Source of the DNA: Sulfurospirillum diekertiae
Lineage (GTDB): Bacteria; Campylobacterota; Campylobacteria; Campylobacterales; Sulfurospirillaceae
Assembly (NCBI RefSeq): GCF_002309535.1
Contig: NZ_CP023275.1
Coordinates: forward strand, 124,001-188,000
DNA: 64,000 nt
Direction of reading: 5' to 3'
Below the pieces are notes generated by a model. It searched no databases, was not told where the DNA came from, and was given only the letters and a program-made list of their open reading frames with translations. Positions 1-64,000 of the stretch are shown piece after piece. The stretch's first letter is position 1. Each line of letters opens with the position of its first letter. Both the position numbers and the translations under genes were made by a program.

Positions 1-1643
1 CTTAAGTGTTCTGCTGCACTAGCGATTTCTTCGACACTTCTAGCATTTTGAGAAGAGATGTCGTTAATTTGAGAAACATTATTAATCATCGACTCAATGT
101 CCGAGCCTGTTTTGAGATAGTTTTCAGCCGTTTTGTCTGAAACTTTTGTTGCATTACCCATGACATGGAACATATTGTTTATTTTTGTTTCAACCTCGCT
201 AGCCGTGGTTGCAAGTGATTCTACTTTTTTAGAATTCGATGTCATTTGATCACTGCTATCTGCAATAGCTTGAACGATCACATTAATCGTTGCATTGATT
301 TCTTGGAGACTCTTTTGGGTGCGTTCCGCAAGTTTTCGTACCTCATCGGCAACAACGGCAAAGCCACGTCCCTGTTCACCTGCACGTGCAGCCTCAATAG
401 CCGCATTCAGTGCAAGTAAATTGGTTTGGTCGGCAATATCCCCAATGACCACTAATATCTCTTTCACTTGGCTTGCATCTGAGCTGAGTTGTTGGACGCG
501 GTGTGCTAGTTCAATTTCGATAGTGGCACTCGTTTGAATATCTTTGGTCAGTTCCAGTATCGCTCTGTTGGCTTCCGTAAGATAGCTATTGGCTTTAAGC
601 AGTTCTTCTTTCCCCGCCTTGGCTTCGCCCATGCCTATATGCATCTCATCTTTCAAGGTATTGGCTTTGGTCGTTGTATTTCCTACTATGTTCATTGAAG
701 TCTCAACAGCTTTTCCTACTTCTAAAGACGTAGAGGAGAGTTCATGGGAAATAGAGGAATTTTCGTTAGAGAGGTTCTTTGCCTCACTGATTAAGAGGCG
801 CACTTTTTCGATAAAACGGTTGATACTATGACTCGCTTGTGCGATTTCATCATTTCCCGTTATCTCAAGTTTTTGTGTTAAATCGCCATCACCACTGGAA
901 AGGTTGTCAGCTTTACTAATCAGATCATTGAGTGGATTTGAAATAGTTTTTTTAATAATCATAGCAGTAGCCACAATGCTAAGAATCACCAGCACTAAAG
1001 AAATAAGTAGAAAAGAGCGAATTTGAGAGGCAACATTATCACCAATTTGTGTTTTAAGTTTTCCTACCTCTGCTTCTACATTGTCAACATAAATGCCAGT
1101 ACCAATTGTCCATTTATAAGGTTCAAAAGGTACGGAATACGCGAACTTCGCAAGCGCTTTGCCATCTTTGACTTTTGGGAAAAAGTATTTAACGAGACCA
1201 CCGCCTTTTTGCGCTGTTTCTATGAGTTCCTTAACAAAAAAGACCCCGTTGGGATCTTTAAGTGTGCTTAGGTTTTTACCTTGGAGTGATTTATTGGTTG
1301 GAAGCATAACATTGGTTCCGTCGGGCTCATAGATAAAAAGATAACCACTCTTGTCATCAAAAAAGCGTAGTCCATCAAGTTGTTCTACAATCGTTTCTTT
1401 AATTTTTTCATCGGATGTCCCTTGGGCTTTTTCTGCTTTATAGATTGCATTAGCACTCTGTTGCATCATTTCCAGAATGGTTTTGAGTTCATTTTCATAA
1501 AAAGAGTAGGCACTCTTTTCGTAATCGTTTATAAACATGCCAGCATTGTTTTTAGTATTGGTGTAAGAGATACCAATTAAACAGGCACCTAAAATGAGGA
1601 GAGAGAGGATAAGAGAGATTAAAATTCGTGTCGAAATTTTCAT
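1..1643 (-). CDS. Methyl-accepting chemotaxis protein with Cache sensor (C-terminus beyond window)
   Basis: Membrane chemoreceptor that signals through CheA/CheW. About 547 codons are present; the C-terminal end runs off the left edge. Order: membrane helix (about residues 8-26), periplasmic region resembling a single Cache domain with the stretch [16 protein letters not shown], second membrane helix near 190-212, HAMP, then the cytoplasmic coiled coil. The conserved signalling hairpin is plain ([18 protein letters not shown], then [16 protein letters not shown]). The start at 1643 is supported by AAGGAGG upstream. The ligand cannot be predicted; Cache domains of this kind commonly bind small organic acids or amino acids. 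Confidence 0.95.
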
Positions 1644-1753
1644 AATAGTGCCTCCTTGATTTATAAGTGTAACACTTTATTCTATCATAAACAAAGTTTA
1701 AATATATCAACGAAAAGCGCTACAATGGCGGCTAAAAGAGTTTAGGAGAAGAT

Positions 1754-2938
1754 ATGAACCATTATGGTGAGTTGTTACGTAACAATGCAACACTCCGAAG
1801 ATTGAGTGTGATTCAGCTCATCTGTTACTTTGGCGCATGGTTTAGCCATATGGCCATTTATACATTACTGATAAGTCTTGACGCTCCTGTTTGGGCACTG
1901 AGTACCGCAGCAGCGTTTACATTTTTGCCATCAATGCTTTTAGCTCCTTTTAGCGGAGCGATTATTGATAAAGTCAATACCAAAAAATTTATGCTTTTTT
2001 TAACAGCCATTGAGATTTTTACCGTTTTTTGGCTAATGTTTATTCACTCCTTAGATGCATTATGGTTACTGTTAGTGCTAATCCTTATACGAATGGGAAC
2101 AGGGAGTATCTATTTTCAAACTGAGATGTCATTATTACCAAAGTTACTGAGTGATGATGATTTGAAAACTGCCAACGAAATTCATTCTGTTATTTGGTCA
2201 ACTTCTTATGCTTTAGGCATGGCCGTAGCAGGTTTTTATATTTACTATTTTGGAACAACCAGCGCTTTTATAGCTGATATGCTGTTGTATTGCATTGGTT
2301 TTTACATGCTTTTAGGACTTGATATCCCCTCTCTTGCAAGCAAACATGCTTTACATGTAAAGACAATGATTTGGAGTGGATTTACTTATTTACGGACACA
2401 TCCCAAGATTATACATATTATTTTTTTACATGCGAGTATTGGCTTTAGTGCGTATGATGCACTCATTGCCCTCTTGGCAGATCATGCGTACAAACATATT
2501 TTATCCATTTCGCTAGTTATGGGAGCTATCAATGCGGCACGGGCGCTTTCTCAAATTTTAGGACAGTTAGCGCTCAGCCGTTACATTAATCCTCAAACTC
2601 TTTTTTATCTTTTTATAGCACAAGGTGTTAGCATTATAGTTTGGGGTATGTTGCAATATGATTTTTATCTCAGCTTTATAGGCATTTTCTTGTGTGGACT
2701 TTTTACAACGACTTTGTGGTCATACACCTACACACTTTTGCAATATGAAACCGATGAGGCATTTTATGGCAGAGTCATCGCGTACAATGATATGGTTTTT
2801 ATGGGTGCTTGTACATTTGTTTCATTCTCTATCGGGGCACTGTTTGATTTTGGTATCTCTTTATGGCAGATTACCTGTGGGCTAGGAGCAGTTTTTTTCC
2901 TTTTTGGTTTTTACTGGAAATGGATACAAAAACTGTGA
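1754..2938 (+). CDS. MFS transporter, exporter-like
   Basis: A 394-residue protein that is almost entirely hydrophobic, consistent with about 12 membrane helices. The loop GAIIDKVNTKKFM after the second helix matches the G-x3-D-(R/K) signature of the major facilitator superfamily, and the overall pattern resembles the MFS_3 (EntS-like) exporters. ATG at 1754 follows AGGAGA. It stands alone between a divergent chemoreceptor and an HD-GYP gene 32 bases downstream, so context does not indicate a substrate. The family call is firm; the direction of transport and the substrate are unknown. Confidence 0.85.
   Translation: MNHYGELLRNNATLRRLSVIQLICYFGAWFSHMAIYTLLISLDAPVWALSTAAAFTFLPSMLLAPFSGAIIDKVNTKKFMLFLTAIEIFTVFWLMFIHSLDALWLLLVLILIRMGTGSIYFQTEMSLLPKLLSDDDLKTANEIHSVIWSTSYALGMAVAGFYIYYFGTTSAFIADMLLYCIGFYMLLGLDIPSLASKHALHVKTMIWSGFTYLRTHPKIIHIIFLHASIGFSAYDALIALLADHAYKHILSISLVMGAINAARALSQILGQLALSRYINPQTLFYLFIAQGVSIIVWGMLQYDFYLSFIGIFLCGLFTTTLWSYTYTLLQYETDEAFYGRVIAYNDMVFMGACTFVSFSIGALFDFGISLWQITCGLGAVFFLFGFYWKWIQKL
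2350..2361. repeat. Iterated palindrome TTTACATGTAAA, copy 1
   Basis: Exact 12-base copy, flanked by C and G so that the palindrome is 14 bases. It lies inside the MFS gene and is read Leu-His-Val-Lys in a cytoplasmic-loop-like segment between hydrophobic stretches. Confidence 0.9.
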
Positions 2939-2970
2939 TAAAATAAGCTTTTTGAGTGAAAGGGTTGCGT

Positions 2971-4560
2971 ATGAATATTCGCACTAGGGTTAAAATTAGT
3001 TTTGTCCTGATCATAGTGATGCTCCTTTTTTTAGGAATGATTAGTGTTATTATTACGTATCAAATTAAGGAAAATAGTAATTTTAGAGAGAGTATCTCCT
3101 CTATTCTGTTGATGCAAGAGGGAATGAATGATATTATTCTTGAGAGTACAAAAACCACAGAAGTTCAAAAATTAGAACAATTGCATGCAGAATTTGCAAC
3201 CTATGAAAAACGTTTTGAATACTTGCGTACGAAATTATCTCAACATACACATAATTATCTTTCTAATGCACTCCTTCCCAATATACAAAAAGATAAAACA
3301 ATCAAACACTATCTCAACACTCTTTACACCAACGAGCATCGTCTTGAGCTAATGTATGATGACATTTTTAAACTTGAATGTGAAAAACTAGAATACGTTG
3401 CGATATTTAAAGCTCTTTATCCAGAAGAAAATAGTGCGCGTGTTGAAATTCAAGAACATATATTACAGAATAATCGTATAGAACAGATCAAAATACTTAG
3501 TGATCTTCGCTATTACAGCAAGGAAATGCTGTATCAGCATGGCAATAATGCCACAATGTTAAAGTGGCTCGCACCTATTGATAAACTGATTGATACAACG
3601 AAAAAAGGAACTGGAGATCTTCATGAAAATTTGATTCATTATAAAGAGATTGTACGTACTATTGCCGAAAAAACAATCAAAATTGAAGAAACAAAATTGA
3701 TTGAACATACAACGATTGATCAGGCTTCCGAAGTTTTGGATGATAACAAAAAAGTCAGTATTTCTTTAGAAGAGATGATCTCAGAACTCTCCAGTCGTTT
3801 TCTTGATCAGATGCGTTTGATTCAGCTTCTAGTGGGGATAGTGACCATTCTTTTTATCATTTTGCTTGCTATTAAGGTTTCTCGCAATGTCTCTCTCACT
3901 ATGGATGAGGTGGAAGCAAAAATAGAAGAGGGACTTGAAGAGGTTAATGCACTCAATCGTGAGATCGAAGATACACAAAAAGAGGTTCTTTTTACGATGG
4001 GTTCCATTGGTGAGACGAGGTCAAAAGAGACAGGAAATCATGTCAAACGTGTGGCTGAATATACCAAAATACTTGCCCTCTATTATGGGCTTGATGAAGA
4101 AGAGGCTGAAATGCTCAAACTCGCTTCCCCAATGCATGATATAGGTAAAATTGGTATTCCTGATAGTGTGTTAAATAAACCTGGAAGGTTTAATGAAGTA
4201 GAGCGGGAAATTATGAATACACATGCAATGCTCGGGTATGAAATGCTTAAACATTCACAAAGAGAACTACTTAAAATGGCAGCTATTGTGGCAAAAGAGC
4301 ATCATGAGCGCTATGATGGTAAAGGCTATCCTGATCAAAAAAGTGGCGAAGATATTCATATTTATGGACGTATTACGGCGTTAGCAGATGTCTTTGATGC
4401 GCTTGGAAGTGCAAGAATTTATAAACCTGCATGGGAAGATGAAAAAATCTTTGCATTATTTAAAGAAGAGAGAGGAAAACAGTTCGATCCAAAGCTTGTT
4501 GATATTTTCTTTGAGCATTTAGATGTTTTTTTAGAAACTCGTGAAAATTTAAAAGATTAA
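2971..4560 (+). CDS. HD-GYP domain protein with periplasmic helical sensor
   Basis: Probable c-di-GMP phosphodiesterase. With the start at 2971 (AAAGGG six bases upstream; an in-frame GTG at 2956 has no ribosome site) the protein has 529 residues: membrane helix 7-30, a long periplasmic region predicted largely helical, second membrane helix about 280-300, short coiled coil, then an HD-GYP domain. Metal-site motifs are present: HDIGK near 389, the LNKPG stretch, and HHERYDGKGYP near 444-454 containing the GYP triplet. It carries no GGDEF, EAL or receiver domain. Its input signal is unknown. Together with the PilZ protein at 15024 it shows that c-di-GMP signalling operates in this organism. 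Confidence 0.88.
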   Translation: MNIRTRVKISFVLIIVMLLFLGMISVIITYQIKENSNFRESISSILLMQEGMNDIILESTKTTEVQKLEQLHAEFATYEKRFEYLRTKLSQHTHNYLSNALLPNIQKDKTIKHYLNTLYTNEHRLELMYDDIFKLECEKLEYVAIFKALYPEENSARVEIQEHILQNNRIEQIKILSDLRYYSKEMLYQHGNNATMLKWLAPIDKLIDTTKKGTGDLHENLIHYKEIVRTIAEKTIKIEETKLIEHTTIDQASEVLDDNKKVSISLEEMISELSSRFLDQMRLIQLLVGIVTILFIILLAIKVSRNVSLTMDEVEAKIEEGLEEVNALNREIEDTQKEVLFTMGSIGETRSKETGNHVKRVAEYTKILALYYGLDEEEAEMLKLASPMHDIGKIGIPDSVLNKPGRFNEVEREIMNTHAMLGYEMLKHSQRELLKMAAIVAKEHHERYDGKGYPDQKSGEDIHIYGRITALADVFDALGSARIYKPAWEDEKIFALFKEERGKQFDPKLVDIFFEHLDVFLETRENLKD

Positions 4561-4621
4561 ATTCACAAATACTTCACGATTTTGTGTTAGGATTTCACTA
4601 TATAAAGAAAAGGAGTCCCAG

Positions 4622-4924
4622 ATGAAAATCTTAAATACACTATTAATCTCAGCTGTGTTAGTCCTCAGTGGCATCACAAGCGCTCAGGCAATGGGCGATC
4701 GAGAACAGGGTGCTCTGATTGGTGCAGGTGCAGTTGTATTACTAGGTAGTTTAATTAATGCATCACAACAACCAACACGTTATGTTGAAAGTCCTGTATA
4801 TTATGAAACCAGACCAACGGTTGTGTACAGAGAACCTATTTATGTACCAGAGAGGGTTATTTATGTTGACCCACCACGCCATCATCACTATTATGAAGGC
4901 GGTTATTACCGTTCTTATAGATAA
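4622..4924 (+). CDS. Small secreted protein, Tyr/Pro/His-rich
   Basis: A 100-residue protein with a clear signal peptide (hydrophobic residues 5-20, cleavage likely after AQA near residue 23), then a short Gly/Ala-rich hydrophobic patch (ALIGAGAVVLLGSL) resembling a glycine zipper, then a tail rich in Tyr, Pro, Arg and His. AAGGAG precedes the ATG. A strong terminator follows, so it is probably a single-gene transcript. The composition suggests a periplasmic or envelope-associated protein. No function is recognised. Confidence 0.75.
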   Translation: MKILNTLLISAVLVLSGITSAQAMGDREQGALIGAGAVVLLGSLINASQQPTRYVESPVYYETRPTVVYREPIYVPERVIYVDPPRHHHYYEGGYYRSYR

Positions 4925-4944
4925 GCATTAAAAGTTCAAAGTAG

Positions 4945-4973
4945 AGGTAGCGACACTCATCGCTACCTTTTTT
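4945..4973. terminator. Rho-independent terminator
   Basis: Nine-base-pair stem AGGTAGCGA / TCGCTACCT with a 6-base loop (4954-4959), followed by a T run on the plus strand. It sits between the convergent small secreted protein and methyltransferase genes and overlaps the stop codon of the latter. Confidence 0.85.
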
Positions 4974-5601
4974 GCAATATCGCTATTCTCTTACCATCCG
5001 TTTTCACAACTTCTAACCCACACTGTCGTGCCAAAATTTCAAGTGTTTTTGGAGTATAGAATATAATATGTGTTGGATCTCTTCGATACCACCATGTTAA
5101 AAAATGAGCTTTATCATCACTGTGAAAAAGTGTCATTAGTGCAATCATGCCATCAGGTTTAAGATGTTGGGCTAAAAGTTTTAATATTTCATGGGGGTTA
5201 GCTAAGTGCTCAAAAACTTCCGTCGAGGTAATGAGATCATAGGTTTGATCTTCAAAGCATTTTATAGGCTGGTAAAACTTATCATAATAATCGACGTGAA
5301 TACCTCTATTGGTCATAAGTTGGCTCAGGACGGGTGTTGGTCCAGAACCAAAATCAAGGGCTTTTTCTTTACATGTAAGATCATTCCAAAAGAAATCTAA
5401 AAAATCCTCGAACATCTTTACGTAACCTTCATTTTCTAACGAATTTCGATGATTGTTGTAGAGACTATGCTCTTTTTCCAGTGTAAGATAATAGGCTGAA
5501 TCAAGGCAAATACCGTGACAGTTTGAACAGTAGAAATAACGCTTTTGAAGTTGGGTGTCCTCCCATAATTTTATAGGATAATTGCAAATTTTACATTTCA
5601 T
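4963..5601 (-). CDS. SAM-dependent methyltransferase with N-terminal zinc ribbon
   Basis: 212 residues. The N-terminus has two Cys pairs (C3-x2-C6 and C25-x2-C28) plus C32, a likely zinc ribbon. A class I methyltransferase fold follows, with SAM-binding motif I ALDFGSGPTPVLSQL and STEVFEHL as the later acidic motif. This architecture is common among uncharacterised methyltransferases of Gammaproteobacteria and Campylobacterota. The substrate is unknown. It is monocistronic and convergent with the gene at 4622. A copy of the TTACATGTAA palindrome lies within it and is read Leu-Thr-Cys-Lys. Confidence 0.82.
   Translation of the reverse strand: MKCKICNYPIKLWEDTQLQKRYFYCSNCHGICLDSAYYLTLEKEHSLYNNHRNSLENEGYVKMFEDFLDFFWNDLTCKEKALDFGSGPTPVLSQLMTNRGIHVDYYDKFYQPIKCFEDQTYDLITSTEVFEHLANPHEILKLLAQHLKPDGMIALMTLFHSDDKAHFLTWWYRRDPTHIIFYTPKTLEILARQCGLEVVKTDGKRIAILQKR
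5369..5378. repeat. Iterated palindrome core, copy 2
   Basis: TTACATGTAA with flanks T and G (11 of 12 bases of the long form). It is inside the minus-strand methyltransferase gene, read Leu-Thr-Cys-Lys. Confidence 0.85.
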
Positions 5602-5727
5602 TTTTTAACTCTCTTTCCTATTTTTTCAAAAAAGCTATTTAAGTAAATAATTTTTTACTAATTAAGCATTATTATAAAGAATAGTTGATATTATATCTGC
5701 AAAATATTGTGAAAGCTAAAAACAAAG

Positions 5728-6891
5728 ATGCGTAAACTCATCGGAATTCTTCTTTTTGTATCTCTTTTTATGTTGCCATACTTCTTTGCCAATACAAAAT
5801 TTGAAGGCAATGTGATTCGTTTAGGGATGAGTGGACCTTTTAGTGGTGGGCTTACAAGCGTTGGCAATCAATTTTTACTAGGTGCGGAAATCTATCTTCA
5901 AAATTTAAATGATCACGGTGGTGTTTATGGAAGAAAGATAGAAATTATCGCTAAAGATGATCGTTATGAACCAAAAATTGCCATTGAAAATGTTGATGAG
6001 CTGATTAAAAAAGATAAAATTTTTGCTCTTTTTGGCATTATTGGCACACCCGTAGCTGAGGCTATTTTCCCCATTGCCATTGAAAAGCGGATACCTTTCG
6101 TAGGTGCGTATTCGGGAGCAGAATTTCTACGTAATCCTCCTAATCCCATTGTTCTGAATGCCAGAGCCAGCGATCTCGATGAAATTGAAAAGCTCGTACA
6201 ATATTATGCGGATGATCTTAAATATAAACGTTTTGCACTCTTTTATCAAAATGATAGTTATGGAAGAACGGGTCTTAGTGGTGTCAAAAATGCTCTTGCA
6301 AAACGTAATCTTGTGCTTGTAGGAGAGGGAAGTTATAAACGTAATACACTCTCTGTTGGAAATGCTTTGTACGAAATAGAGCTATGCAATCCTGAAGTTA
6401 TTTTGATGATAGGCTCTACGACACCAACAGCTGAGTTTATTAAGCGGGCGCGCAAAAGTCAAAAAATCCGTCAAAATATTCAATTTGGTCTCTTCTCATT
6501 TATTGAACCTAAACCGCTGATTGATTTTTTACATGGCAATGGTAAAGGGATCACTTTCGCACAAGTTGTACCTTCTCCGTGGACATCTGAAGTGGAAGAG
6601 GTAGAAAATTATCGTATGTTGATGCATAAATATTACCCTAAAGAAGAACTGGGGCATGTCTCATTGGAAGGATATTTTGCAGCGCGTATGATTGCTGAAG
6701 TTTTTAAAAGTTTAGGAAAAAAGTTTACAAAAGAAGAGTTTATTAAGGCGTTGGGAACATTTTCAAAAACATTAGACGAAACGGCCATTTCTAAAAATAG
6801 AGATGAGCGTTGTAAGTGTTTACATCGTGTCCATTTAAGTGAATATGTCGATGATGATTTTTACTCGGTAGGGCAAAACGATGAACACTAA
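5728..6891 (+). CDS. Periplasmic ligand-binding protein (LivJ-type), probable sensor partner
   Basis: 387 residues with an N-terminal signal sequence or anchor (residues 4-20), then a type-1 periplasmic binding fold. Typical features are the opening IRLGMSGPFSGGLTSVG, the stretch NDHGGVYGRKIEIIAKDD, and the later FALFYQNDSYGRTG. Proteins of this family bind branched-chain amino acids, amides or aromatic acids. No ABC permease or ATPase gene is nearby. Instead the 3' end overlaps a histidine kinase gene by 11 bases, so the protein more likely presents ligand to that kinase than feeds a transporter. The ligand is unknown. Confidence 0.88.
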   Translation: MRKLIGILLFVSLFMLPYFFANTKFEGNVIRLGMSGPFSGGLTSVGNQFLLGAEIYLQNLNDHGGVYGRKIEIIAKDDRYEPKIAIENVDELIKKDKIFALFGIIGTPVAEAIFPIAIEKRIPFVGAYSGAEFLRNPPNPIVLNARASDLDEIEKLVQYYADDLKYKRFALFYQNDSYGRTGLSGVKNALAKRNLVLVGEGSYKRNTLSVGNALYEIELCNPEVILMIGSTTPTAEFIKRARKSQKIRQNIQFGLFSFIEPKPLIDFLHGNGKGITFAQVVPSPWTSEVEEVENYRMLMHKYYPKEELGHVSLEGYFAARMIAEVFKSLGKKFTKEEFIKALGTFSKTLDETAISKNRDERCKCLHRVHLSEYVDDDFYSVGQNDEH

Positions 6892-8497
6892 TCCTTTGAG
6901 TGATTTTATGGGTAGCATCGATGAGATGACGATTGCGAAAAAGACAACGCTTCTTTTTCTCATTATGGTTGTGGGTATGTTTTTTATTGGTAGTTTTGCG
7001 CATATGAGTATTAACCGCATTAAAAATAATTTCGATATTTTATACACGAAGCGAATGCTTCCAACCATTCGGCTTGAAAACCTCAAAGATATTTATACCG
7101 TTAATGTGTTAGATACGATTCGAGATATTGAAAAAGGCATGATTAGTGCTCAAGAAGGTAAAACAGTGATTGCCCTTGCACAAGAGCTCATTAAAATCGA
7201 ACTTCAAGAGTATAAAAATAGTTTGAGTATTGACGAAAGTGACTGGCTTATCAAACTAGCGCGCTCATGGGGATTTATGGATGATCCTAGGCATAAACCA
7301 TTTTTTAAAACTAAAGAGGATGATATTTTAATTTCAAAAATTGAACAAAAAATCCATACGATTGATGGAATTTTGCTCAAAATGTTTAATTATTTTGAAA
7401 CAAAACAATCGCCAAAAGCAATTGACATATTACAAAATGAACTCTACCCCAGTGTCTATTCGATCAATATTGATCTGACAGGTTTGATCAATCTGAATTT
7501 AGACAGTGCGAAAGAGGGGTATGCGCGTACGGAAAAAGTTTATGATAATACATTTGAGTGGATTGTCGTAGCAACGATTGGTACGATTGCTTTTGCGGCA
7601 CTTTTAGCCATTGTGTTGTTACAAAATATTCGTCTACTTCATGCAAGGCTTGCTAAGATGGTAGATGCTAAAACCTATGAGTTGCAACAGCTTAATCGCA
7701 ACCTTGAGCTTAAAGTGCAGCATGAAGTGGATCAAAGTCGCCAAAAAGATCAGATCATGTTTCGTCAATCAAGGCTTGCTTCAATGGGTGAGATGATTGG
7801 CAATATTGCACATCAGTGGCGTCAACCGCTTAATGCAATTGTACTTATTATTCAAAGCTTTCAGATGAAACGTTTGGCTGGAATCGAATTAAGCGATGAA
7901 TTTATCGATAGACAGGTCAAAGAAGGCATTGCATTAGCGTCATTGATGTCACATACCATTGATGATTTTCGTAATTTTTTTAAGCCAAATAAAAATGAAG
8001 AGCATTTTAGTGTTAAAGACACCGTGGAGTATAGCCTGAAGTTGGTAAAAGCATATTATGCAAAATCAGGTATTGATATTTTTTTAAATTGTACTCAAGA
8101 TGTACAGATTAGTGGTTATCCCAATGAGTTTTCACAAGTGCTAATGAATCTTTTTTCTAATGCTAAAGATGTTTTAGAAGAGCGAAATATTGAAGAAAAA
8201 TATATTGAAATCATCATTACAAAACAAGCAAATAACGCAGTAATTAGTGTAATAGATAATGGCGGTGGGATTAGTGAAGAGGTCCAAGATAGAATGTTCG
8301 AACCCTATTTTACGACCAAACATAAATCCTCAGGCACAGGTATAGGATTGTACATGTCAAAACAAATTATTGAAAAACAGATGAGAGGCAGTATTATCGG
8401 AACGAATATATCGTATGTTTTTAGTAATGGCAAGCGTTACGAAAAATGTGCGATTATAACCATTTTGGTACCACTTGATAAAAAGGAGGATAAATAA
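6881..8497 (+). CDS. Sensor histidine kinase, HWRQPLN type
   Basis: 538 residues. Membrane helix about 22-40, periplasmic helical region about 41-226 resembling the four-helix-bundle sensor of chemoreceptors, second helix 227-248, coiled coil, then the kinase core. The phospho-acceptor is His311 in HQWRQPLNA. ATP-binding motifs follow: N-box NLFSNAKD near 423, DNGGGI near 459 and GTGIGL near 485. ATG 6881 overlaps the upstream binding-protein gene. With that gene and the response regulator downstream it forms a three-component sensing unit. All catalytic motifs appear intact. Confidence 0.93.
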   Translation: MNTNPLSDFMGSIDEMTIAKKTTLLFLIMVVGMFFIGSFAHMSINRIKNNFDILYTKRMLPTIRLENLKDIYTVNVLDTIRDIEKGMISAQEGKTVIALAQELIKIELQEYKNSLSIDESDWLIKLARSWGFMDDPRHKPFFKTKEDDILISKIEQKIHTIDGILLKMFNYFETKQSPKAIDILQNELYPSVYSINIDLTGLINLNLDSAKEGYARTEKVYDNTFEWIVVATIGTIAFAALLAIVLLQNIRLLHARLAKMVDAKTYELQQLNRNLELKVQHEVDQSRQKDQIMFRQSRLASMGEMIGNIAHQWRQPLNAIVLIIQSFQMKRLAGIELSDEFIDRQVKEGIALASLMSHTIDDFRNFFKPNKNEEHFSVKDTVEYSLKLVKAYYAKSGIDIFLNCTQDVQISGYPNEFSQVLMNLFSNAKDVLEERNIEEKYIEIIITKQANNAVISVIDNGGGISEEVQDRMFEPYFTTKHKSSGTGIGLYMSKQIIEKQMRGSIIGTNISYVFSNGKRYEKCAIITILVPLDKKEDK

Positions 8498-8498
8498 T

Positions 8499-9158
8499 AT
8501 GGATTTTAATGGATTAAAAGATTGTGTGGTGTTATATGTCGAAGATGAAAAATCAGTGCAAATACAAACGCAGATGATTTTAAAAGATTTTGTCAAAGAA
8601 GTATATATAGCATCCAATGGAGAAGAGGGGCTTAAAATTGCGCTTGAAAAAGATATTGATATTATTGTAACAGATATTTTAATGCCTGTGATGAATGGTA
8701 TTGAGATGCTCAAAAAGCTTAAGAATGAGTACCATCGTGATATTCCAGCGATCATTACAACTGCGTTTACTGAAACAGAATATCTCATTGAGGCGATTAC
8801 GCTTAAAGTTGATGGATTTATTATGAAACCGATTAATGTTAAAGATTTAATCAGTACTATTTATAGTGCGATGCTCCCTAAATTGCATAGTAAAGAGATT
8901 CAAGGGTGTTCTTTTATTATTGAAGGACTTGCCGCTCTTATAGGGGGTAAAAAAATTGAGATTTTAAAATATATCATCAGTCATTTGGATGATGATAAAA
9001 TCTTTAATGGCTCATACCAAGATATTATTGATAATATTGGCGTGAGTAAGCCTACGGTTGTACATATGTTTCAGCAACTTATCAAAGTGGGTATTTTGGA
9101 AAAAGTTAAAAATAAGATGTATCGTTTTAGAAACACCAAGCTTGTTGGAGATCAATAG
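8499..9158 (+). CDS. Response regulator with RepL-like winged-helix output
   Basis: 219 residues from ATG 8499, eight bases after AAGGAGGA. A start at 8475 would lie within the kinase gene and lacks a ribosome site. The receiver domain (1-115) has the acidic pair E15/D16, phospho-acceptor D59 in VTDILMP and K110. The C-terminal part (about 135-213) is not an OmpR, NarL or NtrC domain. Its pattern NGSYQDIIDNIGVSKPTVV followed by QQLIKVGILEKV looks like the winged helix of plasmid RepL proteins. It is the probable output of the upstream kinase; its targets are unknown. Confidence 0.88.
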   Translation: MDFNGLKDCVVLYVEDEKSVQIQTQMILKDFVKEVYIASNGEEGLKIALEKDIDIIVTDILMPVMNGIEMLKKLKNEYHRDIPAIITTAFTETEYLIEAITLKVDGFIMKPINVKDLISTIYSAMLPKLHSKEIQGCSFIIEGLAALIGGKKIEILKYIISHLDDDKIFNGSYQDIIDNIGVSKPTVVHMFQQLIKVGILEKVKNKMYRFRNTKLVGDQ

Positions 9159-9677
9159 ATGAGGAAAATAGTTTTAGTTTTATTGTTAGGGATATGGAGT
9201 GCTCTTATGGCAAGTGAGGTTGTTTTTGAAACAACCCAAGGAACGATTGTGTTTGCATTGAAGCCTGAGGTAGCACCGAAAGCATGTGAAAATTTTGAAG
9301 GTTTGGTGAAAAAAGGATACTACAATGGCATTACTTTTCATCGCATTATTAAAGGCTTCATGATTCAAGGTGGTGACCCTACGGGAACAGGACGTGGTGG
9401 TGAATCCATTTATGGGAAACCATTTGAAGACGAATTTAAACCCAATATTGTATTTAACAAACCGGGAATTTTAGCTATGGCGAATGCTGGTCGCAATACG
9501 AATGGAAGTCAATTTTTTATCACAACTGTTCCAACACCGCACCTCAACGGTAGGCACACTATTTTTGGAGAAGTGGTTGAAGGTATGGATGTTGTTCGTA
9601 AGCTTGAAAATATTACAACTGATGGTAGAGACATGCCGATGCAACCACAAAAAATTCTCAAAGCGTATTTAAAATAA
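9159..9677 (+). CDS. Periplasmic peptidyl-prolyl cis-trans isomerase, cyclophilin type
   Basis: 172 residues: signal peptide (cleavage near MA-S at about 18-19), then a compact cyclophilin domain. Active-site landmarks include GITFHRIIKGFMIQGGDPTG, NTNGSQFFIT and LNGRHTIFGEV, which carry the catalytic Arg and the Phe/Gln/His pocket residues. The ATG directly follows the response-regulator stop codon, so it may be co-transcribed with that system, though a functional link is not evident. It assists folding of secreted proteins. Confidence 0.92.
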   Translation: MRKIVLVLLLGIWSALMASEVVFETTQGTIVFALKPEVAPKACENFEGLVKKGYYNGITFHRIIKGFMIQGGDPTGTGRGGESIYGKPFEDEFKPNIVFNKPGILAMANAGRNTNGSQFFITTVPTPHLNGRHTIFGEVVEGMDVVRKLENITTDGRDMPMQPQKILKAYLK

Positions 9678-9712
9678 TTTAAGGTAAAATAGTCTCAATT
9701 TTGAAACAATAG

Positions 9713-10063
<351 letters not shown>

Positions 10064-10068
10064 ACTTT

Positions 10069-10106
10069 AAGCTTTGTGATTAAATTTTAATCACAAAGCT
10101 TTTCCT
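10069..10106 (+). terminator. Stem-loop terminator or attenuator between PII and ammonium transporter genes
   Basis: A 16-base inverted repeat, AAGCTTTGTGATTAAA (10069-10084) against its complement at 10086-10101, followed by a pyrimidine-rich TTCCTCTTT. Lying between two genes that usually share a transcript, it could set a different expression level for each. Confidence 0.65.
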
Positions 10107-10158
10107 CTTTCTTGTACAATTATCCGTTACATTTTATTTCACACAAAGGTTATGTGTA

Positions 10159-11340
10159 ATGGATCAATCTCATATGCACTATATTATTGACACTTTCTTC
10201 TTACTTTTCTCTTCTGTTCTAATTATCTTTATGGTTCCGGGCTTTGCAATGCTTGAAGCGGGTCTTGTTCGTAGCAAAAATGTTTCGGCTGTACTTACAG
10301 GCAATGTCATGCTTTATGCCATCACTTCTTTTATTTTTTTACTCTGGGGTTACAATAACATGTTTGGCGGAAATGGCTTCTTCCTTGAAGGTGTGACTAC
10401 AGATGGATATAGTCCTTATGCCTATTTTTTATTTCAAATGGCATTTGTGAGTAAAACGGTTTCCATTATGAGTGGAGGCGTTAGTGAGAGAATTCGTATT
10501 ATTCCTTTTATGATTTTTGCAGTATTAATGAGTGGTTTTATCTATCCTATCGTTGGAAATGCTATTTGGGGTGGAGGATTTTTAAAAGAGGTCCATGATC
10601 TTGCAGGGTGTACTGTTATTCACTCCGTGGGAGGTTGGGCATTATTGGCGGGTATCTTGGTTTTAGGTGCTAGACGAGGTCGTTATAGCAAAGAAGGACA
10701 GATACGAGCAATTCCTGCTTCCAACATCCCACTGGTAACACTGGGAGGTATGCTTCTTTGGATTGGTTGGTTTGGTTTTAACGGAGGAAGCGCTTTTCAT
10801 ATCTCCAGTGTTGAACATGCTGACCTTGTGGGCTTAATTATCGTCAATACTAATACAGCAGGGCTCGCGGGTGCAATTATAGCTGCAATGATTGTGTATG
10901 TACAGTATCGAAAGCTTGATATTACGATGATCCTAAACGGTGCGTTGGGAGGACTTGTTGCCATTACTGCAAGCGCAGACGTAGTTGGCCTTTGGGAGCC
11001 AATTATCATTGGTGCTGTTGGCGGAACATTGGTCGTTTTTGCGATTCCTCTTTTTGATAAATTCAAAATCGATGATCCTGTGGGTGCACTTTCTGTTCAT
11101 TTGGTCAATGGTATTTGGGGCACGATTGCCGTAGCGCTTTTTGCTGATTTTTCACTGGTTACGCAACTCAAGGGAATTGCTATAACAGGGCTTTTTACCT
11201 TTCCTGTCTCATACGTTGCCTTTGTAATTATCAAAAAAGTCATTGGGCTTAGAAGTGATGAAGAACATGAGTATGTAGGGCTTGATCTTGAAGAGTGTGG
11301 CTTGGAAGCGTATCCAGAATTTATTAAATCAAAAGTCTAA
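10159..11340 (+). CDS. amt: Ammonium transporter
   Basis: 393 residues and about 11 membrane helices. The paired pore histidines of the Amt/Rh family are at H155 (AGCTVIHSVGGW) and H314 (SVHLVNGIWGT); family motifs near the N-terminus include PGFAMLEAGLVRSKN. The start ATG 10159 follows AAAGG. Downstream of the PII gene, it would be regulated by that protein. No signal peptide is apparent beyond the first membrane helix. A convergent terminator follows. Confidence 0.95.
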   Translation: MDQSHMHYIIDTFFLLFSSVLIIFMVPGFAMLEAGLVRSKNVSAVLTGNVMLYAITSFIFLLWGYNNMFGGNGFFLEGVTTDGYSPYAYFLFQMAFVSKTVSIMSGGVSERIRIIPFMIFAVLMSGFIYPIVGNAIWGGGFLKEVHDLAGCTVIHSVGGWALLAGILVLGARRGRYSKEGQIRAIPASNIPLVTLGGMLLWIGWFGFNGGSAFHISSVEHADLVGLIIVNTNTAGLAGAIIAAMIVYVQYRKLDITMILNGALGGLVAITASADVVGLWEPIIIGAVGGTLVVFAIPLFDKFKIDDPVGALSVHLVNGIWGTIAVALFADFSLVTQLKGIAITGLFTFPVSYVAFVIIKKVIGLRSDEEHEYVGLDLEECGLEAYPEFIKSKV

Positions 11341-11352
11341 AACAGTGCTATA

Positions 11353-11373
11353 TAGGGAGCTTTGGGCTCCCTA
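11353..11373. terminator. Bidirectional stem-loop between convergent genes
   Basis: Eight-base-pair stem TAGGGAGC / GCTCCCTA with a 5-base loop (11361-11365), located just after the ammonium transporter gene and before the minus-strand aldo/keto reductase stop codon. T richness follows on the plus strand (11376-11381). Confidence 0.7.
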
Positions 11374-11378
11374 ACTTC

Positions 11379-11390
11379 TTTACATGTAAA
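11379..11390. repeat. Iterated palindrome TTTACATGTAAA, copy 3 (intergenic)
   Basis: Exact copy in the spacer between convergent genes. It ends on the base next to the stop codon of the minus-strand aldo/keto reductase gene and starts a few bases after the bidirectional hairpin. Confidence 0.9.
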
Positions 11391-12410
11391 CTATCCCATC
11401 GGGTATAAAATCTCTTTTTGAACTTTTTCACATTCATTTAATACTTCAGGACTGAGCTTAATCTCTAGGGCTTTAAAGCTCTCTTCAAGTTGTGTCGCAT
11501 AACGTGCTCCAATGATGGTGGAAGCAACAAAATCAAAGTGCATGCTCCAAGCAATGGCAAGTGTTACTGGGCTCATACCGTATTTTTTTGCAATCTCAAT
11601 ATATTTGGCTGTTGCTGATAAGGATTTATCATTGACAAAGCGTTTATACATCGCTTTTTGTCTAGGCTCCCCTGCTTGTAAATATTCTCCAAAACGGCTT
11701 TTAGGATCAATAAACGTTTGGTTATATTTTCCACTCAAAACGCCCCCTGCCATCGGCGAGTAGGGAAGAAGCGAAATGCTCTCTTTGCGGCAGACATTTG
11801 CAAGTTCGTCTAAGAAGCGGGGATTGAGCAGTGAAAAGTTGTTTTGAATGGATTCAAAACGTGCTAGCTTTTCATATTGAGAGATTGTATTTGATTTCGT
11901 TAGCCCATAGGCTGTGTCATTGGATGTGCCGATGTAGCGTACTTTGCCAGATTGAATGAGTTCATCAAAGGCTCTCATCGACTCCTCTTTTGGCACAATT
12001 TCATCAGGCCAGTGGACTTGATAAAGGTCGATGTAATCTGTTTTGAGACGTTTTAAACTTCCCTCAACCGCTTTTTGAATATGAAAACGATCGATTGCTG
12101 TGTAGCCATGGCGAATGGGTGGCACAAACCAGCCGTTTGCTGCTCCAGCAATTTTAGTTGCTAAAATGATGCTTTCACGAGGCTTTGTTGCAAGCCATTC
12201 ACTGATAATCTCTTCAGTGACTCCAGCATAGCTCTCTTTGGGAGGAACAGGGTAAAGTTCAGCCGTATCGAAAAAATTAATGCCACGATCATACGCAGTA
12301 TCGAGTATTTTGAATGATTCTGTCTTATTACTCCAACTACCGAAACTCATTGTACCCATACAAATGGGTGTCACTCTTAGTCCACTTTTTCCGATGTAAC
12401 GATATTCCAT
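11391..12410 (-). CDS. Aldo/keto reductase, Tas-like
   Basis: From ATG 12410 the protein has 339 residues; an in-frame ATG at 12446 has no ribosome site and adds 12 charged residues unlike the family start. The (alpha/beta)8 aldo/keto reductase tetrad is visible: Asp and Tyr in [12 protein letters not shown], Lys in ILATKIAG, His in [10 protein letters not shown]. The YPVPP motif and a later conserved Trp/Pro loop resemble the Escherichia coli Tas subgroup. It is an NADPH-dependent carbonyl reductase of unknown substrate, transcribed alone and divergent from pyrC. Confidence 0.9.
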
Positions 12411-12462
12411 CTCTCTTGCCTTTTCTCTTTTTTCAAAGTATAACATTTTGGCGATGCTTTGA

Positions 12463-12468
12463 TATAAT
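12463..12468 (+). promoter_or_regulatory. -10 element upstream of pyrC
   Basis: TATAAT preceded by TTGA (extended context GATATAAT), 34 bases before the pyrC ATG at 12503. No good -35 box is visible, as is usual for sigma-70 promoters of Campylobacterota. Confidence 0.55.
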
Positions 12469-12502
12469 TAAATTTCTTCGAATAAGATCAAAAAGGTTTT
12501 GG

Positions 12503-13510
12503 ATGACACATACACTTTTTTCTCCTTTAGATATGCATTTGCATTTACGTGATGAAGCGATGCTCAAAGTGGTTGCTCCACTGAGTGCACACAGTTTTGC
12601 GGGCGGTATCATCATGCCCAATGTTGTTCCTCCTATTACGACCATTGAAGCGGTACTTTCCTATAAAGAGCGCATTATAAGCGCTATTGGCAACAATGTA
12701 TTTGATCCTTTGATGACACTTTTTTTTCGTTCGGATTATACGCGTGAATTTTTAGAAAAAGCAGCTTTACATGTAAAAGCGTTGAAGCTCTATCCTTCTG
12801 GCATTACAACCAATTCTGAGGGCGGTGTGGCAAGCATGGATATTGAGACATTGCGCCCTGTTTTGGAAGCGATGAGCGATCTTGGGCTTGTTTTATGTGT
12901 GCACGGTGAAACAAATGGTTTTGTAATGGATCGTGAAAAAGAGTTTGGCTCCATTTATGAAAGTTTAGCTTCTGCCTTTCCTCGCCTTAAAATCGTTATG
13001 GAGCACATTACCACCAAAGAGAGTGTGGCACTTTTGGACAAATATGAAAATCTTTATGCAACGATCACACTTCATCACCTCTTGATAACGTTAGATGATG
13101 TTGCCGGTGGAATGCTTCAACCTCACCTTTTTTGTAAACCCATAGCCAAGCGTTATGAAGACCGCGATGCACTTTTACATGTAAGCCTTAAAGCACATCC
13201 TAAAGTGATGTTTGGAAGTGATTCTGCGCCGCATCCGATTCATAAAAAAGAGTGTTGCGGTTGCGCGGCAGGTGTTTTTACGGCACCGATTGCCTTGCAA
13301 GCTCTCGTAGAACTATTTGACAAACATAACGCATTAGCTTCACTACAAGCGTTTGTCAGTAACAATGCACAAACAATTTATGGCTATAAACCTCTATATA
13401 AAGAGGTTATTTTAGAAAAAGTACCCTTTTACGTCACACACAGTTATGCTGACGTTGTCCCTATGTTTGCTAACGAAACATTGGCTTGGAGTATTACACA
13501 TGTCGTATAA
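12503..13510 (+). CDS. pyrC: Dihydroorotase
   Basis: Pyrimidine biosynthesis: cyclises carbamoyl-aspartate to dihydroorotate. 335 residues from ATG 12503; longer readings upstream cross the promoter and the divergent gene. Metal-binding landmarks of the short (class II) dihydroorotases are present: HLHLRD near the N-terminus, the Lys of [10 protein letters not shown] (carboxylated in the family), HGE, MEHITT and FGSDSAPH. Its 3' end overlaps the response regulator gene by 11 bases, which suggests coupled expression although the functions are unrelated. Confidence 0.93.
12766..12777. repeat. Iterated palindrome TTTACATGTAAA, copy 4
   Basis: Exact copy within pyrC, read Leu-His-Val-Lys, just ahead of the conserved ALKLYPSG segment. 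Confidence 0.9.
13175..13184. repeat. Iterated palindrome core, copy 5
   Basis: TTACATGTAA with flanks T and G, the second copy in pyrC about 400 bases after the first. It is read Leu-His-Val-Ser. Confidence 0.85.
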
Positions 13511-14165
13511 AATTCTTATTTTAGAAGACAACACACTGCTTCTTCAAACACTGGAAGATTTTTTAGGTGGGCATGATTATATTTGTACTTTGGTTTCAAG
13601 CGGAAAAGAGGCACTGAAACAGTGCTATGAAAACAAGTATGATCTTTATCTGTTAGATGTTAAAGTTCCAGATCTTAGTGGGTTCGATTTTTTAAAGGAA
13701 CTTCGTGCATCGGGCGATCGTACCCCTGCTATTTTTGTGACATCCCTAAGCGATCAAGAGAGCCTTACAAAAGGTTTTATGTTAGGTGGCGATGATTATA
13801 TTAAAAAGCCTTTTGATCTTGGAGAACTTTTGTTACGCATTAAAGCACTTTTAGCACGTGCAAAAGGGATTGTGGATGATTGGCTCGAAATTGATGATGA
13901 GTATAAGCTCAACCTTGCACGTAAACGTCTTTTTCACAATCAAGAAGAGCTTGACATCAATCTCAAAGATTTTGAATTGCTCTATTTGTTGGTCAAAGAG
14001 CGAGGTAAAGTTGTGACCAAAGAGATGATCCATGAAAGGCTTTGGAGCAGTAGTGAAGAAATCAATGAAGGATCAATCAGAGTTTACATCAATAATCTGA
14101 AAAAGATTTTTGGCAAAGATAGCATTTTAAATATCCGAGGAATTGGGTATCGTTTTGAGAAGTAG
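13500..14165 (+). CDS. OmpR-family response regulator
   Basis: 221 residues from ATG 13500, inside the last codons of pyrC. The receiver domain has E9/D10, phospho-acceptor D53 (LLDVKVPD), T81 and K102/K103. The C-terminal winged helix of the OmpR/PhoB type ends with the usual [23 protein letters not shown] pattern. It pairs with the overlapping kinase gene. Regulated genes cannot be inferred; the next gene encodes a PilZ protein, which hints at surface or motility control but is not proof. Confidence 0.93.
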
Positions 14166-15003
14166 TGATAGAATTTTTTTTATTCGCTCCGTTTTAGCTT
14201 TTAGTGTTGCTATCTGTTTTGTAGCCCTCTTTGGCATTGCTTTATGGGAATATCTAGGAGAAAGCAAAGTTTGGGTTATTGTACCTTTGCTGGTTACTTC
14301 TTTAATCATTGGGTATCTCATCGTCTCTTATACCCTTTCATCTTTGTTTAAAACAAACCGTTTTCTCGATATTTTGCTCAAAGACACACTTCATGAGCTT
14401 AACATTCCTCTTTCTGTCATCAATGCAAATCTTCAAATGCTTCAAGCCGATGAGCAAGATGTTAAAAAGCTCAAGCGCTTAGAACGCATTGAATTAGCCA
14501 GTAAAGACTTATATACGCTTTATCAAGAGGTGGATTATTACATTAAAAAAGAGATTCAATCCGATGTTCGAGAGAAATTTTATCTGGATGAACTCGTAAT
14601 GAAAGTCGTTGAAAAACAAAAAGAGATGGCTAATGGGGTGGATATTTTTTATAATGTTTTACATGTAGAGCTCTTTGCGGATAAACATGGTCTAGCCAAA
14701 GTCATTTCTAATTTGGTTCATAATGCTTTGAAATACAACCAAAATCATAACCCTCTTTCTATTTTTCAAGAAGAAGATACGCTTATCATTAAAGACCAAG
14801 GTATTGGTATGAGTGAGGCAGAGCTCTTTTTGGCATTTAATCGTTATTATCAGGTGGATACGACAAAAGAAGGATATGGTATAGGGCTCAGTCTTGTAAA
14901 GGCATATTGTGATGAGTTTAAAATAGCCATGCGTATTAATTCTCAAAAAAATGTGGGTACAGAGGTCATATTGGATATAGCATATCTCTTGAATAAAAAA
15001 TGA
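14143..15003 (+). CDS. Sensor histidine kinase with minimal periplasmic loop
   Basis: Partner of the upstream OmpR-type regulator, overlapping its gene. No ATG start exists near the 5' end; TTG 14143 or TTG 14155 must serve, with GAGG at 14137 close by, so the start is uncertain. Membrane helices about 11-35 and 43-66 leave only some seven residues outside, so it probably senses the membrane or cytoplasm. The phospho-acceptor is H84 in LHELNIPLSV; ATP-site motifs are NLVHNALKYN, DQGIGMS and GYGIGLSLVK. Confidence 0.88.
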   Translation: MGIVLRSSDRIFFIRSVLAFSVAICFVALFGIALWEYLGESKVWVIVPLLVTSLIIGYLIVSYTLSSLFKTNRFLDILLKDTLHELNIPLSVINANLQMLQADEQDVKKLKRLERIELASKDLYTLYQEVDYYIKKEIQSDVREKFYLDELVMKVVEKQKEMANGVDIFYNVLHVELFADKHGLAKVISNLVHNALKYNQNHNPLSIFQEEDTLIIKDQGIGMSEAELFLAFNRYYQVDTTKEGYGIGLSLVKAYCDEFKIAMRINSQKNVGTEVILDIAYLLNKK

Positions 15004-15009
15004 TATAAT
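15004..15009 (+). promoter_or_regulatory. -10 element upstream of PilZ gene
   Basis: TATAAT in GATATAATC, beginning at the last base or so of the kinase gene's stop region and 14 bases before ATG 15024. It would give a leader of under ten bases and independent transcription from the two-component pair. Confidence 0.45.
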
Positions 15010-15023
15010 CAATAAAAATCATC

Positions 15024-16187
15024 ATGGACATGACAATGGAAAATGAAGTCGTTTCTCAAAGTGACAAAGAGAAGTTTTTAGCCACATCAGAACTTTTTCT
15101 AAAAGAGTTTGAAGAGAAGTTTATAGACTATTTTACCTGTCTGTGTATCAGTTATGATAAGGTAATTACGAAAGAAGAGGCAAAAGAGGTTGCTTTGGCA
15201 ATCTATCAAGGGCTCTTCAAGTGTGATTATGACATTGGTGAGCTTAGAGAAGATGTTTTTGTACATATGCGTCAAGATGGTGTGATGATAGGGTTTCTTA
15301 TCAATCGAAGCATGTTTTATTTGATTGAAAATTATATTACCTTTACAAAAATGCATGATATGACACCACAAATTGAGCTTTTAATTGGGTGTGTGAGTAG
15401 ATTTATTAATCTGATAGAAAGTGAAGTAACGCCTAAAGTATGTAATTTTACTGGAGCATTTGATATGAGCTTTAGTAATGATGTTATGTTCTCTCCAACC
15501 AATAATATTATTGAAACATTTAATCAAATGAAACAAGAAAAGCAGAGTGTTGTTTTCCTCAACCTTTATAAAGGTGTCCCTGTTAGCTCAGAAGCAACGG
15601 TAGTTGATATTGAAGGTGAAAATGTCACTTTTAAAATTGACCAATTGCAGGAAATTGCAATGAAGCTTGATGGTCAAGCCTTTATTGTCAAAAATGATTA
15701 TTTTAATAAGCATCTAAAAGCAGATATTGTTTATAGTAATTTTCAAACAAATACAGTAGTGTTAACCAACTTTATTTATTTACTCAATATGCCAGCCCTT
15801 CAGCGAGAGTTTATCAGGGTTCATCCTGATATCATTGCTAAAGTTTTTCTACACCAATTTGGTAACCTTCAAACCAGTGGTCGGTTATATGATCTTTCTA
15901 TGAGTGGTTTAGGTGTTGTAAGTAATGAAAATAATGGCATGTTTATTGGTGCAAAAGTTTTAATAGCCTTTGAATTAAATAGTGCTTTCGTTTCAACAGA
16001 TGGGGATAGAAAAATTGAAGTACAAGGCGAAGTTATCAATATTATTGAATACAAAGACTCCTATAGATATTGTATGCGTATTTTTCCAGATCGTATTATG
16101 AGTGAAAAGATTTTACGTTATATAACGTTGAGGGAGCGTGAAATTCTCGAAGATCTTAATAGTGAGTTAAAAGATTATTTGGTGTAA
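15024..16187 (+). CDS. PilZ-domain protein with helical N-terminal domain
   Basis: 387 residues. The C-terminal part contains the two c-di-GMP-binding signatures of PilZ in the right order: R261-x3-R265 (QREFIRVHPD) and D290-x-S292-x2-G295 (YDLSMSGLG). Residues 1-170 are unrelated to known PilZ partners I can name and look all-helical; 170-255 may be a YcgR-N-like barrel. No membrane helix is seen. It probably binds c-di-GMP and acts on motility, attachment or gene control. Which partner it contacts is unknown. ATG 15036 is an alternative start. Confidence 0.8.
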   Translation: MDMTMENEVVSQSDKEKFLATSELFLKEFEEKFIDYFTCLCISYDKVITKEEAKEVALAIYQGLFKCDYDIGELREDVFVHMRQDGVMIGFLINRSMFYLIENYITFTKMHDMTPQIELLIGCVSRFINLIESEVTPKVCNFTGAFDMSFSNDVMFSPTNNIIETFNQMKQEKQSVVFLNLYKGVPVSSEATVVDIEGENVTFKIDQLQEIAMKLDGQAFIVKNDYFNKHLKADIVYSNFQTNTVVLTNFIYLLNMPALQREFIRVHPDIIAKVFLHQFGNLQTSGRLYDLSMSGLGVVSNENNGMFIGAKVLIAFELNSAFVSTDGDRKIEVQGEVINIIEYKDSYRYCMRIFPDRIMSEKILRYITLREREILEDLNSELKDYLV

Positions 16188-16216
16188 TAATGGCGATGGC
16201 ATACAAGCTTTAAAGC

Positions 16217-17182
16217 TTACATACCACCTTGTTTTTTCATTTTCATTTCGATTTTATGTCCGAGTACAGAGAGTGAAAAGGTAATTGCAAAATAAACGGC
16301 AGCAATAATCAGCCACGTCTCAAATGGCGAAAAGGTGTTAGCAACGATTTCTCGTCCCACTTTGGTAAGATCGGTAATAGAAATAACAGAAACCAATGAA
16401 GAGTCTTTCACAAGTGCTATCATTTCTCCCACTAACGTTGGAAGTGCACGTTTGAGCGCTTGAGGCATGATAATATAAAGCATGGTTTGTGTATAGTTCA
16501 TTCCAAGTGATTTCGCTGCTTCGTACTGCCCTTTGTCAATAGACTGAATAGCACCACGCAATACTTCTGCTATATAAGCTCCAAAGAAAAGCCCTAATGA
16601 AATGGCACCAGCTAAAAAGCGTTCAAGTTCAAATATGGTAGCGATAATAAAATAGAAGATAAAGATTTGAACAAGAAGTGGAGTCCCTCGGATAATAGCA
16701 ATATAAACCGTTGCTATATCTTTGAAAAATTGATAATTTGAGATACGCATAAAGGCAAGGAGTGCACCTATCGAAAATGCTAAAATTGCAGCAAGTCCTG
16801 AGACTTCAAGCGTGACAATTAAGCCTTCAAGTAAAGGTCCTATATGCATTGATGTTTTTTTAGCAAGTGTGTCGCGTTCATAAACGCTATCACCGTCTTT
16901 AACGTTAATGGAATAACCATTTTCTATTGCTATCTCTTTACTGTCATCTCGTCCTTGAATGATCAAAGATGTCCCATTGATTTTTATCGTTCCATCGAGT
17001 GGCGCGGCTATGGTATCCGTTTTTTCATATGCGAAGTATTTAGGAACACTGGTCCATTTCCAAATATAGTTCATATTGGACGCAGCGACAAAGAGTAAAT
17101 ACCCAATGGCAACATAAAAAGCAACGGCCACTACGTGACCGAATGCTTTATTGTGCAAAAGATTTTGTTTTCCTTTTGCCAC
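16217..17182 (-). CDS. Amino-acid ABC transporter permease with periplasmic insertion
   Basis: 321 residues, about 90 longer than most polar-amino-acid permeases. Extra N-terminal helix at 16-33, then a soluble stretch of about 75 residues (36-112) rich in charged residues and beta-like segments, then the standard permease domain. The EAA loop that docks to the ATPase is clear (EAAKSLGMNY...IIMPQALKRALP). It starts four bases after the binding protein gene. The extra domain should face the periplasm; its role is unknown. The partner genes suggest uptake of a polar amino acid such as glutamine. Confidence 0.9.
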   Translation of the reverse strand: MAKGKQNLLHNKAFGHVVAVAFYVAIGYLLFVAASNMNYIWKWTSVPKYFAYEKTDTIAAPLDGTIKINGTSLIIQGRDDSKEIAIENGYSINVKDGDSVYERDTLAKKTSMHIGPLLEGLIVTLEVSGLAAILAFSIGALLAFMRISNYQFFKDIATVYIAIIRGTPLLVQIFIFYFIIATIFELERFLAGAISLGLFFGAYIAEVLRGAIQSIDKGQYEAAKSLGMNYTQTMLYIIMPQALKRALPTLVGEMIALVKDSSLVSVISITDLTKVGREIVANTFSPFETWLIIAAVYFAITFSLSVLGHKIEMKMKKQGGM

Positions 17183-17185
17183 TGT

Positions 17186-17989
17186 TTACATTACCTTTTT
17201 TTGCCAAGCGGTATCTGTGAACCATCTGTCATAGATTTTTTTGTAGGTACCGTCATGTTGTGTTTGATTCAAGAAGTTATTAAGCCAGTTAAGGAAATCA
17301 GGATCACCTTTTCTGATAGCAAAACCAAGAGGTTCGTATGTAAGCTCTTCATCTAAGTGAACAAGTTTACCAGTAGCACCTTTTTCAGCAAAGAAGATCG
17401 CATTGTAAGGTTTGTCATAAACCATTCCATCTGCATTGCCATTAAGGACTTCTTGTGCCGCATCAGCTTCAGTTTCAAAGGTTCTAATTTTAGCTTTTTT
17501 GAACATTTTACGCGTTGCAATTTCGCCAGTTACACCAATTTTAGTCACGATTGTATATTCTGGTTTATCTAAATCACTCCATTTTTTACCTGCATGTTTT
17601 TTAGATGCAAGAATGGTTTGACCAACGCTAATGTAAGGATTCGCAAAGTTGATTTTGAGGTTTCTCTCTTGGGTAATCGTCATACCAGACATAATAATGT
17701 CATATTTACCGGTTAAAAGACCTGCAATGATACCATCCCATGCGGTTGGAACGAGTTGAAGCTTAACACCCATAGCTTTTGCCATTTCATTTGCCATATC
17801 AACATCAAATCCGATGATGTTACCTTGTTTGTCTTTCATCTCAAAAGGCATATACCCTGGCTCTAAACCAACGGTTAAGACTCCTTTTTGAATGATACTG
17901 TTGAGGGTTGATTTTTGCCATAGGTTGATATCATCAGCCATGGCATTAATGCCAAGCATTACAAGTAATGCTACTAAAAATTTTTTCAT
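17186..17989 (-). CDS. Amino-acid ABC transporter substrate-binding protein
   Basis: 267 residues: signal peptide (cleavage likely after NAMA, residue 18), then a bilobal type-2 binding fold of the polar-amino-acid family. Recognisable elements are LTVGLEPGYMPFEMKDKQGNI-like opening residues, GFDVDMANEMAKAMG, and the hinge segment MSGMTITQERN. RBS AGGAG precedes it. It is the middle gene of an ATPase-binding protein-permease operon. Ligand specificity (glutamine, glutamate, cystine or other) cannot be settled by eye. Confidence 0.92.
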   Translation of the reverse strand: MKKFLVALLVMLGINAMADDINLWQKSTLNSIIQKGVLTVGLEPGYMPFEMKDKQGNIIGFDVDMANEMAKAMGVKLQLVPTAWDGIIAGLLTGKYDIIMSGMTITQERNLKINFANPYISVGQTILASKKHAGKKWSDLDKPEYTIVTKIGVTGEIATRKMFKKAKIRTFETEADAAQEVLNGNADGMVYDKPYNAIFFAEKGATGKLVHLDEELTYEPLGFAIRKGDPDFLNWLNNFLNQTQHDGTYKKIYDRWFTDTAWQKKVM

Positions 17990-18015
17990 CGCTACTCTCC
18001 TTAAGGGTTTGTTTT

Positions 18016-18756
18016 TTAATGTGTTAATATTTCTTGTAAAAATTTCTGTGCGCGTTCTGTTTTTGGATTGGCAAAGAAAGCTTCAGGCGTGGCCTCTTCA
18101 ATAATGACTCCCTCATCCATAAAGACAATACGATCGCAAACTTCTTTGGCAAAACCCATTTCATGGGTCACGCACACAATCGTAAAATTTTCATGTGCAA
18201 GTTCGCGCATAACATCCAAAACACCACCAATCATTTCAGGATCAAGGGCAGAGGTTGGTTCATCAAATAAAATAATTTTAGGTTTCATAGCAAGTGTTCT
18301 AGCAATAGCTACACGTTGTTTTTGACCACCACTTAGCTCATTAGGATAACCTTCCGCTTTATGTACTAAGCCTACGCGTTCTAGAAGTTTAAGAGCTGCT
18401 TCATTGGCATCATGTTTGCTAATACCTTTGACCTTGCGTTGCGCGATAGTAATATTTTCTAAAATCGTTAAATGGGGAAAAAGATTGAAGTGTTGGAAAA
18501 CCATGCCAGTTTCGGCACGAACTTGGTTAATGTTAACTTTTTTTGCATAGAGATCAAATCCGTCAATGACGATCTCGCCATTATCAATCTCTTCAAGTTT
18601 GTTTATACAGCGAATAAGCGTTGATTTACCGCTACCACTAGGTCCGCAAATCACAACAATTTCACCTTCTGTAACGGAAAAATTAATATTTTTAAGAACA
18701 TGAAACGTGCCATAATATTTATTGACATTTTCCATGCGAACAATAGCTTGGCTCAT
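18016..18756 (-). CDS. Amino-acid ABC transporter ATP-binding protein
   Basis: 246 residues of the GlnQ/HisP type. Walker [11 protein letters not shown]-loop in [13 protein letters not shown], signature LSGGQKQR, Walker [13 protein letters not shown] and the H-loop CVTHEMGFA are all intact. First gene of the minus-strand importer operon; it energises the permease encoded at 16217. The upstream spacer to the next minus-strand gene is about 100 bases and would hold the promoter. Confidence 0.95.
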
Positions 18757-18854
18757 TCAAACCTTTCTTGCGTTATGTGGCATAAACCATAATTGTAGCA
18801 GTAGAATATAAAAGTAAGATAAAGGGCTTTGATAGTTGAAAAAGACAAAAATTA

Positions 18855-19169
18855 TTAATTACAGGAGGGTACATTTCCACTATCACTGGCAAAAGAGCTC
18901 AAAAAATGATATAAATTGGTAAGATCTTTTTCCGTAGTAATTAAAGGCGCATTGGGACATAAAGCTTTAATTGCAAGAGAGAGTTGGTTATTGTCATAAA
19001 AGATTTTCCATTCATTAGCGGTATGTTTTTTTCCCATAACGTCACCATTAAAACCACAAACAGGTTTTAAATATTGTGCGTAAAATACTTTCCCTTTTAC
19101 GGTACTTGCATAAAGAGATGTTGAAAGCAAACAAGTGCCAAAAAATAGGGCACAGATAATCTTTTTCAT
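18855..19169 (-). CDS. Small periplasmic Cys protein next to cytochrome c
   Basis: 104 residues with a signal peptide (cleavage near YA-S, residue 21). The mature part has Cys at 38, 71 and 103 and an HT-x3-W motif (H49), ending SGNVPSC. The spacing of the aromatic start, CGFNGD and HTANEW recalls small cytochromes c of Campylobacterota, but no CxxCH haem motif exists. It lies 16 bases after the cytochrome c gene on the same strand, so a shared transcript and a redox-related role are plausible. No function is assigned. Confidence 0.75.
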   Translation of the reverse strand: MKKIICALFFGTCLLSTSLYASTVKGKVFYAQYLKPVCGFNGDVMGKKHTANEWKIFYDNNQLSLAIKALCPNAPLITTEKDLTNLYHFLSSFASDSGNVPSCN

Positions 19170-19185
19170 CGCAATCCTTTAAAGG

Positions 19186-19500
19186 CTATTTTTGTAATTT
19201 TGAGACGTAGTTTGCAATTTCGTTTAAGTCTTCCATATTCATATTCTTGACTTGTTTAGACATGACTAACGTGGTACTGTGGGTTTTAAACTCACTCTCT
19301 TTATAAAACTTTAGGCTTTCCATTAGCTCTGCTACACTCTGCCCTGCAATGATGCCACTTTTACCAAAGGCTTTATTTCTACCGTCGGCTCCATGACATC
19401 CTGCACACTGTTTAAAAAGGGTTTCGCCATTATTTTGCGCAGATAAAAAAGAAGAGAGAAAAAGAAGAGTGAGAAGGGAATTTTTAATGTTTCGCGCCAT
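19186..19500 (-). CDS. Periplasmic cytochrome c, class I
   Basis: 104 residues from ATG 19500 (GGAGG nine bases upstream; a TTG two codons earlier is less likely). Signal peptide to about residue 21, then one haem-binding motif CAGCH and a later Met in LVMSKQ or NMNMEDL that could be the sixth ligand. The size and the final helix ANYVSKLQ fit small monohaem electron carriers such as cytochrome c553. It probably shuttles electrons in the periplasm to a terminal reductase or oxidase not present in this window. Confidence 0.92.
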   Translation of the reverse strand: MARNIKNSLLTLLFLSSFLSAQNNGETLFKQCAGCHGADGRNKAFGKSGIIAGQSVAELMESLKFYKESEFKTHSTTLVMSKQVKNMNMEDLNEIANYVSKLQK

Positions 19501-19642
19501 AACCAAAAGCCTCCAATATTAAATAAGTATAAAAATATTTTACTAAATTTGATTATATCATGTTATTGTTGGGGAGATAAATAAAATTTTTTTTTTCGTA
19601 AGAAATTAATTTGTATGTGCTGTATTTTCACATATCATTTGA

Positions 19643-19648
19643 TACAAT
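19643..19648 (+). promoter_or_regulatory. -10 element upstream of DMT exporter gene
   Basis: TACAAT in GATACAATGC, 29 bases before the chosen GTG start at 19678. Its position argues against the upstream in-frame TTG start at 19615. Confidence 0.45.
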
Positions 19649-19677
19649 GCCCCTTTTATCAAAGTGAGAGGTTAAGA

Positions 19678-20583
19678 GTGATAAGTAATAAATTTAAAGA
19701 GTTAGGCGCAGATTTTTTACTATTAATGGTTGCTGTGGCATGGGGAAGTACATTTTTTGTAGTACAAGCAGCGGTAAATGAAACACCTGTTTATACATTC
19801 TTGTTTTGGCGATTTTCTTTAGCGGGTCTTTTAATGGCACTTATTTCATTCAAACAAATTCGTTATCTCAATTTCAAGGTTTTAAAAGCAGGGGCTCTTT
19901 TGGGTCTTTTTATGTTTTTAGGTTATGCGTTTCAAACTTTTGCACTTACGTATACGTACTCTTCAACAGTAGGTTTTATCACAGGGCTTAGTGTCATTGT
20001 CGTTCCTTTTGTGACATATCTTATTTTTAAACAAAAGGCTTCAATGTTTTCGACATTGGGAGCCATTATAGCTTCAGTGGGACTTTACTTTTTAACACTC
20101 AATAATGAATTAGGTTTATCTTTGGGTGAATTTTATGCTTTTGTCTGTGCAATGATGTTTGCATTACATATTGTTTTTACAGGTCACCTCTCACGTCAAC
20201 ACAATATATACCTTTTAGTGATGATTCAGTTTTTAACAGTTGGGATTTGTTCTTTCATTGGAGGTTTTATGATGGAAGATTCAATCATGCCTCCTAACAC
20301 TAATAGGTTGTTTGTAGATGCCATAGCCATTACGGTTATTTTTGCAACAATTTTTGCCTTTTGGGTACAAACAGCGATGCAACGTTTCACAACGGCAGCA
20401 AAAACTGCGATTATTTTTACGATGGAGCCAGTAAGTGCAGGTATTTTTGGTTATTTCTTCGCAAACGAACTTTTAACATTTCCCCAAATATGTGGTGCTG
20501 TGATGATTTTAGGTGGCATGCTTACGGCAGAACTTGGCTCATACTATATGGAGCAGTATCGCAGAAGGAATAATGCTATTTAG
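19678..20583 (+). CDS. EamA/DMT-family transporter
   Basis: 301 residues from GTG 19678, six bases after GAGAGG; the longer reading from 19615 adds a Cys-rich tail unlike the family and crosses a -10 box. About ten membrane helices in two similar halves, with VAVAWGSTFFVVQAAV at the first and AKTAIIFTMEPVSAGIFGYFF in the second EamA repeat. Such proteins export metabolites or amino acids. It stands alone, so no substrate is suggested by context. Confidence 0.88.
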   Translation: MISNKFKELGADFLLLMVAVAWGSTFFVVQAAVNETPVYTFLFWRFSLAGLLMALISFKQIRYLNFKVLKAGALLGLFMFLGYAFQTFALTYTYSSTVGFITGLSVIVVPFVTYLIFKQKASMFSTLGAIIASVGLYFLTLNNELGLSLGEFYAFVCAMMFALHIVFTGHLSRQHNIYLLVMIQFLTVGICSFIGGFMMEDSIMPPNTNRLFVDAIAITVIFATIFAFWVQTAMQRFTTAAKTAIIFTMEPVSAGIFGYFFANELLTFPQICGAVMILGGMLTAELGSYYMEQYRRRNNAI

Positions 20584-20721
20584 TGTACAGAATATTAACG
20601 TCTTTCATTTTTTAGTTTCAAATACCTCCTTCTGAACTCGTTGGGTGATATATCTAATGCAACTTAGTTGTGACTTAATAGCTTTTTAGATAACATTCAC
20701 TATTAACTAATGAGGAAAATC

Positions 20722-21093
20722 ATGAGTGAACAAATTAAAACATTGTTTCAAGAACACGACATCAAATTTACAGCCGCACGCTCCTCCATTTTAGAGGTGC
20801 TCAAAGAGACGCATCATCCTATGAACTATGAGCAAATTAAAGAGAAGATGAATATTACAATGGATAAAGCGACGTTTTATCGTAATATCGCCAAGTTTGA
20901 AGAATTGGGAATGGTGCATAAATTTGAGGCCGATGATCGTAAGTGGTATTTTGAACTTTCTAGTACCACGCATGCCCATTTTATCTGTGAACAGTGTCAT
21001 CAAATAACCTGTATGAATGTTGATCTTGGTAACGTAGAGGGTGATGTAAAAAGTATTGTACTTAAAGGTACATGTAAGGAGTGTCGCACATGA
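20722..21093 (+). CDS. Fur-family regulator, short form
   Basis: 123 residues from ATG 20722, which follows GAGGAAAATC; an ATG at 20710 overlaps that ribosome site. The winged-helix part includes TAARSSILEVL and KATFYRNIAKFEELG. The dimerisation part is short: HAHFICEQC (C89, C92), C97 and C118-x2-C121, compatible with a structural Cys4 zinc site. Overall it is some 20-30 residues shorter than Fur or PerR, and the usual His-rich regulatory site is reduced to HAH. Zur-, PerR- or other metal roles cannot be told apart here. It overlaps the following lipoprotein gene. Confidence 0.85.
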   Translation: MSEQIKTLFQEHDIKFTAARSSILEVLKETHHPMNYEQIKEKMNITMDKATFYRNIAKFEELGMVHKFEADDRKWYFELSSTTHAHFICEQCHQITCMNVDLGNVEGDVKSIVLKGTCKECRT

Positions 21094-21572
21094 AAAAACT
21101 TTTACATGTAAGCTTTTTAGTGCTATTTTTCTTGAGTGGCTGTGCTGTTAAAAAAAATATTACTACGTCAGAAACGTATGTCATTACAATTAAAAACAAA
21201 CAGATTGCACTTTCTGATACGGGTTTTATTAATCAAGGGCAAGATTATACCAATGTGCAAATTTTTTCTGCAGGAAGTGTGCTTTTCAATCTTGAAATGA
21301 TGGGAAATAGCATCTGTTTGGATGGAAGATGTATGGATAAGCTCTCTTTCAATCAGCAGTTCTTTCAAGAAGAACATTATGTAGGGTTAATGGAAGAGAT
21401 TATTGCGAAACAACCTATTTTTGAAGGCAAAAATTTACATCAAACGAGTCATGGTTTTGAACAAGAGTTAGATTTTCCTCATAGCCATATTATCTATAAA
21501 ATTGAAGACTCAAATCTCTCTTTTAGAGACACAAAACAGGGTATTCTGATCCGTTTAAAACCATTACAATAA
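21090..21572 (+). CDS. Putative lipoprotein
   Basis: 160 residues from ATG 21090, which overlaps the regulator's TGA; AAGGAG lies seven bases upstream. Lipobox LSGC with the lipidated Cys at residue 18. Two further Cys occur in ICLDGRCMDK. The rest is beta-rich without recognised motifs, similar in style to conserved hypothetical lipoproteins of Campylobacterota. Co-transcription with a Fur-family gene and the following endonuclease IV gene (10-base gap) is likely. Function unknown. Confidence 0.8.
   Translation: MKKLLHVSFLVLFFLSGCAVKKNITTSETYVITIKNKQIALSDTGFINQGQDYTNVQIFSAGSVLFNLEMMGNSICLDGRCMDKLSFNQQFFQEEHYVGLMEEIIAKQPIFEGKNLHQTSHGFEQELDFPHSHIIYKIEDSNLSFRDTKQGILIRLKPLQ
21102..21111. repeat. 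Iterated palindrome core, copy 6
   Basis: TTACATGTAA with flanks T and G, at codons 5-7 of the lipoprotein signal peptide (Leu-His-Val-Ser). It places a His in the signal-peptide n-region. A near-copy, GTACATGTAA, lies 33 bases upstream at 21069. Confidence 0.85.
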
Positions 21573-21581
21573 AGGAATTTT

Positions 21582-22424
21582 ATGAAATTTGTTGGAGCGC
21601 ATGTCAGTGCCAGTGGCGGAGTTTTTAATGCTCCCATTAATGCCACAAAAATTGGAGCAAAAGCCTTTGCTCTCTTTACTAAAAATCAACGTCAATGGGA
21701 AGGTAAACCTTTGACACAAGATGAGATTGATCGTTTTAAAGTCGAATTAGAAAAAGCACAGATTTTACCCAAGCATGTTCTACCTCATGATAGTTATTTG
21801 ATTAACATTGGTCACCCTGAGCATGAAGCACGTGAAAAATCGTTGAGTGCCTTTTTAGATGAGGTAAAACGCTGTGAAGCTTTAGGACTTGATAAACTCA
21901 ATTTTCATCCAGGGAGTCATTTGAAACAGATAGATGAAGAGGCATGCTTGGAGCTCATTAGTGCATCCATGAATGAGGTGTTACGTCAGACAAGTGGTGT
22001 GAGCTTGATAGTAGAGAATACAGCAGGACAAGGAAGCAACATGGGTTACAAAATGGAACACTTAGGCTACCTGATGGATAACTCTATCGATAAAGAACGT
22101 GTCGGGGTTTGCATCGATACTTGCCATCTGTTTACCTCAGGTTACGATATTAGAAGTGAAGAGGTATATAGGCAAACGATGGAAAAATTTGCTACAATCG
22201 TCGGATTTAAGTATCTCAAGGGGATGCACTTAAATGATTCTAAGCCCGATTTGGGCGCTCGTGTTGATAGACATGATTCTATCGGCAAGGGAAAACTTGG
22301 AGTCGAGCCGTTCAGGTTTATTATGAATGATGAACGCCTTAATGACATTCCTTTGGTTCTTGAAACAATCGATGATTCCATATGGGCAGAAGAAATCGCA
22401 CTGCTTTATAGTCTTGTCAACTAA
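21582..22424 (+). CDS. nfo: Endonuclease IV (AP endonuclease)
   Basis: 280 residues, normal family length. Cleaves DNA at abasic sites in base-excision repair using a tri-zinc centre. Metal-ligand motifs follow in order: [62 protein letters not shown] and VLETID. AAAGGAA precedes the ATG. Adjacent to the lipoprotein and FadL genes on the same strand, with short spacers. Confidence 0.95.
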
Positions 22425-22443
22425 AAAACCTTAAGGAACCTAT

Positions 22444-23661
22444 ATGAAACAAACGGTAAAAGTAGTCACTCTGCTCAGTCTTAGTGCGGCGACGTTACTA
22501 GCTTCAGGATACCGTATACCTGAGCAATCTTTAAATTCTGTAGCACTGAGTGCAGCATATGTTGCAGGGGCAAATGGGGCAGATGCCAGTTACTATAATC
22601 CCGCGAATATGTCGTTTATGGAAAATGGCGCTTTTACTGAAGTTGCAATGACCTATATTAATTTGCCAAAAGTGAAGTATACCGATGCTCAAAGCAGTAC
22701 TTTGAACGGTGATTCTAAAGAAGAGCAGTTTTTAATGCCGAATTTGCATTATGTCTCCCCAATGGTAGGTAACTGGCGTTATGGTCTTTCTATTACAGCT
22801 CCAGCTGGTCTTTCCAAACGTTGGGATGAAGCTTTCCCAAAAGCTAGCTCAGAAGAGTTTACACTTAAAGTTATTGAAGTGAATCCAACAGCAAGTTATC
22901 TTGTTAATGATCAATTTTCACTTGGTTTTGGTGTTCGAGGTGTTTATACGGATGGTGTTGTTAAGAGCAATGCTTCTGGACTTGGATCGCCAGCAAATAG
23001 AGACCTTACTGGAGATTCAATTGATTTTGGATATAACTTGGCTCTTAGTTACAAGCCAATTAAAGATTTAACTTTAGCTGCAACGTATCGCTCAAAAGTT
23101 GATTTAACGGTTGAAGGTGATGCAACGCTTGTAAGTGGCATGTATAAGGGAGGTGCTTCTGTTACCATTCCTTTACCTGCTTCTTTAGCATTAGCAACTG
23201 CCTATACGTATGATAAAACAACCGTTGAATTTGTGTACGAGCGAACCTATTGGTCAGCTTATAAAAATTTAGATTTTAATTATGATGTTGATTTAACAGC
23301 TACCGCTATGGCAGCATTTGATAAGCCAATCTTAAAAAATTGGAAAGATTCTAATGCTTATCGTATTGGGTTAAGTCACCAATGTACAGATAATCTTAAA
23401 ATGATGCTTGGTTTTGCAATTGATAAATCGCCTACTCCAGATAATACTCTTGGTTTCGAGTTACCAGACTCAGATGCAAAACTATACTCGATTGGTTTTG
23501 AGTATAAAGTGACTCAAAACCTGAAAGTGGGTCTAGCTTATTTGTATGATGATAAAGAAGATCGAACAATTACAAGTAGAGCAAATTCAACAGCACCGTA
23601 TGGAACATTTTCAGATTCTGCAGCCCATTTAGTGACGGCATCATTTAAATATAAGTTTTAA
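22444..23661 (+). CDS. Outer-membrane hydrophobic-compound transporter, OmpP1/FadL family
   Basis: 405 residues: signal peptide to about residue 20, then the FadL N-terminal hatch with SGYRIPEQS and the NPA motif in DASYYNPANMSFM. The remainder has alternating beta-strand pattern and ends in a Phe (ASFKYKF), the usual outer-membrane insertion signal. It probably admits long-chain fatty acids or other hydrophobic molecules. The next gene, three bases downstream, encodes an acyl-CoA ligase, a vectorial uptake pair like FadL/FadD. Confidence 0.93.
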   Translation: MKQTVKVVTLLSLSAATLLASGYRIPEQSLNSVALSAAYVAGANGADASYYNPANMSFMENGAFTEVAMTYINLPKVKYTDAQSSTLNGDSKEEQFLMPNLHYVSPMVGNWRYGLSITAPAGLSKRWDEAFPKASSEEFTLKVIEVNPTASYLVNDQFSLGFGVRGVYTDGVVKSNASGLGSPANRDLTGDSIDFGYNLALSYKPIKDLTLAATYRSKVDLTVEGDATLVSGMYKGGASVTIPLPASLALATAYTYDKTTVEFVYERTYWSAYKNLDFNYDVDLTATAMAAFDKPILKNWKDSNAYRIGLSHQCTDNLKMMLGFAIDKSPTPDNTLGFELPDSDAKLYSIGFEYKVTQNLKVGLAYLYDDKEDRTITSRANSTAPYGTFSDSAAHLVTASFKYKF

Positions 23662-23663
23662 AC

Positions 23664-25229
23664 ATGCTAACCTATCCGTATCAGAATTTTTATGAGATTA
23701 TAGAAGCGAATGCTAAAAATGCTCCTAAAAAAACAGCTATATTTATCGATGATCGCAAAGTTACGTATTCAAAGCTCAAGCAAAATATTGATACCTTTGC
23801 ACGTTTTTTAGAATTTAGCGGGATTAAAAGCGGAGAGAGAGTTGCCATGATTGTTGGCAACTCTGAAGAGTTTGTTGTCTCTTTATTTGCAATTACGAAA
23901 ATTGGGGCTATTGCAGTACCCCTAAATACTTTTTTGAAAAAAGAAGAATTTGAGTATATTCTGAATGATTGTGGTGCGCGGATGCTTATTTCATCTGCAT
24001 CATTTGCAAATGAGACAAAAAATTTGCTCAATACAACAAAAATCGAAAAAATTGTTTGGACAGATAAATATCCCTATTTAGATGAGCAAAATTATAGCTT
24101 CACTGAAATTGATGCAAATCTAGGAAATCATGAACGTTCACTAAAACGACCACGGTTAGATGATCTTGCTTGTATCGTATACACATCAGGAACAACAGGT
24201 AAACCTAAGGGAGCTATGCTTTCTTATCGCAACTTTTTTTCCAATGCTATTGCTGGGTCTATTTCATTTCAAATTACAGAGAAAGATCGCTTCATCGTAT
24301 TTTTACCAATGTTTCACTCTTTTACTCTCTCTATTATGGTACTTCTTCCAATGTTTACCTGTTCAAGCATTGTCATTGTTCGCTCTGTTTTCCCTTTTGC
24401 CAATGTGCTTAAGCAGACATTGCTTAAACAAGTGACAATTTTCTTGGGAGTTCCAACTCTTTATAACGCACTTTTAAAAGCAAAAATTCCATGGTATTTT
24501 ATGTGGTTTAATAAAGTACGTATTTTTATATCTGGAAGTGCACCTCTCAGTGAACAATCACTCCATGATTTTAATGCAAAATTTAAAAAAGCAAAGCTTT
24601 TAGAAGGGTATGGCTTAAGTGAATGTTCACCAGCTGTTTGTGTCAATCGACTTGATCATCAAAAACCACTTTCGGTTGGGCTACCGCTTCCTAGCTATGA
24701 AGTAAAAATCGTTAATGAAGAGATGATGGAAGTTAGAACTGGTGAGGTGGGTGAAATTATGGTTAAGGGAGATTGTGTTATGCACGGTTATCTTAACCAC
24801 GTAAATTCAACAGATGAAACAATTATGAATGGCTGGTTGCTTACAGGAGATTTAGGTAAAAAAGATGAAGATGGCTTTATCTACATTGTTGATCGTAAAA
24901 AAGACCTTATTATTTCCAAAGGAATTAATATTTACCCTCGTGAGATAGAAGAAATTATTTATAAATATGAAGGTGTTGATTCAGTTGCAGTGATTGGTGT
25001 TAAAGACGAAACCAAAGATGAAGATGTTTTAGCATTTATTCAACCCAAAGAGGGTATTGAACTTCAGGAAATGGAATTACGCCAATATCTTAAAAAACAT
25101 TTAGCAAATTTTAAGTTACCTAAGCATATTTATTTTGTTGAAGAGCTTCCAAAAAATGCAACAGGTAAGGTTCTTAAGCGTATTTTAAAAGAGAAAGTAC
25201 AAAGTGGTGGAATATTACGTAAAAAATAG
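23664..25229 (+). CDS. AMP-dependent acyl-CoA ligase (FadD-like)
   Basis: 521 residues of the adenylate-forming family. The P-loop YTSGTTGKPKGAM, the GYGLSECSP motif, TGDLGKKDEDGFIYIVDRKKD and the C-terminal catalytic Lys context NATGKVLKR are intact. It should activate a fatty or related carboxylic acid as the acyl-AMP, then the CoA thioester. Linked to the FadL-type porin directly upstream. Chain-length or aromatic specificity is not readable. No beta-oxidation genes are in the window. Confidence 0.92.
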   Translation: MLTYPYQNFYEIIEANAKNAPKKTAIFIDDRKVTYSKLKQNIDTFARFLEFSGIKSGERVAMIVGNSEEFVVSLFAITKIGAIAVPLNTFLKKEEFEYILNDCGARMLISSASFANETKNLLNTTKIEKIVWTDKYPYLDEQNYSFTEIDANLGNHERSLKRPRLDDLACIVYTSGTTGKPKGAMLSYRNFFSNAIAGSISFQITEKDRFIVFLPMFHSFTLSIMVLLPMFTCSSIVIVRSVFPFANVLKQTLLKQVTIFLGVPTLYNALLKAKIPWYFMWFNKVRIFISGSAPLSEQSLHDFNAKFKKAKLLEGYGLSECSPAVCVNRLDHQKPLSVGLPLPSYEVKIVNEEMMEVRTGEVGEIMVKGDCVMHGYLNHVNSTDETIMNGWLLTGDLGKKDEDGFIYIVDRKKDLIISKGINIYPREIEEIIYKYEGVDSVAVIGVKDETKDEDVLAFIQPKEGIELQEMELRQYLKKHLANFKLPKHIYFVEELPKNATGKVLKRILKEKVQSGGILRKK

Positions 25230-25287
25230 AGATTAACTTTTTCATCAAAGGGTTATTTTATCATCATCTTGTCATTATAAGTTATAC

Positions 25288-25293
25288 TATAAT
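25288..25293 (+). promoter_or_regulatory. -10 element upstream of AAA ATPase gene
   Basis: TATAAT within GTTATACTATAATTTTTTT, 27 bases before the TTG start at 25321. Confidence 0.4.
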
Positions 25294-25320
25294 TTTTTTA
25301 TTTGGATTCAAAGGTTTGTA

Positions 25321-27054
25321 TTGCAGTATTTAGTAGATTTTTTAGAGAGTAAAACGGTTCAAACATCAAAAATTTATGAGCATCTTAAGTGTTCTATTGA
25401 CGAAGCAAAATTTTTACAAATGATGACCAAAGAGTATGTCTTAGGTTCTGTAGAAATGGGTGTTGCTGATGGTCTTATTAAACTTTTTGGTGATAAAAAT
25501 TATGCGCATTTACAACAACTTTCCCTTGTTAAAGACATCATTGAACAAGGCTGGATTATTCAGAATAGCTTTCTAACTTCAAAGATTATGGATGTCTCAA
25601 ATTTAGAACTTTTAAACAGTACTGTTACTTTAAGCTCTGCTTTTTTGAAGCTATTAGAAGAAGGAACACTTGAAGTAGTGTTACCAGATGTTACGCCCTA
25701 TGAAGATCATCTTGAATATTTAAAAGATCAATTTTTTCGTATTGAACTTTATCAAAAACTCAGCCAAACGAAGCACAATGCTACGGAAAATTCACCGAGT
25801 ATTGGACGCCTAAAAAATAAACTTGAACTTTTAGAGAGTCGTATTGTTGAGCGTATAAAAGTAACACAAAATGAGATCATTGTAGAGACAATTTTTAAAG
25901 AAAATGAGTTGAATGCAAAAGAACAGCTCATTTTCCTAGCACTTTTAAAAGAAGAATATGCGGGAGAGTTTGAAAGTTTACGCGATATGAATACGCTCAT
26001 AAGTCTTATCAGTATTGATGATTACGAGAAGATTAAAAATCGCTCACTTTTAGAAGAGGGTTCTAAACTCATTGAAAATTTGATAATTGATTACGATGAA
26101 ATGCTGAGTACTTTTGGTGGTGTGACACGAAGCTTCTTTATTAGTGAAGAGTTTTTGCAAAAGATTATGCATCCTAACAAAGAGAAAAAAAGTAAGAAAA
26201 TAAAACTCGATATGCTCATCGGTGAGCAGGAACTTTTTGAATTGATCGACCCAAAGACCAATTTGGATGATGTGATTTTACATCCAAAGACCAAAGAGGT
26301 GCTTGATAATTTACTGAAACAAATTGATAAAAACGTGGTGAAATTGCTGCGCGAATGGGGAATAAAAGAGAGGCGTAGTGGCATTGATGCTAAGATTATT
26401 CTTTATGGTCCTCCAGGAACGGGCAAAACGATGACAGCTCTTTCTTTGGCTAAGTCAATGAAAAAACGTGTCCTTAGCTTTGATTGCTCTAAGATTCTTT
26501 CCAAATATGTCGGCGAGAGTGAAAAAAATGTACGCAGTATTTTTGATACCTACAAAGAACTGTGTAAAAAGACGAAAAGTGAGCCATTATTGCTTTTGAA
26601 TGAAGCTGATCAGTTCTTGAGTGCACGCTCAACCGACAGCGGAGCGAGTGCCGATAAAATGCACAATCAGATGCAAAATATATTTTTAGAGCAGATTGAA
26701 CGTTTCGATGGACTACTTATTGCAACGACAAATCTTTTGGAGACGATTGATCCCGCATTTTCAAGGCGTTTTGACTATAAAATTGCTTTTGAAAAGCCTG
26801 ATTTAAAACAGCGAATTGAACTTTGGAAAAAACTCTTACCTGAAAATGCGACCTATGAAGAGGGATTGGATATTGAAAAACTCGCTTCGTATCCACTGAC
26901 AGGTGGCCAGATTAAAGTGGTACTTAAAAATACAGCTTTAAAAGTGGCTACTAAAGTAAAGCCTCTGTTTACCTTTGAGGATTTCAAACTTGCCATTGAT
27001 CGTGAAACCAAAGGTGCCTTTGGTGATGCTAAGTCGGTTGGATTCATGAACTAA
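25321..27054 (+). CDS. AAA-family ATPase
   Basis: 577 residues starting at TTG 25321, six bases after AAAGG. The N-terminal half (1-320) is helical with no recognised domain; the AAA module follows with Walker A GPPGTGKT (363-370), Walker B LLLLNEAD (N427, E428: Asn replaces the usual Asp, the catalytic Glu kept), sensor 1 IATTN and arginine-finger FSRRFD. This resembles bacterial single-AAA proteins of unknown remodelling function. It is a single-gene unit between an acyl-CoA ligase gene and the nuo operon; a terminator follows. Confidence 0.85.
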   Translation: MQYLVDFLESKTVQTSKIYEHLKCSIDEAKFLQMMTKEYVLGSVEMGVADGLIKLFGDKNYAHLQQLSLVKDIIEQGWIIQNSFLTSKIMDVSNLELLNSTVTLSSAFLKLLEEGTLEVVLPDVTPYEDHLEYLKDQFFRIELYQKLSQTKHNATENSPSIGRLKNKLELLESRIVERIKVTQNEIIVETIFKENELNAKEQLIFLALLKEEYAGEFESLRDMNTLISLISIDDYEKIKNRSLLEEGSKLIENLIIDYDEMLSTFGGVTRSFFISEEFLQKIMHPNKEKKSKKIKLDMLIGEQELFELIDPKTNLDDVILHPKTKEVLDNLLKQIDKNVVKLLREWGIKERRSGIDAKIILYGPPGTGKTMTALSLAKSMKKRVLSFDCSKILSKYVGESEKNVRSIFDTYKELCKKTKSEPLLLLNEADQFLSARSTDSGASADKMHNQMQNIFLEQIERFDGLLIATTNLLETIDPAFSRRFDYKIAFEKPDLKQRIELWKKLLPENATYEEGLDIEKLASYPLTGGQIKVVLKNTALKVATKVKPLFTFEDFKLAIDRETKGAFGDAKSVGFMN

Positions 27055-27076
27055 AAAGGCATAAGCAAGCCTTTTT
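27053..27076 (+). terminator. Rho-independent terminator after AAA ATPase gene
   Basis: Stem AAAAAGGC (27053-27060) / GCCTTTTT (27069-27076), 8-base loop, with the right arm forming the T run. It separates the ATPase gene from nuo. Confidence 0.75.
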
Positions 27077-27081
27077 GAGTG

Positions 27082-27093
27082 TTTACATGTAAA
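27082..27093. repeat. Iterated palindrome TTTACATGTAAA, copy 7 (intergenic)
   Basis: Exact copy, extended by G and C to a 14-base palindrome (GTTTACATGTAAAC), five bases after the terminator and about 150 bases before nuoA. Confidence 0.9.
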
Positions 27094-27239
27094 CATTCAG
27101 ATGGATTTGTTGTGAAGTTATCTTTTTTGTTCATTAGAGGCAAGTTTTTCGAAGAAACATCTTTGTCTGGTACATTTGTGGTTAACGTAGTTTTTGTGTT
27201 TTTACTCAAATAGCATTATAAAAAAATGAAGGAATGATG

Positions 27240-27638
27240 ATGACCCCTTTGTCGCATATGGATTTTGCACATCCTTATTTTGGAGCTTTTTTTCTCCTAA
27301 TCTTTGGTGCTGTTGTTTTTTATGGTATCACCGTGTTAGCACGCTCGATCAGTCGCAAGATGGCACGATTGGATACCGAAAAACTCAAGCTCGGCATTTA
27401 TGAGTGTGGTCCTGAAGTCACCAAACAACCCAACAAAATTTCTGCACATTTTTATCTTTTTGCCGTTTTGTTCATTCTGTTTGATGTTGAAATTATTTTT
27501 ATGTTTCCTTGGGCAGTAGATTTTAAAGTCCTAGGAATGTTTGGGTTTACTGAAATGATTTTATTTGTCATCGTTTTAACCATTGGTTTTGTATATGCAT
27601 GGAAAAAAGGAGCGCTCGAATGGCACAGCATAAGATAA
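27240..27638 (+). CDS. nuoA: NADH-quinone oxidoreductase-like complex I subunit A
   Basis: Small membrane subunit of the proton-pumping arm, about 132 residues with three helices. The conserved YECGPE segment ([13 protein letters not shown]) and [10 protein letters not shown]-like stretch ([19 protein letters not shown]) are present. Three ATGs occur in tandem at 27234, 27237 and 27240; AAGGA at 27229 fits the last best. First gene of a 14-gene operon. About 150 bases of leader separate it from the previous terminator; no convincing -35/-10 pair was seen there. It overlaps nuoB by 19 bases. Confidence 0.93.
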
Positions 27639-28129
27639 ATTACCTTCAAGAAGCGGGGCTTCCTGTGGCGTTGACTACAGTGGATAAGCTCGTTCAATGG
27701 GGTAGAAGTAATTCATTATGGCCACTCACCTATGGGCTTGCTTGTTGCGCGATTGAGATGATGGCAACGGGTGCGAGTCGTTACGACTTTGACCGTTTTG
27801 GAACGATTTTTAGAGCGAGTCCTAGACAAGCCGATGTGCTTGTGATTGCAGGTACACTTACTAAAAAACATGCACCGTTTATGCGTCGATTGTACGATCA
27901 AATGCCTGATCCAAAATGGGTGATTAGTATGGGAAGTTGTGCCAATACGGGTGGTATGTTTAATACCTATGCAACCGTTCAAGGAGCAGATCGCATCGTT
28001 CCTGTGGATATTTATCTCCCAGGTTGTGCTCCACGACCTGAAACCCTTCAATATGCCCTTATGCTTCTACAAAAGAAAATTCGAACGGAAAAAGCATCAC
28101 GCAGATTAGAACCTAAAAGGTTGGTATGA
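27620..28129 (+). CDS. nuoB: Complex I subunit B (cluster N2)
   Basis: 169 residues from ATG 27620 (GGAG upstream). Carries the terminal 4Fe-4S cluster N2 that reduces quinone: the tandem Cys pair in [11 protein letters not shown], Cys in [10 protein letters not shown] and Cys in [10 protein letters not shown] are all present. An upstream in-frame ATG at 27599 lies well inside nuoA and is unlikely. Shares ATGA with nuoC. Confidence 0.96.
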
Positions 28130-28926
28130 TGAGAAGTTATAGCGATAAACAAAATGTTCAAAAAAAGCCTTATTTTAGTGATCGTTACTTCGTTGCACCA
28201 CAGATTCCGAAAGATATTGTCGAAAGTGATGAAATTTTTACCAATGATTTGAGCGTACTAAAAGCAAAATTTGAAATTAAAGAAGCCTATATTCAAAGAG
28301 GGCAGTTAGTTGTTTATATTGATCCTAAAGATAATGTAGCGGTGCTCAAAACACTTCGAGACGAACTCTCCTATAACTTTTTAACTGAACACAGCGCTAT
28401 TGATTGGTTAGCAAAAAGTGGAGAATTTGAAATTTTTTACCAACTCCTTTCGACATTTAAACGCAAACGCTTACGCGTTAAATGTTTTATCAAAGAAAAA
28501 GAAGTGCTCAAAAGTGTCAGTAGCCTCTATGCGAGTGCGAATTGGGCAGAGCGTGAGATGTACGATATGTTCGGTGTCATCATCAGTGGGCATCCGTATA
28601 TGAAACGTCTTTTGATGCCAGATGATTGGTTTGATCATCCTCTTCGTAAAACTTATCCATTGCATGGTGATGAAGTGGCACAGTGGTATGAAATCGATAA
28701 GATTTTTGGCAAAGAGTATCGTGATATCATAGGACCAGAAGAGCGTGATAGTGCACGTATTGATGTGAACGATACCTATCGTTTCGCGCACCTTAATCAT
28801 GAAGTTCCTTTTGGGGCTGAACCAAGCCAAGAAAAAACGTTCACTGATTATCAAGAAGAGGGTGGCGTATTTATCGTGAAAAAGCTCAAAAAAGAAGATG
28901 CTAAAATCGTGAAAGAGAGATACTAA
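28126..28926 (+). CDS. nuoC: Complex I subunit C
   Basis: 266 residues. The 30-kDa-subunit signature is present ([31 protein letters not shown], given here as [10 protein letters not shown] and LLMPDDW around residues 145-165). An N-terminal extension of some 50 residues and a C-terminal tail make it longer than the Escherichia coli NuoC part. Part of the peripheral arm contacting NuoD. ATG 28126 and ATG 28129 are both possible starts. Confidence 0.93.
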
Positions 28927-28928
28927 TC

Positions 28929-30155
28929 ATGCAAAAAGTCAACAGACTTAAACCCTTTTTTGAAAATGTGGTCTTTGAGCGTGAAGATAACCACATGATC
29001 GTAAACTTTGGACCACAGCATCCAAGTTCGCATGGACAGTTACGTCTGATTTTAGAACTGGATGGCGAGAAGGTTTCAAAAGCAACCCCTGATATTGGTT
29101 ACTTGCATCGTGGTATGGAAAAGATGGCTGAAAATATGATCTACAATGAGTTTTTGCCAACGACGGATAGAATGGATTATATCGCTGCAAGTGCGAACAA
29201 TTATGGTTTTGCGTTAGCGGTGGAGACACTCATTGGTCTTGAAGTCCCAAGACGAGCTAAAGTGATTCGTATGATGATACTAGAGCTGAACCGTATCTCT
29301 TCACACCTTTTCTGGCTTGCAACGCACGCGCTTGATGTGGGAGCAATGACTATTTTCCTTTATGCTTTCAGAGAAAGAGAATATACCCTCGATTTGATTG
29401 AAGATTATTGCGGTGCTCGTTTGACGCACTCTTCAGTAAGAATTGGCGGTGTGCCTCTTGATCTTCCACAAGGCTGGATTGCAGGACTCAACAAATTTAT
29501 TAACCATTTACCCCTTGATATTGGTGATTATGAAGGGTTGTTAGACCAAAACCGTATTTGGAAAATGCGTTTGGAAGATGTTGGTGTCGTGACACCTGAA
29601 CAAGCGCAAAGCTGGGGCTGTTCTGGTCCGATGCTTCGAGGCTCTGGTATCGCATGGGATATTCGTAAAGAAGAGCCTTATGAACTTTATAATGAAGTGG
29701 AATTTGATGTGCCAGTGAGTACAACCTGCGATAGTTACGGTAGGTATAAACTGCATATGGAAGAGATGCGCCAAAGTATTCGCATCCTTAAACAGCTTAT
29801 CCCGATGTATGAGCAAACTTCTCCTGAGATCATCGCCCATGCTCCAAGTTATGTTTCTGCCCCTAAAGAGCAGATTATGACGCAAAATTATTCGTTGATG
29901 CAGCATTTTGTGTTAGTAACACAAGGTATGCGTCCACCTGTGGGTGAAGTGTATGTGGCTACTGAATCACCTAAAGGAGAGCTTGGTTTTTATATCAATT
30001 CCCAAGGCGATCCATACCCGTACCGATTGAAACTGAGAACACCAAGTTTCTTCCACACTGCATTTTTACAAGAGTTGTTAGTGGGTGAATATCTTGCCGA
30101 CGTTGTTGCGATCATTGGTAACGCAAACATCGTTTTTGGCGAAATTGACAGATAG
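28929..30155 (+). CDS. nuoD: Complex I subunit D (49-kDa, quinone site)
   Basis: 408 residues, separate from NuoC rather than fused. Landmarks: [15 protein letters not shown] with the His of the quinone pocket, [13 protein letters not shown], the Tyr in the [11 protein letters not shown] region, and the C-terminal [22 protein letters not shown] and FGEIDR. GAGAGA precedes the ATG. It forms the quinone-reduction chamber with NuoB. Confidence 0.96.
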
Positions 30156-30163
30156 GAGAGAGA

Positions 30164-30403
30164 ATGCAACGTTATGATTTACGCCATTTGGGCGATGATT
30201 TTTACGGACGTATGCTTGAGATCATTGATGAGACTTCCTTGGGTGAGGTTTCTATCTTTATGTTTGAAATCGGTGATTTCTCTCCTATTCAAAAAAGCGC
30301 GGATGTGATTAAAGAGGCAGGCTGGACACTGATGAACTCTTTGAAGTTTAATGAAGCCGACTGGACGATTGTTGTTAAAAAAGTAAAAAGTGAAGTAGCG
30401 TAA
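30164..30403 (+). CDS. Campylobacterotan NuoE replacement
   Basis: 79 residues, soluble. It lacks the four Cys of a canonical NuoE 2Fe-2S cluster and is half its length. In Campylobacter and Helicobacter the two genes between nuoD and nuoG (Cj1575c/Cj1574c, HP1264/HP1265) encode such unrelated proteins in place of NuoE and NuoF, and NADH is not the donor. Position and size match that pair. AGGAGAGAGA precedes the ATG; the stop overlaps the next gene (TAATG). Confidence 0.85.
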   Translation: MQRYDLRHLGDDFYGRMLEIIDETSLGEVSIFMFEIGDFSPIQKSADVIKEAGWTLMNSLKFNEADWTIVVKKVKSEVA

Positions 30404-31248
30404 TGGCAACGAAGCAATTTATAAAGGGCTTAAATCAATCCAATAATGAGCAATTTGCATTTACATGTAAAGGATTTGATCTTATTATCTGTGTGGGAAC
30501 ACTGCCTTCCCGCTATGATGCAACACTTTTTGAAAACTTACGTGCTAGTGATGCTCACATGGTCTATCTTTTTACGATGGAAGACCCAACCTTGGTTGCA
30601 AAAAGTGCTTTCTTTAGCCGTTATGAAGTAGGTTCAGAAGAGGGTGTATTTGCACTTTTAGCAAAAAGTTTTCTTTTACATGTAAAGATTCCAGAGCATA
30701 TCAAAAACTATTTTGAAGAGCTTGATGAAGGGTATATCAGCGCTGAGAGTAATCTTGGTGAAGAAGAAATTGAAGAGATTGAAGCGTTGTATCAAGAGGC
30801 GAGTCATGTGTTGTTAGTGTTAGGAGAGGATCTTGTATGTCATCCAAGAGCTTCTGCTATAGCGCACCTTGCAGGATTAATCGCAAAGTATGGCAAAGCA
30901 AAGTTATTGGTTGTAGGTAGCACACCTGAAATGATCGTAACATCTAAGAGTGAAACTGCATTAGATGAGGTTGCAGAGTTAAAAAGCTTTGATGGGGTTG
31001 TTGTCTATCAATGCCCTATAACAAAAGCGGATGAAGAGCAACTTCTCATAGGTTCCGCCCAGTTTCAAATGGCAGCCAAAGTACAAAATAGCGATAAAAT
31101 CAGTGTGACTATCAACCAAGAGGTCTATCCTCGCACCTTTGTACGCGACGATAGTTTAAAAGGCGTGATCGCTTTAATGCCCTGTGCGAAAGCGGATTCG
31201 AGCTATCCCTACCATGTAGTAAAAATAGTGAAGGCAGAAGTGCAATGA
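30403..31248 (+). CDS. Campylobacterotan NuoF replacement
   Basis: 281 residues. No FMN- or NADH-binding glycine-rich motifs and no NuoF 4Fe-4S Cys cluster are visible, so it is not a NADH dehydrogenase flavoprotein. Position after the small NuoE-like gene matches HP1265/Cj1574c, thought to form the docking site for a low-potential donor such as flavodoxin. Residues 25-40 and 140-200 have a Rossmann-like alternating pattern, echoing part of NuoG's C-terminal domain. Two iterated palindromes lie in this gene. Confidence 0.82.
   Translation: MATKQFIKGLNQSNNEQFAFTCKGFDLIICVGTLPSRYDATLFENLRASDAHMVYLFTMEDPTLVAKSAFFSRYEVGSEEGVFALLAKSFLLHVKIPEHIKNYFEELDEGYISAESNLGEEEIEEIEALYQEASHVLLVLGEDLVCHPRASAIAHLAGLIAKYGKAKLLVVGSTPEMIVTSKSETALDEVAELKSFDGVVVYQCPITKADEEQLLIGSAQFQMAAKVQNSDKISVTINQEVYPRTFVRDDSLKGVIALMPCAKADSSYPYHVVKIVKAEVQ
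30460..30471. repeat. Iterated palindrome TTTACATGTAAA, copy 8
   Basis: Exact copy in the NuoF-replacement gene near codon 20, read Phe-Thr-Cys-Lys. Confidence 0.9.
30675..30686. repeat. Iterated palindrome TTTACATGTAAA, copy 9
   Basis: Exact copy in the same gene 215 bases further on, in the other permitted frame: Leu-His-Val-Lys. Confidence 0.9.
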
Positions 31249-33722
31249 GCGATGTTTTAATAACCATAGATGGAAAACAGTGTACCGCCCAAGAGGGTGA
31301 ATACGTTTTAGGCGTTGCGCGCAGAAATGATATTTTTATTCCCGCGCTCTGTTATGTGACCAACTGTTCGCCAACGCTTGCATGTCGTTTGTGTTTGGTG
31401 GATATTGATGGCAAAAGGGCGTACAGTTGTAATGCGCGTGCTAAAGAGGGTATGAACGTTATCACCAAAACAGAGGAAATAGAAAAAGAGCGTCGTGCGA
31501 TTATGGAGATCTACGACATTAACCACCCATTAGAGTGTGGTGTGTGCGACCAAAGCGGTGAATGTGAACTTCAGAACTACACCTTGCATATGGGTGTAGA
31601 TAGCCAACATCACTGCATTGCCGACACACATCGCCCGACGAAACAGTGGGGTAAAATCCATTATGACGCATCGTTATGTATTGTGTGTGAGCGTTGTGTC
31701 ACGGTCTGTAAAGACATGATCGGCGAATCAGCGCTTAAAACCGTTCCTCGCGGTGGGGCTGAGCTTGATAAGGCATGGAAAGATAAAACCGAAAAAGACG
31801 CCTATGCGATGTGGAATAAACTTCAAAAGTCCATCATCGGGATCGCCAGTGGCGCTGAAACCTTAGACTGTACGCAGTGTGGCGAATGTACCGCCGTATG
31901 CCCTGTGGGTGCACTCGTAGGTTCAGACTTCCAATACACTTCCAACGCGTGGGAACTGAAAAAAATTCCAGCGTCCAATCCTCACAGTTCAGATTGTTCA
32001 CTTCTTTATTACGATGTCAAACACACGAGTATTAGTAACCCTTCGCCAAAAATTTATCGCGTCAATAGTGACCATAATTACGCACCGCTTCATGCGGCAG
32101 CACGTTATGGCTTTGACTTCCAAAATGAGGTTACATGTAAAGATGAAAACACCTTTACTAAAGCAGTTGAACTGCTTCAAACCAAAGTCGACACCATTGT
32201 TTTTGATAGTTACATGACCAATGAAGAAGCACTGATTTTACAAAAACTCAAAGAAAAATTTGGCTTTAAATTAATCAATGAAGATGCCAAAGCGTATCAA
32301 AACTTCCTCAAACATTTTGCAAGCACTGCGGGCACAAGCTTGTACGGTGGTGATTTAAAAAGTATTGCTGAAAGCAATTTTGTGGTGAGTTTTGGGACAG
32401 CGATTAAAACCGATAGCCCCAATGCGGGTTATGCGATGAACAATGCGATTGGTATGAACAAAGGTGCTGGAATTTATTTCCACCCTGTGGCTGATCCTAT
32501 CGTTGCGGGTTATTCTAAAAACCTACTCAGCATCACCCATAAAATTGGTGCTGAAGAAGCCATTGCTTACCTCTTACTTGATCTTTTTGGAGACAAAGAA
32601 GCGATGCCAAAAAGTGTTGTGGAATATTTGGCAACTTTTCACACTATAGAGACAAAAACCATTCAAGAGAGCGTCAAAGAAGAGATCAAAGAGATGGTCA
32701 AAGACGAAGAGAGTGGTGAGGAAAAAGAGGTTGTTAAGACCATCACGAAAATGGTGGATAAAGAGATCGAAGTTGACACCAATGCGCTGGTTGAAATGAT
32801 TGGCGCGGAAGCGGATTTGGTTGAAAAAATTACCAAGCTTTTGGATAAAAAAGATAGCTTTAGTTTGATCGCGGGTGAAGATTTGTACAACCATCCACGA
32901 GCGGAAAATATCGCCAAACTGTTAGGCTTGATCGAGCGATTTACCGCATTTAAATTGGTCATTATCCCATCACGTACCAATACACTCGGTGTTTCACTGA
33001 TTTGTGATTTAGATGAACAAAAAGGTAACTTTACACTAGGTTACAATGTTAAAGGCGACTTTACTCTAAGCGCTCTTGGTAAGGGTGATTTGGATATGCC
33101 AGCCCTTAATCAACAAGAGGGAACGTTTACATCGATGAATAAACGCGTGGTCCCAACCAATGCGGCATTGCCATTTAAAGGCTATTGTCTCAATGATATT
33201 GCCAACGCTTTGGGTTTAGAAACAGAGTGGACGATTGATTACACGCCGTATTTGCCTCTTGACAAAGGTTTTAAAGCAGAGAAATTTGATGCTTTACCCA
33301 ATCGTTTTGAAAACGATGGCACTGAAAATCGTGGCTACGTATTGACTGCGCAAACCTTTACATGTAAAGATGATGTAGCGCCAATAGAAAGCTTTACATG
33401 TAAAGAGGGCGATGTGGTGTACAGAGCTAACCCAGTGCATCAGTTTAGTGCCTTTACGAACAAAGCGCATCAACTTAATGAGGCGGGTGCACTGTATGTA
33501 TCTACAGCTTTCTTAGAAGCTAAAAATCTTCACGATGGTGCGATAGTGACATTGGAAAATGATGAAGGTATAAAATTGCCAATTGCCATTAAAGAAGAAA
33601 AAATGATTGATGGACTCATTGCCTACCTTCCGACATTTGATACAAAAATTGATACCGCGCCGTTTTTTAAAGAGGGTTACCGCTTTGCTCACGTCGCGAT
33701 TAAAGGAGTTGAACATGCTTGA
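31245..33722 (+). CDS. nuoG: Complex I subunit G (iron-sulfur subunit)
   Basis: 825 residues. N-terminal clusters: 2Fe-2S Cys set in ALCYVTNCSPTLACRLC and SCNAR; His/Cys set HPLECGVCDQSGECE; then two ferredoxin-like sets CIVCERCVTVC and CTQCGECTAVCPVGAL. The C-terminal molybdopterin-oxidoreductase-like part is diverged. A strongly charged segment rich in Glu, Lys and Val spans about residues 465-515 and looks like a solvent-exposed insertion. Three palindrome copies occur in it. With no NuoF flavin site upstream, electrons probably enter NuoG directly from the replacement subunits. Confidence 0.94.
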   Translation: MSDVLITIDGKQCTAQEGEYVLGVARRNDIFIPALCYVTNCSPTLACRLCLVDIDGKRAYSCNARAKEGMNVITKTEEIEKERRAIMEIYDINHPLECGVCDQSGECELQNYTLHMGVDSQHHCIADTHRPTKQWGKIHYDASLCIVCERCVTVCKDMIGESALKTVPRGGAELDKAWKDKTEKDAYAMWNKLQKSIIGIASGAETLDCTQCGECTAVCPVGALVGSDFQYTSNAWELKKIPASNPHSSDCSLLYYDVKHTSISNPSPKIYRVNSDHNYAPLHAAARYGFDFQNEVTCKDENTFTKAVELLQTKVDTIVFDSYMTNEEALILQKLKEKFGFKLINEDAKAYQNFLKHFASTAGTSLYGGDLKSIAESNFVVSFGTAIKTDSPNAGYAMNNAIGMNKGAGIYFHPVADPIVAGYSKNLLSITHKIGAEEAIAYLLLDLFGDKEAMPKSVVEYLATFHTIETKTIQESVKEEIKEMVKDEESGEEKEVVKTITKMVDKEIEVDTNALVEMIGAEADLVEKITKLLDKKDSFSLIAGEDLYNHPRAENIAKLLGLIERFTAFKLVIIPSRTNTLGVSLICDLDEQKGNFTLGYNVKGDFTLSALGKGDLDMPALNQQEGTFTSMNKRVVPTNAALPFKGYCLNDIANALGLETEWTIDYTPYLPLDKGFKAEKFDALPNRFENDGTENRGYVLTAQTFTCKDDVAPIESFTCKEGDVVYRANPVHQFSAFTNKAHQLNEAGALYVSTAFLEAKNLHDGAIVTLENDEGIKLPIAIKEEKMIDGLIAYLPTFDTKIDTAPFFKEGYRFAHVAIKGVEHA
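32131..32140. repeat. Iterated palindrome core, copy 10
   Basis: TTACATGTAA with G before and A after, in nuoG; read Val-Thr-Cys-Lys. Confidence 0.85.
33357..33368. repeat. Iterated palindrome TTTACATGTAAA, copy 11
   Basis: Exact copy in nuoG, read Phe-Thr-Cys-Lys (QTFTCKDD). First of a close pair. Confidence 0.9.
33393..33404. repeat. Iterated palindrome TTTACATGTAAA, copy 12
   Basis: Exact copy 36 bases, thus exactly 12 codons, after copy 11 and in the same frame: Phe-Thr-Cys-Lys again (ESFTCKEG). Confidence 0.9.
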
Positions 33723-34707
33723 AACAGCCGTTGTGGTTGAAACCATTGTCAAAGCCGTAATCGTTGTGTCCATTGTGGCAGCTATGGCAGGATTTGCGAC
33801 GTTTATTGAGCGAAAAGTCTTAGCCTTTATGCAACGACGTCTTGGACCTATGAATGTGGGACCATATGGTTTGTTACAACTTGCCGCCGATGGTATTAAG
33901 CTCTTCACCAAAGAAGACATTATCCCACAAAATGCAGTTAAGCCCATCTTTATGATTGCGCCTGTCATTGCAGCAGTCACAGCATTCGTAGCAATGGCTG
34001 CAGTGCCTTATTTTCCAGAATTTACGCTTTTTGGCTATGTGATTCATCCGATTATCTCAGACATTAACGTAGCGCTTCTTTATGTTATGGGTGTGGCATC
34101 GGTGGGAATTTATGGACCGCTACTTGCTGGTATGAGCAGTGCCAACAAATGGTCACTTTTAGGTGCTGCACGTGCCGTAGTACAGATGCTTTCGTTTGAA
34201 GTCGTGAGTGGTTTGTCGGTGCTTGCTCCGATTATGCTGATAGGTTCTCTTTCTTTAATCGATATCAATGACTATCAAGTCGGGGGCATGAGCCATTGGC
34301 TGATTTGGAAACAACCTCTAGCCTTTATTCTTTTTGCAATGTCAGGATTTATGGAAACGAATCGTGCACCCTTTGATACAATAGAATTTGAAGCTGAAGT
34401 CGTTGCAGGCTATGCAACGGAGTATTCAGGAATGCGTTGGGGTCTCTTTTTTATTGGAGAATATGCCAATATGATTACGATTTCGGTACTCGTAAGTATC
34501 GTCTTTATGGGTGGTTACAATCCGATTTGGTTTATCCCTGGCTCTCTTGCAATGCTCGTGAAAGTTTCTCTATGGATTTTTATTTTCTTGTGGGTAAGGG
34601 CAGCATGGCCACACATTAGACCCGATCAATTGATGTGGGTCTGTTGGAAAGTGTTGATGCCTTTAGCCGTAGTCAATATCTTGATTACGGGCTTTGTGCT
34701 GATTTAG
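33715..34707 (+). CDS. nuoH: Complex I subunit H
   Basis: 330 residues from ATG 33715, seven bases after AAAGGAG and overlapping the nuoG stop by 8 bases; the longer reading from 33607 lies inside nuoG. Eight membrane helices. Family motifs: FIERKVLAFMQRRLGPMNVGPYG, LQLAADGIKLFTKED and MSGFMETNRAPFDTIEFEAEVVAGY. Joins the quinone chamber to the proton-pumping arm. Confidence 0.95.
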   Translation: MLETAVVVETIVKAVIVVSIVAAMAGFATFIERKVLAFMQRRLGPMNVGPYGLLQLAADGIKLFTKEDIIPQNAVKPIFMIAPVIAAVTAFVAMAAVPYFPEFTLFGYVIHPIISDINVALLYVMGVASVGIYGPLLAGMSSANKWSLLGAARAVVQMLSFEVVSGLSVLAPIMLIGSLSLIDINDYQVGGMSHWLIWKQPLAFILFAMSGFMETNRAPFDTIEFEAEVVAGYATEYSGMRWGLFFIGEYANMITISVLVSIVFMGGYNPIWFIPGSLAMLVKVSLWIFIFLWVRAAWPHIRPDQLMWVCWKVLMPLAVVNILITGFVLI

Positions 34708-34716
34708 GAGGCGAGG

Positions 34717-35331
34717 ATGGAACTAAAAGATTTTACACAACGAAATTGTGCCCCTGGATATATCTTTTTTGAGGGTGAAAATGTACCTGAAAATGGTTGG
34801 CAAGCTTTTAAGAAAGTGGTAAAAAGAAGCCTAAAAGGTGAGCTTTTTGTGGGGCTTTGGATTGTATTTCGAGAGATGATTCGTTTTGATATTCATACGA
34901 TTCAGTATCCTGCCCAAAAATATGAGATGAGCCCACGTTATCGTGCTATTCATCGCTTACTTCGCCTATTTGAAAGTGGCAGTGAACGCTGCATCGGGTG
35001 TGGGTTGTGTGAGAAAATTTGTATTTCAAATTGTATTCGCATGGACACACACATTGATGAAAAAAGCCGTAAAGTGGTGAGTGAGTACAGCATTAACTTC
35101 GGGCGGTGCATCTTTTGCGGGTATTGCGCTGAAGTGTGTCCTGAACTTGCGATTGTACACGGGGTAGAGTATGAAAATGCCAGCGAGCAACGAGCTCATT
35201 TTGGCCTTAAAGAGGATATGTTAACACCACTTGATACTTTTAAAGCCAAACAACAAAAAGAGTTTCCAGGATTTGGTGCATTAAGTGATAATGCCGATGA
35301 CAATGTAAAACAAACACCATTAGCGTATTGA
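34717..35331 (+). CDS. nuoI: Complex I subunit I (2x 4Fe-4S)
   Basis: 204 residues. Two ferredoxin-type motifs carry clusters N6a and N6b: CIGCGLCEKICISNC and CIFCGYCAEVCPELA. Between them sits a short linker; the C-terminal tail of about 45 residues is polar. AGGAGGCGAGG precedes the ATG. It wires NuoG to NuoB. Confidence 0.95.
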   Translation: MELKDFTQRNCAPGYIFFEGENVPENGWQAFKKVVKRSLKGELFVGLWIVFREMIRFDIHTIQYPAQKYEMSPRYRAIHRLLRLFESGSERCIGCGLCEKICISNCIRMDTHIDEKSRKVVSEYSINFGRCIFCGYCAEVCPELAIVHGVEYENASEQRAHFGLKEDMLTPLDTFKAKQQKEFPGFGALSDNADDNVKQTPLAY

Positions 35332-35338
35332 GGTAGCC

Positions 35339-35893
35339 ATGTATGAAATTATAGCGTTTTATGTTTTTGCCACACTCACCATCGGTATGTTTGGAATTGT
35401 GGTGATGAGCTCTAACGCACTCTATGCCATGAGTGCCTTAGCCGGTGGAATGATTTTTATCTCAGGTTTCTTTTTTATTTTAGATGCCGAGTTCTTAGGA
35501 GTGGTTCAAATCGTCGTTTATTCGGGTGCGATTATGGCTCTGTACGCATTTGGTATGATGTTTTTTGATACAACTCGTGATGTCAGTGAAAAAATGCGTT
35601 CCAAAAAAATTGCCTATACGCTTTCTGTAATCAGTGCAATTTTAGTCGTGACGATTTTGTGTGCACCGTTAGCATCTGAAGAGATTGAAGCCATGTATCC
35701 ATCCATTGACACTGTTGGTAATGTACAAATGATCGGTGTGGTTCTCTTTACCAAATATTTAGTTCCATTTGAGTTAGCGGCTATTATGCTTTTAGTAGCA
35801 ATGATTGCGGGTATTGTGCTTGCGAGTAAGCGCATGGATGAATACTTAGCTATGGAAGAGAATGAAATCGAATATCCAAAGGAGACTAAATGA
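35339..35893 (+). CDS. nuoJ: Complex I subunit J
   Basis: 184 residues, five membrane helices. The broken third helix region EFLGVVQIVVYSGAIMALYAFGMM with the conserved Tyr and Gly matches NuoJ. GAGGTAGCC precedes the ATG; its stop overlaps nuoK (ATGA). Confidence 0.94.
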   Translation: MYEIIAFYVFATLTIGMFGIVVMSSNALYAMSALAGGMIFISGFFFILDAEFLGVVQIVVYSGAIMALYAFGMMFFDTTRDVSEKMRSKKIAYTLSVISAILVVTILCAPLASEEIEAMYPSIDTVGNVQMIGVVLFTKYLVPFELAAIMLLVAMIAGIVLASKRMDEYLAMEENEIEYPKETK

Positions 35894-36192
35894 TCACCTT
35901 AACACATTACCTTGTATTAGCAGGTATTTTATTTTCCATTGGGCTTGTCGGTGTGATGCGACGAACCAACCTTTTAATGCTTTTCTTCTCAACAGAGATT
36001 TTATTGAATGCCATTAATGTTGGCTTTGTAGCAGTTTCAAAATACTATGGAGATCTTACCGGACAAATGTTCGCTTTTTTTATTATTGCGGTTGCCGCAA
36101 GTGAAGTAGCTGTTGGTCTTGGACTTCTGATTTTGTGGTATAAACGCAACGGTTCAGTAGATCTTAATAACCTTCAGACGATGAAAGGCTAG
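35890..36192 (+). CDS. nuoK: Complex I subunit K
   Basis: 100 residues, three membrane helices, normal length. Conserved Glu residues in the second and third helices appear in FFSTEILLNAINVGFVA and AVAASEVAVGLGLLI, positions needed for proton transfer in the family. Confidence 0.95.
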   Translation: MITLTHYLVLAGILFSIGLVGVMRRTNLLMLFFSTEILLNAINVGFVAVSKYYGDLTGQMFAFFIIAVAASEVAVGLGLLILWYKRNGSVDLNNLQTMKG

Positions 36193-36194
36193 GT

Positions 36195-38051
36195 ATGGAA
36201 AACTATCTTTATACAGCACTTTTTGCCCCTTTAGTAAGCTCTTTGTTTGTGGCTCTTTTTGCGGCACGTCCAAAGATGCTCATTACGGGAATTATTGCTT
36301 CTTTACTTATTGCTACATCAATGGTTGCATCTTTTGTTTTATTGATCAATGTGAACACCTATGGCCCTTTACATGTAACGATGATGGACTGGATTGCAGC
36401 TGGTAATCTAGAGGTTCCTTTCGGCTTTGTTGTAGACGAAGTTTCCGTGATTATGATGGTGACTGTAACCTTGGTTTCAACCATTGTTCATGTTTATTCA
36501 ATTGGATATATGGATCATGACAAAAGTTTTAACCGTTTTTTCTCTTACCTGTCAGCCTTTGTTTTTTCAATGATGATTTTGGTTATGAGTGATAACTTTG
36601 TAGGTCTTTTTATCGGATGGGAAGGTGTGGGTCTTTGTTCATGGTTACTCATTGGTTTTTGGTACGAAAGGCACTCCGCTTCTTGGGCAGCTAATGAAGC
36701 ATTTATTATGAACCGCATCGCCGATCTTGGAATGCTTATGGGGCTTTTCCTGATTTATTGGACTGTTGGCTCATTTCAATACGATGATGTTTTTGCGAGT
36801 GTCAAAACGATGGATCCGGTACTTCTTGCAACGATTGGATTATTTTTATTCATCGGTGCAATGGGTAAATCAGCGCAGTTTCCACTCCATACATGGCTTG
36901 CCGATGCGATGGAAGGTCCAACGCCAGTTTCTGCTTTGATTCATGCGGCAACGATGGTAACAGCAGGTGTTTATTTGGTTATTCGCTGTGGTGAAATGTA
37001 TACATTGATTCCAGATGTTGGCTTTGCCATCGCATCTTTAGGCGCTTTTGTAGCCGTTTTTGCCGCATCCATGGCACTTGTCAATAATGATCTTAAACGT
37101 ATCATCGCCTACTCAACCCTTTCACAGCTAGGGTACATGTTTGTAGCAGCAGGATTGGGTGCTTATTGGATTGCACTGTTTCATTTAATGACACACGCTT
37201 TCTTTAAATCGCTGCTCTTTTTAGGTGCAGGTAACGTTATGCACGCGATGCACGATGAATTGAACATCAAAAAGATGGGTGGTTTGTATGGTTCCATGAA
37301 AGCAACGGCTATCTTAATGAGTGTAGCTTCTGTAGCATTGGCAGGAATTTACCCATTTGCAGGATTTTTTTCCAAAGATAAAATTTTAGAAGTTGCCTTC
37401 AATGAAGGTGCATATTTTTTATGGTTTGCACTCTTTATAGGAGCGGGATTGACCGCCTTTTACAGTTTTCGTTTAGTAATGCTCGTTTTCTTCGGAGAGA
37501 AAGAGTATGTGAAATACGGTTTACATCCACATGATGCACAACCCTTTGTTATTTATGCGATGCTTCCATTAGGACTTTTAGCGGTTGTTGCAGGCTTTTT
37601 AGAGCATACCTTTGAAGGTTTTGTAACTCGCCTTTTAGCACAGTATGAAATTCACATTGCACACGGGACGGAAGCACTGCTAATTGCTGGAACATTAGGC
37701 ATTGCCCTTAGCGGTATTGCCTTTGCTGTTTTTATGTACAAACGTGGAGGTTTTCCAAAGTCATGGGAAGGGAGTATAGGTTATAAGTTACTCAGTAATC
37801 AATACTACATACCTAAACTATATGAACTTTACATTATGCGTCCTTTTACTTCTATTGCACGATTTGCATGGTTGAAAATAGATACAAAGATTGTGGATTT
37901 TACAGTGGATTTAATTGCTAAAATAGTGTATTCAACAGGGCAAAATGCCAGGAAAATGCAAAGCGGAAATCTTTCTGATATGCTCAGATGGATGGTTGTA
38001 GGTATGGTTGTTTTACTTGCTCTTGCACTTTTTTATAGACCAATGGTGTAG
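36195..38051 (+). CDS. nuoL: Complex I subunit L (antiporter-like)
   Basis: 618 residues with the antiporter fold and a long C-terminal lateral helix followed by an end anchor. Channel residues are in contexts such as LFIGWEGVGLCSWLLIG (Glu), GAMGKSAQFPLHTWLADAMEGPTPVSALIHAATMV (Lys and His; within about residues 220-255) and THAFFKSLLFLGAG. A palindrome copy sits near codon 58. Confidence 0.96.
   Translation: MENYLYTALFAPLVSSLFVALFAARPKMLITGIIASLLIATSMVASFVLLINVNTYGPLHVTMMDWIAAGNLEVPFGFVVDEVSVIMMVTVTLVSTIVHVYSIGYMDHDKSFNRFFSYLSAFVFSMMILVMSDNFVGLFIGWEGVGLCSWLLIGFWYERHSASWAANEAFIMNRIADLGMLMGLFLIYWTVGSFQYDDVFASVKTMDPVLLATIGLFLFIGAMGKSAQFPLHTWLADAMEGPTPVSALIHAATMVTAGVYLVIRCGEMYTLIPDVGFAIASLGAFVAVFAASMALVNNDLKRIIAYSTLSQLGYMFVAAGLGAYWIALFHLMTHAFFKSLLFLGAGNVMHAMHDELNIKKMGGLYGSMKATAILMSVASVALAGIYPFAGFFSKDKILEVAFNEGAYFLWFALFIGAGLTAFYSFRLVMLVFFGEKEYVKYGLHPHDAQPFVIYAMLPLGLLAVVAGFLEHTFEGFVTRLLAQYEIHIAHGTEALLIAGTLGIALSGIAFAVFMYKRGGFPKSWEGSIGYKLLSNQYYIPKLYELYIMRPFTSIARFAWLKIDTKIVDFTVDLIAKIVYSTGQNARKMQSGNLSDMLRWMVVGMVVLLALALFYRPMV
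36369..36378. repeat. Iterated palindrome core, copy 13
   Basis: TTACATGTAA with flanks T and C near the start of nuoL; read Leu-His-Val-Thr in a periplasmic-loop-like segment. Confidence 0.85.
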
Positions 38052-38061
38052 GGAGTAGGGC

Positions 38062-39588
38062 ATGGAACATATTTTATCGCTTCTTGTATTTTTTCCAGCG
38101 ATGGCAGGACTCTTAGGCTTTTTGGTCACAAAAGAGAGTATTAGGGCGTATGGCATCAGTGTTAGCGCCATTGAATTTTTTCTTTCCATCGTTTTATGGA
38201 TTGGCTTTGATAGTTCAAACGCAGGCTATCAGTTTGTGGAGTATTATCCTTTTGTACCAAGTTTTGGTATGAGTTATTATCTCGGAGTGGATGGTATTTC
38301 GCTTTTCTTGATTATTTTATCAACGTTTATTACGATGATTGCATTTATAGCGCTGAGTATTAAAAATGAGATTAAGAATTTAATTATCTCCGTTCTTTTC
38401 TTAGAGATGACGATGGTGGGTGTTTTCGTGATCTTAGATGTTATTTGGTTTTATGCCTTTTGGGAGCTCTCATTAGTACCAATGCTCTATATCATTGGCG
38501 CATGGGGAAGTGTGAACCGCGTGTATGCCGCTATCAAGTTTTTTCTTTATACGTTTGCAGGTTCTGTTTTAATGCTGGTAGGCATATTGTATATGGGCTT
38601 TTTATACCATGAGGCGACAGGCATTTGGAGTTTTGCACTTCCTGATTGGTATTTATTGCAAGTCCCCTTTGAAACACAATTATGGCTCTTTGGAGCATTT
38701 TTCTTAGCCTTTGCGATTAAAGTACCTATGTTCCCCTTTCATACATGGTTACCCTATGCACATGGACAAGCGCCAACCATTGGTTCGATCATCTTAGCCG
38801 CGGTACTTTTAAAAATGGGAAGTTATGGTTTTGTGCGTTTTTCACTTCCGCTTTTTCCAGATGCTTCAGCCTATTTCTTAATACCAGTTGCAACTATTTG
38901 TATCATTATGGTCATTTATGCTGCGATGATTGCATATGCACAAGAAGATATGAAACAAGTTATTGCATATAGTTCCATCTCTCATATGGGAATTGTTATA
39001 TTAGGAACATTTGCAATGAATGCGGAAGGTATCACTGGCTCAATTTTTCTAATGCTCAGTCACGGTATTGTGAGTGGTGCACTGTTTATGCTAGTAGGCG
39101 TTATTTATGATCGCCGCCATACAAAAATGATGCGTGATTTTGGTGGACTTGCGTCGGTAATGCCAAATTTTGCAACAATTTACGGCATTATGCTTATGGC
39201 TTCAGTAGGGCTTCCTTTGACAATTGGCTTTGTTGGCGAATTTTTATCCTTAGCAGGATTCTACCGTATCAATTGGATGATGACACTTTTTGCAGGAACG
39301 GGTATTATCTTAGGGGCTATTTATATGTTGGTTCTTTATAGAAAATCCTTTTTTGGTCCAGTTGTTCATGAAGAGAATAAAACGCTTAACGATCTCAATG
39401 GTAAAGAGCTTACAGCATTGATTCCTCTAGTAGCGCTTGTAGCAATTTTAGGTGTTTATCCAAAACCGGTCTTAAATGTCATTGATATGAGTGTACAAAA
39501 AATGCTTGTTTTAATGGAACAAAAAGCGGTGGAACAAACAACAAAAGATCTTATCATTAAAGCCAATACTATAGGAGGAACACACTAA
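38062..39588 (+). CDS. nuoM: Complex I subunit M (antiporter-like)
   Basis: 508 residues and about 14 membrane helices. Channel motifs: WELSLVPMLYIIGAWG (Glu), AIKVPMFPFHTWLPYAHGQAPT (Lys) and YSSISHMGIVILG. The stop codon overlaps the start of nuoN (TAATG). Confidence 0.95.
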   Translation: MEHILSLLVFFPAMAGLLGFLVTKESIRAYGISVSAIEFFLSIVLWIGFDSSNAGYQFVEYYPFVPSFGMSYYLGVDGISLFLIILSTFITMIAFIALSIKNEIKNLIISVLFLEMTMVGVFVILDVIWFYAFWELSLVPMLYIIGAWGSVNRVYAAIKFFLYTFAGSVLMLVGILYMGFLYHEATGIWSFALPDWYLLQVPFETQLWLFGAFFLAFAIKVPMFPFHTWLPYAHGQAPTIGSIILAAVLLKMGSYGFVRFSLPLFPDASAYFLIPVATICIIMVIYAAMIAYAQEDMKQVIAYSSISHMGIVILGTFAMNAEGITGSIFLMLSHGIVSGALFMLVGVIYDRRHTKMMRDFGGLASVMPNFATIYGIMLMASVGLPLTIGFVGEFLSLAGFYRINWMMTLFAGTGIILGAIYMLVLYRKSFFGPVVHEENKTLNDLNGKELTALIPLVALVAILGVYPKPVLNVIDMSVQKMLVLMEQKAVEQTTKDLIIKANTIGGTH

Positions 39589-41081
39589 TGTTAGAGCCTA
39601 TTTCGATTGATATGGCAAGCCTCAATCTCCCAGCACTTCTTCCTATGGCAATTTTAACGATAGGAGCCCTTGCCGTTATTTGTATTGATTTGGCGGTCAA
39701 AGGGTTAAACCGTAGTTTTTTAACAATGTTTACAATTCTTTTCATCATATTAGATTGTGGTGCCGTTCTTGGTTATAATGGACCAGCGCGTGGCTTTTTT
39801 GATGTAATGCTTGTCGATGGTATCTCCATTATTGCACAAGTGATTATTCTTGTCGCATCTGCATTTTTCTTGCCCCTTTCGCTTAGCCATCGACATTTTA
39901 AAGAATTTAGAATGGCAGAGTTTTATGCTCTCTTCATGTTTATGATTGTAGGTTTCCAATTTATGGTGGTAAGTGATAACCTTATATTGATTTTTATCGG
40001 TCTTGAAACTTCAAGCCTTGCTCTTTACACTTTGATAGCAATGCACAATCGTGCAAAAGCATTTGAGGCAGCTATTAAATATTTCACCATGGGAGCATTA
40101 GCCGCAAGTTTTTACGGTGTTTCAGCGCTTATCTTTTATGCCTTAACTGGCAGTATTGAGATTAATCAAATTGAAAAAATTTTAATGCAAAGAGAGTTTG
40201 AACCACTCATTGGTGTACTCGCAGCAACGGTATTTATGTTAGGGGCGCTTGGATTTAAACTTTCCCTTGTGCCGTCCCATACATGGACACCCGATGTTTA
40301 TGAAGGGAGCTCAGCTCCACTCGCAGGATATATGTCTGTTGTACCAAAAATTGCAGGTTTTGTTGTTGCTATACGTTTGTTTGAAATGCTTGTAAGCTCA
40401 GGCGTTGTTTGGTTAGAAAACATTTTATATATCACTGTTGTTTTAACGATGACACTGGCAAACTTGACAGCACTGGTGCAAGATGATGTCAAAAGAATGC
40501 TAGCATTTAGCTCTATTTCACATGCTGGATTTATGATGGCAGCGATTTTAATTGGTACGACTCAAGCCAATACAGCGCTCTTCTTATACTGGATTTTGTT
40601 TATGTTTACCAACTTGGGTGCATTTACAATGCTTTGGATTGTCAGACACCCAAAAAACCTTTGGGATGAGCGTTATCAACATCCGTATGCGAAGTTCTCA
40701 GGTTTGGTTAAAATCATGCCTACAACAGCAACGATAATGGGTATTTTTATGTTTGCCCTTGCGGGTATGCCTCCATTTTCTGTCTTTTGGGGTAAGCTTT
40801 ATCTTGTTAGTGCAGCCATTAACAGTGAGTATATTTCATTAGCCATTATTATTGTCCTTAATAGTGCTATTGCCATTTATTATTATATGAAGTTAGTCAT
40901 CTATATGTTTTTAAAAGATCCAGATCCTGTTAGAGCTGATGCCGCACTTTATGCAACGAATGCCTCAACACCTCTTAAAGTTATTGTAGGTGTTGCCGCT
41001 ATTATCACAATGTTTGCTATTGTATTTGTAGAACCTTTATTAATAATTATTACCAAATACGTTACTGCCAGCGGTTTTTAA
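39588..41081 (+). CDS. nuoN: Complex I subunit N (antiporter-like)
   Basis: 497 residues and about 14 membrane helices. Motifs include FIGLETSSLALYTLIAMH (Glu), FKLSLVPSHTWTPDVYEGSSAP (Lys; residues around 222-243) and FSSISHAGFMMAAIL. Last gene of the nuo operon; a strong terminator begins on its stop codon. Confidence 0.95.
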   Translation: MLEPISIDMASLNLPALLPMAILTIGALAVICIDLAVKGLNRSFLTMFTILFIILDCGAVLGYNGPARGFFDVMLVDGISIIAQVIILVASAFFLPLSLSHRHFKEFRMAEFYALFMFMIVGFQFMVVSDNLILIFIGLETSSLALYTLIAMHNRAKAFEAAIKYFTMGALAASFYGVSALIFYALTGSIEINQIEKILMQREFEPLIGVLAATVFMLGALGFKLSLVPSHTWTPDVYEGSSAPLAGYMSVVPKIAGFVVAIRLFEMLVSSGVVWLENILYITVVLTMTLANLTALVQDDVKRMLAFSSISHAGFMMAAILIGTTQANTALFLYWILFMFTNLGAFTMLWIVRHPKNLWDERYQHPYAKFSGLVKIMPTTATIMGIFMFALAGMPPFSVFWGKLYLVSAAINSEYISLAIIIVLNSAIAIYYYMKLVIYMFLKDPDPVRADAALYATNASTPLKVIVGVAAIITMFAIVFVEPLLIIITKYVTASGF

Positions 41082-41107
41082 ATAAGGGGTGAAAATCCCC
41101 TTATTTT
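41080..41107 (+). terminator. Rho-independent terminator of the nuo operon
   Basis: Ten-base-pair stem AAATAAGGGG (41080-41089) / CCCCTTATTT (41097-41106) with a 7-base loop and T at 41107. It includes the nuoN stop codon. A possible GTG start at 41089 for the next gene lies inside it and is therefore rejected. Confidence 0.88.
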
Positions 41108-41109
41108 GC

Positions 41110-41115
41110 TATAAT
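41110..41115 (+). promoter_or_regulatory. -10 element directly at the pflA start
   Basis: TATAAT ending six bases before ATG 41122. Normal spacing would put the first transcribed base at or next to the A of the start codon. Confidence 0.55.
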
Positions 41116-41121
41116 ATAGGC

Positions 41122-43518
41122 ATGAAATACATATTAATCTTCCTTTTAGCATCAGTACAACTTCTCGCACTGGATATTGTTTTAAACAGTGGTAAAGAGA
41201 ACAAATCAAATTATGCTATTTTACATGTAATTGATGCAAAGCCCTTTCTCTGCCAAACTATACCGGATGCTCTTGATAAAAAACACTATATTTGTAAAAT
41301 AAGCCGACCTATTAATAAACCCATAGAATCAAAAAAAATGAAGCTTGCGGAACTTGATTTTTACGAGAAAGATGGTGACTTTTATATTACGATAGATCCT
41401 AAAGTTGATTCAAAATTAGTGCCTGTTGAAGAGAGCTTATACGATACCAGTGAAATTTTAAGTAAACCTACAGAAACATTATATTCCCACTGGACAATTT
41501 TATTGCAAGAAAAACCTTTATATCAAGAAAAAGAGGTTTTAGATGGACTGGATTTCCCTGTAGAATTTCCTAAATATCAAAAACCTTATATAGGGGCACT
41601 TGATCTTAATGGTGCACCTATTTCTTATGCGCAAAGTAAAGATATTCAACTTTATTTAGATATTAAGCAATCGTATGAGAGCGGTGATTATGACAGTGTT
41701 GTTAAAGATGTGAAACGTGTTTTAACACTGTTCCCTAACTCCATTTTTCGTAGTGAATTAGAACTTTATCAGATGCGCTCTATGGACAAGGTCTTAAGTG
41801 CAAAAGGCGAAGATAAAACGGATACTTTATCCTTTAATGAAAATGACATTATTAATGTCGCGAAAAGGTGGAGTAAAGAGTTTGCTAGCGATGAAAATAT
41901 TCCTGAAGTTTTAATGTTGATGACAAAAGCCTATTTGAAAACGAATTCGAAATCAGATGCAAATTATGCGCTTGATATTTTAGTAGGAGAACATTCCGAT
42001 AGTCCTTTCACCAAACGTGCAATTTTACTGTATGCTGATAATCTTTTCCTTAAAAAAGAGAAAGATAAAGCGATGAAACTTTACTTAGATGTTCTCTTCA
42101 GCGCACAAGATTTAGACATTGCTTCAGAAGCAGCGATTCGTTTGAGTGACCACCAAATGGATGCGGGTAAAATGAAAGAAGCCAAAGAGTATTTGCTTAA
42201 AGTGCTCAATGTGAATGCCCAATATTTACTCAAAGATAAAGAGGCAAGTTATAAATTAGCACGAAGGCTTTTTGAACATCACCTTTATGATTTAGCGGCT
42301 AAGATTACAGATTTGTTGTTAGAAAATACCCCTAAAAAAGCAGATAATCGAGAGTTGCTTCTTAAGGAGAGTGGGGATTGGCATGCCAAAGCCAATGAAG
42401 TAGAAGTGGCTCATGCACGCTATCAAGAGTATTTGGCAGATTATAAGAATAGTGGTGAGTATGTTCAAGAGGTAACAGAGAGTTTGGATGAACTCTTTTT
42501 TAAACTGAATGAAAACAATGAAACAAAACTGGCTAATTATTATGATAAATTAATTGAGACGTATAACAATGAAATTGGGCAAAAAGCATTGTTAGAAAAA
42601 GCAAAATTACTGCTCAAACAAAAACGTTATGAAGAGGTATTAACGTTACAAAAAGATCTTGAGAAGCTACCCGATCGTTATGAAATTAAACCTGAAGAGT
42701 TGATTTATGAAGCGGCAAAATCTCTTGCGTTGCAAGAGCTCCTCAAAGATGAGTGTCAAAATACAGTTGGACTTATAGAAGAGTATAAACTTCAACTCAA
42801 TGAACCGCAATATGAAGAGAAATTGTTTCAATGTTTTATGCGTGTTTCACGTTATGATCGAGCCAAAGAGATTTCAGATACACATCTTAAAGATGCACAA
42901 CTAATCAGTCGTTACGCATGGTCACAAAAACAGGTTCAAGTGCTTTTTAAAATGGGAAAATATCAAGATGCTCTTGCCTTCAAAGAAGATCTGAAAACAC
43001 TTTCCTTTACATTGCGAGAAAAAATTGGGTTGGAGACAATTCGTGACCTCTTCTTCTCGTTGACAAAACTTAAAAATCTAGAAGGTGCAGCCTCACTTGC
43101 TGAGAGTATTAAAATTCTCTATCCTGATGAATCAAGCAATTTGGATATTTATTACGAAATTGTCAAAATGGCCAATGATGCTAAAAATGATCTTCTTCTT
43201 GTGACATATGCACAAACGAGTATTGAAATGCAAAAGAAGTTTAAATCCAATGCTCTTAGCCCAGAATTGGAGTTTATGTACATAGATGCACTCAAACGAT
43301 TGGGACGCGACCAAGAAGCACTCACGCTTGCGGAAGGACTCTTGCCACAGTCTTTAGTCCCCAAGGATAAAATACGACTTTTCTATCAAGCAGGAGAGTT
43401 AAGTTTAAAATTACAAGATTCGAACAAAGCCAAATCTTACTTTACACAATGTGTCTCTATTAACGATAACAGCTCATGGAAGAATATCTGCCAACAAAAT
43501 CTTGATCTCATACCATAA
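41122..43518 (+). CDS. pflA: PflA-like periplasmic TPR flagellar motor protein
   Basis: 798 residues from ATG 41122: signal peptide (cleavage near LLA-L, about residue 18), a beta-rich N-terminal part to about 150, then a long helical solenoid with TPR-like repeats to the end. In C. jejuni and Helicobacter pylori pflA (Cj1565c, HP1274) lies directly after nuoN and encodes a periplasmic protein of this size, needed for flagellar rotation as a scaffold that helps place stators. The position, length and architecture agree; identity rests on these, not on a motif. Expression is probably separate from nuo, given the terminator and -10 box. Confidence 0.85.
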   Translation: MKYILIFLLASVQLLALDIVLNSGKENKSNYAILHVIDAKPFLCQTIPDALDKKHYICKISRPINKPIESKKMKLAELDFYEKDGDFYITIDPKVDSKLVPVEESLYDTSEILSKPTETLYSHWTILLQEKPLYQEKEVLDGLDFPVEFPKYQKPYIGALDLNGAPISYAQSKDIQLYLDIKQSYESGDYDSVVKDVKRVLTLFPNSIFRSELELYQMRSMDKVLSAKGEDKTDTLSFNENDIINVAKRWSKEFASDENIPEVLMLMTKAYLKTNSKSDANYALDILVGEHSDSPFTKRAILLYADNLFLKKEKDKAMKLYLDVLFSAQDLDIASEAAIRLSDHQMDAGKMKEAKEYLLKVLNVNAQYLLKDKEASYKLARRLFEHHLYDLAAKITDLLLENTPKKADNRELLLKESGDWHAKANEVEVAHARYQEYLADYKNSGEYVQEVTESLDELFFKLNENNETKLANYYDKLIETYNNEIGQKALLEKAKLLLKQKRYEEVLTLQKDLEKLPDRYEIKPEELIYEAAKSLALQELLKDECQNTVGLIEEYKLQLNEPQYEEKLFQCFMRVSRYDRAKEISDTHLKDAQLISRYAWSQKQVQVLFKMGKYQDALAFKEDLKTLSFTLREKIGLETIRDLFFSLTKLKNLEGAASLAESIKILYPDESSNLDIYYEIVKMANDAKNDLLLVTYAQTSIEMQKKFKSNALSPELEFMYIDALKRLGRDQEALTLAEGLLPQSLVPKDKIRLFYQAGELSLKLQDSNKAKSYFTQCVSINDNSSWKNICQQNLDLIP
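41221..41230. repeat. Iterated palindrome core, copy 14
   Basis: TTACATGTAA with flanks T and T in the beginning of pflA; read Leu-His-Val-Ile. Confidence 0.85.
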
Positions 43519-43527
43519 GAGAAGGTA

Positions 43528-44946
43528 TTAAAAAAGGATTGATTTTATCTCGCAGAATGCATCCATGGAGTATTTCCCCCCCATTCTTCCAAGTCCTGAT
43601 TGTTTCATACCACCGAAGGGAGGGGTTTTTGCTTTGGATGTAGCAGTATTGATCAAAACTCTTCCCGTTCGTATATGATTAGCAAATGCAAGTGCTTTGG
43701 TCTCATCGTTAGAGAAAACATACGCGGAAAGTCCAAAAATAGTATTATTGGCTATCTGGAGAGCTTCTTGCTCATTTTCATAAGGCAGAACACATAAGAC
43801 AGGACCAAATATCTCTTCTTGAACGATTTTCAATGTCTCGTCGGTGCAGATAAAAACAGTTGGTTTGACAAAATACCCTTTCTGAAATCCTTCCGCTCTT
43901 CCAAGACCACCACACAGAAGTTTTGCACCATCTTCAATACCACTCTTGATGTAAGATTGTACGGTATTAAACTGTGTTTGATTGATCATAGGACCAATTT
44001 GTGTTTCTTCCCGTTTTGGGTCTCCAATTTTGAGCTTTTGAATATTTTGAAGGAGTAAATTTTCCACTTCTTGAAGTTTTGATTTTGGAACTAACAGCCT
44101 ACTCCCTGCATGGCAAGCTTGACCGCTATTGCTATAGGCACTGCTTAAAACCTGGGGGATAACTTCTTGTAAATTAGCATCCTCTAAGAGAATGGTTGGA
44201 GATTTTCCACCTAGTTCAAGGGTCATTCGTTTAATAGTTTTAGAGCAGTTTTCAAAGATTTTTTTTCCTGTTTTCGTACTGCCAATAAATGAGATGGCAT
44301 TTACAAGCGGATGTTTCGTTAAAACTTCACCTACAATCTCACCGGTTCCTTGGATAACATTGACAACGCCTTTGGGAATCTTAGCTTTATGTAAACACTC
44401 TAAAAACGCTTGTGTCTCTAGGGCATTAAATTCACTGGGTTTAATCACAAGTGTACAGCCAAGCGCAATTGCAGGAGCGATATTGCTACACAAGTGAGCG
44501 AGATTTGCATTCCAAGGAATAATAACACCAATAACCCCCACTCCTTCTTTTCGTGTCAAAGAGTAGGCATCTTTTTTGATAAAGTCATAATTTTTAAGTT
44601 CTTCTTTAATAACTAAAAAGAGATTGATCGCGTTTTTAGTTCGTCTGCGTGTGGTTGTTATGGTTGCACCAAATTCTAAAACAGCTAAGTCAATCAATGT
44701 TTCTTCATGTTTGATGAGTTCATCATGGATACGTTGTAAAATTTCCATTCGCTCATCAATCGATGTTTGTGAAAATGATTCAAATGTTTTGGAGGCACAT
44801 TCAATGGCTTGATTCATTTCAGAGGGAGTGCTTAAAAATATTTGAGCAATTTCTTGCTCCGTTGTAGGGTTTTTGAGTGTTAATTTCTCATTTGAATCAA
44901 TGTTGATAAATTCACCATTGATGTAGTTGTGATTGATTATTTTCAT
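43528..44946 (-). CDS. Aldehyde dehydrogenase family protein
   Basis: 472 residues, NAD(P)-dependent oxidation of an aldehyde to an acid. Catalytic Glu in LELGGKSPTI and catalytic Cys in GQACHAGSRLL are present, with cofactor-binding contexts IIPWNANLAH, IKPSEFNALE and FIGSTKTGK. Usual family length. It ends nine bases from the convergent pflA stop codon and lies 17 bases downstream of miaA on the same strand, so co-transcription with miaA is possible. Substrate unknown. Confidence 0.93.
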   Translation of the reverse strand: MKIINHNYINGEFINIDSNEKLTLKNPTTEQEIAQIFLSTPSEMNQAIECASKTFESFSQTSIDERMEILQRIHDELIKHEETLIDLAVLEFGATITTTRRRTKNAINLFLVIKEELKNYDFIKKDAYSLTRKEGVGVIGVIIPWNANLAHLCSNIAPAIALGCTLVIKPSEFNALETQAFLECLHKAKIPKGVVNVIQGTGEIVGEVLTKHPLVNAISFIGSTKTGKKIFENCSKTIKRMTLELGGKSPTILLEDANLQEVIPQVLSSAYSNSGQACHAGSRLLVPKSKLQEVENLLLQNIQKLKIGDPKREETQIGPMINQTQFNTVQSYIKSGIEDGAKLLCGGLGRAEGFQKGYFVKPTVFICTDETLKIVQEEIFGPVLCVLPYENEQEALQIANNTIFGLSAYVFSNDETKALAFANHIRTGRVLINTATSKAKTPPFGGMKQSGLGRMGGKYSMDAFCEIKSILF

Positions 44947-44963
44947 TTATTTTACCTATATGA

Positions 44964-45860
44964 TTATGATTTAAAATACGCTTCAATGGCATTAGAAAGA
45001 TGCTTGATATCGCCTTGGGTATGAGGTGGAAATTGTGAAGCATTAAAGGTGCGTTGGCGTTTGGCTAGATGCAATGTATTAAAGGTGATGCGCTCTTCAA
45101 GCCCAGAAATTTTGAATCTACCATCAAAATAATCCAGTACCTCTTTAATCCCAATAGCTTTCATACATTGTGGTGCTCTTGTGTAATGTTTTTCTAAGCC
45201 AAAAACTTCATCAATGAGTCCAGCTTTGATCATTAGTGCTGTTCGTAAGGCAATCTTTTGAGCTAAACTTTCTTTGGGTGTTTCTATCTCATATAAAGCA
45301 ATATCTTTAATAAGGGGTTCTTGTTTAGCATTTAAAAGGTAGAGTGAAGGTATTTGCTTTGTGGTTAAAAATATTTCTAGCCATTTTTCAATACGGTAAC
45401 GATCACTGGAGGAAATTTTGTTTGCATAAGCCCGGTCATACTCAAGTATCAAAGCATACGAAGCTTCTAAATTTAATAGATGTTGGTCAATTTTTTCTTT
45501 TACATGTAAAGATATTTCAGGTTTTAAACTGAATCCGTCCATCATGGCTTTGAGATAAAACCCTGTACCACCTACGATAATAAGGTTTTTCCCCTCTCGC
45601 AAAGAAGCTTCATGTGCCTCTTTGTAAAGATCAAAAAACATGGTTACATCAAAATGCTCACTAGGAGATAGGACATCCATGCCATAATGATGAACTCCTT
45701 GACGTTCATCAAGGCTTGGTTTAGCAGAAGCAATATCAATTTCTTGGTAAATACTCAGAGAATCAAGCGATAAAATATGTGCGTTATATTTCAGAGCAAA
45801 TTCTATGGAAAGAGCAGTTTTACCTGAAGCTGTTGGTCCTAAAATAGCGATGGTTTTCAA
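44964..45860 (-). CDS. miaA: tRNA dimethylallyltransferase
   Basis: 298 residues. Adds the isopentenyl group to A37 of tRNAs reading U-starting codons. P-loop GPTASGKTALS, the early DSLSIYQEIDIASAKPS motif with the catalytic Asp, GGTGFYLKA and the later KAIGIKEVLDYFDG are clear. One palindrome copy lies inside. The 131-base spacer to mqnP must hold divergent promoters. Confidence 0.95.
   Translation of the reverse strand: MKTIAILGPTASGKTALSIEFALKYNAHILSLDSLSIYQEIDIASAKPSLDERQGVHHYGMDVLSPSEHFDVTMFFDLYKEAHEASLREGKNLIIVGGTGFYLKAMMDGFSLKPEISLHVKEKIDQHLLNLEASYALILEYDRAYANKISSSDRYRIEKWLEIFLTTKQIPSLYLLNAKQEPLIKDIALYEIETPKESLAQKIALRTALMIKAGLIDEVFGLEKHYTRAPQCMKAIGIKEVLDYFDGRFKISGLEERITFNTLHLAKRQRTFNASQFPPHTQGDIKHLSNAIEAYFKS
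45500..45509. repeat. Iterated palindrome, copy 15 (long form 45499-45510)
   Basis: Exact TTTACATGTAAA in miaA on the minus strand; read Leu-His-Val-Lys. A near-copy TTACATGTAG lies in the upstream spacer at 45871. Confidence 0.9.
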
Positions 45861-45991
45861 TGAGTTTCTCTTACATGTAGTCTTGGCACAACTGGTACTT
45901 TTACGCTTTTTAGCGGTACTGTGCGTGCAATTATAACACTTTTAAAGGGTTTTGTTGTAAAATCAAGCTATCTTAAATGTAAAGGTTAGTA

Positions 45992-46861
45992 TTGCAACAA
46001 CTCTGGCTCAAACTCAAAGATATTAGTGATTTAATCGTCTTTAAACACTCCGTTTTTGCACTCCCATTTATTTTTGTGGCGATGATCGTCTCTTCCAAGG
46101 CACAGAGTGGTACTCTATGGTTTGGATTTAAACTTTTAATTTTAGGGCTTTTAGCCGCTGTCAGTGCACGTAATTTTGCGATGGCTTTTAACCGTTATGC
46201 CGATCGTGATATTGATAAATACAACCCAAGAACGGCGGATCGCCCAAGTGTTGATGGCAGAATAGGTAGCTTTAATATGCAACTTTTTATTGCACTCAAT
46301 GCTGCAATTTTTATTGCGGTAGCGTACCTGATCAATAATCTGGCTTTCTATCTTAGTGTGCCTATTTTGATTATTTTAGGTGGTTATTCGCTCTTTAAAC
46401 GCTTTTCGCCTTATGCGCATTTGGTGTTAGGTCTTTCGTTAGGGTTAGCCCCTATTGCAGGTGTGGTAGCAATTCAAGAATCTATCCCTTTATGGTCCAT
46501 TTTGCTCTCTATTGGCGTAATGTATTGGGTAGCAGGGTTTGACCTTCTCTATTCGCTTCAAGATATGGAGTATGATACAGCCAATGGACTTTTCTCTATT
46601 CCTTCACGTTTTGGTAAAGAGGCGACCTTTTTTATTTCACGTCTTTTTCATGGACAAACGATTCTCTTTTGGTTCTTATTTGCACTCAGTGCCAATCTTG
46701 GTTTTTTTGCGTATCTCGGTGTTTTGATCGCCGCGATTGTACTCTTCTTTGAGCATCGCATTGTACAAAAAGATTTTTCAAAAATTGATCGTGCATTTTT
46801 TACGCTGAATGGTTATTTGGGCATCATCTTTTTTGTATTTGTCTTTTTAGATAGGATTTAA
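45992..46861 (+). CDS. mqnP: UbiA-family prenyltransferase, probable MqnP
   Basis: 289 residues, about eight membrane helices. Prenyl-diphosphate-binding motifs NRYADRDIDKYNPRTADRP and the second DMEYDTANGLFSIPSRFG are present. Campylobacterota make menaquinone by the futalosine route and use a UbiA-type enzyme called MqnP to attach the side chain; the HSVFALPFIFVAM opening fits that group. Start is TTG 45992 with AAAGG nearby; no ATG is available. Menaquinone would be the acceptor for the complex I encoded upstream. Confidence 0.87.
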   Translation: MQQLWLKLKDISDLIVFKHSVFALPFIFVAMIVSSKAQSGTLWFGFKLLILGLLAAVSARNFAMAFNRYADRDIDKYNPRTADRPSVDGRIGSFNMQLFIALNAAIFIAVAYLINNLAFYLSVPILIILGGYSLFKRFSPYAHLVLGLSLGLAPIAGVVAIQESIPLWSILLSIGVMYWVAGFDLLYSLQDMEYDTANGLFSIPSRFGKEATFFISRLFHGQTILFWFLFALSANLGFFAYLGVLIAAIVLFFEHRIVQKDFSKIDRAFFTLNGYLGIIFFVFVFLDRI

Positions 46862-46862
46862 G

Positions 46863-47393
46863 ATGGAAGACATTCGCTTTGTACCTGCATTTTTAAAAAT
46901 AGTGTACGAGCCAGGTAACGTTGAAAATACAGCGTTTATGCAAGAGTATTACACTCTTTTACAGCTGAATGATGACCCTTTGGGTCTTTGGCTTAAATCC
47001 TCTAAAGTGCGTAAGGAATCGGAACAAAGTGATCAAGTTTTGCTCACACTTTTGGTTGAGTTACATCGTAAAATTGATAAATTGACCCACTTAATTACCA
47101 GTGACACACCTTTGCATCTACCGCTTGCCTTAGAAGGCAATTTGAAGGCAATTGGACATGGATACATTGAATTTGATAGTAATGTATTAAAACCGGATGA
47201 AAATTATTATGCAAGAATTGATATGCCGACGTTTCCGAAACGGCAAATGCCTCTCTTTTTTGAAGCGTTAAATGAAAGTATTGGGAAGATTGTAATGATG
47301 CATGAAGATGATGAAAAGGATTGGAGCACTTATATGGTGGCATGCGAGCGTGTGATGATACGCCAGATGAAAGGAAATCAAAATGAGTATTGA
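46863..47393 (+). CDS. Conserved hypothetical protein, possible PilZ-like fold
   Basis: 176 residues, cytoplasmic, no Cys pairs or membrane helices. Helical first half, then LEGNLKAIGHGYIEFDSN, RIDMPTFPKRQMPLFFEAL and a final helix MVACERVMIRQMK. The central GYIEF and ARIDMP strands suggest a small beta-barrel somewhat like a YcgR N-domain, but the RxxxR and DxSxxG residues of PilZ are missing. It lies two bases after mqnP and overlaps the next gene by 11 bases, so is in an operon. Function unknown. Confidence 0.7.
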   Translation: MEDIRFVPAFLKIVYEPGNVENTAFMQEYYTLLQLNDDPLGLWLKSSKVRKESEQSDQVLLTLLVELHRKIDKLTHLITSDTPLHLPLALEGNLKAIGHGYIEFDSNVLKPDENYYARIDMPTFPKRQMPLFFEALNESIGKIVMMHEDDEKDWSTYMVACERVMIRQMKGNQNEY

Positions 47394-47898
47394 AACATTG
47401 GCTTTTATTGCACTAGCGGCTCTTGTCGTGATCATTTTTTTAATGGTGTATATTCGCGATGTTGAGGTCAATAAAAAGTTGCTCATTTATGAAAAAAGTA
47501 TTGAAGAATTGAATTACCAAAATCATGTCCTCAATAAAACATTAGGTGAATTAACATCTACTGCAAAAGAGCCTGCTGTAGATATGAAAGCACTTGAAAG
47601 TAAGATATTGGGACGTGTAAAAGAAGAGATTCAGCAAAGTGTTTTTCCTCTGGTTGGATCGCTTAAGGATGTTGAAAAAATTATGCAAAATTTTCGGGAT
47701 GAACAAAGTTCTCGTATTGATCGTTTGGAGAGTCGAACGAAAGAGATGAGTTTTGCTTCTTCTTCACCTTCAAGTTCCAATGAAAAAGTGATCGTTTCGC
47801 AATATGCAAAAGGTAGAAGTGAAGCAGAGATTGCTAAAGATTTGCGTATTGGTATTGGCGAAGTGGATTTAGTCTTAAAATTGGCTAATTTGAAATAG
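47383..47898 (+). CDS. Membrane-anchored coiled-coil protein with C-terminal HTH-like motif
   Basis: 171 residues: one N-terminal membrane helix (5-24), coiled coil about 25-130, a Ser-rich linker, and a C-terminal helix-turn-helix-like segment IVSQYAKGRSEAEIAKDLRI followed by GEVDLVLKLANL. This arrangement matches small conserved proteins of Campylobacterota and Firmicutes of the DUF6115/DUF2802 kind, as I recall them. AAAGGA precedes ATG 47383. Not a classic transcription factor; function unknown. Confidence 0.72.
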   Translation: MSIETLAFIALAALVVIIFLMVYIRDVEVNKKLLIYEKSIEELNYQNHVLNKTLGELTSTAKEPAVDMKALESKILGRVKEEIQQSVFPLVGSLKDVEKIMQNFRDEQSSRIDRLESRTKEMSFASSSPSSSNEKVIVSQYAKGRSEAEIAKDLRIGIGEVDLVLKLANLK

Positions 47899-47913
47899 TG
47901 TTCTTGCAAAATT

Positions 47914-47941
47914 CAAACGGCTTTACATGTAAAGCCGTTTG
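47914..47941. terminator. 28-base perfect palindrome between convergent genes, built around the iterated motif
   Basis: CAAACGGCTTTACA followed by its exact reverse complement. As RNA it folds into a hairpin of up to 12 pairs with a 4-base loop on either strand. It lies between the stop codons of the gene at 47383 and the chemoreceptor at 47948. T tracts are weak (TTATTTTC on plus; AATTTTG on minus). Confidence 0.65.
47922..47933. repeat. Iterated palindrome TTTACATGTAAA, copy 16 (intergenic, in hairpin)
   Basis: Exact copy forming the centre of the 28-base palindrome at 47914-47941. Confidence 0.9.
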
Positions 47942-47947
47942 AGTGAC

Positions 47948-49396
47948 TTATTTTCTCGTAGAACGACACTCTGAAGCGGATTCTTGAATCATTTGATCGA
48001 GTAAACTAAAGAGCGTTGTGCTGGCATTTTCCATCTTTTTGAAATTGTTGATAAAGAACGCAAGCGTATCGGCATTATAGCCATTTTGAAGGTGTTGCAT
48101 ATTATCAGCCACCGATTGATGGACGGTTTTATGGGGTTCTGCAAGCAATGTATAGGCTTTTGTGTTATGAAAGTGTTCTTGCGTTATAGCATCTTGATAC
48201 CATTTCCCAAGCCTACAATTTTCATGGTTTGCAAAGTTGGCATCGGTTTTTTCATTGAGCACCGCAGAATAAGCATTGGTTTTATAAACGATATGATCGA
48301 TTTTGGCAAGAATAGTAAAGATTTTATTTTCAAGTTTATAAGAGATATCCGCAGTATCATTTGCATCTTTGTTAAAGGCTTTAAGCGCTTCTTCGAAATG
48401 GACAACATTGTCTCCGCTGGCGTTGGCAATCACGCTAATACGATCAGAATTAGAATGAATACCATTGGTTTCTTGCTGAAGTGTCTGAATCGTCATGGCG
48501 ATCTCTTGGGTTGCTTTTTGCGTACGTTCAGCAAGCTTACGCACTTCATCCGCCACAACAGCAAATCCGCGTCCATGTTCCCCCGCACGCGCTGCTTCAA
48601 TGGCGGCATTGAGGGCTAAAAGATTGGTTTGATCGGCAATATCTTTAATCAGATTGACAACAGAAGATATTTCTGAAGTGCGTTCACTGAGCGACGTAAT
48701 AGCTTCATTGGTACTGGTGAGAAGCTCTAAAAGCTCCTGAATCCCTGATGAGAGTGCTGAAACTGTATCTAAGCTATCATTTGATTTTTCAGCTGTCATA
48801 TTTGAAACTTTGGTAATTTGCGTCATCTCTTTTATGCTATTAGAAAGGTCTTGCTGAATGCTTAAAACACCGTTATTTCCATTTCCAAGGTCTGAAAATG
48901 CTGAAGAGAGAACACCTCTTGCTTTACCTTTTTGCCCTTCTATAATGCCTTTAACACCTTCTGAAATGTAGTGTGCATTGATGGCAAAAAGGCCACGGAA
49001 GCCTTCATTAAAGATATTGCGATAAGTTTTACCTTGACTCGCAGACTCGATGGAGGTTTTGGTTTCTCGCATCAGTGCTTCCATTTGATCCAGCAAGTCA
49101 TTAATTTCGAGAGCAATCTTTCCCATCGGTTTGTTGGGATCAATGTTGACAACACGAGGTTCTAAGTTACCGTGTGCAGCTTCTCGAATGACATTGAGAG
49201 TCTTTTCATAGAGCTCTGTATCGCATTCCATCGTTTTGCGATTGCTAAAAAATGAACCCGCGGCTACACCAAAAAGAAGTGATGATGTGACAATGCCTTC
49301 GGTCGCATTCGCATAACATATGCCTATTGTAACACCCAAAAATAGGGCAAAAAGTGCTAGTTTAGAGTCGTTGTAGCGTGTTAGAAAATTCTTCAT
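47948..49396 (-). CDS. Chemoreceptor-like protein with C-terminal CZB zinc domain (CetA-like)
   Basis: 482 residues. Two closely spaced membrane helices (about 14-28 and 31-46) with no periplasmic sensor, HAMP-like region, then the signalling hairpin ([34 protein letters not shown]). The C-terminal CZB domain has its His/Cys zinc ligands: [28 protein letters not shown] precedes ATG 49396. The gene starts inside the upstream PAS gene, suggesting a two-part receptor like CetA/CetB of Campylobacter, in which a separate PAS protein supplies redox sensing. Confidence 0.9.
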
Positions 49397-49874
49397 AACT
49401 GGCTCCTTTTTGGTTTAATAGATCGGTAAGATAGGCAAAAGAAGCTTCCATCCCGCCTGTTTTTTCAAGCTCCAATAATTTAGCATACAGTGGTTCAATG
49501 ATCGCGAGTGCTTTAGGATTGGCTTTACGCCTTACCGAGTAGTAACCGATAATCGCACCGGATTGATTGGTTGAAGCGGTGATATTGGCATAGACCCAGT
49601 AGTGCCCACCATCGAAGCTTAGATTTTTAACATACGCAAAAATCTCTTCTTTATTTTTGACTTTATCCCATAAGAGTTTGAAAATAATTTGAGGCATATC
49701 GGGATGTCTGATAATATTATGCGGTTTACCAAGAATCTCTTGTTCACTCGCACCTACAATTTTGATGAAAGGTTCATTGCAGTAAGTAATTTTGCCATGG
49801 GTATCCGTTTTAGAAACCAAAAACGCATCAGCACTTACACTGTGTTCCTTGTTATTAGGGATAGGTTTTTGCAT
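49362..49874 (-). CDS. PAS-domain redox/energy sensor (CetB-like)
   Basis: 170 residues from ATG 49874, eight bases after AAGGAG. One PAS domain of the Aer/CetB type: [15 protein letters not shown], the characteristic [14 protein letters not shown], and [11 protein letters not shown] with the conserved Trp, all residues associated with FAD binding in Aer-type domains. No kinase or output domain. Its 3' end overlaps the chemoreceptor gene by 35 bases, so the two are translated together and probably act as one energy-taxis receptor. Confidence 0.88.
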
Positions 49875-49966
49875 ACCTACAACTCCTTGCAAAGGTTTCT
49901 TAAGATAATGTTAGATACATTTTATCCCAATACTTTTTAAAAATAGCTTCAAAGTGACATTTTATG

Positions 49967-49972
49967 TATAAT
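49967..49972 (+). promoter_or_regulatory. -10 element upstream of moaA
   Basis: TATAAT in TATGTATAATGC, 31 bases before ATG 50004. It includes the ATG at 49971 that would otherwise give a longer protein, so that start is unlikely. Confidence 0.55.
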
Positions 49973-50003
49973 GCTTCAACGACTTAATAAATTGAGGAAA
50001 AAA

Positions 50004-50972
50004 ATGCTTGTAGATGGATTTGGAAGGAATGTAACATACCTTAGGGTTTCAGTAACTGAACGATGTAATTTTAGATGTCAATATTGTATGCCTGAAAAAC
50101 CTTTTTCATGGGTACCTAAAGAGAATTTATTGAATTTTGAAGAGCTATTTCTATTTGTAAAAGTTGCTATTGATGAGGGAATAACCAAAATTCGTATTAC
50201 AGGAGGAGAGCCTCTTTTAAGAACAGATTTGGATAAATTCATTGCGATGATTAATAATCATAAAAGTGGACTTGATCTTGCCCTTACGACAAATGGCTTT
50301 TTACTTAAAGAGGCTGCTTCTAAACTTAAAAAGGCGGGGCTTCAGCGTGTTAACATCTCACTTGATAGCCTTAAAGCTGATGTCGCTGCGAAAATGGCAC
50401 AAAAAGATGTTTTAGCTAAAGTGCAAGCAGGAATTGAAGAAGCACTCAAGGTAGGTCTCAAAGTAAAAATTAATATGGTACCTATCAAAGGAATTAATGC
50501 AGATGAAGTTTTAGATGTCTTGGAGTATGCCAAAGCACGGGGAATGTCGATTCGTTTTATCGAATATATGGAAAATACGCATGCCAAAGAAAAACTTCAA
50601 GGACTTAGTGGTCAAGAAGTACAAGATATTATTGCTACAAAATATCACTTTAACGCGATTGGACGTGTAGGACCTAGCCCTGCGCACCTATTTGAGTTGG
50701 ATGATGGTTATATCTTTGGTATCATTGATCCTCATAAACATGATTTTTGCGAGGATTGCAATCGTATTCGACTGACTGCAGAGGGTATGCTCATTCCTTG
50801 TCTCTATTTTGATGAAGCTATGAGTATCAAAGATGCTGTCCATAAAGGTGATGTTGCTGGCGCAGCCGAGATTTTAAAAGAGGTATTGCGCAATAAACCT
50901 GAAAAAAATAAGTGGAGCGATGATGATCAAAATGAGACATCAACACGCGCTTTTTACGAAACAGGTGGATGA
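50004..50972 (+). CDS. moaA: GTP 3',8-cyclase
   Basis: 322 residues from ATG 50004, six bases after GAGG. First step of molybdenum-cofactor biosynthesis. Radical SAM cluster motif [10 protein letters not shown] near the N-terminus; ITGGEPLLR for SAM; C-terminal cluster [13 protein letters not shown] with a third Cys in IPCLYF. The usual C-terminal GG is present (YETGG). Its 3' end overlaps the convergent moeA-like gene by 19 bases. Confidence 0.96.
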
Positions 50973-52108
50973 GTAAAATAGAAGAAGGGAATTTCTCTTC
51001 CCTCTTCAATACTCTCTTGATCTTCCATCAGGGTATACCCATTACATTGGCTTAAAATATTGAGCCTTCCTGCCTCATAATAAGGAGCACATATAAAGTT
51101 CCTCCCATCGCTGTACCCTGGTATAGCACTCATACAATTATCTTTACATGTAACGCGTTTTTGATTGATACACGTAATAAAATCAGGAATAATGCACAGT
51201 TGATGTTGTAATTGTCTCAGGAGTGGAACCCCAAGCATTTCAAAACCGAGCATACATCCAAGGGGAAGACCAGGAAGATGTAAAATAGGTTTGTTCTCAA
51301 GTAAGGAAAGGGCACTAGGTTTTGCTGGGGCAATGCGTACATGATGAAAAAGCGGTGTTACTGTTTTTGTTTCCAATAAATAACGCATTGCATCATGCCG
51401 ACTCATCGCTCCAGTCGTAATCACGCAGTCTGATTTTTGAACGAATATTTTTAATTTCTCTAAAATTTTTGTTTCATCTTCTTCACAAATCTCAATTTCA
51501 TCTACTTTTCCACCAAGTTCAATAATCCTTGCTGCCAAACTCATCGCATTGGAGTTGTGAATTTCCCCTGAGGCGAGTTGATTGCCGATGCTTAAGATAC
51601 TAACAGTTGTTTTTTGGAATGTTTTAATTTGAGTGATACCTTGTGAAGAGAGAGCGGTAATCTTTTGGGCACTAATACGTTCACATTTCTTAAGCAATAA
51701 TTCACCTTTGGCGATGTCTTCGCCCTCTTTTTTGATGTGCTGTGTTTGCGTTACATGTAAAGGAATTTTGATGCAATTTTCTTGCTCAAGCACGACATCT
51801 TCTTCAGCAATAATGGTATCAGCTCCCTCTGGAATTCTTTCTCCTGTGGATAAACTGACTCCATACCCCAAAGGAATAGGGTTTGGATAGGGAGGAGAGA
51901 GTAGGGTATAAACTGTTTTATCCATAGAAAAAGCGATGCCATAGCCCTCTTTAAGACTCATAGAATATTTGGGAAGCGCAAATTTGGCAAAAACATCAGC
52001 ACTTGCAATATGATTAATTGCCTTAAGAAGTGGCAACGTTTTGTTTACATGTAAAGGTTTGATGTGCGTCTGAATAATCTTTAACGCTTCTTGATAAGAA
52101 ATAGGCAT
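50954..52108 (-). CDS. MoeA-like protein with altered active-site motifs
   Basis: 384 residues over the full MoeA length and domain order, including [11 protein letters not shown] and [10 protein letters not shown], so homology is clear. Several key motifs differ from the enzyme that inserts molybdate: MDGYA reads KEGYG, TGDEL reads IGNQL, SGGVS-G reads [14 protein letters not shown] reads APAKP and LPGNP reads LPGLP. It may be a second MoeA with changed function, for example tungstate or another role, or a degenerate copy. Three palindrome copies lie inside. It faces moaA tail to tail. Confidence 0.85.
51144..51153. repeat. Iterated palindrome core, copy 17
   Basis: TTACATGTAA with flanks T and C near the 3' part of the moeA-like gene; read Val-Thr-Cys-Lys on the minus strand. 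Confidence 0.85.
51751..51760. repeat. Iterated palindrome core, copy 18
   Basis: TTACATGTAA with flanks G and A in the middle of the moeA-like gene; read Leu-His-Val-Thr. Confidence 0.85.
52044..52055. repeat. Iterated palindrome TTTACATGTAAA, copy 19
   Basis: Exact copy near the 5' end of the moeA-like gene; read Leu-His-Val-Asn. Confidence 0.9.
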
Positions 52109-52188
52109 TGATGAACCTTATGATTTATGGGGAATATTATACTAAGAATGATAGAATTTTAGATTATTTTTGTGAAGGATTTTTCATC

Positions 52189-52599
52189 ATGGATGAGCTA
52201 ATACGACTATCAATCCAACTGCATTTACTTTTTATCATTCTTTTAGTGGTACTAATTGGATTAAATATTTATCTTTTAAAAAGTGACAAAACATTTCTCA
52301 AACTTTCAAAAAGGCTTGAATTAATTGCCCCTCAATATTACATCGTACTCTCAGCTATTTTCTTTACAGGTATTATTGTGATGGCAGTCCAACAGTTTAA
52401 CTTCTCTTTTTCTGTATGGATTATGATTTTAGTATGGCTTCTTATCGTTGCTTTTGGTATCAGAGGGCATAAACTTTATAAAAGAATTGAGCGAACAGAA
52501 GAGTCTCAAAGTGCTTATAAACGCTATGCTATTAAAAAATATAGTATAGATTTGCTTGCTGTCATTGTGATAAGCATTCTTTTTTACGTGGTACATTAA
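52189..52599 (+). CDS. Small integral membrane protein
   Basis: 136 residues from ATG 52189, nine bases after GAAGGA. A TATACT -10-like box at 52138 lies downstream of the alternative ATG at 52108, so the longer reading is rejected. Four membrane helices (about 10-30, 50-68, 73-91, 117-135) with a basic cytoplasmic loop KLYKRIERTEESQSAYKRY. It precedes rsmE by one base. No family recognised; function unknown. Confidence 0.75.
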   Translation: MDELIRLSIQLHLLFIILLVVLIGLNIYLLKSDKTFLKLSKRLELIAPQYYIVLSAIFFTGIIVMAVQQFNFSFSVWIMILVWLLIVAFGIRGHKLYKRIERTEESQSAYKRYAIKKYSIDLLAVIVISILFYVVH

Positions 52600-52600
52600 A

Positions 52601-53269
52601 ATGCAATTTGTTTACCATCCCAATGCAGGTGTTCAAACACTGAGTGTGGATATCAGAGAGTATGAACACATCTTTAAAGTACGGCGTATGAGTGTAGGAG
52701 AGAAGCTTCAATGGCGCAATTTAAAAGATGTATTTCTTTATGAATATGAAATTTCTACGATAGGCAAAAAAGAGGCAGAACTTGATCTGATAGACAAAAA
52801 GGAAGGGCCACTTTTACCTTCAAAAATTTTACATGTAGGATGGAGTATCATCGATCCTAAGATTATTGAGAAGACGCTTCCGATGCTCAATGAACTAGGA
52901 GTTTCTAAGATTAGTTTTGTTTATGCCGAATTTTCACAAAAAAGCCACAAGCTTGATTTGGAACGTATGAAACGGATTTTGATTAACTCATCCCAACAAT
53001 GTGGGCGTAGTTTACTGATGCAGATTGAAGTGTTTCCAACGCTACAAGACTATATTGTGGCATACCCCAAAAGCTATATTTTAGATTTTTCAGAAACAAA
53101 ACTGAATGAGACCGAAAAAATTTCTTCCATCTTGATCGGACCAGAGGGTGGTTTGAGTCAAAAAGAGCGAATGTTACTTCAAAATCAGTCAATTGTGGGT
53201 CTTACATGTAACACAATTTTACGAAGTGAAACGGCTGTTGTCGCTGCGGCTTCCAAAATATTGGCATGA
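52601..53269 (+). CDS. rsmE: 16S rRNA (uracil-1498-N3)-methyltransferase
   Basis: 222 residues, SPOUT-fold enzyme. The N-terminal PUA-like part has YEHIFKVRRMSVGEKL; the knot region has SQKSHKLDLERMKRIL, SSQQCGRSLLMQIEVFP, LIGPEGGLSQKE and the final ILRSETAVVAAASKILA, all typical of RsmE. Methylates 16S rRNA in the 30S subunit. First gene of a run also found in this order in Campylobacter. Confidence 0.95.
   Translation: MQFVYHPNAGVQTLSVDIREYEHIFKVRRMSVGEKLQWRNLKDVFLYEYEISTIGKKEAELDLIDKKEGPLLPSKILHVGWSIIDPKIIEKTLPMLNELGVSKISFVYAEFSQKSHKLDLERMKRILINSSQQCGRSLLMQIEVFPTLQDYIVAYPKSYILDFSETKLNETEKISSILIGPEGGLSQKERMLLQNQSIVGLTCNTILRSETAVVAAASKILA
53202..53211. repeat. Iterated palindrome core, copy 20
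   Basis: TTACATGTAA with flanks C and C in rsmE; read Leu-Thr-Cys-Asn just before the conserved ILRSETAV motif. A near-copy TTTACATGTAGG lies at 52828. Confidence 0.85.
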
Positions 53270-53270
53270 C

Positions 53271-53299
53271 TTGAAATAATGAATCTTTTGTGCTATAAT
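53271..53299 (+). promoter_or_regulatory. Sigma-70 promoter of rpmE
   Basis: TTGAAA (53271-53276) and TATAAT (53294-53299) separated by exactly 17 bases, the best promoter in the window. The leader to the rpmE ATG is about 60 bases. Confidence 0.8.
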
Positions 53300-53366
53300 T
53301 TGCACCCTTTGGCAAGCTGTGTCAAATAATAGATTTTATTTTTATGAATAATTAAGGAAAAACATT

Positions 53367-53567
53367 ATGAAAAAAGATATTCATCCTGAATATGTACCAT
53401 GCGTTGTAACTTGTGCATGTGGAAATAGTTTTGAAACTATGTCTAACAAAGCAGAGTTAAGAATTGATATTTGTAGTTCATGCCACCCATTCTTCACGGG
53501 CAGTGAGAAGATCGTGGATGCTGCAGGTAGAGTTGAGAAATTTAAGAAAAAATATAGCTTAAAATAG
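53367..53567 (+). CDS. rpmE: 50S ribosomal protein L31, zinc form
   Basis: 66 residues. The four zinc Cys of the C+ type are present at 16, 18, 36 and 39 ([17 protein letters not shown]). The C+ form is the one normally used when zinc is sufficient. AAGGAAAAAC precedes the ATG. Followed 12 bases later by rsmI. Confidence 0.97.
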
Positions 53568-53579
53568 TTCTTAAAACCA

Positions 53580-54392
53580 TTGATCTATTTCATTCCTACC
53601 CCCATAGGAAACTTAGATGACATCTCCGTTAGAAGCCTTAAACTTTTAGCGGAGTGTAAAACATTGTTCTGCGAAGACACCCGAATCACTAAAAGACTTC
53701 TCTCTCTTCTGTCGCAAAAACATAACCTTGAATTTCAAATTAAAAATTTTATTTCCATGCATTCACATAATGAAGATACTGTTTTATCTACCATTGATAA
53801 AAAAATATTTGAAGAGACTGTAGGGTATCTTAGCGATGCAGGAATGCCAGGTATTAGTGATCCTGGAGCTGCTCTAGTGCGCTTTTGCCAAAACAATGAA
53901 CTCTCCTATGAAATTCTTCCAGGATCGAATGCAGCCTTACTAGCGTATGTCACCAGCGGTATTGAAACGCATCAATTCTTGTTCTATGGTTTTTTATCCC
54001 ACAAAGGAATGGATCGCCAAAACGAGCTGTTTGAAGCACTCAATTCTCCTTATGCTGTTATTGTGTATGAATCTCCCCATCGTATTGAAAAACTTTTTGA
54101 AGAGTTAGCACAATTTGCGCCTAATCGTCAAATATTTGCAATCAAAGAGGCAACAAAATTGTACGAAAAACGTTTTCTAGGAACAGCTCTTGAAGTACAA
54201 GAGGCATCCAAAAAAGCCAATCTCAAAGGGGAATGGGTGATTGTCATTGCACCTGAAATTCATCTTGGCGGTGAAGCCATTACCAAAGAAGATTTGATTG
54301 ACCTCGACGTACCTCCTAAACAAAAGGCCAAACTCCTTTCGAAACTGACAGGTGAAAGTATTAAAGAGTGGTACACGAAACTTCAAAATTAA
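53580..54392 (+). CDS. rsmI: 16S rRNA (cytidine-1402-2'-O)-methyltransferase
   Basis: 270 residues from TTG 53580; the family begins at exactly this point (IYFIPTPIGNLDDISVRSL). Further signature stretches are CEDTRITKRLL, SDAGMPGISDPGAALV and YESPHRIEKLFEEL. No strong ribosome site is seen before the TTG, so translation may be coupled to rpmE. Modifies the decoding centre of the 30S subunit. Confidence 0.94.
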   Translation: MIYFIPTPIGNLDDISVRSLKLLAECKTLFCEDTRITKRLLSLLSQKHNLEFQIKNFISMHSHNEDTVLSTIDKKIFEETVGYLSDAGMPGISDPGAALVRFCQNNELSYEILPGSNAALLAYVTSGIETHQFLFYGFLSHKGMDRQNELFEALNSPYAVIVYESPHRIEKLFEELAQFAPNRQIFAIKEATKLYEKRFLGTALEVQEASKKANLKGEWVIVIAPEIHLGGEAITKEDLIDLDVPPKQKAKLLSKLTGESIKEWYTKLQN

Positions 54393-54470
54393 TATCTCTA
54401 TTTTGTTACAGGGGATCTCCTAAAAATCGTGTTTTATAGTAAAACTAGTGTTATTTTAAGCCAGTTTGGA

Positions 54471-54476
54471 TACAAT
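54471..54476 (+). promoter_or_regulatory. -10 element directly at the rlmB start
   Basis: TACAAT ending seven bases before ATG 54484. There is no Shine-Dalgarno sequence between, so the transcript would start at or beside the start codon. Confidence 0.45.
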
Positions 54477-54483
54477 ATTTGCC

Positions 54484-55167
54484 ATGATAATCTATGGAAA
54501 ACAACTCTTTTTACATCTGTTAAATCACTATCCTTCAAGGATCGAGACGGTATTCTTACCCAAGAAGTGTGACCCTAAGCTTTTTTCACAAATTGCGCGA
54601 GTCACACAAAATATCTGTACGATTGATGAGCGAAAAGCACAAGCCTTGTGTCATGGTGGAAACCATCAAGGTTTTATTGCGGAGATTAAAGATCTTGAAC
54701 TTGTTTCGTTTAATGAAATTAAGCATGGCTCTTTTTTGGTGATTTTAGATGAAGTAACGGATGTAGGCAATATTGGTGCCATTGTCCGTAGTGCCTATGC
54801 GTTTGGAGCAGATGGTTTGATTTTAAGTGGTATGAAAACCTGTAATTTGGAAGCTATTTTGCGTACGAGCAGTGCCGCAGCATTTGAATTGCCCATTGCA
54901 TTATGTCCTTCCACACGTGATATGCTCAACGAGCTGAAACAAATAGGGTTCACGCTCTATGGGGCAGATATGGGTGGTATAGATGTTAAAGAAGTGACTT
55001 TCGCACCTAAACGTGTTTTGATTATGGGAAGCGAAGGCAAGGGTTTATCGCCTAAAGTAAAAGAGCGATTAGATACAATAGTTTCAATCAAAATGGCAAG
55101 AGCATTTGACTCTTTAAATGTGAGTGCGGCAGCGGCTGTACTGTGTGATAGGATTGCCAATGGATAA
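54484..55167 (+). CDS. rlmB: SpoU-family rRNA 2'-O-methyltransferase, RlmB-like
   Basis: 227 residues from ATG 54484. N-terminal substrate-binding part with HGGNHQGFIAEI, then the SPOUT domain with motif 1 LDEVTDVGNIGAIVRSAYAFG, motif 2 RVLIMGSEGKGLS and motif 3 SLNVSAAAAVLCDRI. This fits the enzyme that methylates G2251 of 23S rRNA, although other TrmH-family targets are possible. The 3' end overlaps the next gene (ATGGATAA). Confidence 0.9.
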   Translation: MIIYGKQLFLHLLNHYPSRIETVFLPKKCDPKLFSQIARVTQNICTIDERKAQALCHGGNHQGFIAEIKDLELVSFNEIKHGSFLVILDEVTDVGNIGAIVRSAYAFGADGLILSGMKTCNLEAILRTSSAAAFELPIALCPSTRDMLNELKQIGFTLYGADMGGIDVKEVTFAPKRVLIMGSEGKGLSPKVKERLDTIVSIKMARAFDSLNVSAAAAVLCDRIANG

Positions 55168-56086
55168 TGATATCAGGGTCTTAGAAAAAATTGGTTTGCA
55201 AGAGGTTTGTAAAAGAACCCACATTGAAGTCAAGCAACTAGAGTATATGATCAACAATCAGTATGACAAACTCAATAAAATTAACACATTAGGTTTTGTT
55301 AAAATTCTTTCCCGTGAGTATAAGCTTGATTTGACCGATTGGCTTGAAGGATTTTACGATTACTGGGCTGCACATAAAGCTGAAGATGACTCCCACAAAG
55401 AGAAAATATTTATTCATGTTAAAAGTGATCGACCTTATAAAAAAGGGGCATGGATTTTTTTAGTGTTGGTTTTAATATCAGGCGTTTTTGGTCTTTTTTC
55501 AATTTTTAAAATAGATATTAATTTTGACATTATGAATCTTCTTGATAAAACAAAAATTGAAACTAATCAGACGAGTGCTTTCCAAAGTACTCCAGTCGTA
55601 CAAGCAACGGCCACTTCTTTGGGCGTTAAAGTAGAAGAGCGCGTTGTTGATACTAATAGTAGCAACAGCACAACAGAAGCCGTTGTAGTGAGTATTGATG
55701 AAAACTTGACACGCAAAACAGAATCTAATGATACCAATAGTGCTGTTTCATCACCTATCCCAACACTGATTGAAAGCAATACAACATTAGTAAAAGATGT
55801 TCCTAAAAACAGTGCAATTATAATCCCAACTAAGCGTATTTGGGTTGGTTTTGTGAATCTTGAAACATTTACGCGCAAAGAGAGCACAAGTGATCAAAAT
55901 ATCACGATTGATTTAACAAAACGTCAAATTATCAAAACAGGGAATGGCTTTTTTAAACTCTCTTACGATGGGAGTGTAGAAGACTTTACCGAACAAGGAT
56001 CAACACGTTTTTTAGTTGAAGAAGGAACAATGAAAAAGATTTCTGAAGAAAAATTTATAGAGCTTAATCGAGGCAAAAACTGGTGA
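55160..56086 (+). CDS. RodZ-like membrane protein
   Basis: 308 residues from ATG 55160. N-terminal cytoplasmic helix-turn-helix of the RodZ kind (IGLQEVCKRTHIEVKQLEYM, then a GFVKILSREYKLD helix), membrane helix 96-116, a Ser/Thr/Asn-rich periplasmic linker, then a small beta domain around RIWVGFVNLET to FKLSYDGSVE that resembles the RodZ C-terminal domain. RodZ links MreB to the cell-wall elongation machinery. Conserved position in Campylobacter (Cj0152c by memory). The RodZ assignment is inference from layout. Confidence 0.7.
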   Translation: MDNDIRVLEKIGLQEVCKRTHIEVKQLEYMINNQYDKLNKINTLGFVKILSREYKLDLTDWLEGFYDYWAAHKAEDDSHKEKIFIHVKSDRPYKKGAWIFLVLVLISGVFGLFSIFKIDINFDIMNLLDKTKIETNQTSAFQSTPVVQATATSLGVKVEERVVDTNSSNSTTEAVVVSIDENLTRKTESNDTNSAVSSPIPTLIESNTTLVKDVPKNSAIIIPTKRIWVGFVNLETFTRKESTSDQNITIDLTKRQIIKTGNGFFKLSYDGSVEDFTEQGSTRFLVEEGTMKKISEEKFIELNRGKNW

Positions 56087-56897
56087 AAAAGCTACTTATT
56101 ATCCTAATCCTTTCGCTCTCTTTATTTGGTGCACAAACGCTACAAGATAAAATTAAAAGTTTTGTAGGCCCCACTAAATATGAAACACAAAAGAACTTAA
56201 TTCAAGTTCTTTTTGCACAAAGCAGTAATTTTACAAAGCCTAACGGTGAAGTTGATAGTGTAAAAGTGATCTCTGTTCTGAAAAAAAATGGTTTATTGCA
56301 ACTTTTATACGATAAACCAATTCAGTTACGATTGGCTTTTCGTACACAAAGTGATCCACTTATTTTTCTTAAAATAATCAATGAGTCGCTTGAAGCAATG
56401 GGATATAACTATTTTTTAACTAGTAATGCATTGCGTGATAGTGCTGGGTTTGTTTGGGAAATTTATCTTCAAACGGAACATATCGTTGATCCTGAATCTT
56501 TTGCAGGAGCCCTTGTGGCTAGAGGATGCAACATAACAAATATCGTAAAAAATGATGACAATTACTGGTTCTATGACATTGATTCAAGTAATGCTTATTT
56601 AGGGGCAAAAAAACTAGAAAGTGGTGTAACAACGCCACTAGGTAAACCTTTAAAGCCTTATTGGATTGATGTTAAAAACCTTAAAGAGATCACAGTAACG
56701 GTTCATTCAGGGATAGATGGTTTCCAGATGTAGTCTTTTTTGATGAAAATTTACATCTTTTAAGTGATGTAAAATCTGAAGAATCGACACGAACACTTAA
56801 GCTAAAAGTTCCTAGTAACGCAGCTTATTTGAAGATGAGCGATGCTTTTATGCTTGAAAATATAAAGCACGGATTATCTTTACAGGTAAAAGAGTAA
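56083..56897 (+). pseudogene. Periplasmic protein gene with a one-base frameshift
   Basis: Frame one (56083-56733) gives 216 residues with a signal peptide (cleavage near FGA-Q, residue 18), ending abruptly GIDGFQM. From 56721 a second frame continues without a break for 58 codons to TAA 56897 (FPDVVFFDENLHLL onward), ending 13 bases before the next gene. Adding one base in the GG or TTT at 56719-56723 joins the frames as DGFPDVV, a 271-residue protein. This is the position of Cj0151c in Campylobacter, a putative periplasmic protein. Either a real mutation, a sequencing error or a recoding site. Confidence 0.82.
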
Positions 56898-56910
56898 AAG
56901 AGGAGAAAAA

Positions 56911-58122
56911 ATGTTTGATGAAATTAGATTTAATACAATTGATAGATTACCAGGATATGTTTTTGCTGAAATTAATGAATTAAAATTAGCTGCCCGTCAT
57001 GCAGGGGATGATATTATCGATTTTTCAATGGGTAACCCTGATGGAAGGACTCCACAACATATTATTGATAAGCTCGTTGAGTCAGCCCAAAAGGATGGCA
57101 CGCATGGCTATTCTGTAAGTAAAGGTATTTATAAACTTCGTCTTGCCATTTGTAATTGGTATTTACGTAAATATGGAGTTACTTTAGATCCCAATACAGA
57201 AGCAGTTGCAACACTAGGAAGTAAAGAGGGTTTTGTGCATTTAGCACAAGCTATCATGAATCCAGGTGATGTTGCGGTTGTCCCAGATCCTGCTTATCCA
57301 ATCCATGCCTATGCCTTTATGATTGCAGGTGGTAATGTTCATAAATTTGGGATAGATTATAATGAAAAATATGAACTTGATAAAGTACAATTTTTTGCAA
57401 AATTGAAAAAAGTATTTAAAGAATCAGCCCCAAAACCAAAATTTGTGGTCGTCAACTTTCCGCATAACCCTACGTGCGTTACAACGGATGTTGCTTTTTA
57501 CGAAGAGTTGGTTGCGTATGCTAAAGAGGAACGTTTTTACATTATCAGCGATATCGCATATGCTGATCTCTCTTTTGATGGGTATGAAACACCTTCTATC
57601 TTCCAAGTGGAAGGTGCTAAAGACGTTGCTGTTGAGTGCTATACTCTCTCAAAAAGCTACAATATGGCAGGTTGGCGTGTTGGTTTTGTTGTGGGTAATA
57701 AAAAACTTGTGGGAGCCCTTCAAAAAATCAAATCATGGTTTGATTATGGTATGTTTACTCCGATTCAAGTTGCTTCAACTGTTGCCCTTGATGGTCCACA
57801 AGAATGTGTTGATGAAATCAGAGAGACGTATCATAAACGTCGCGATATTTTGGTTGAGAGTTTCAACAATGCAGGTTGGCCGATGGAAAAACCAAAATCA
57901 ACCATGTTTGTATGGGCAAAAATTCCTAAAGTTGCTGCACATTTAGGAAGTATGGAATTTGCAAAACAACTACTTCAAGAAGCAAAAATTGCCGTGAGCC
58001 CAGGTATTGGTTTTGGCGAGAGTGGTGAAGGATATGTCAGAATTGCCCTCATTGAAAATGAGAATAGAATACGCCAAGCAGCACGTAATATTAAGAAGTA
58101 TTTGAAGAGTTTAGAAGGTTAG
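56911..58122 (+). CDS. Pyridoxal-phosphate aminotransferase, class I (AlaC/AspC-like)
   Basis: 403 residues. The PLP Lys is in TLSKSYNMAGWRVGF; other landmarks are MGNPDGRTP, NFPHNPT (Asn/Pro) and YVRIALIENENRIRQA (Arg binding the carboxylate). The sequence is close to alanine- or glutamate-dependent aminotransferases. Directly upstream of homoserine dehydrogenase (three-base gap), so a role in aspartate-family amino-acid synthesis is plausible. AGAGGAGA precedes the ATG. Confidence 0.9.
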   Translation: MFDEIRFNTIDRLPGYVFAEINELKLAARHAGDDIIDFSMGNPDGRTPQHIIDKLVESAQKDGTHGYSVSKGIYKLRLAICNWYLRKYGVTLDPNTEAVATLGSKEGFVHLAQAIMNPGDVAVVPDPAYPIHAYAFMIAGGNVHKFGIDYNEKYELDKVQFFAKLKKVFKESAPKPKFVVVNFPHNPTCVTTDVAFYEELVAYAKEERFYIISDIAYADLSFDGYETPSIFQVEGAKDVAVECYTLSKSYNMAGWRVGFVVGNKKLVGALQKIKSWFDYGMFTPIQVASTVALDGPQECVDEIRETYHKRRDILVESFNNAGWPMEKPKSTMFVWAKIPKVAAHLGSMEFAKQLLQEAKIAVSPGIGFGESGEGYVRIALIENENRIRQAARNIKKYLKSLEG

Positions 58123-58125
58123 CGA

Positions 58126-59397
58126 ATGATCAAAGTTGGAATTATTGGTGTAGGAACTGTTGGTAGCCACGTTATTAAAATTTTACAAGAAAATGAAGAT
58201 ATTATCACTGCTCGTAGTGGCAAAAAAATTGTTCCTATTATGGGTGTCGTAAAAGATATAACCAAAAAAAGGGATGTTAACATCCCTTTAAGTAGTGATG
58301 TTAATGATATTTTAGAAAATCCTGACGTTGATATTGTGGTCGAATTGATGGGTGGTGTGGATGAAGCTTATAAAATTGTAACGCATGCTCTTAAAAATAA
58401 AAAAGCGGTTGTGACAGCGAATAAGGCTCTTTTGGCATACCACCGCTATGAACTACGCGATCTTGCAGGTACTATACCTATTGGCTACGAAGCAAGTGTT
58501 GCTGGAGGTATTCCTATTATCAAAGCTCTTCGTGAGGGGTTAAGTGCCAACCATATTGAAGCAATTAAAGGTATCATGAATGGTACATGTAATTTCATTT
58601 TAACGAAGATGATGAATGAAAAAGCAGAATTTGCAGATGTTCTGAGGGAAGCCCAAGCATTAGGGTATGCCGAAGCTGATCCAACGTTTGATGTGGGTGG
58701 ATTTGATGCTGCGCATAAGCTACTCATTTTAGCGAGTATTGCCTATGGAATTGATGTGAAGCCTGAAGAGATTTTGATCGAAGGAATCGAACATATCAAT
58801 AGTGAAGATATCTATTTTGCAAAAGAGTTTGGCTATAACATTAAATTGCTTGCAATTGCTAAAAAAAGTAGCGACAAAGTTGAACTTCGTGTACATCCAG
58901 CATTGGTACCTATCAAGCAGATGATTGCCAAAGTTGATGGTGTCATGAATGGCATTAGTGTTATTGGAGATCGTGTAGGTGAGACAATGTATTATGGGCC
59001 AGGTGCTGGCGGAAGTGCCACTGCAAGTGCTGTTGTTTCTGACCTCATTGATATTGCTCGGCATACACAAAATTCGCCAATGCTAGGCTTTATTAAACCA
59101 CTTGAGAAAAGTGGTTTAACATTGATGAATAAAGATGAAATTTATACACAATATTACATTCGAGTTACAGTAGTAGATAGAATTGGTGTCCTCTCTAAGA
59201 TTTCTGAAATTTTAGGAAAGCATTCTATTTCAATTAGTAGTTTTTTACAAAAACAAGTTGCTTATAAAAATGAGAGTGCAGTATTACTCTTTTCGACTCA
59301 TATCTGTAAAGAAAAAGATATTCAAAAAGCAATTCAGGAACTAAGTGAATTGCCATTTGTTGAATTAAAACCAGCGATGATACGCATTGAGTCTTAA
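58126..59397 (+). CDS. hom: Homoserine dehydrogenase
   Basis: 423 residues. NAD(P)-binding GVGTVGSHVI at the N-terminus, active-site stretch TANKALLAYHRYELRDLA, GIMNGTCNFILTKM, and the ALGYAEADPTFDVGGFDAAHK motif with catalytic Asp/Lys. A C-terminal ACT domain (about 345-423) suggests feedback control by threonine. Makes homoserine for threonine and methionine. Overlaps the next gene (TAATG). Confidence 0.96.
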   Translation: MIKVGIIGVGTVGSHVIKILQENEDIITARSGKKIVPIMGVVKDITKKRDVNIPLSSDVNDILENPDVDIVVELMGGVDEAYKIVTHALKNKKAVVTANKALLAYHRYELRDLAGTIPIGYEASVAGGIPIIKALREGLSANHIEAIKGIMNGTCNFILTKMMNEKAEFADVLREAQALGYAEADPTFDVGGFDAAHKLLILASIAYGIDVKPEEILIEGIEHINSEDIYFAKEFGYNIKLLAIAKKSSDKVELRVHPALVPIKQMIAKVDGVMNGISVIGDRVGETMYYGPGAGGSATASAVVSDLIDIARHTQNSPMLGFIKPLEKSGLTLMNKDEIYTQYYIRVTVVDRIGVLSKISEILGKHSISISSFLQKQVAYKNESAVLLFSTHICKEKDIQKAIQELSELPFVELKPAMIRIES

Positions 59398-59723
59398 TGG
59401 GTTTGCAAGAAGGGCTAGAGGCTGAAAACAAGGCCTCATTCTTTCTAGAAAAAGAGGGCTACACGCTTCTCGCACGCAATTTTCATTCAAAATTTGGTGA
59501 GATTGATATCATTGCGCTAAAAGACAACATTCTCCATTTCTGTGAAGTTAAATTTTCGGAAAAATATGACCCTATCTTAAGAATAACTGCCACAAAAATG
59601 ACAAAAATCATTAAAACAATTAAGTATTATTTATTGCGGCATCCCAATTCTTATGATTATCAAATTGATGCTATTCTCGTTACACCTGAAAAAATAGAAA
59701 TAATAAAAAATATTAGTTACTAA
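59397..59723 (+). CDS. yraN: YraN family protein (UPF0102), nuclease-like
   Basis: 108 residues with the PD-(D/E)xK-like pattern of the family: GLQEGLEAENKASFFL, GYTLLARNFHSKFGEIDIIAL, then HFCEVKF. The family is predicted to be a DNA-processing nuclease but its cellular role is not established. Usually it lies near rnhB; here it follows hom, as in Campylobacter. Confidence 0.9.
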   Translation: MGLQEGLEAENKASFFLEKEGYTLLARNFHSKFGEIDIIALKDNILHFCEVKFSEKYDPILRITATKMTKIIKTIKYYLLRHPNSYDYQIDAILVTPEKIEIIKNISY

Positions 59724-59728
59724 AAAAA

Positions 59729-59760
59729 TAACTTTAACTGCTATGGTAATTTTAAAGTTA
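59729..59760 (+). terminator. Inverted repeat before trxA, possible weak terminator
   Basis: Nine-base arms TAACTTTAA / TTAAAGTTA with a 14-base loop. All A/T pairs but two; no T run after it, so termination is uncertain. Confidence 0.3.
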
Positions 59761-59767
59761 GAGTGAG

Positions 59768-59773
59768 TATAAT
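59768..59773 (+). promoter_or_regulatory. -10 element of trxA
   Basis: TATAAT in GAGTATAATTG, 35 bases before the trxA ATG; no -35 match at the proper distance. Confidence 0.5.
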
Positions 59774-59808
59774 TGAATATATATAAAATAACGTTTTAGG
59801 GGAAAAAA

Positions 59809-60129
59809 ATGGGAAAATACATAGAGTTGAATGCATCAAATTTCGATAGTACTGTAGCTGATGGTGTAGCATTAGTAGATTTTTGGGCACCATGGTGTGG
59901 ACCTTGTCGTATGATTGCTCCAGTGATTGAAGAATTGGCCAGTGATTTTGATGGTAAAGCAAAGATTTGCAAAGTAAATACTGATGAAGAACAAGATGTC
60001 GCAATTAAATATGGTATTCGATCAATTCCAACTATTCTTTTCTTTAAAAATGGTGAATTAGTAGATCAAATGATTGGTGCATCATCCAAACAAGTTTTAG
60101 CTGATAAAGTTAATTCACTTCTTAAATAA
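59809..60129 (+). CDS. trxA: Thioredoxin
   Basis: 106 residues. Active-site WCGPC in DFWAPWCGPCRMIAP and the cis-Pro loop IRSIPTILFFKNGE are intact. Reduces protein disulfides in the cytoplasm. Has its own promoter and a downstream hairpin, while trxB follows after 120 bases. AGGGGAAAAAA precedes the ATG. Confidence 0.97.
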   Translation: MGKYIELNASNFDSTVADGVALVDFWAPWCGPCRMIAPVIEELASDFDGKAKICKVNTDEEQDVAIKYGIRSIPTILFFKNGELVDQMIGASSKQVLADKVNSLLK

Positions 60130-60136
60130 AATTTCT

Positions 60137-60159
60137 CAAGGAAGTCATTGACTTCCTTG
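60137..60159 (+). terminator. Stem-loop after trxA
   Basis: Perfect ten-base-pair stem CAAGGAAGTC / GACTTCCTTG with a three-base loop, starting eight bases after the trxA stop. The T-rich stretch begins only some 12 bases later, so it may act as a processing or partial termination site. Confidence 0.55.
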
Positions 60160-60252
60160 GCTACAAAACCTCTTTTAGACTAAAATATGATTTGTATCTG
60201 TTAAATAGGCATTATATCATTCAAAAAGTTTAAAAAAAGATAAGGAAAAATC

Positions 60253-61185
60253 ATGTTAGATCTAGCAATTATTGGCGGAGGTCCTGCTGGACTTAGTGCC
60301 GGATTGTATGCAACACGCGGTGGTTTAAAAAATGTAGTAATGTTTGAAAAAGGACTTCCTGGTGGACAGATCACTAGTAGTAGTGAAATTGAAAATTATC
60401 CAGGAAGTGCAGAAATTTTAAGTGGATTAGATTTTATGGCGCCTTGGTCAGAACAGTGCATGCGTTTTGGCTTAAAACATGCAATGGAAGAGGTCACTCG
60501 TGTTTCTAAAAATGAAGATGGTACATTTCAGATTGATTTAGCAGGTGGTAAAAGTGAGCAGGCTAAAAGTGTCATCGTTTGCACAGGAAGTACTCCCAAA
60601 AAAGCTAATTTTGAAGGTGAAGCTGAATTATTTGGTAAAGGTGTGAGTACCTGCGCAACGTGTGATGGATTTTTTTATAAAAACAGAGAAGTTGTCGCTT
60701 TAGGCGGCGGTGATACTGCTTTAGAAGAAGCACTTTATCTCTCTCATATCTGTTCAAAAGTCTATTTAGTTCACAGGCGTGATACATTTAGAGCAAGCCC
60801 CAGTACGATTGAAAAAGTGAAAAATAACCCTAAAATAGAACTTGTATTAAATGTTACAGTGAAAAAAGCCTATGGCGATAAAATGGGTTTAAATGGTATT
60901 ATTGTCGTAGATAATTCAGGGAACGAAAGAGATATTGTTGTTCCCGGTGTATTTGTTTTTGTTGGGATGAATGTCAATAATACCATTCTAAAGCAAGAAG
61001 ATGGCAATTTCCTATGCGAAATGGATGAGAACGGTAATGTTGTTGTAGATCTTAGCATGAAAACATCTGTAAAAGGACTTTTTGCAGCAGGTGATTTAAG
61101 GACCAAAGCTTCAAAACAAGTGGTATGTGCAGCAGGAGATGGCGCGACAGCTGGTATCCAAGCTTTAGAATATGTGAACCATTAA
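60253..61185 (+). CDS. trxB: Thioredoxin reductase
   Basis: 310 residues. FAD-binding [17 protein letters not shown], redox-active [13 protein letters not shown]-binding [14 protein letters not shown] and the C-terminal FAAGDLRTK are all present. Reduces the thioredoxin encoded just upstream. AAGGAAAAATC precedes the ATG. Full length. Confidence 0.97.
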
Positions 61186-61203
61186 AAAGAAGGAAAATTT
61201 AGA

Positions 61204-61971
61204 ATGATACATGTTGGAATTCACGGCTCAACGGGTAGGGTAGGCAGGTTGCTTATTGATAATCTGATTAAAGATAAAGAAGCAAAACCGTATGTTTTAC
61301 ATGCCATAGAAGAGTTTAGTTTTACTCCTCCGAAGGATGCAGTTGTTACGGATGACGTACTTACTCTTTTGCAAAAGAGTGATGTGGTCATTGATTTTAC
61401 AATCTCCATTGGTACAGAAACATTGCTTGAAAATGCTTTAAAACATCCAACGCCCCTAGTGATTGGTACAACAGGATTAAATGAACACCAACATAATCTT
61501 TTAAAAGAAGCTGCCAATAATATGCCTATTCTTTATTCTACCAATATGTCTTTAGGAGTGGCTGTTCTCAATCGTTTAGTTGAGCTTGCTTCTAAAAGCC
61601 TCAGTGATTTTGATATTGAGATTGTAGAACAGCACCATCGTTTTAAAAAAGACGCACCTAGTGGTACAGCATTAACTCTTGGTGAGCATGCTGCGCGTGG
61701 ACGAGGTCTCAATTTAGATGATGTTCGCATCAGTGGGCGCAATGGTCTTATTGGGGAACGTAGCAAAGATGAGATTGCCATAATGGCGCTTCGTGGTGGT
61801 GATATTGTAGGTCGTCATACGGTAGGATTTTACAATGATGGCGAGTTTATTGAAATGAATCATACTGCAACTAGTCGTGATACCTTTGCCAAAGGCGCAA
61901 TTAAAGCCGCAAAGTGGATCATCAATCAACCTAATGGTCTTTATACGATTAGTGACTGTTTAGGTCTTTAA
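61204..61971 (+). CDS. dapB: 4-hydroxy-tetrahydrodipicolinate reductase
   Basis: 255 residues. Nucleotide-binding GIHGSTGRVGRL, VIGTTGLNEHQ, and the active-site EQHHRFKKDAPSGTALTLGE. Second committed step to lysine and meso-diaminopimelate for peptidoglycan. AGAAGGAA precedes the ATG; purF follows after 19 bases. Confidence 0.96.
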   Translation: MIHVGIHGSTGRVGRLLIDNLIKDKEAKPYVLHAIEEFSFTPPKDAVVTDDVLTLLQKSDVVIDFTISIGTETLLENALKHPTPLVIGTTGLNEHQHNLLKEAANNMPILYSTNMSLGVAVLNRLVELASKSLSDFDIEIVEQHHRFKKDAPSGTALTLGEHAARGRGLNLDDVRISGRNGLIGERSKDEIAIMALRGGDIVGRHTVGFYNDGEFIEMNHTATSRDTFAKGAIKAAKWIINQPNGLYTISDCLGL

Positions 61972-61990
61972 AAAAAGGTGATATGAACTT

Positions 61991-63328
61991 ATGTGCGCAA
62001 TTGTTGGTGTATTTGATGTAAAACATGCTTCTAAGATAGCCTATTATGCTTTGTTCGCGATGCAACATCGTGGACAAGAAGCAACAGGTATCAGTGCCAG
62101 TGATGGCAAGAAAATTCGTACCATTAAAGACAATGGATTAGTCACCGAAGTCTTTAATGAAGGAAAACTGGCTTTCTTACACGGGGATATGGCAATAGGT
62201 CATAATCGTTACTCTACGGCAGGAAGCGACTCAGTGAAAGATGCTCAACCCGTTGCAGCAAGTTATAAATTGGGTGATATTTCGATTGTTCATAATGGTA
62301 ACCTCATTAATAAGCATGAAGTAAGAAGTAAACTTGTTGAGCAAGGTGCTATTTTTCAATCTTCTATGGATACAGAAAATATTATTCATTTAATTGCACG
62401 CTCTCAACAAGGTAAACTTAAAGACCGTATTGTGGAAGCACTGAATGTGATCAAGGGTGCTTATTGTCTTTTAATTCAAAGTAGATCAAAAATGTTTGCG
62501 ATACGTGATCGTTATGGTGTCCGTCCTTTGTCGATTGGTAAAATGAAAGAGGGTGGTTATATCGTTGCAAGCGAAACGTGTGCACTTGACCTTGTAGATG
62601 CAGAGTTTGTAAGAGATGTACGACCTGGTGAGATGGTGATTTTTCAGCAAGGTAAAGAGGAGTTTGAAAGTATTCAGCTCTTTGAGCCAGATCCCCATAT
62701 CTGTGCTTTTGAATTTATCTATTTTGCGAGACCTGATAGTGTAATTGAAGGTAAGAATGTCTATGCAGCGCGTAAAAAAATGGGTATGAAACTGGCAGAG
62801 CTTGCTCCTGTCGAAGCAGATCTTGTTATTCCTGTTCCTGATAGTGGTGTGAGCGCAGCTTTAGGTTATGCTCAAGCTAGTGGCATTCCTTTTGAAATGG
62901 CAATTGTTCGAAATCATTATGTTGGAAGAACATTTATTGAACCTACGCAAGCGGTGCGTGATCTCAAAGTGAAACTTAAACTCTCTCCTATTCATAAAAT
63001 TTTAGAAGGTAAAAAAATTGTTGTGATTGATGATAGTATTGTAAGAGGTACTACTTCGAGACAAATCGTTAAATTATTAAAACGTGCAGGTGCTGCTGAG
63101 GTACACATGCGTATTGCTTCTCCAACAATTGAACATCCTTGTTTATATGGTATTGATACGCCAAGTTATAAAGAGTTGATTAGTGCCAATAAAAGCGTTG
63201 AAGAAGTTAGAGAATATATTGAAGCAGATTCATTGGCATTTTTAAGTATAGATGCACTTAAAGAGAGTATTGGAAACGATATGAATTACTCATTGGTGAG
63301 TTTTGATGGAAATTATTTTATTAAATAA
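61991..63328 (+). CDS. purF: Amidophosphoribosyltransferase
   Basis: 445 residues. First step of purine synthesis: transfers glutamine ammonia to PRPP. The protein begins MCAIVGVFD, so Cys2 becomes the N-terminal nucleophile after Met removal without a propeptide. Glutaminase motif HNRYSTAGS; PRPP loop KKIVVIDDSIVRGTTSRQ; family stretch GRTFIEPTQAVRDLKVKLKLSP. No Cys set for the Fe-S cluster of Bacillus-type enzymes is apparent. Stop overlaps the next gene (TAATG). Confidence 0.96.
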   Translation: MCAIVGVFDVKHASKIAYYALFAMQHRGQEATGISASDGKKIRTIKDNGLVTEVFNEGKLAFLHGDMAIGHNRYSTAGSDSVKDAQPVAASYKLGDISIVHNGNLINKHEVRSKLVEQGAIFQSSMDTENIIHLIARSQQGKLKDRIVEALNVIKGAYCLLIQSRSKMFAIRDRYGVRPLSIGKMKEGGYIVASETCALDLVDAEFVRDVRPGEMVIFQQGKEEFESIQLFEPDPHICAFEFIYFARPDSVIEGKNVYAARKKMGMKLAELAPVEADLVIPVPDSGVSAALGYAQASGIPFEMAIVRNHYVGRTFIEPTQAVRDLKVKLKLSPIHKILEGKKIVVIDDSIVRGTTSRQIVKLLKRAGAAEVHMRIASPTIEHPCLYGIDTPSYKELISANKSVEEVREYIEADSLAFLSIDALKESIGNDMNYSLVSFDGNYFIK

Positions 63329-64000
63329 TGCGCGAGATTTTGACAGCGGGGCGGTATTTTAGAGGAAAATTTGGGGAGACTATTTATAAAATTCCTGTCT
63401 CAATCTCTGGATTTACCTGCCCTAATATTGATGGTACCGTCGCCAGGGGCGGTTGCATTTTTTGCGAAAATGAGTCTTTTAGCCCCAATCTAGAGCACAA
63501 GCAACCTAAGCGTTTTTACTTACACCCAACTTCTGAAAATCCTTATTTAGAGTTCCAGCTCATTCAACTTGAAGCACAGTATAAAAAGACAAAGAAAGTA
63601 TTGTCAAAAAAATTTGGTGCACAAAAATTTATTATCTATTTTCAATCTTTTACCAATACTTATGCACCCCTTGCAACACTTAAAACACTCTATACAAAGG
63701 CTTTAAGCTTTGAAGGCGTTGTAGGCTTAAGTATTGGAACACGTACTGATAGTGTGACAGAAGAGGTGATTGCTTATTTAGCGGAACTTTCAAAAGAACG
63801 TGAAATTTGGCTGGAATATGGTGTGCAATCTTCTTCTGATGAAACATTAAAACGAATCAATAGAGGGCATGATAGTGCCAATATTGAAAAATACATTACT
63901 TTATCGCGTCAGTATGGACTTAAAATATGTGCTCATGTTATCTTTGGACTACCTGGTGAGACACCTGAGATGGCTTTAGAAAGTGTTAAATTTGCACTTA
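63328..64000 (+). CDS. Radical SAM protein of the YhcC/TIGR01212 family (C-terminus beyond window)
   Basis: Starts at ATG 63328, overlapping the purF stop; 224 codons are present before the right edge, with no stop. The radical SAM cluster has the family's wide spacing, CPNIDGTVARGGCIFC (C-x12-C-x2-C). Then come IIYFQSFTNTYAPL, GLSIGTRTDSVTEEVI, WLEYGVQSSSDETLKRINRGHD and HVIFGLPGETPEM. These resemble the Elp3/MiaB-like superfamily members of unknown substrate. Confidence 0.9.
   Translation, partial: MREILTAGRYFRGKFGETIYKIPVSISGFTCPNIDGTVARGGCIFCENESFSPNLEHKQPKRFYLHPTSENPYLEFQLIQLEAQYKKTKKVLSKKFGAQKFIIYFQSFTNTYAPLATLKTLYTKALSFEGVVGLSIGTRTDSVTEEVIAYLAELSKEREIWLEYGVQSSSDETLKRINRGHDSANIEKYITLSRQYGLKICAHVIFGLPGETPEMALESVKFAL

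Follow-up and report, generated by a model that had tools for sequence, protein, structure and literature searches.

The window analysed here is a stretch of 64,000 nucleotides from Sulfurospirillum diekertiae, and at positions 5728-9158 it contains three forward-strand genes encoding a binding protein (BP), a kinase (HK), and a response regulator (RR). BP (5728-6891, 387 amino acids) belongs to the Peripla_BP_6 family (Pfam E 1.5e-48). HK (6881-8497, 538 amino acids) combines a sensor with HisKA and HATPase_c domains. The sensor matches 4HB_MCP_1 (E 2.9e-9) and is a four-helix bundle flanked by two hydrophobic segments recognised by eye; HATPase_c matches at E 2.6e-17, and HisKA at E 8e-5 with 23.1 bits, under the Pfam cut-off of 26.9. 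The hallmark kinase residues H311, N427, D459, G462, G463, G485, G487, and G489 are invariant across 29 aligned kinases. RR (8499-9158, 219 amino acids) joins a receiver (Pfam E 3.3e-22), whose hallmark residues D16, D59, T88, and K110 are invariant in the regulator alignment, to a RepL-like winged helix. We moved its start from the listed TTG at 8475, which is not needed, to the ATG at 8499, which is preceded by AAGGAGG at 8483-8489 and matches the Met that is the earliest start codon in four orthologues (L057, L060, L072, and L075).

With this start HK and RR do not overlap and are separated by 1 nt, and so of the tight overlaps described in the first-pass annotation only that between BP and HK, 11 nt long (6881-6891), was found. 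The trio of LivJ-type binding protein, kinase, and regulator described there is real, as its Pfam domains and its conservation across the genus confirm. Full-length RR matches, 83-100% identical, occur in 23 of 24 genus genomes (its own counted), one of which (G015) has an internal stop, and the 24th genome, assembled in 280 contigs, has a match of 84% over residues 1-162. Conservation of this extent is beyond what chance would be expected to give.

Upstream of the trio a methyltransferase gene (4963-5601, reverse strand) diverges from BP and shares its operator region. Downstream, a cyclophilin gene (ppiB-like, 9159-9677, forward strand), whose product opens with a signal-peptide-like segment, starts on the base immediately after the RR stop and is followed by a P-II protein gene (glnK-like, 9725-10063, forward strand) and an ammonium transporter gene (10159-11340). 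The order methyltransferase/BP-HK-RR(-ppiB)-glnK is conserved in other genera. An association of the trio with nitrogen is only a guess from the adjacent glnK and ammonium transporter genes, since the window contains no exact operator besides that at 5642.

This predicted RR operator, AGTAAATAATTTTTTACT (5642-5659, forward strand), lies between the methyltransferase gene and BP and follows the palindrome RGTAAA-N6-TTTACY, with one match in the window versus 0.07 expected. A putative -10 element, TATTAT (5689-5694, forward strand), stands 29 nt past it, and the promoters of the window and of L062 have an additional TATTAT that lies nearer. The genome contains a second, paralogous trio between formate dehydrogenase (fdh) and selA-selB, and trios of this type stand beside fdh genes in 15 of the 20 regions fetched around BP matches. 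The palindrome is present in both trio promoters of the genome; its third exact site there, a hybrid AGTAAA...TTTACC, precedes a second fdh-like operon.

To compare promoters, 54 of the 61 upstream regions collected were counted; the remaining 7 had a gap shorter than 40 nt or a stretch shorter than 50 nt. The exact operator occurs in 13 of 25 window-type regions versus 0.005 expected and in 12 of 29 fdh-type regions versus 0.015 expected, and is absent from the other 12 and 17, respectively. Of the 18 upstream regions with a site, 17 have operator and -10 element spaced either 28-31 or 18-19 nt apart, two classes that differ by approximately one helical turn. Genome-wide, the operator is not enriched: its own genome has 3 sites versus 5 for the reversed control, there is no clear excess across 121 genomes, where counts do not separate those with and without the trio, and a one-mismatch search found 73 places versus 114 in the control. 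Because genome-wide counts were uninformative and the one-mismatch search fell below its control, we used only exact sites in place; the operator is telling through its places and not its genome-wide number.

In relatives these places include the regions ahead of selD, hydrogenase, and FdhT genes. A recount of 33 sites in 14 of 56 operator loci found 21 clear of genes and 12 touching a gene; among the genes touched are selA in five loci, where the site lies on or close to the gene start, and BP in four. A second scan drew on 20 chosen regions, 19 from the matches listed and one of the window's own genome; it covered 18 of them (L221-L238) plus L219 and L220 and gave 20 sites, 12 clear of genes, 1 touching a gene end (L228), and 7 inside genes. 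The pattern thus occurs within conserved coding sequence as well. The regulon had previously been called unknown, and the common operator together with the paralogue at fdh now allows it to be narrowed.

A shared operator type raises the question of which regulator binds it. The paralogous regulator, RR2, might occupy 5642-5659, which would bring the window trio under the formate regulon and leave its own RR to act on other targets. This reading draws on the SKPT that RR and RR2 have in common, invariant within the recognition helix, on the single consensus that suits both operators, and on the genome having no other exact AGTAAA-N6-TTTACT site. However, the window promoter has A/T as its outer bases where the fdh promoter has G/C, and at least 14 of the 19 genomes searched carry the window form at the trio promoter. 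We regard binding by RR2 as unlikely, if still worth weighing, and prefer RR as the protein acting at its own promoter.

Whether BP speaks to HK can be approached through kinases of the family that have lost or gained a BP. The sensor is 170-181 residues long in all 20 BP-linked kinases and 120-167 residues in all 9 without BP. Within it, the segment matching HK residues 116-152 (7226-7336, forward strand) measures 34-38 residues in 20/20 BP-linked kinases, versus 7-19 in five and 32-37 in four of the nine without BP, and this length comparison makes it a candidate for BP docking. Among kinases that are 60-70% identical, sensor identity is 36-66% where both are BP-linked (44 pairs) and 23-33% where one is without BP (16 pairs, of which L085 and L132 supply nearly all). 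A tree of 24 rows requires at least four changes in BP presence, and no BP relative (E <= 0.001) was found in 14 of the 16 genomes whose kinase lacks BP. Across 16 sets, the partial distance correlation between BP and sensor is 0.69, equalled by none of 2000 permutations; this test is rough because the BP-RR partial correlation is negative (-0.65). Related sequences are not independent, and L044/L076, L042/L068, and L043/L085 each share a contig. The earlier proposal that BP controls the kinase therefore gains indirect support from the shorter sensors without BP, the repeated changes in BP presence, and the distance correlation, all of which suggest a link between BP and sensor.

It is also conceivable that the four-helix sensor detects the signal directly and that BP, merely co-transcribed, has another role. 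Helicobacter and other relatives have this HK-RR family without BP, and the Helicobacter kinases retain a sensor of similar kind, so such a sensor can work alone. Against direct sensing are the shortening and divergence of sensors where BP is missing and the direct adjacency of the BP subfamily to a signalling gene in 20/20 fetched regions (a homologous kinase in 17, and a hybrid kinase, a HAMP kinase, and an HD-domain protein in 1 each). We consider it improbable, and prefer the reading in which BP gates the kinase.

Members of Peripla_BP_6 are mostly transport proteins, and BP could in principle serve a Liv-type ABC transporter encoded elsewhere. BP shares its family and expected fold with the LivJ/HAAT binding proteins, and its nearest solved structure by sequence is 4kv7 (E 1.4e-73); comparison with the LivJ pocket yielded no ligand. 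It differs from them in that the surrounding ORFs include neither a permease nor an ATPase gene, in agreement with the first-pass annotation, and in lacking an evident cleavable signal peptide. Its N-terminal segment is hydrophobic, most strongly over the 18 residues 4-21, and by eye neither an AxA nor a lipobox cleavage site is evident; BP is probably tied to the membrane. The three transporter-linked binding proteins of the same genome, in contrast, have signal-peptidase-like AxA sites by eye, and neither trio BP does. Moreover, three permease pairs of the Liv type were found in the genome, and a binding protein gene adjoins each of them, which speaks against BP feeding a distant transporter, and we judge that role highly improbable.

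The output domain of RR (residues 131-219, 8889-9155, forward strand) was modelled alone because fold searches with whole RR were filled by receiver matches. The model is an H-H-E-H-H-E-E winged helix that aligns with 8c7t (Z 11.7, rmsd 2.4, 87 residues aligned), and Foldseek returned a best E of 7.5e-4, the sole row below 0.001. We take the modelled fold to be a general winged helix of the CodY/CRP/ArsR kind, a statement of fold and not of family; no RepL structure is among the fold matches listed, which says nothing about the fold of RepL itself. In sequence, a scan of 39 output domains gave a Pfam RepL (PF05732) match at E <= 0.05 for every one, and the window member scores 22.4 bits as whole RR and 25.1 bits as output domain versus a cut-off of 20.3. 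RR differs from the RepL plasmid replication proteins in that it matches only positions 51-113 (63/164), the winged helix, and is fused to a receiver. Other winged-helix families match nearly as often (TrmB 38, HTH_Crp_2 36, and HTH_36 34 of 39). Pfam found no OmpR-, NarL-, or NtrC-type output domain in RR and no Trans_reg_C at E <= 0.5; a different response regulator in the window (13446-14165) does show Trans_reg_C. The suggestion that the output domain is closer to RepL than to any common regulator class thus holds at the level of sequence and is weakened by the short match, the near-equal families, and the general winged-helix fold. That RR is a replication-linked factor can hardly be entertained: PHROG replication-initiation families also match (the window domain reaches E 1.4e-4 at best), but the winged helix is the sole common part, the surrounding genes are for signalling and metabolism, promoters hold many of the sites, and nothing was found pointing RR to plasmid replication.

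Comparison of sequences supplies the gene content, conservation, paralogy, domains, operator conservation, and BP-sensor link on which we build the following reading, which we hold to be somewhat probable: a three-component signalling unit, one of two paralogous trios, in which a BP-gated HK acts on an RR at the operator. BP, tethered to the inner membrane, would bind a small solute in the periplasm and, loaded or empty, dock on the four-helix sensor, probably via HK residues 116-152, setting kinase activity. HK would phosphorylate RR at Asp59, and RR dimers would bind AGTAAA-N6-TTTACT with its centre ~50 bp ahead of where transcription is inferred to begin. Tethering, docking, phosphotransfer, and dimer binding are steps that we infer, as are activation instead of repression, the choice of RR, and the ligand class. 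Bound RR would activate transcription of the trio together with ppiB, and perhaps of the divergent methyltransferase gene, and the sister trio would use the same operator type to drive formate dehydrogenase and genes related to it. It is possible, if doubtful, that BP-gated kinases and RepL-like regulators form a family spread widely through Campylobacterota that switches transcription of fdh, selenocysteine-synthesis, and hydrogenase genes, and that the two Sulfurospirillum trios, with different BPs, converge on a single operator type. Two solutes would then be integrated at common promoters, a reading that the hybrid site at the second fdh-like operon would fit.

A trio divergent from fdh and a palindrome recurring at fdh, selD, hydrogenase, and FdhT genes make a concrete transcriptional candidate, and the window trio is the sister of this fdh-linked candidate regulator. 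The predicted operator common to both copies makes target genes testable. Repeated absence of BP with an altered sensor is a natural experiment on communication between binding protein and kinase, which the identification of HK residues 116-152 makes testable by mutation.

Among the matches listed, neither the trio nor a RepL-type response regulator was recognised in the open-licence literature. In Escherichia coli, TorT-TorS-TorR consists of a periplasmic binding protein, a kinase with a helical-bundle sensor, and a response regulator. The trio appears to work like this system, with the BP gene adjoining the kinase gene, a helical-bundle sensor, and RR, but is not a member of it: HK has no receiver or Hpt domain (none at E <= 0.5), RR is not OmpR-type, and BP is a Peripla_BP_6 protein, membrane-anchored in appearance. 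In the available part of one account, the gene for the solute-binding protein CuaD of Ruminiclostridium cellulolyticum adjoins two-component genes (PMC10384115); CuaD is, like BP, a dedicated solute-binding protein encoded next to signalling genes, but in a sugar system of a Gram-positive. A review covering how respiration is regulated in Campylobacterota names, in the portion available, post-transcriptional control of formate dehydrogenase by way of FdhTU (PMC6682613). Within Sulfurospirillum, PceP is of the OmpR family and binds a CTATW direct repeat, unlike RR, and no binding protein is mentioned in the available part of that source; what PceS-PceP shares with our proposal is that a two-component system of the genus controls a set of respiratory genes (PMC7755780).

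The LivJ-type binding protein (BP) gene (5728-6891, forward strand; Pfam Peripla_BP_6) overlaps by 11 nt a histidine kinase (HK) gene (6881-8497, forward; 4HB_MCP_1, HisKA and HATPase_c), which is followed on the same strand by the response regulator (RR) gene (ATG start at 8499, end at 9158; Response_reg and RepL). The Sulfurospirillum chromosome carrying these genes is 2,814,086 bases long. The forward-strand cyclophilin gene at 9159-9677 begins at the very next base after RR; its product has a signal-peptide-like N-terminus. In several genera the cyclophilin gene runs directly on from RR or overlaps it, and in L078, a locus without BP, it lies closely 3' of RR. About 4 kb downstream (13446-15003) is another two-component pair, whose regulator is of the ordinary OmpR type. 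Full-length RR matches are present in 23 of the 24 genomes of the genus, our own counted, and the 24th has a match (84%) to residues 1-162 only. One of the 23, the same-species genome G015, has a stop within its match, a TAA at locus L006 that leaves an ORF of 213 aa with the winged-helix end lost. In the one-contig genome G010 (locus L037) the window-type BP is split into two frames (5981-6421 and 6453-7121) and HK and RR are apparently intact.

The first-pass annotation described the RR output domain as RepL-like and outside the common regulator classes. At the sequence level the likeness holds, with Pfam RepL matching all 39 members at E <= 0.05 (best 1.1e-10), covering 63 of 164 positions in the window member, and TrmB (38), HTH_Crp_2 (36) and HTH_36 (34) also match among these 39 domains. 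Modelled alone, however, the domain is a general winged helix (pLDDT 80.8); among solved folds it comes nearest to CodY (Z 11.7, 87 aligned, 2.4 A) and to CRP-type domains, and PHROG replication-initiator families match it weakly. The Pfam scan of RR gave no hit to a standard RR output family.

Kinases of this family exist both with and without a BP. Among 16 genomes whose kinase has no adjacent BP, 14 showed no BP relative at E <= 0.001 in the assemblies searched; of the others, G044 has an fdh-type BP (from the paralogous set found at formate dehydrogenase, fdh, genes) plus a weak second match, and G059 a single weak match. A tree of 24 kinase+RR rows requires at least 4 changes of BP presence, whether these are gains or losses. 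We aligned 29 kinases, 20 with BP and 9 without, whose sensor lengths fall into non-overlapping ranges, and at equal kinase identity sensor identity is approximately halved when one kinase of a pair lacks BP. The 16 such pairs in the 60-70% kinase-identity bin come nearly all from two BP-less kinases, those of L085 and L132, one per trio type, which slightly lowers our confidence in the overall explanation. In L085 (apparently G043:C20, from a genome given as 100% complete) the methyltransferase gene and HK have no BP gene between them, and the sensor is shorter by 27 residues in segment 116-152. Once kinase and RR distances are allowed for, BP distances still correlate with those of the sensor (partial 0.69, 16 sets). 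By eye, trio BPs have an N-terminal hydrophobic stretch with no recognisable cleavage site, unlike the three BPs that are linked to transporters in our genome. Together, these patterns of absence, sensor change, correlation and N-terminal sequence favour a dedicated signalling BP, which goes part of the way towards the earlier claim that BP controls the kinase but does not prove contact with HK. A CxC near the BP C-terminus (CKC in the window) occurs in 12 of 21 aligned BPs, all window-type, and is absent from fdh-type BPs; it may be linked to redox or metal.

The only other match above the RepL cut-off in this genome is the RR of a second, paralogous trio that is likewise complete; its BP is 40% identical to that of the window, and it is flanked on one side by a divergent fdh operon and on the other by selA-selB, both names confirmed by NCBIfam (1.3e-157 and 2.1e-89). 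The fdhA start there (186 aa) has Fdh-alpha as its best NCBIfam match (1.4e-32) and is neighboured by Fer4 and Nitrate_red_del genes. The adjoining fdh gene (L034, 1-2794) is interrupted by a TGA in frame, with a His codon next, a pattern that selenocysteine would give and that agrees with the adjacent selA-selB. BPs of this kind occur in 69 of 397 genomes of the phylum at E <= 1e-45. In 20 regions around BP matches, chosen by us for spread from 17 other genomes, 17 hold a homologous set, of which 15 lie next to the opening genes of an fdh operon, one has the window gene order and one lies elsewhere; in the other three, BP adjoins an HD-domain protein, a hybrid kinase or a HAMP kinase. No Liv-type permease directly adjoining BP was recognised in the gene lists of these 20 regions, and the phosphonate-type ABC set some genes off in L170 and L172 has its own BP. 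The window's HD-domain protein (2956-4560) shares 66% identity over 223 aa with the one adjoining a BP of the trio subfamily in L173 (6021-7898), so the BP family may serve HD-domain receptors too.

Reading the trio promoters, we spotted the palindrome RGTAAA-N6-TTTACY, a predicted RR operator, with a window copy at 5642-5659. The exact operator occurs in 13 of 25 window-type upstream regions (0.005 expected from shuffles) and 12 of 29 fdh-type regions (0.015 expected), counts that include some duplicate loci and are no independent evidence, since these promoters supplied the pattern. With a slightly relaxed site, 17 of 18 window-type regions have a -10 element 28-31 or 18-19 nt after the operator, two spacing classes about one helical turn apart, which would suit RR as an activator.

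Our genome holds three exact sites, at both trio promoters and ahead of another fdh-like operon, which opens with a Nitrate_red_del chaperone gene and continues with the start of a molybdopterin enzyme. The last of these sites played no part in deriving the pattern and, like the sites at selD and other genes described next, was counted as independent. Ten selD-like genes were found by motif in 32 loci, and six have an exact promoter site (NCBIfam backs selD identity for one of these); the other four are all from Sulfuricurvum, where the trio promoters are without it as well. The operator further precedes an FdhT gene (NCBIfam 7.9e-179) with a TusA-like partner, and genes for phosphonate-type BP, [FeFe]-hydrogenase-like, HGD-D-family and HD/GGDEF proteins. 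In two Sulfurospirillum genomes it lies just upstream of a gene at L226 1704-3301, there encoding an HD/GGDEF protein, and at L232 1644-3201, so the regulon may have a second-messenger branch. Sites are not confined to promoters: 12 of 33 touch a gene in one set of loci with sites and 8 of 20 in another. Genome-wide counts showed no excess over a control pattern, which counts against the predicted operator. The window-type form has no second exact site in our genome, and targets stand out more clearly for the fdh-type trio.

We consider with moderate confidence that the most likely working is a chain in which ligand would bind a membrane-anchored BP acting on the HK sensor, with phosphorylated RR then binding the predicted operator under positive autoregulation. 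The trio differs from PceSP, known from the genus. The defining features of TorT-TorS-TorR include a hybrid kinase and an OmpR-type regulator; although the trio is without these two, it would work alike.
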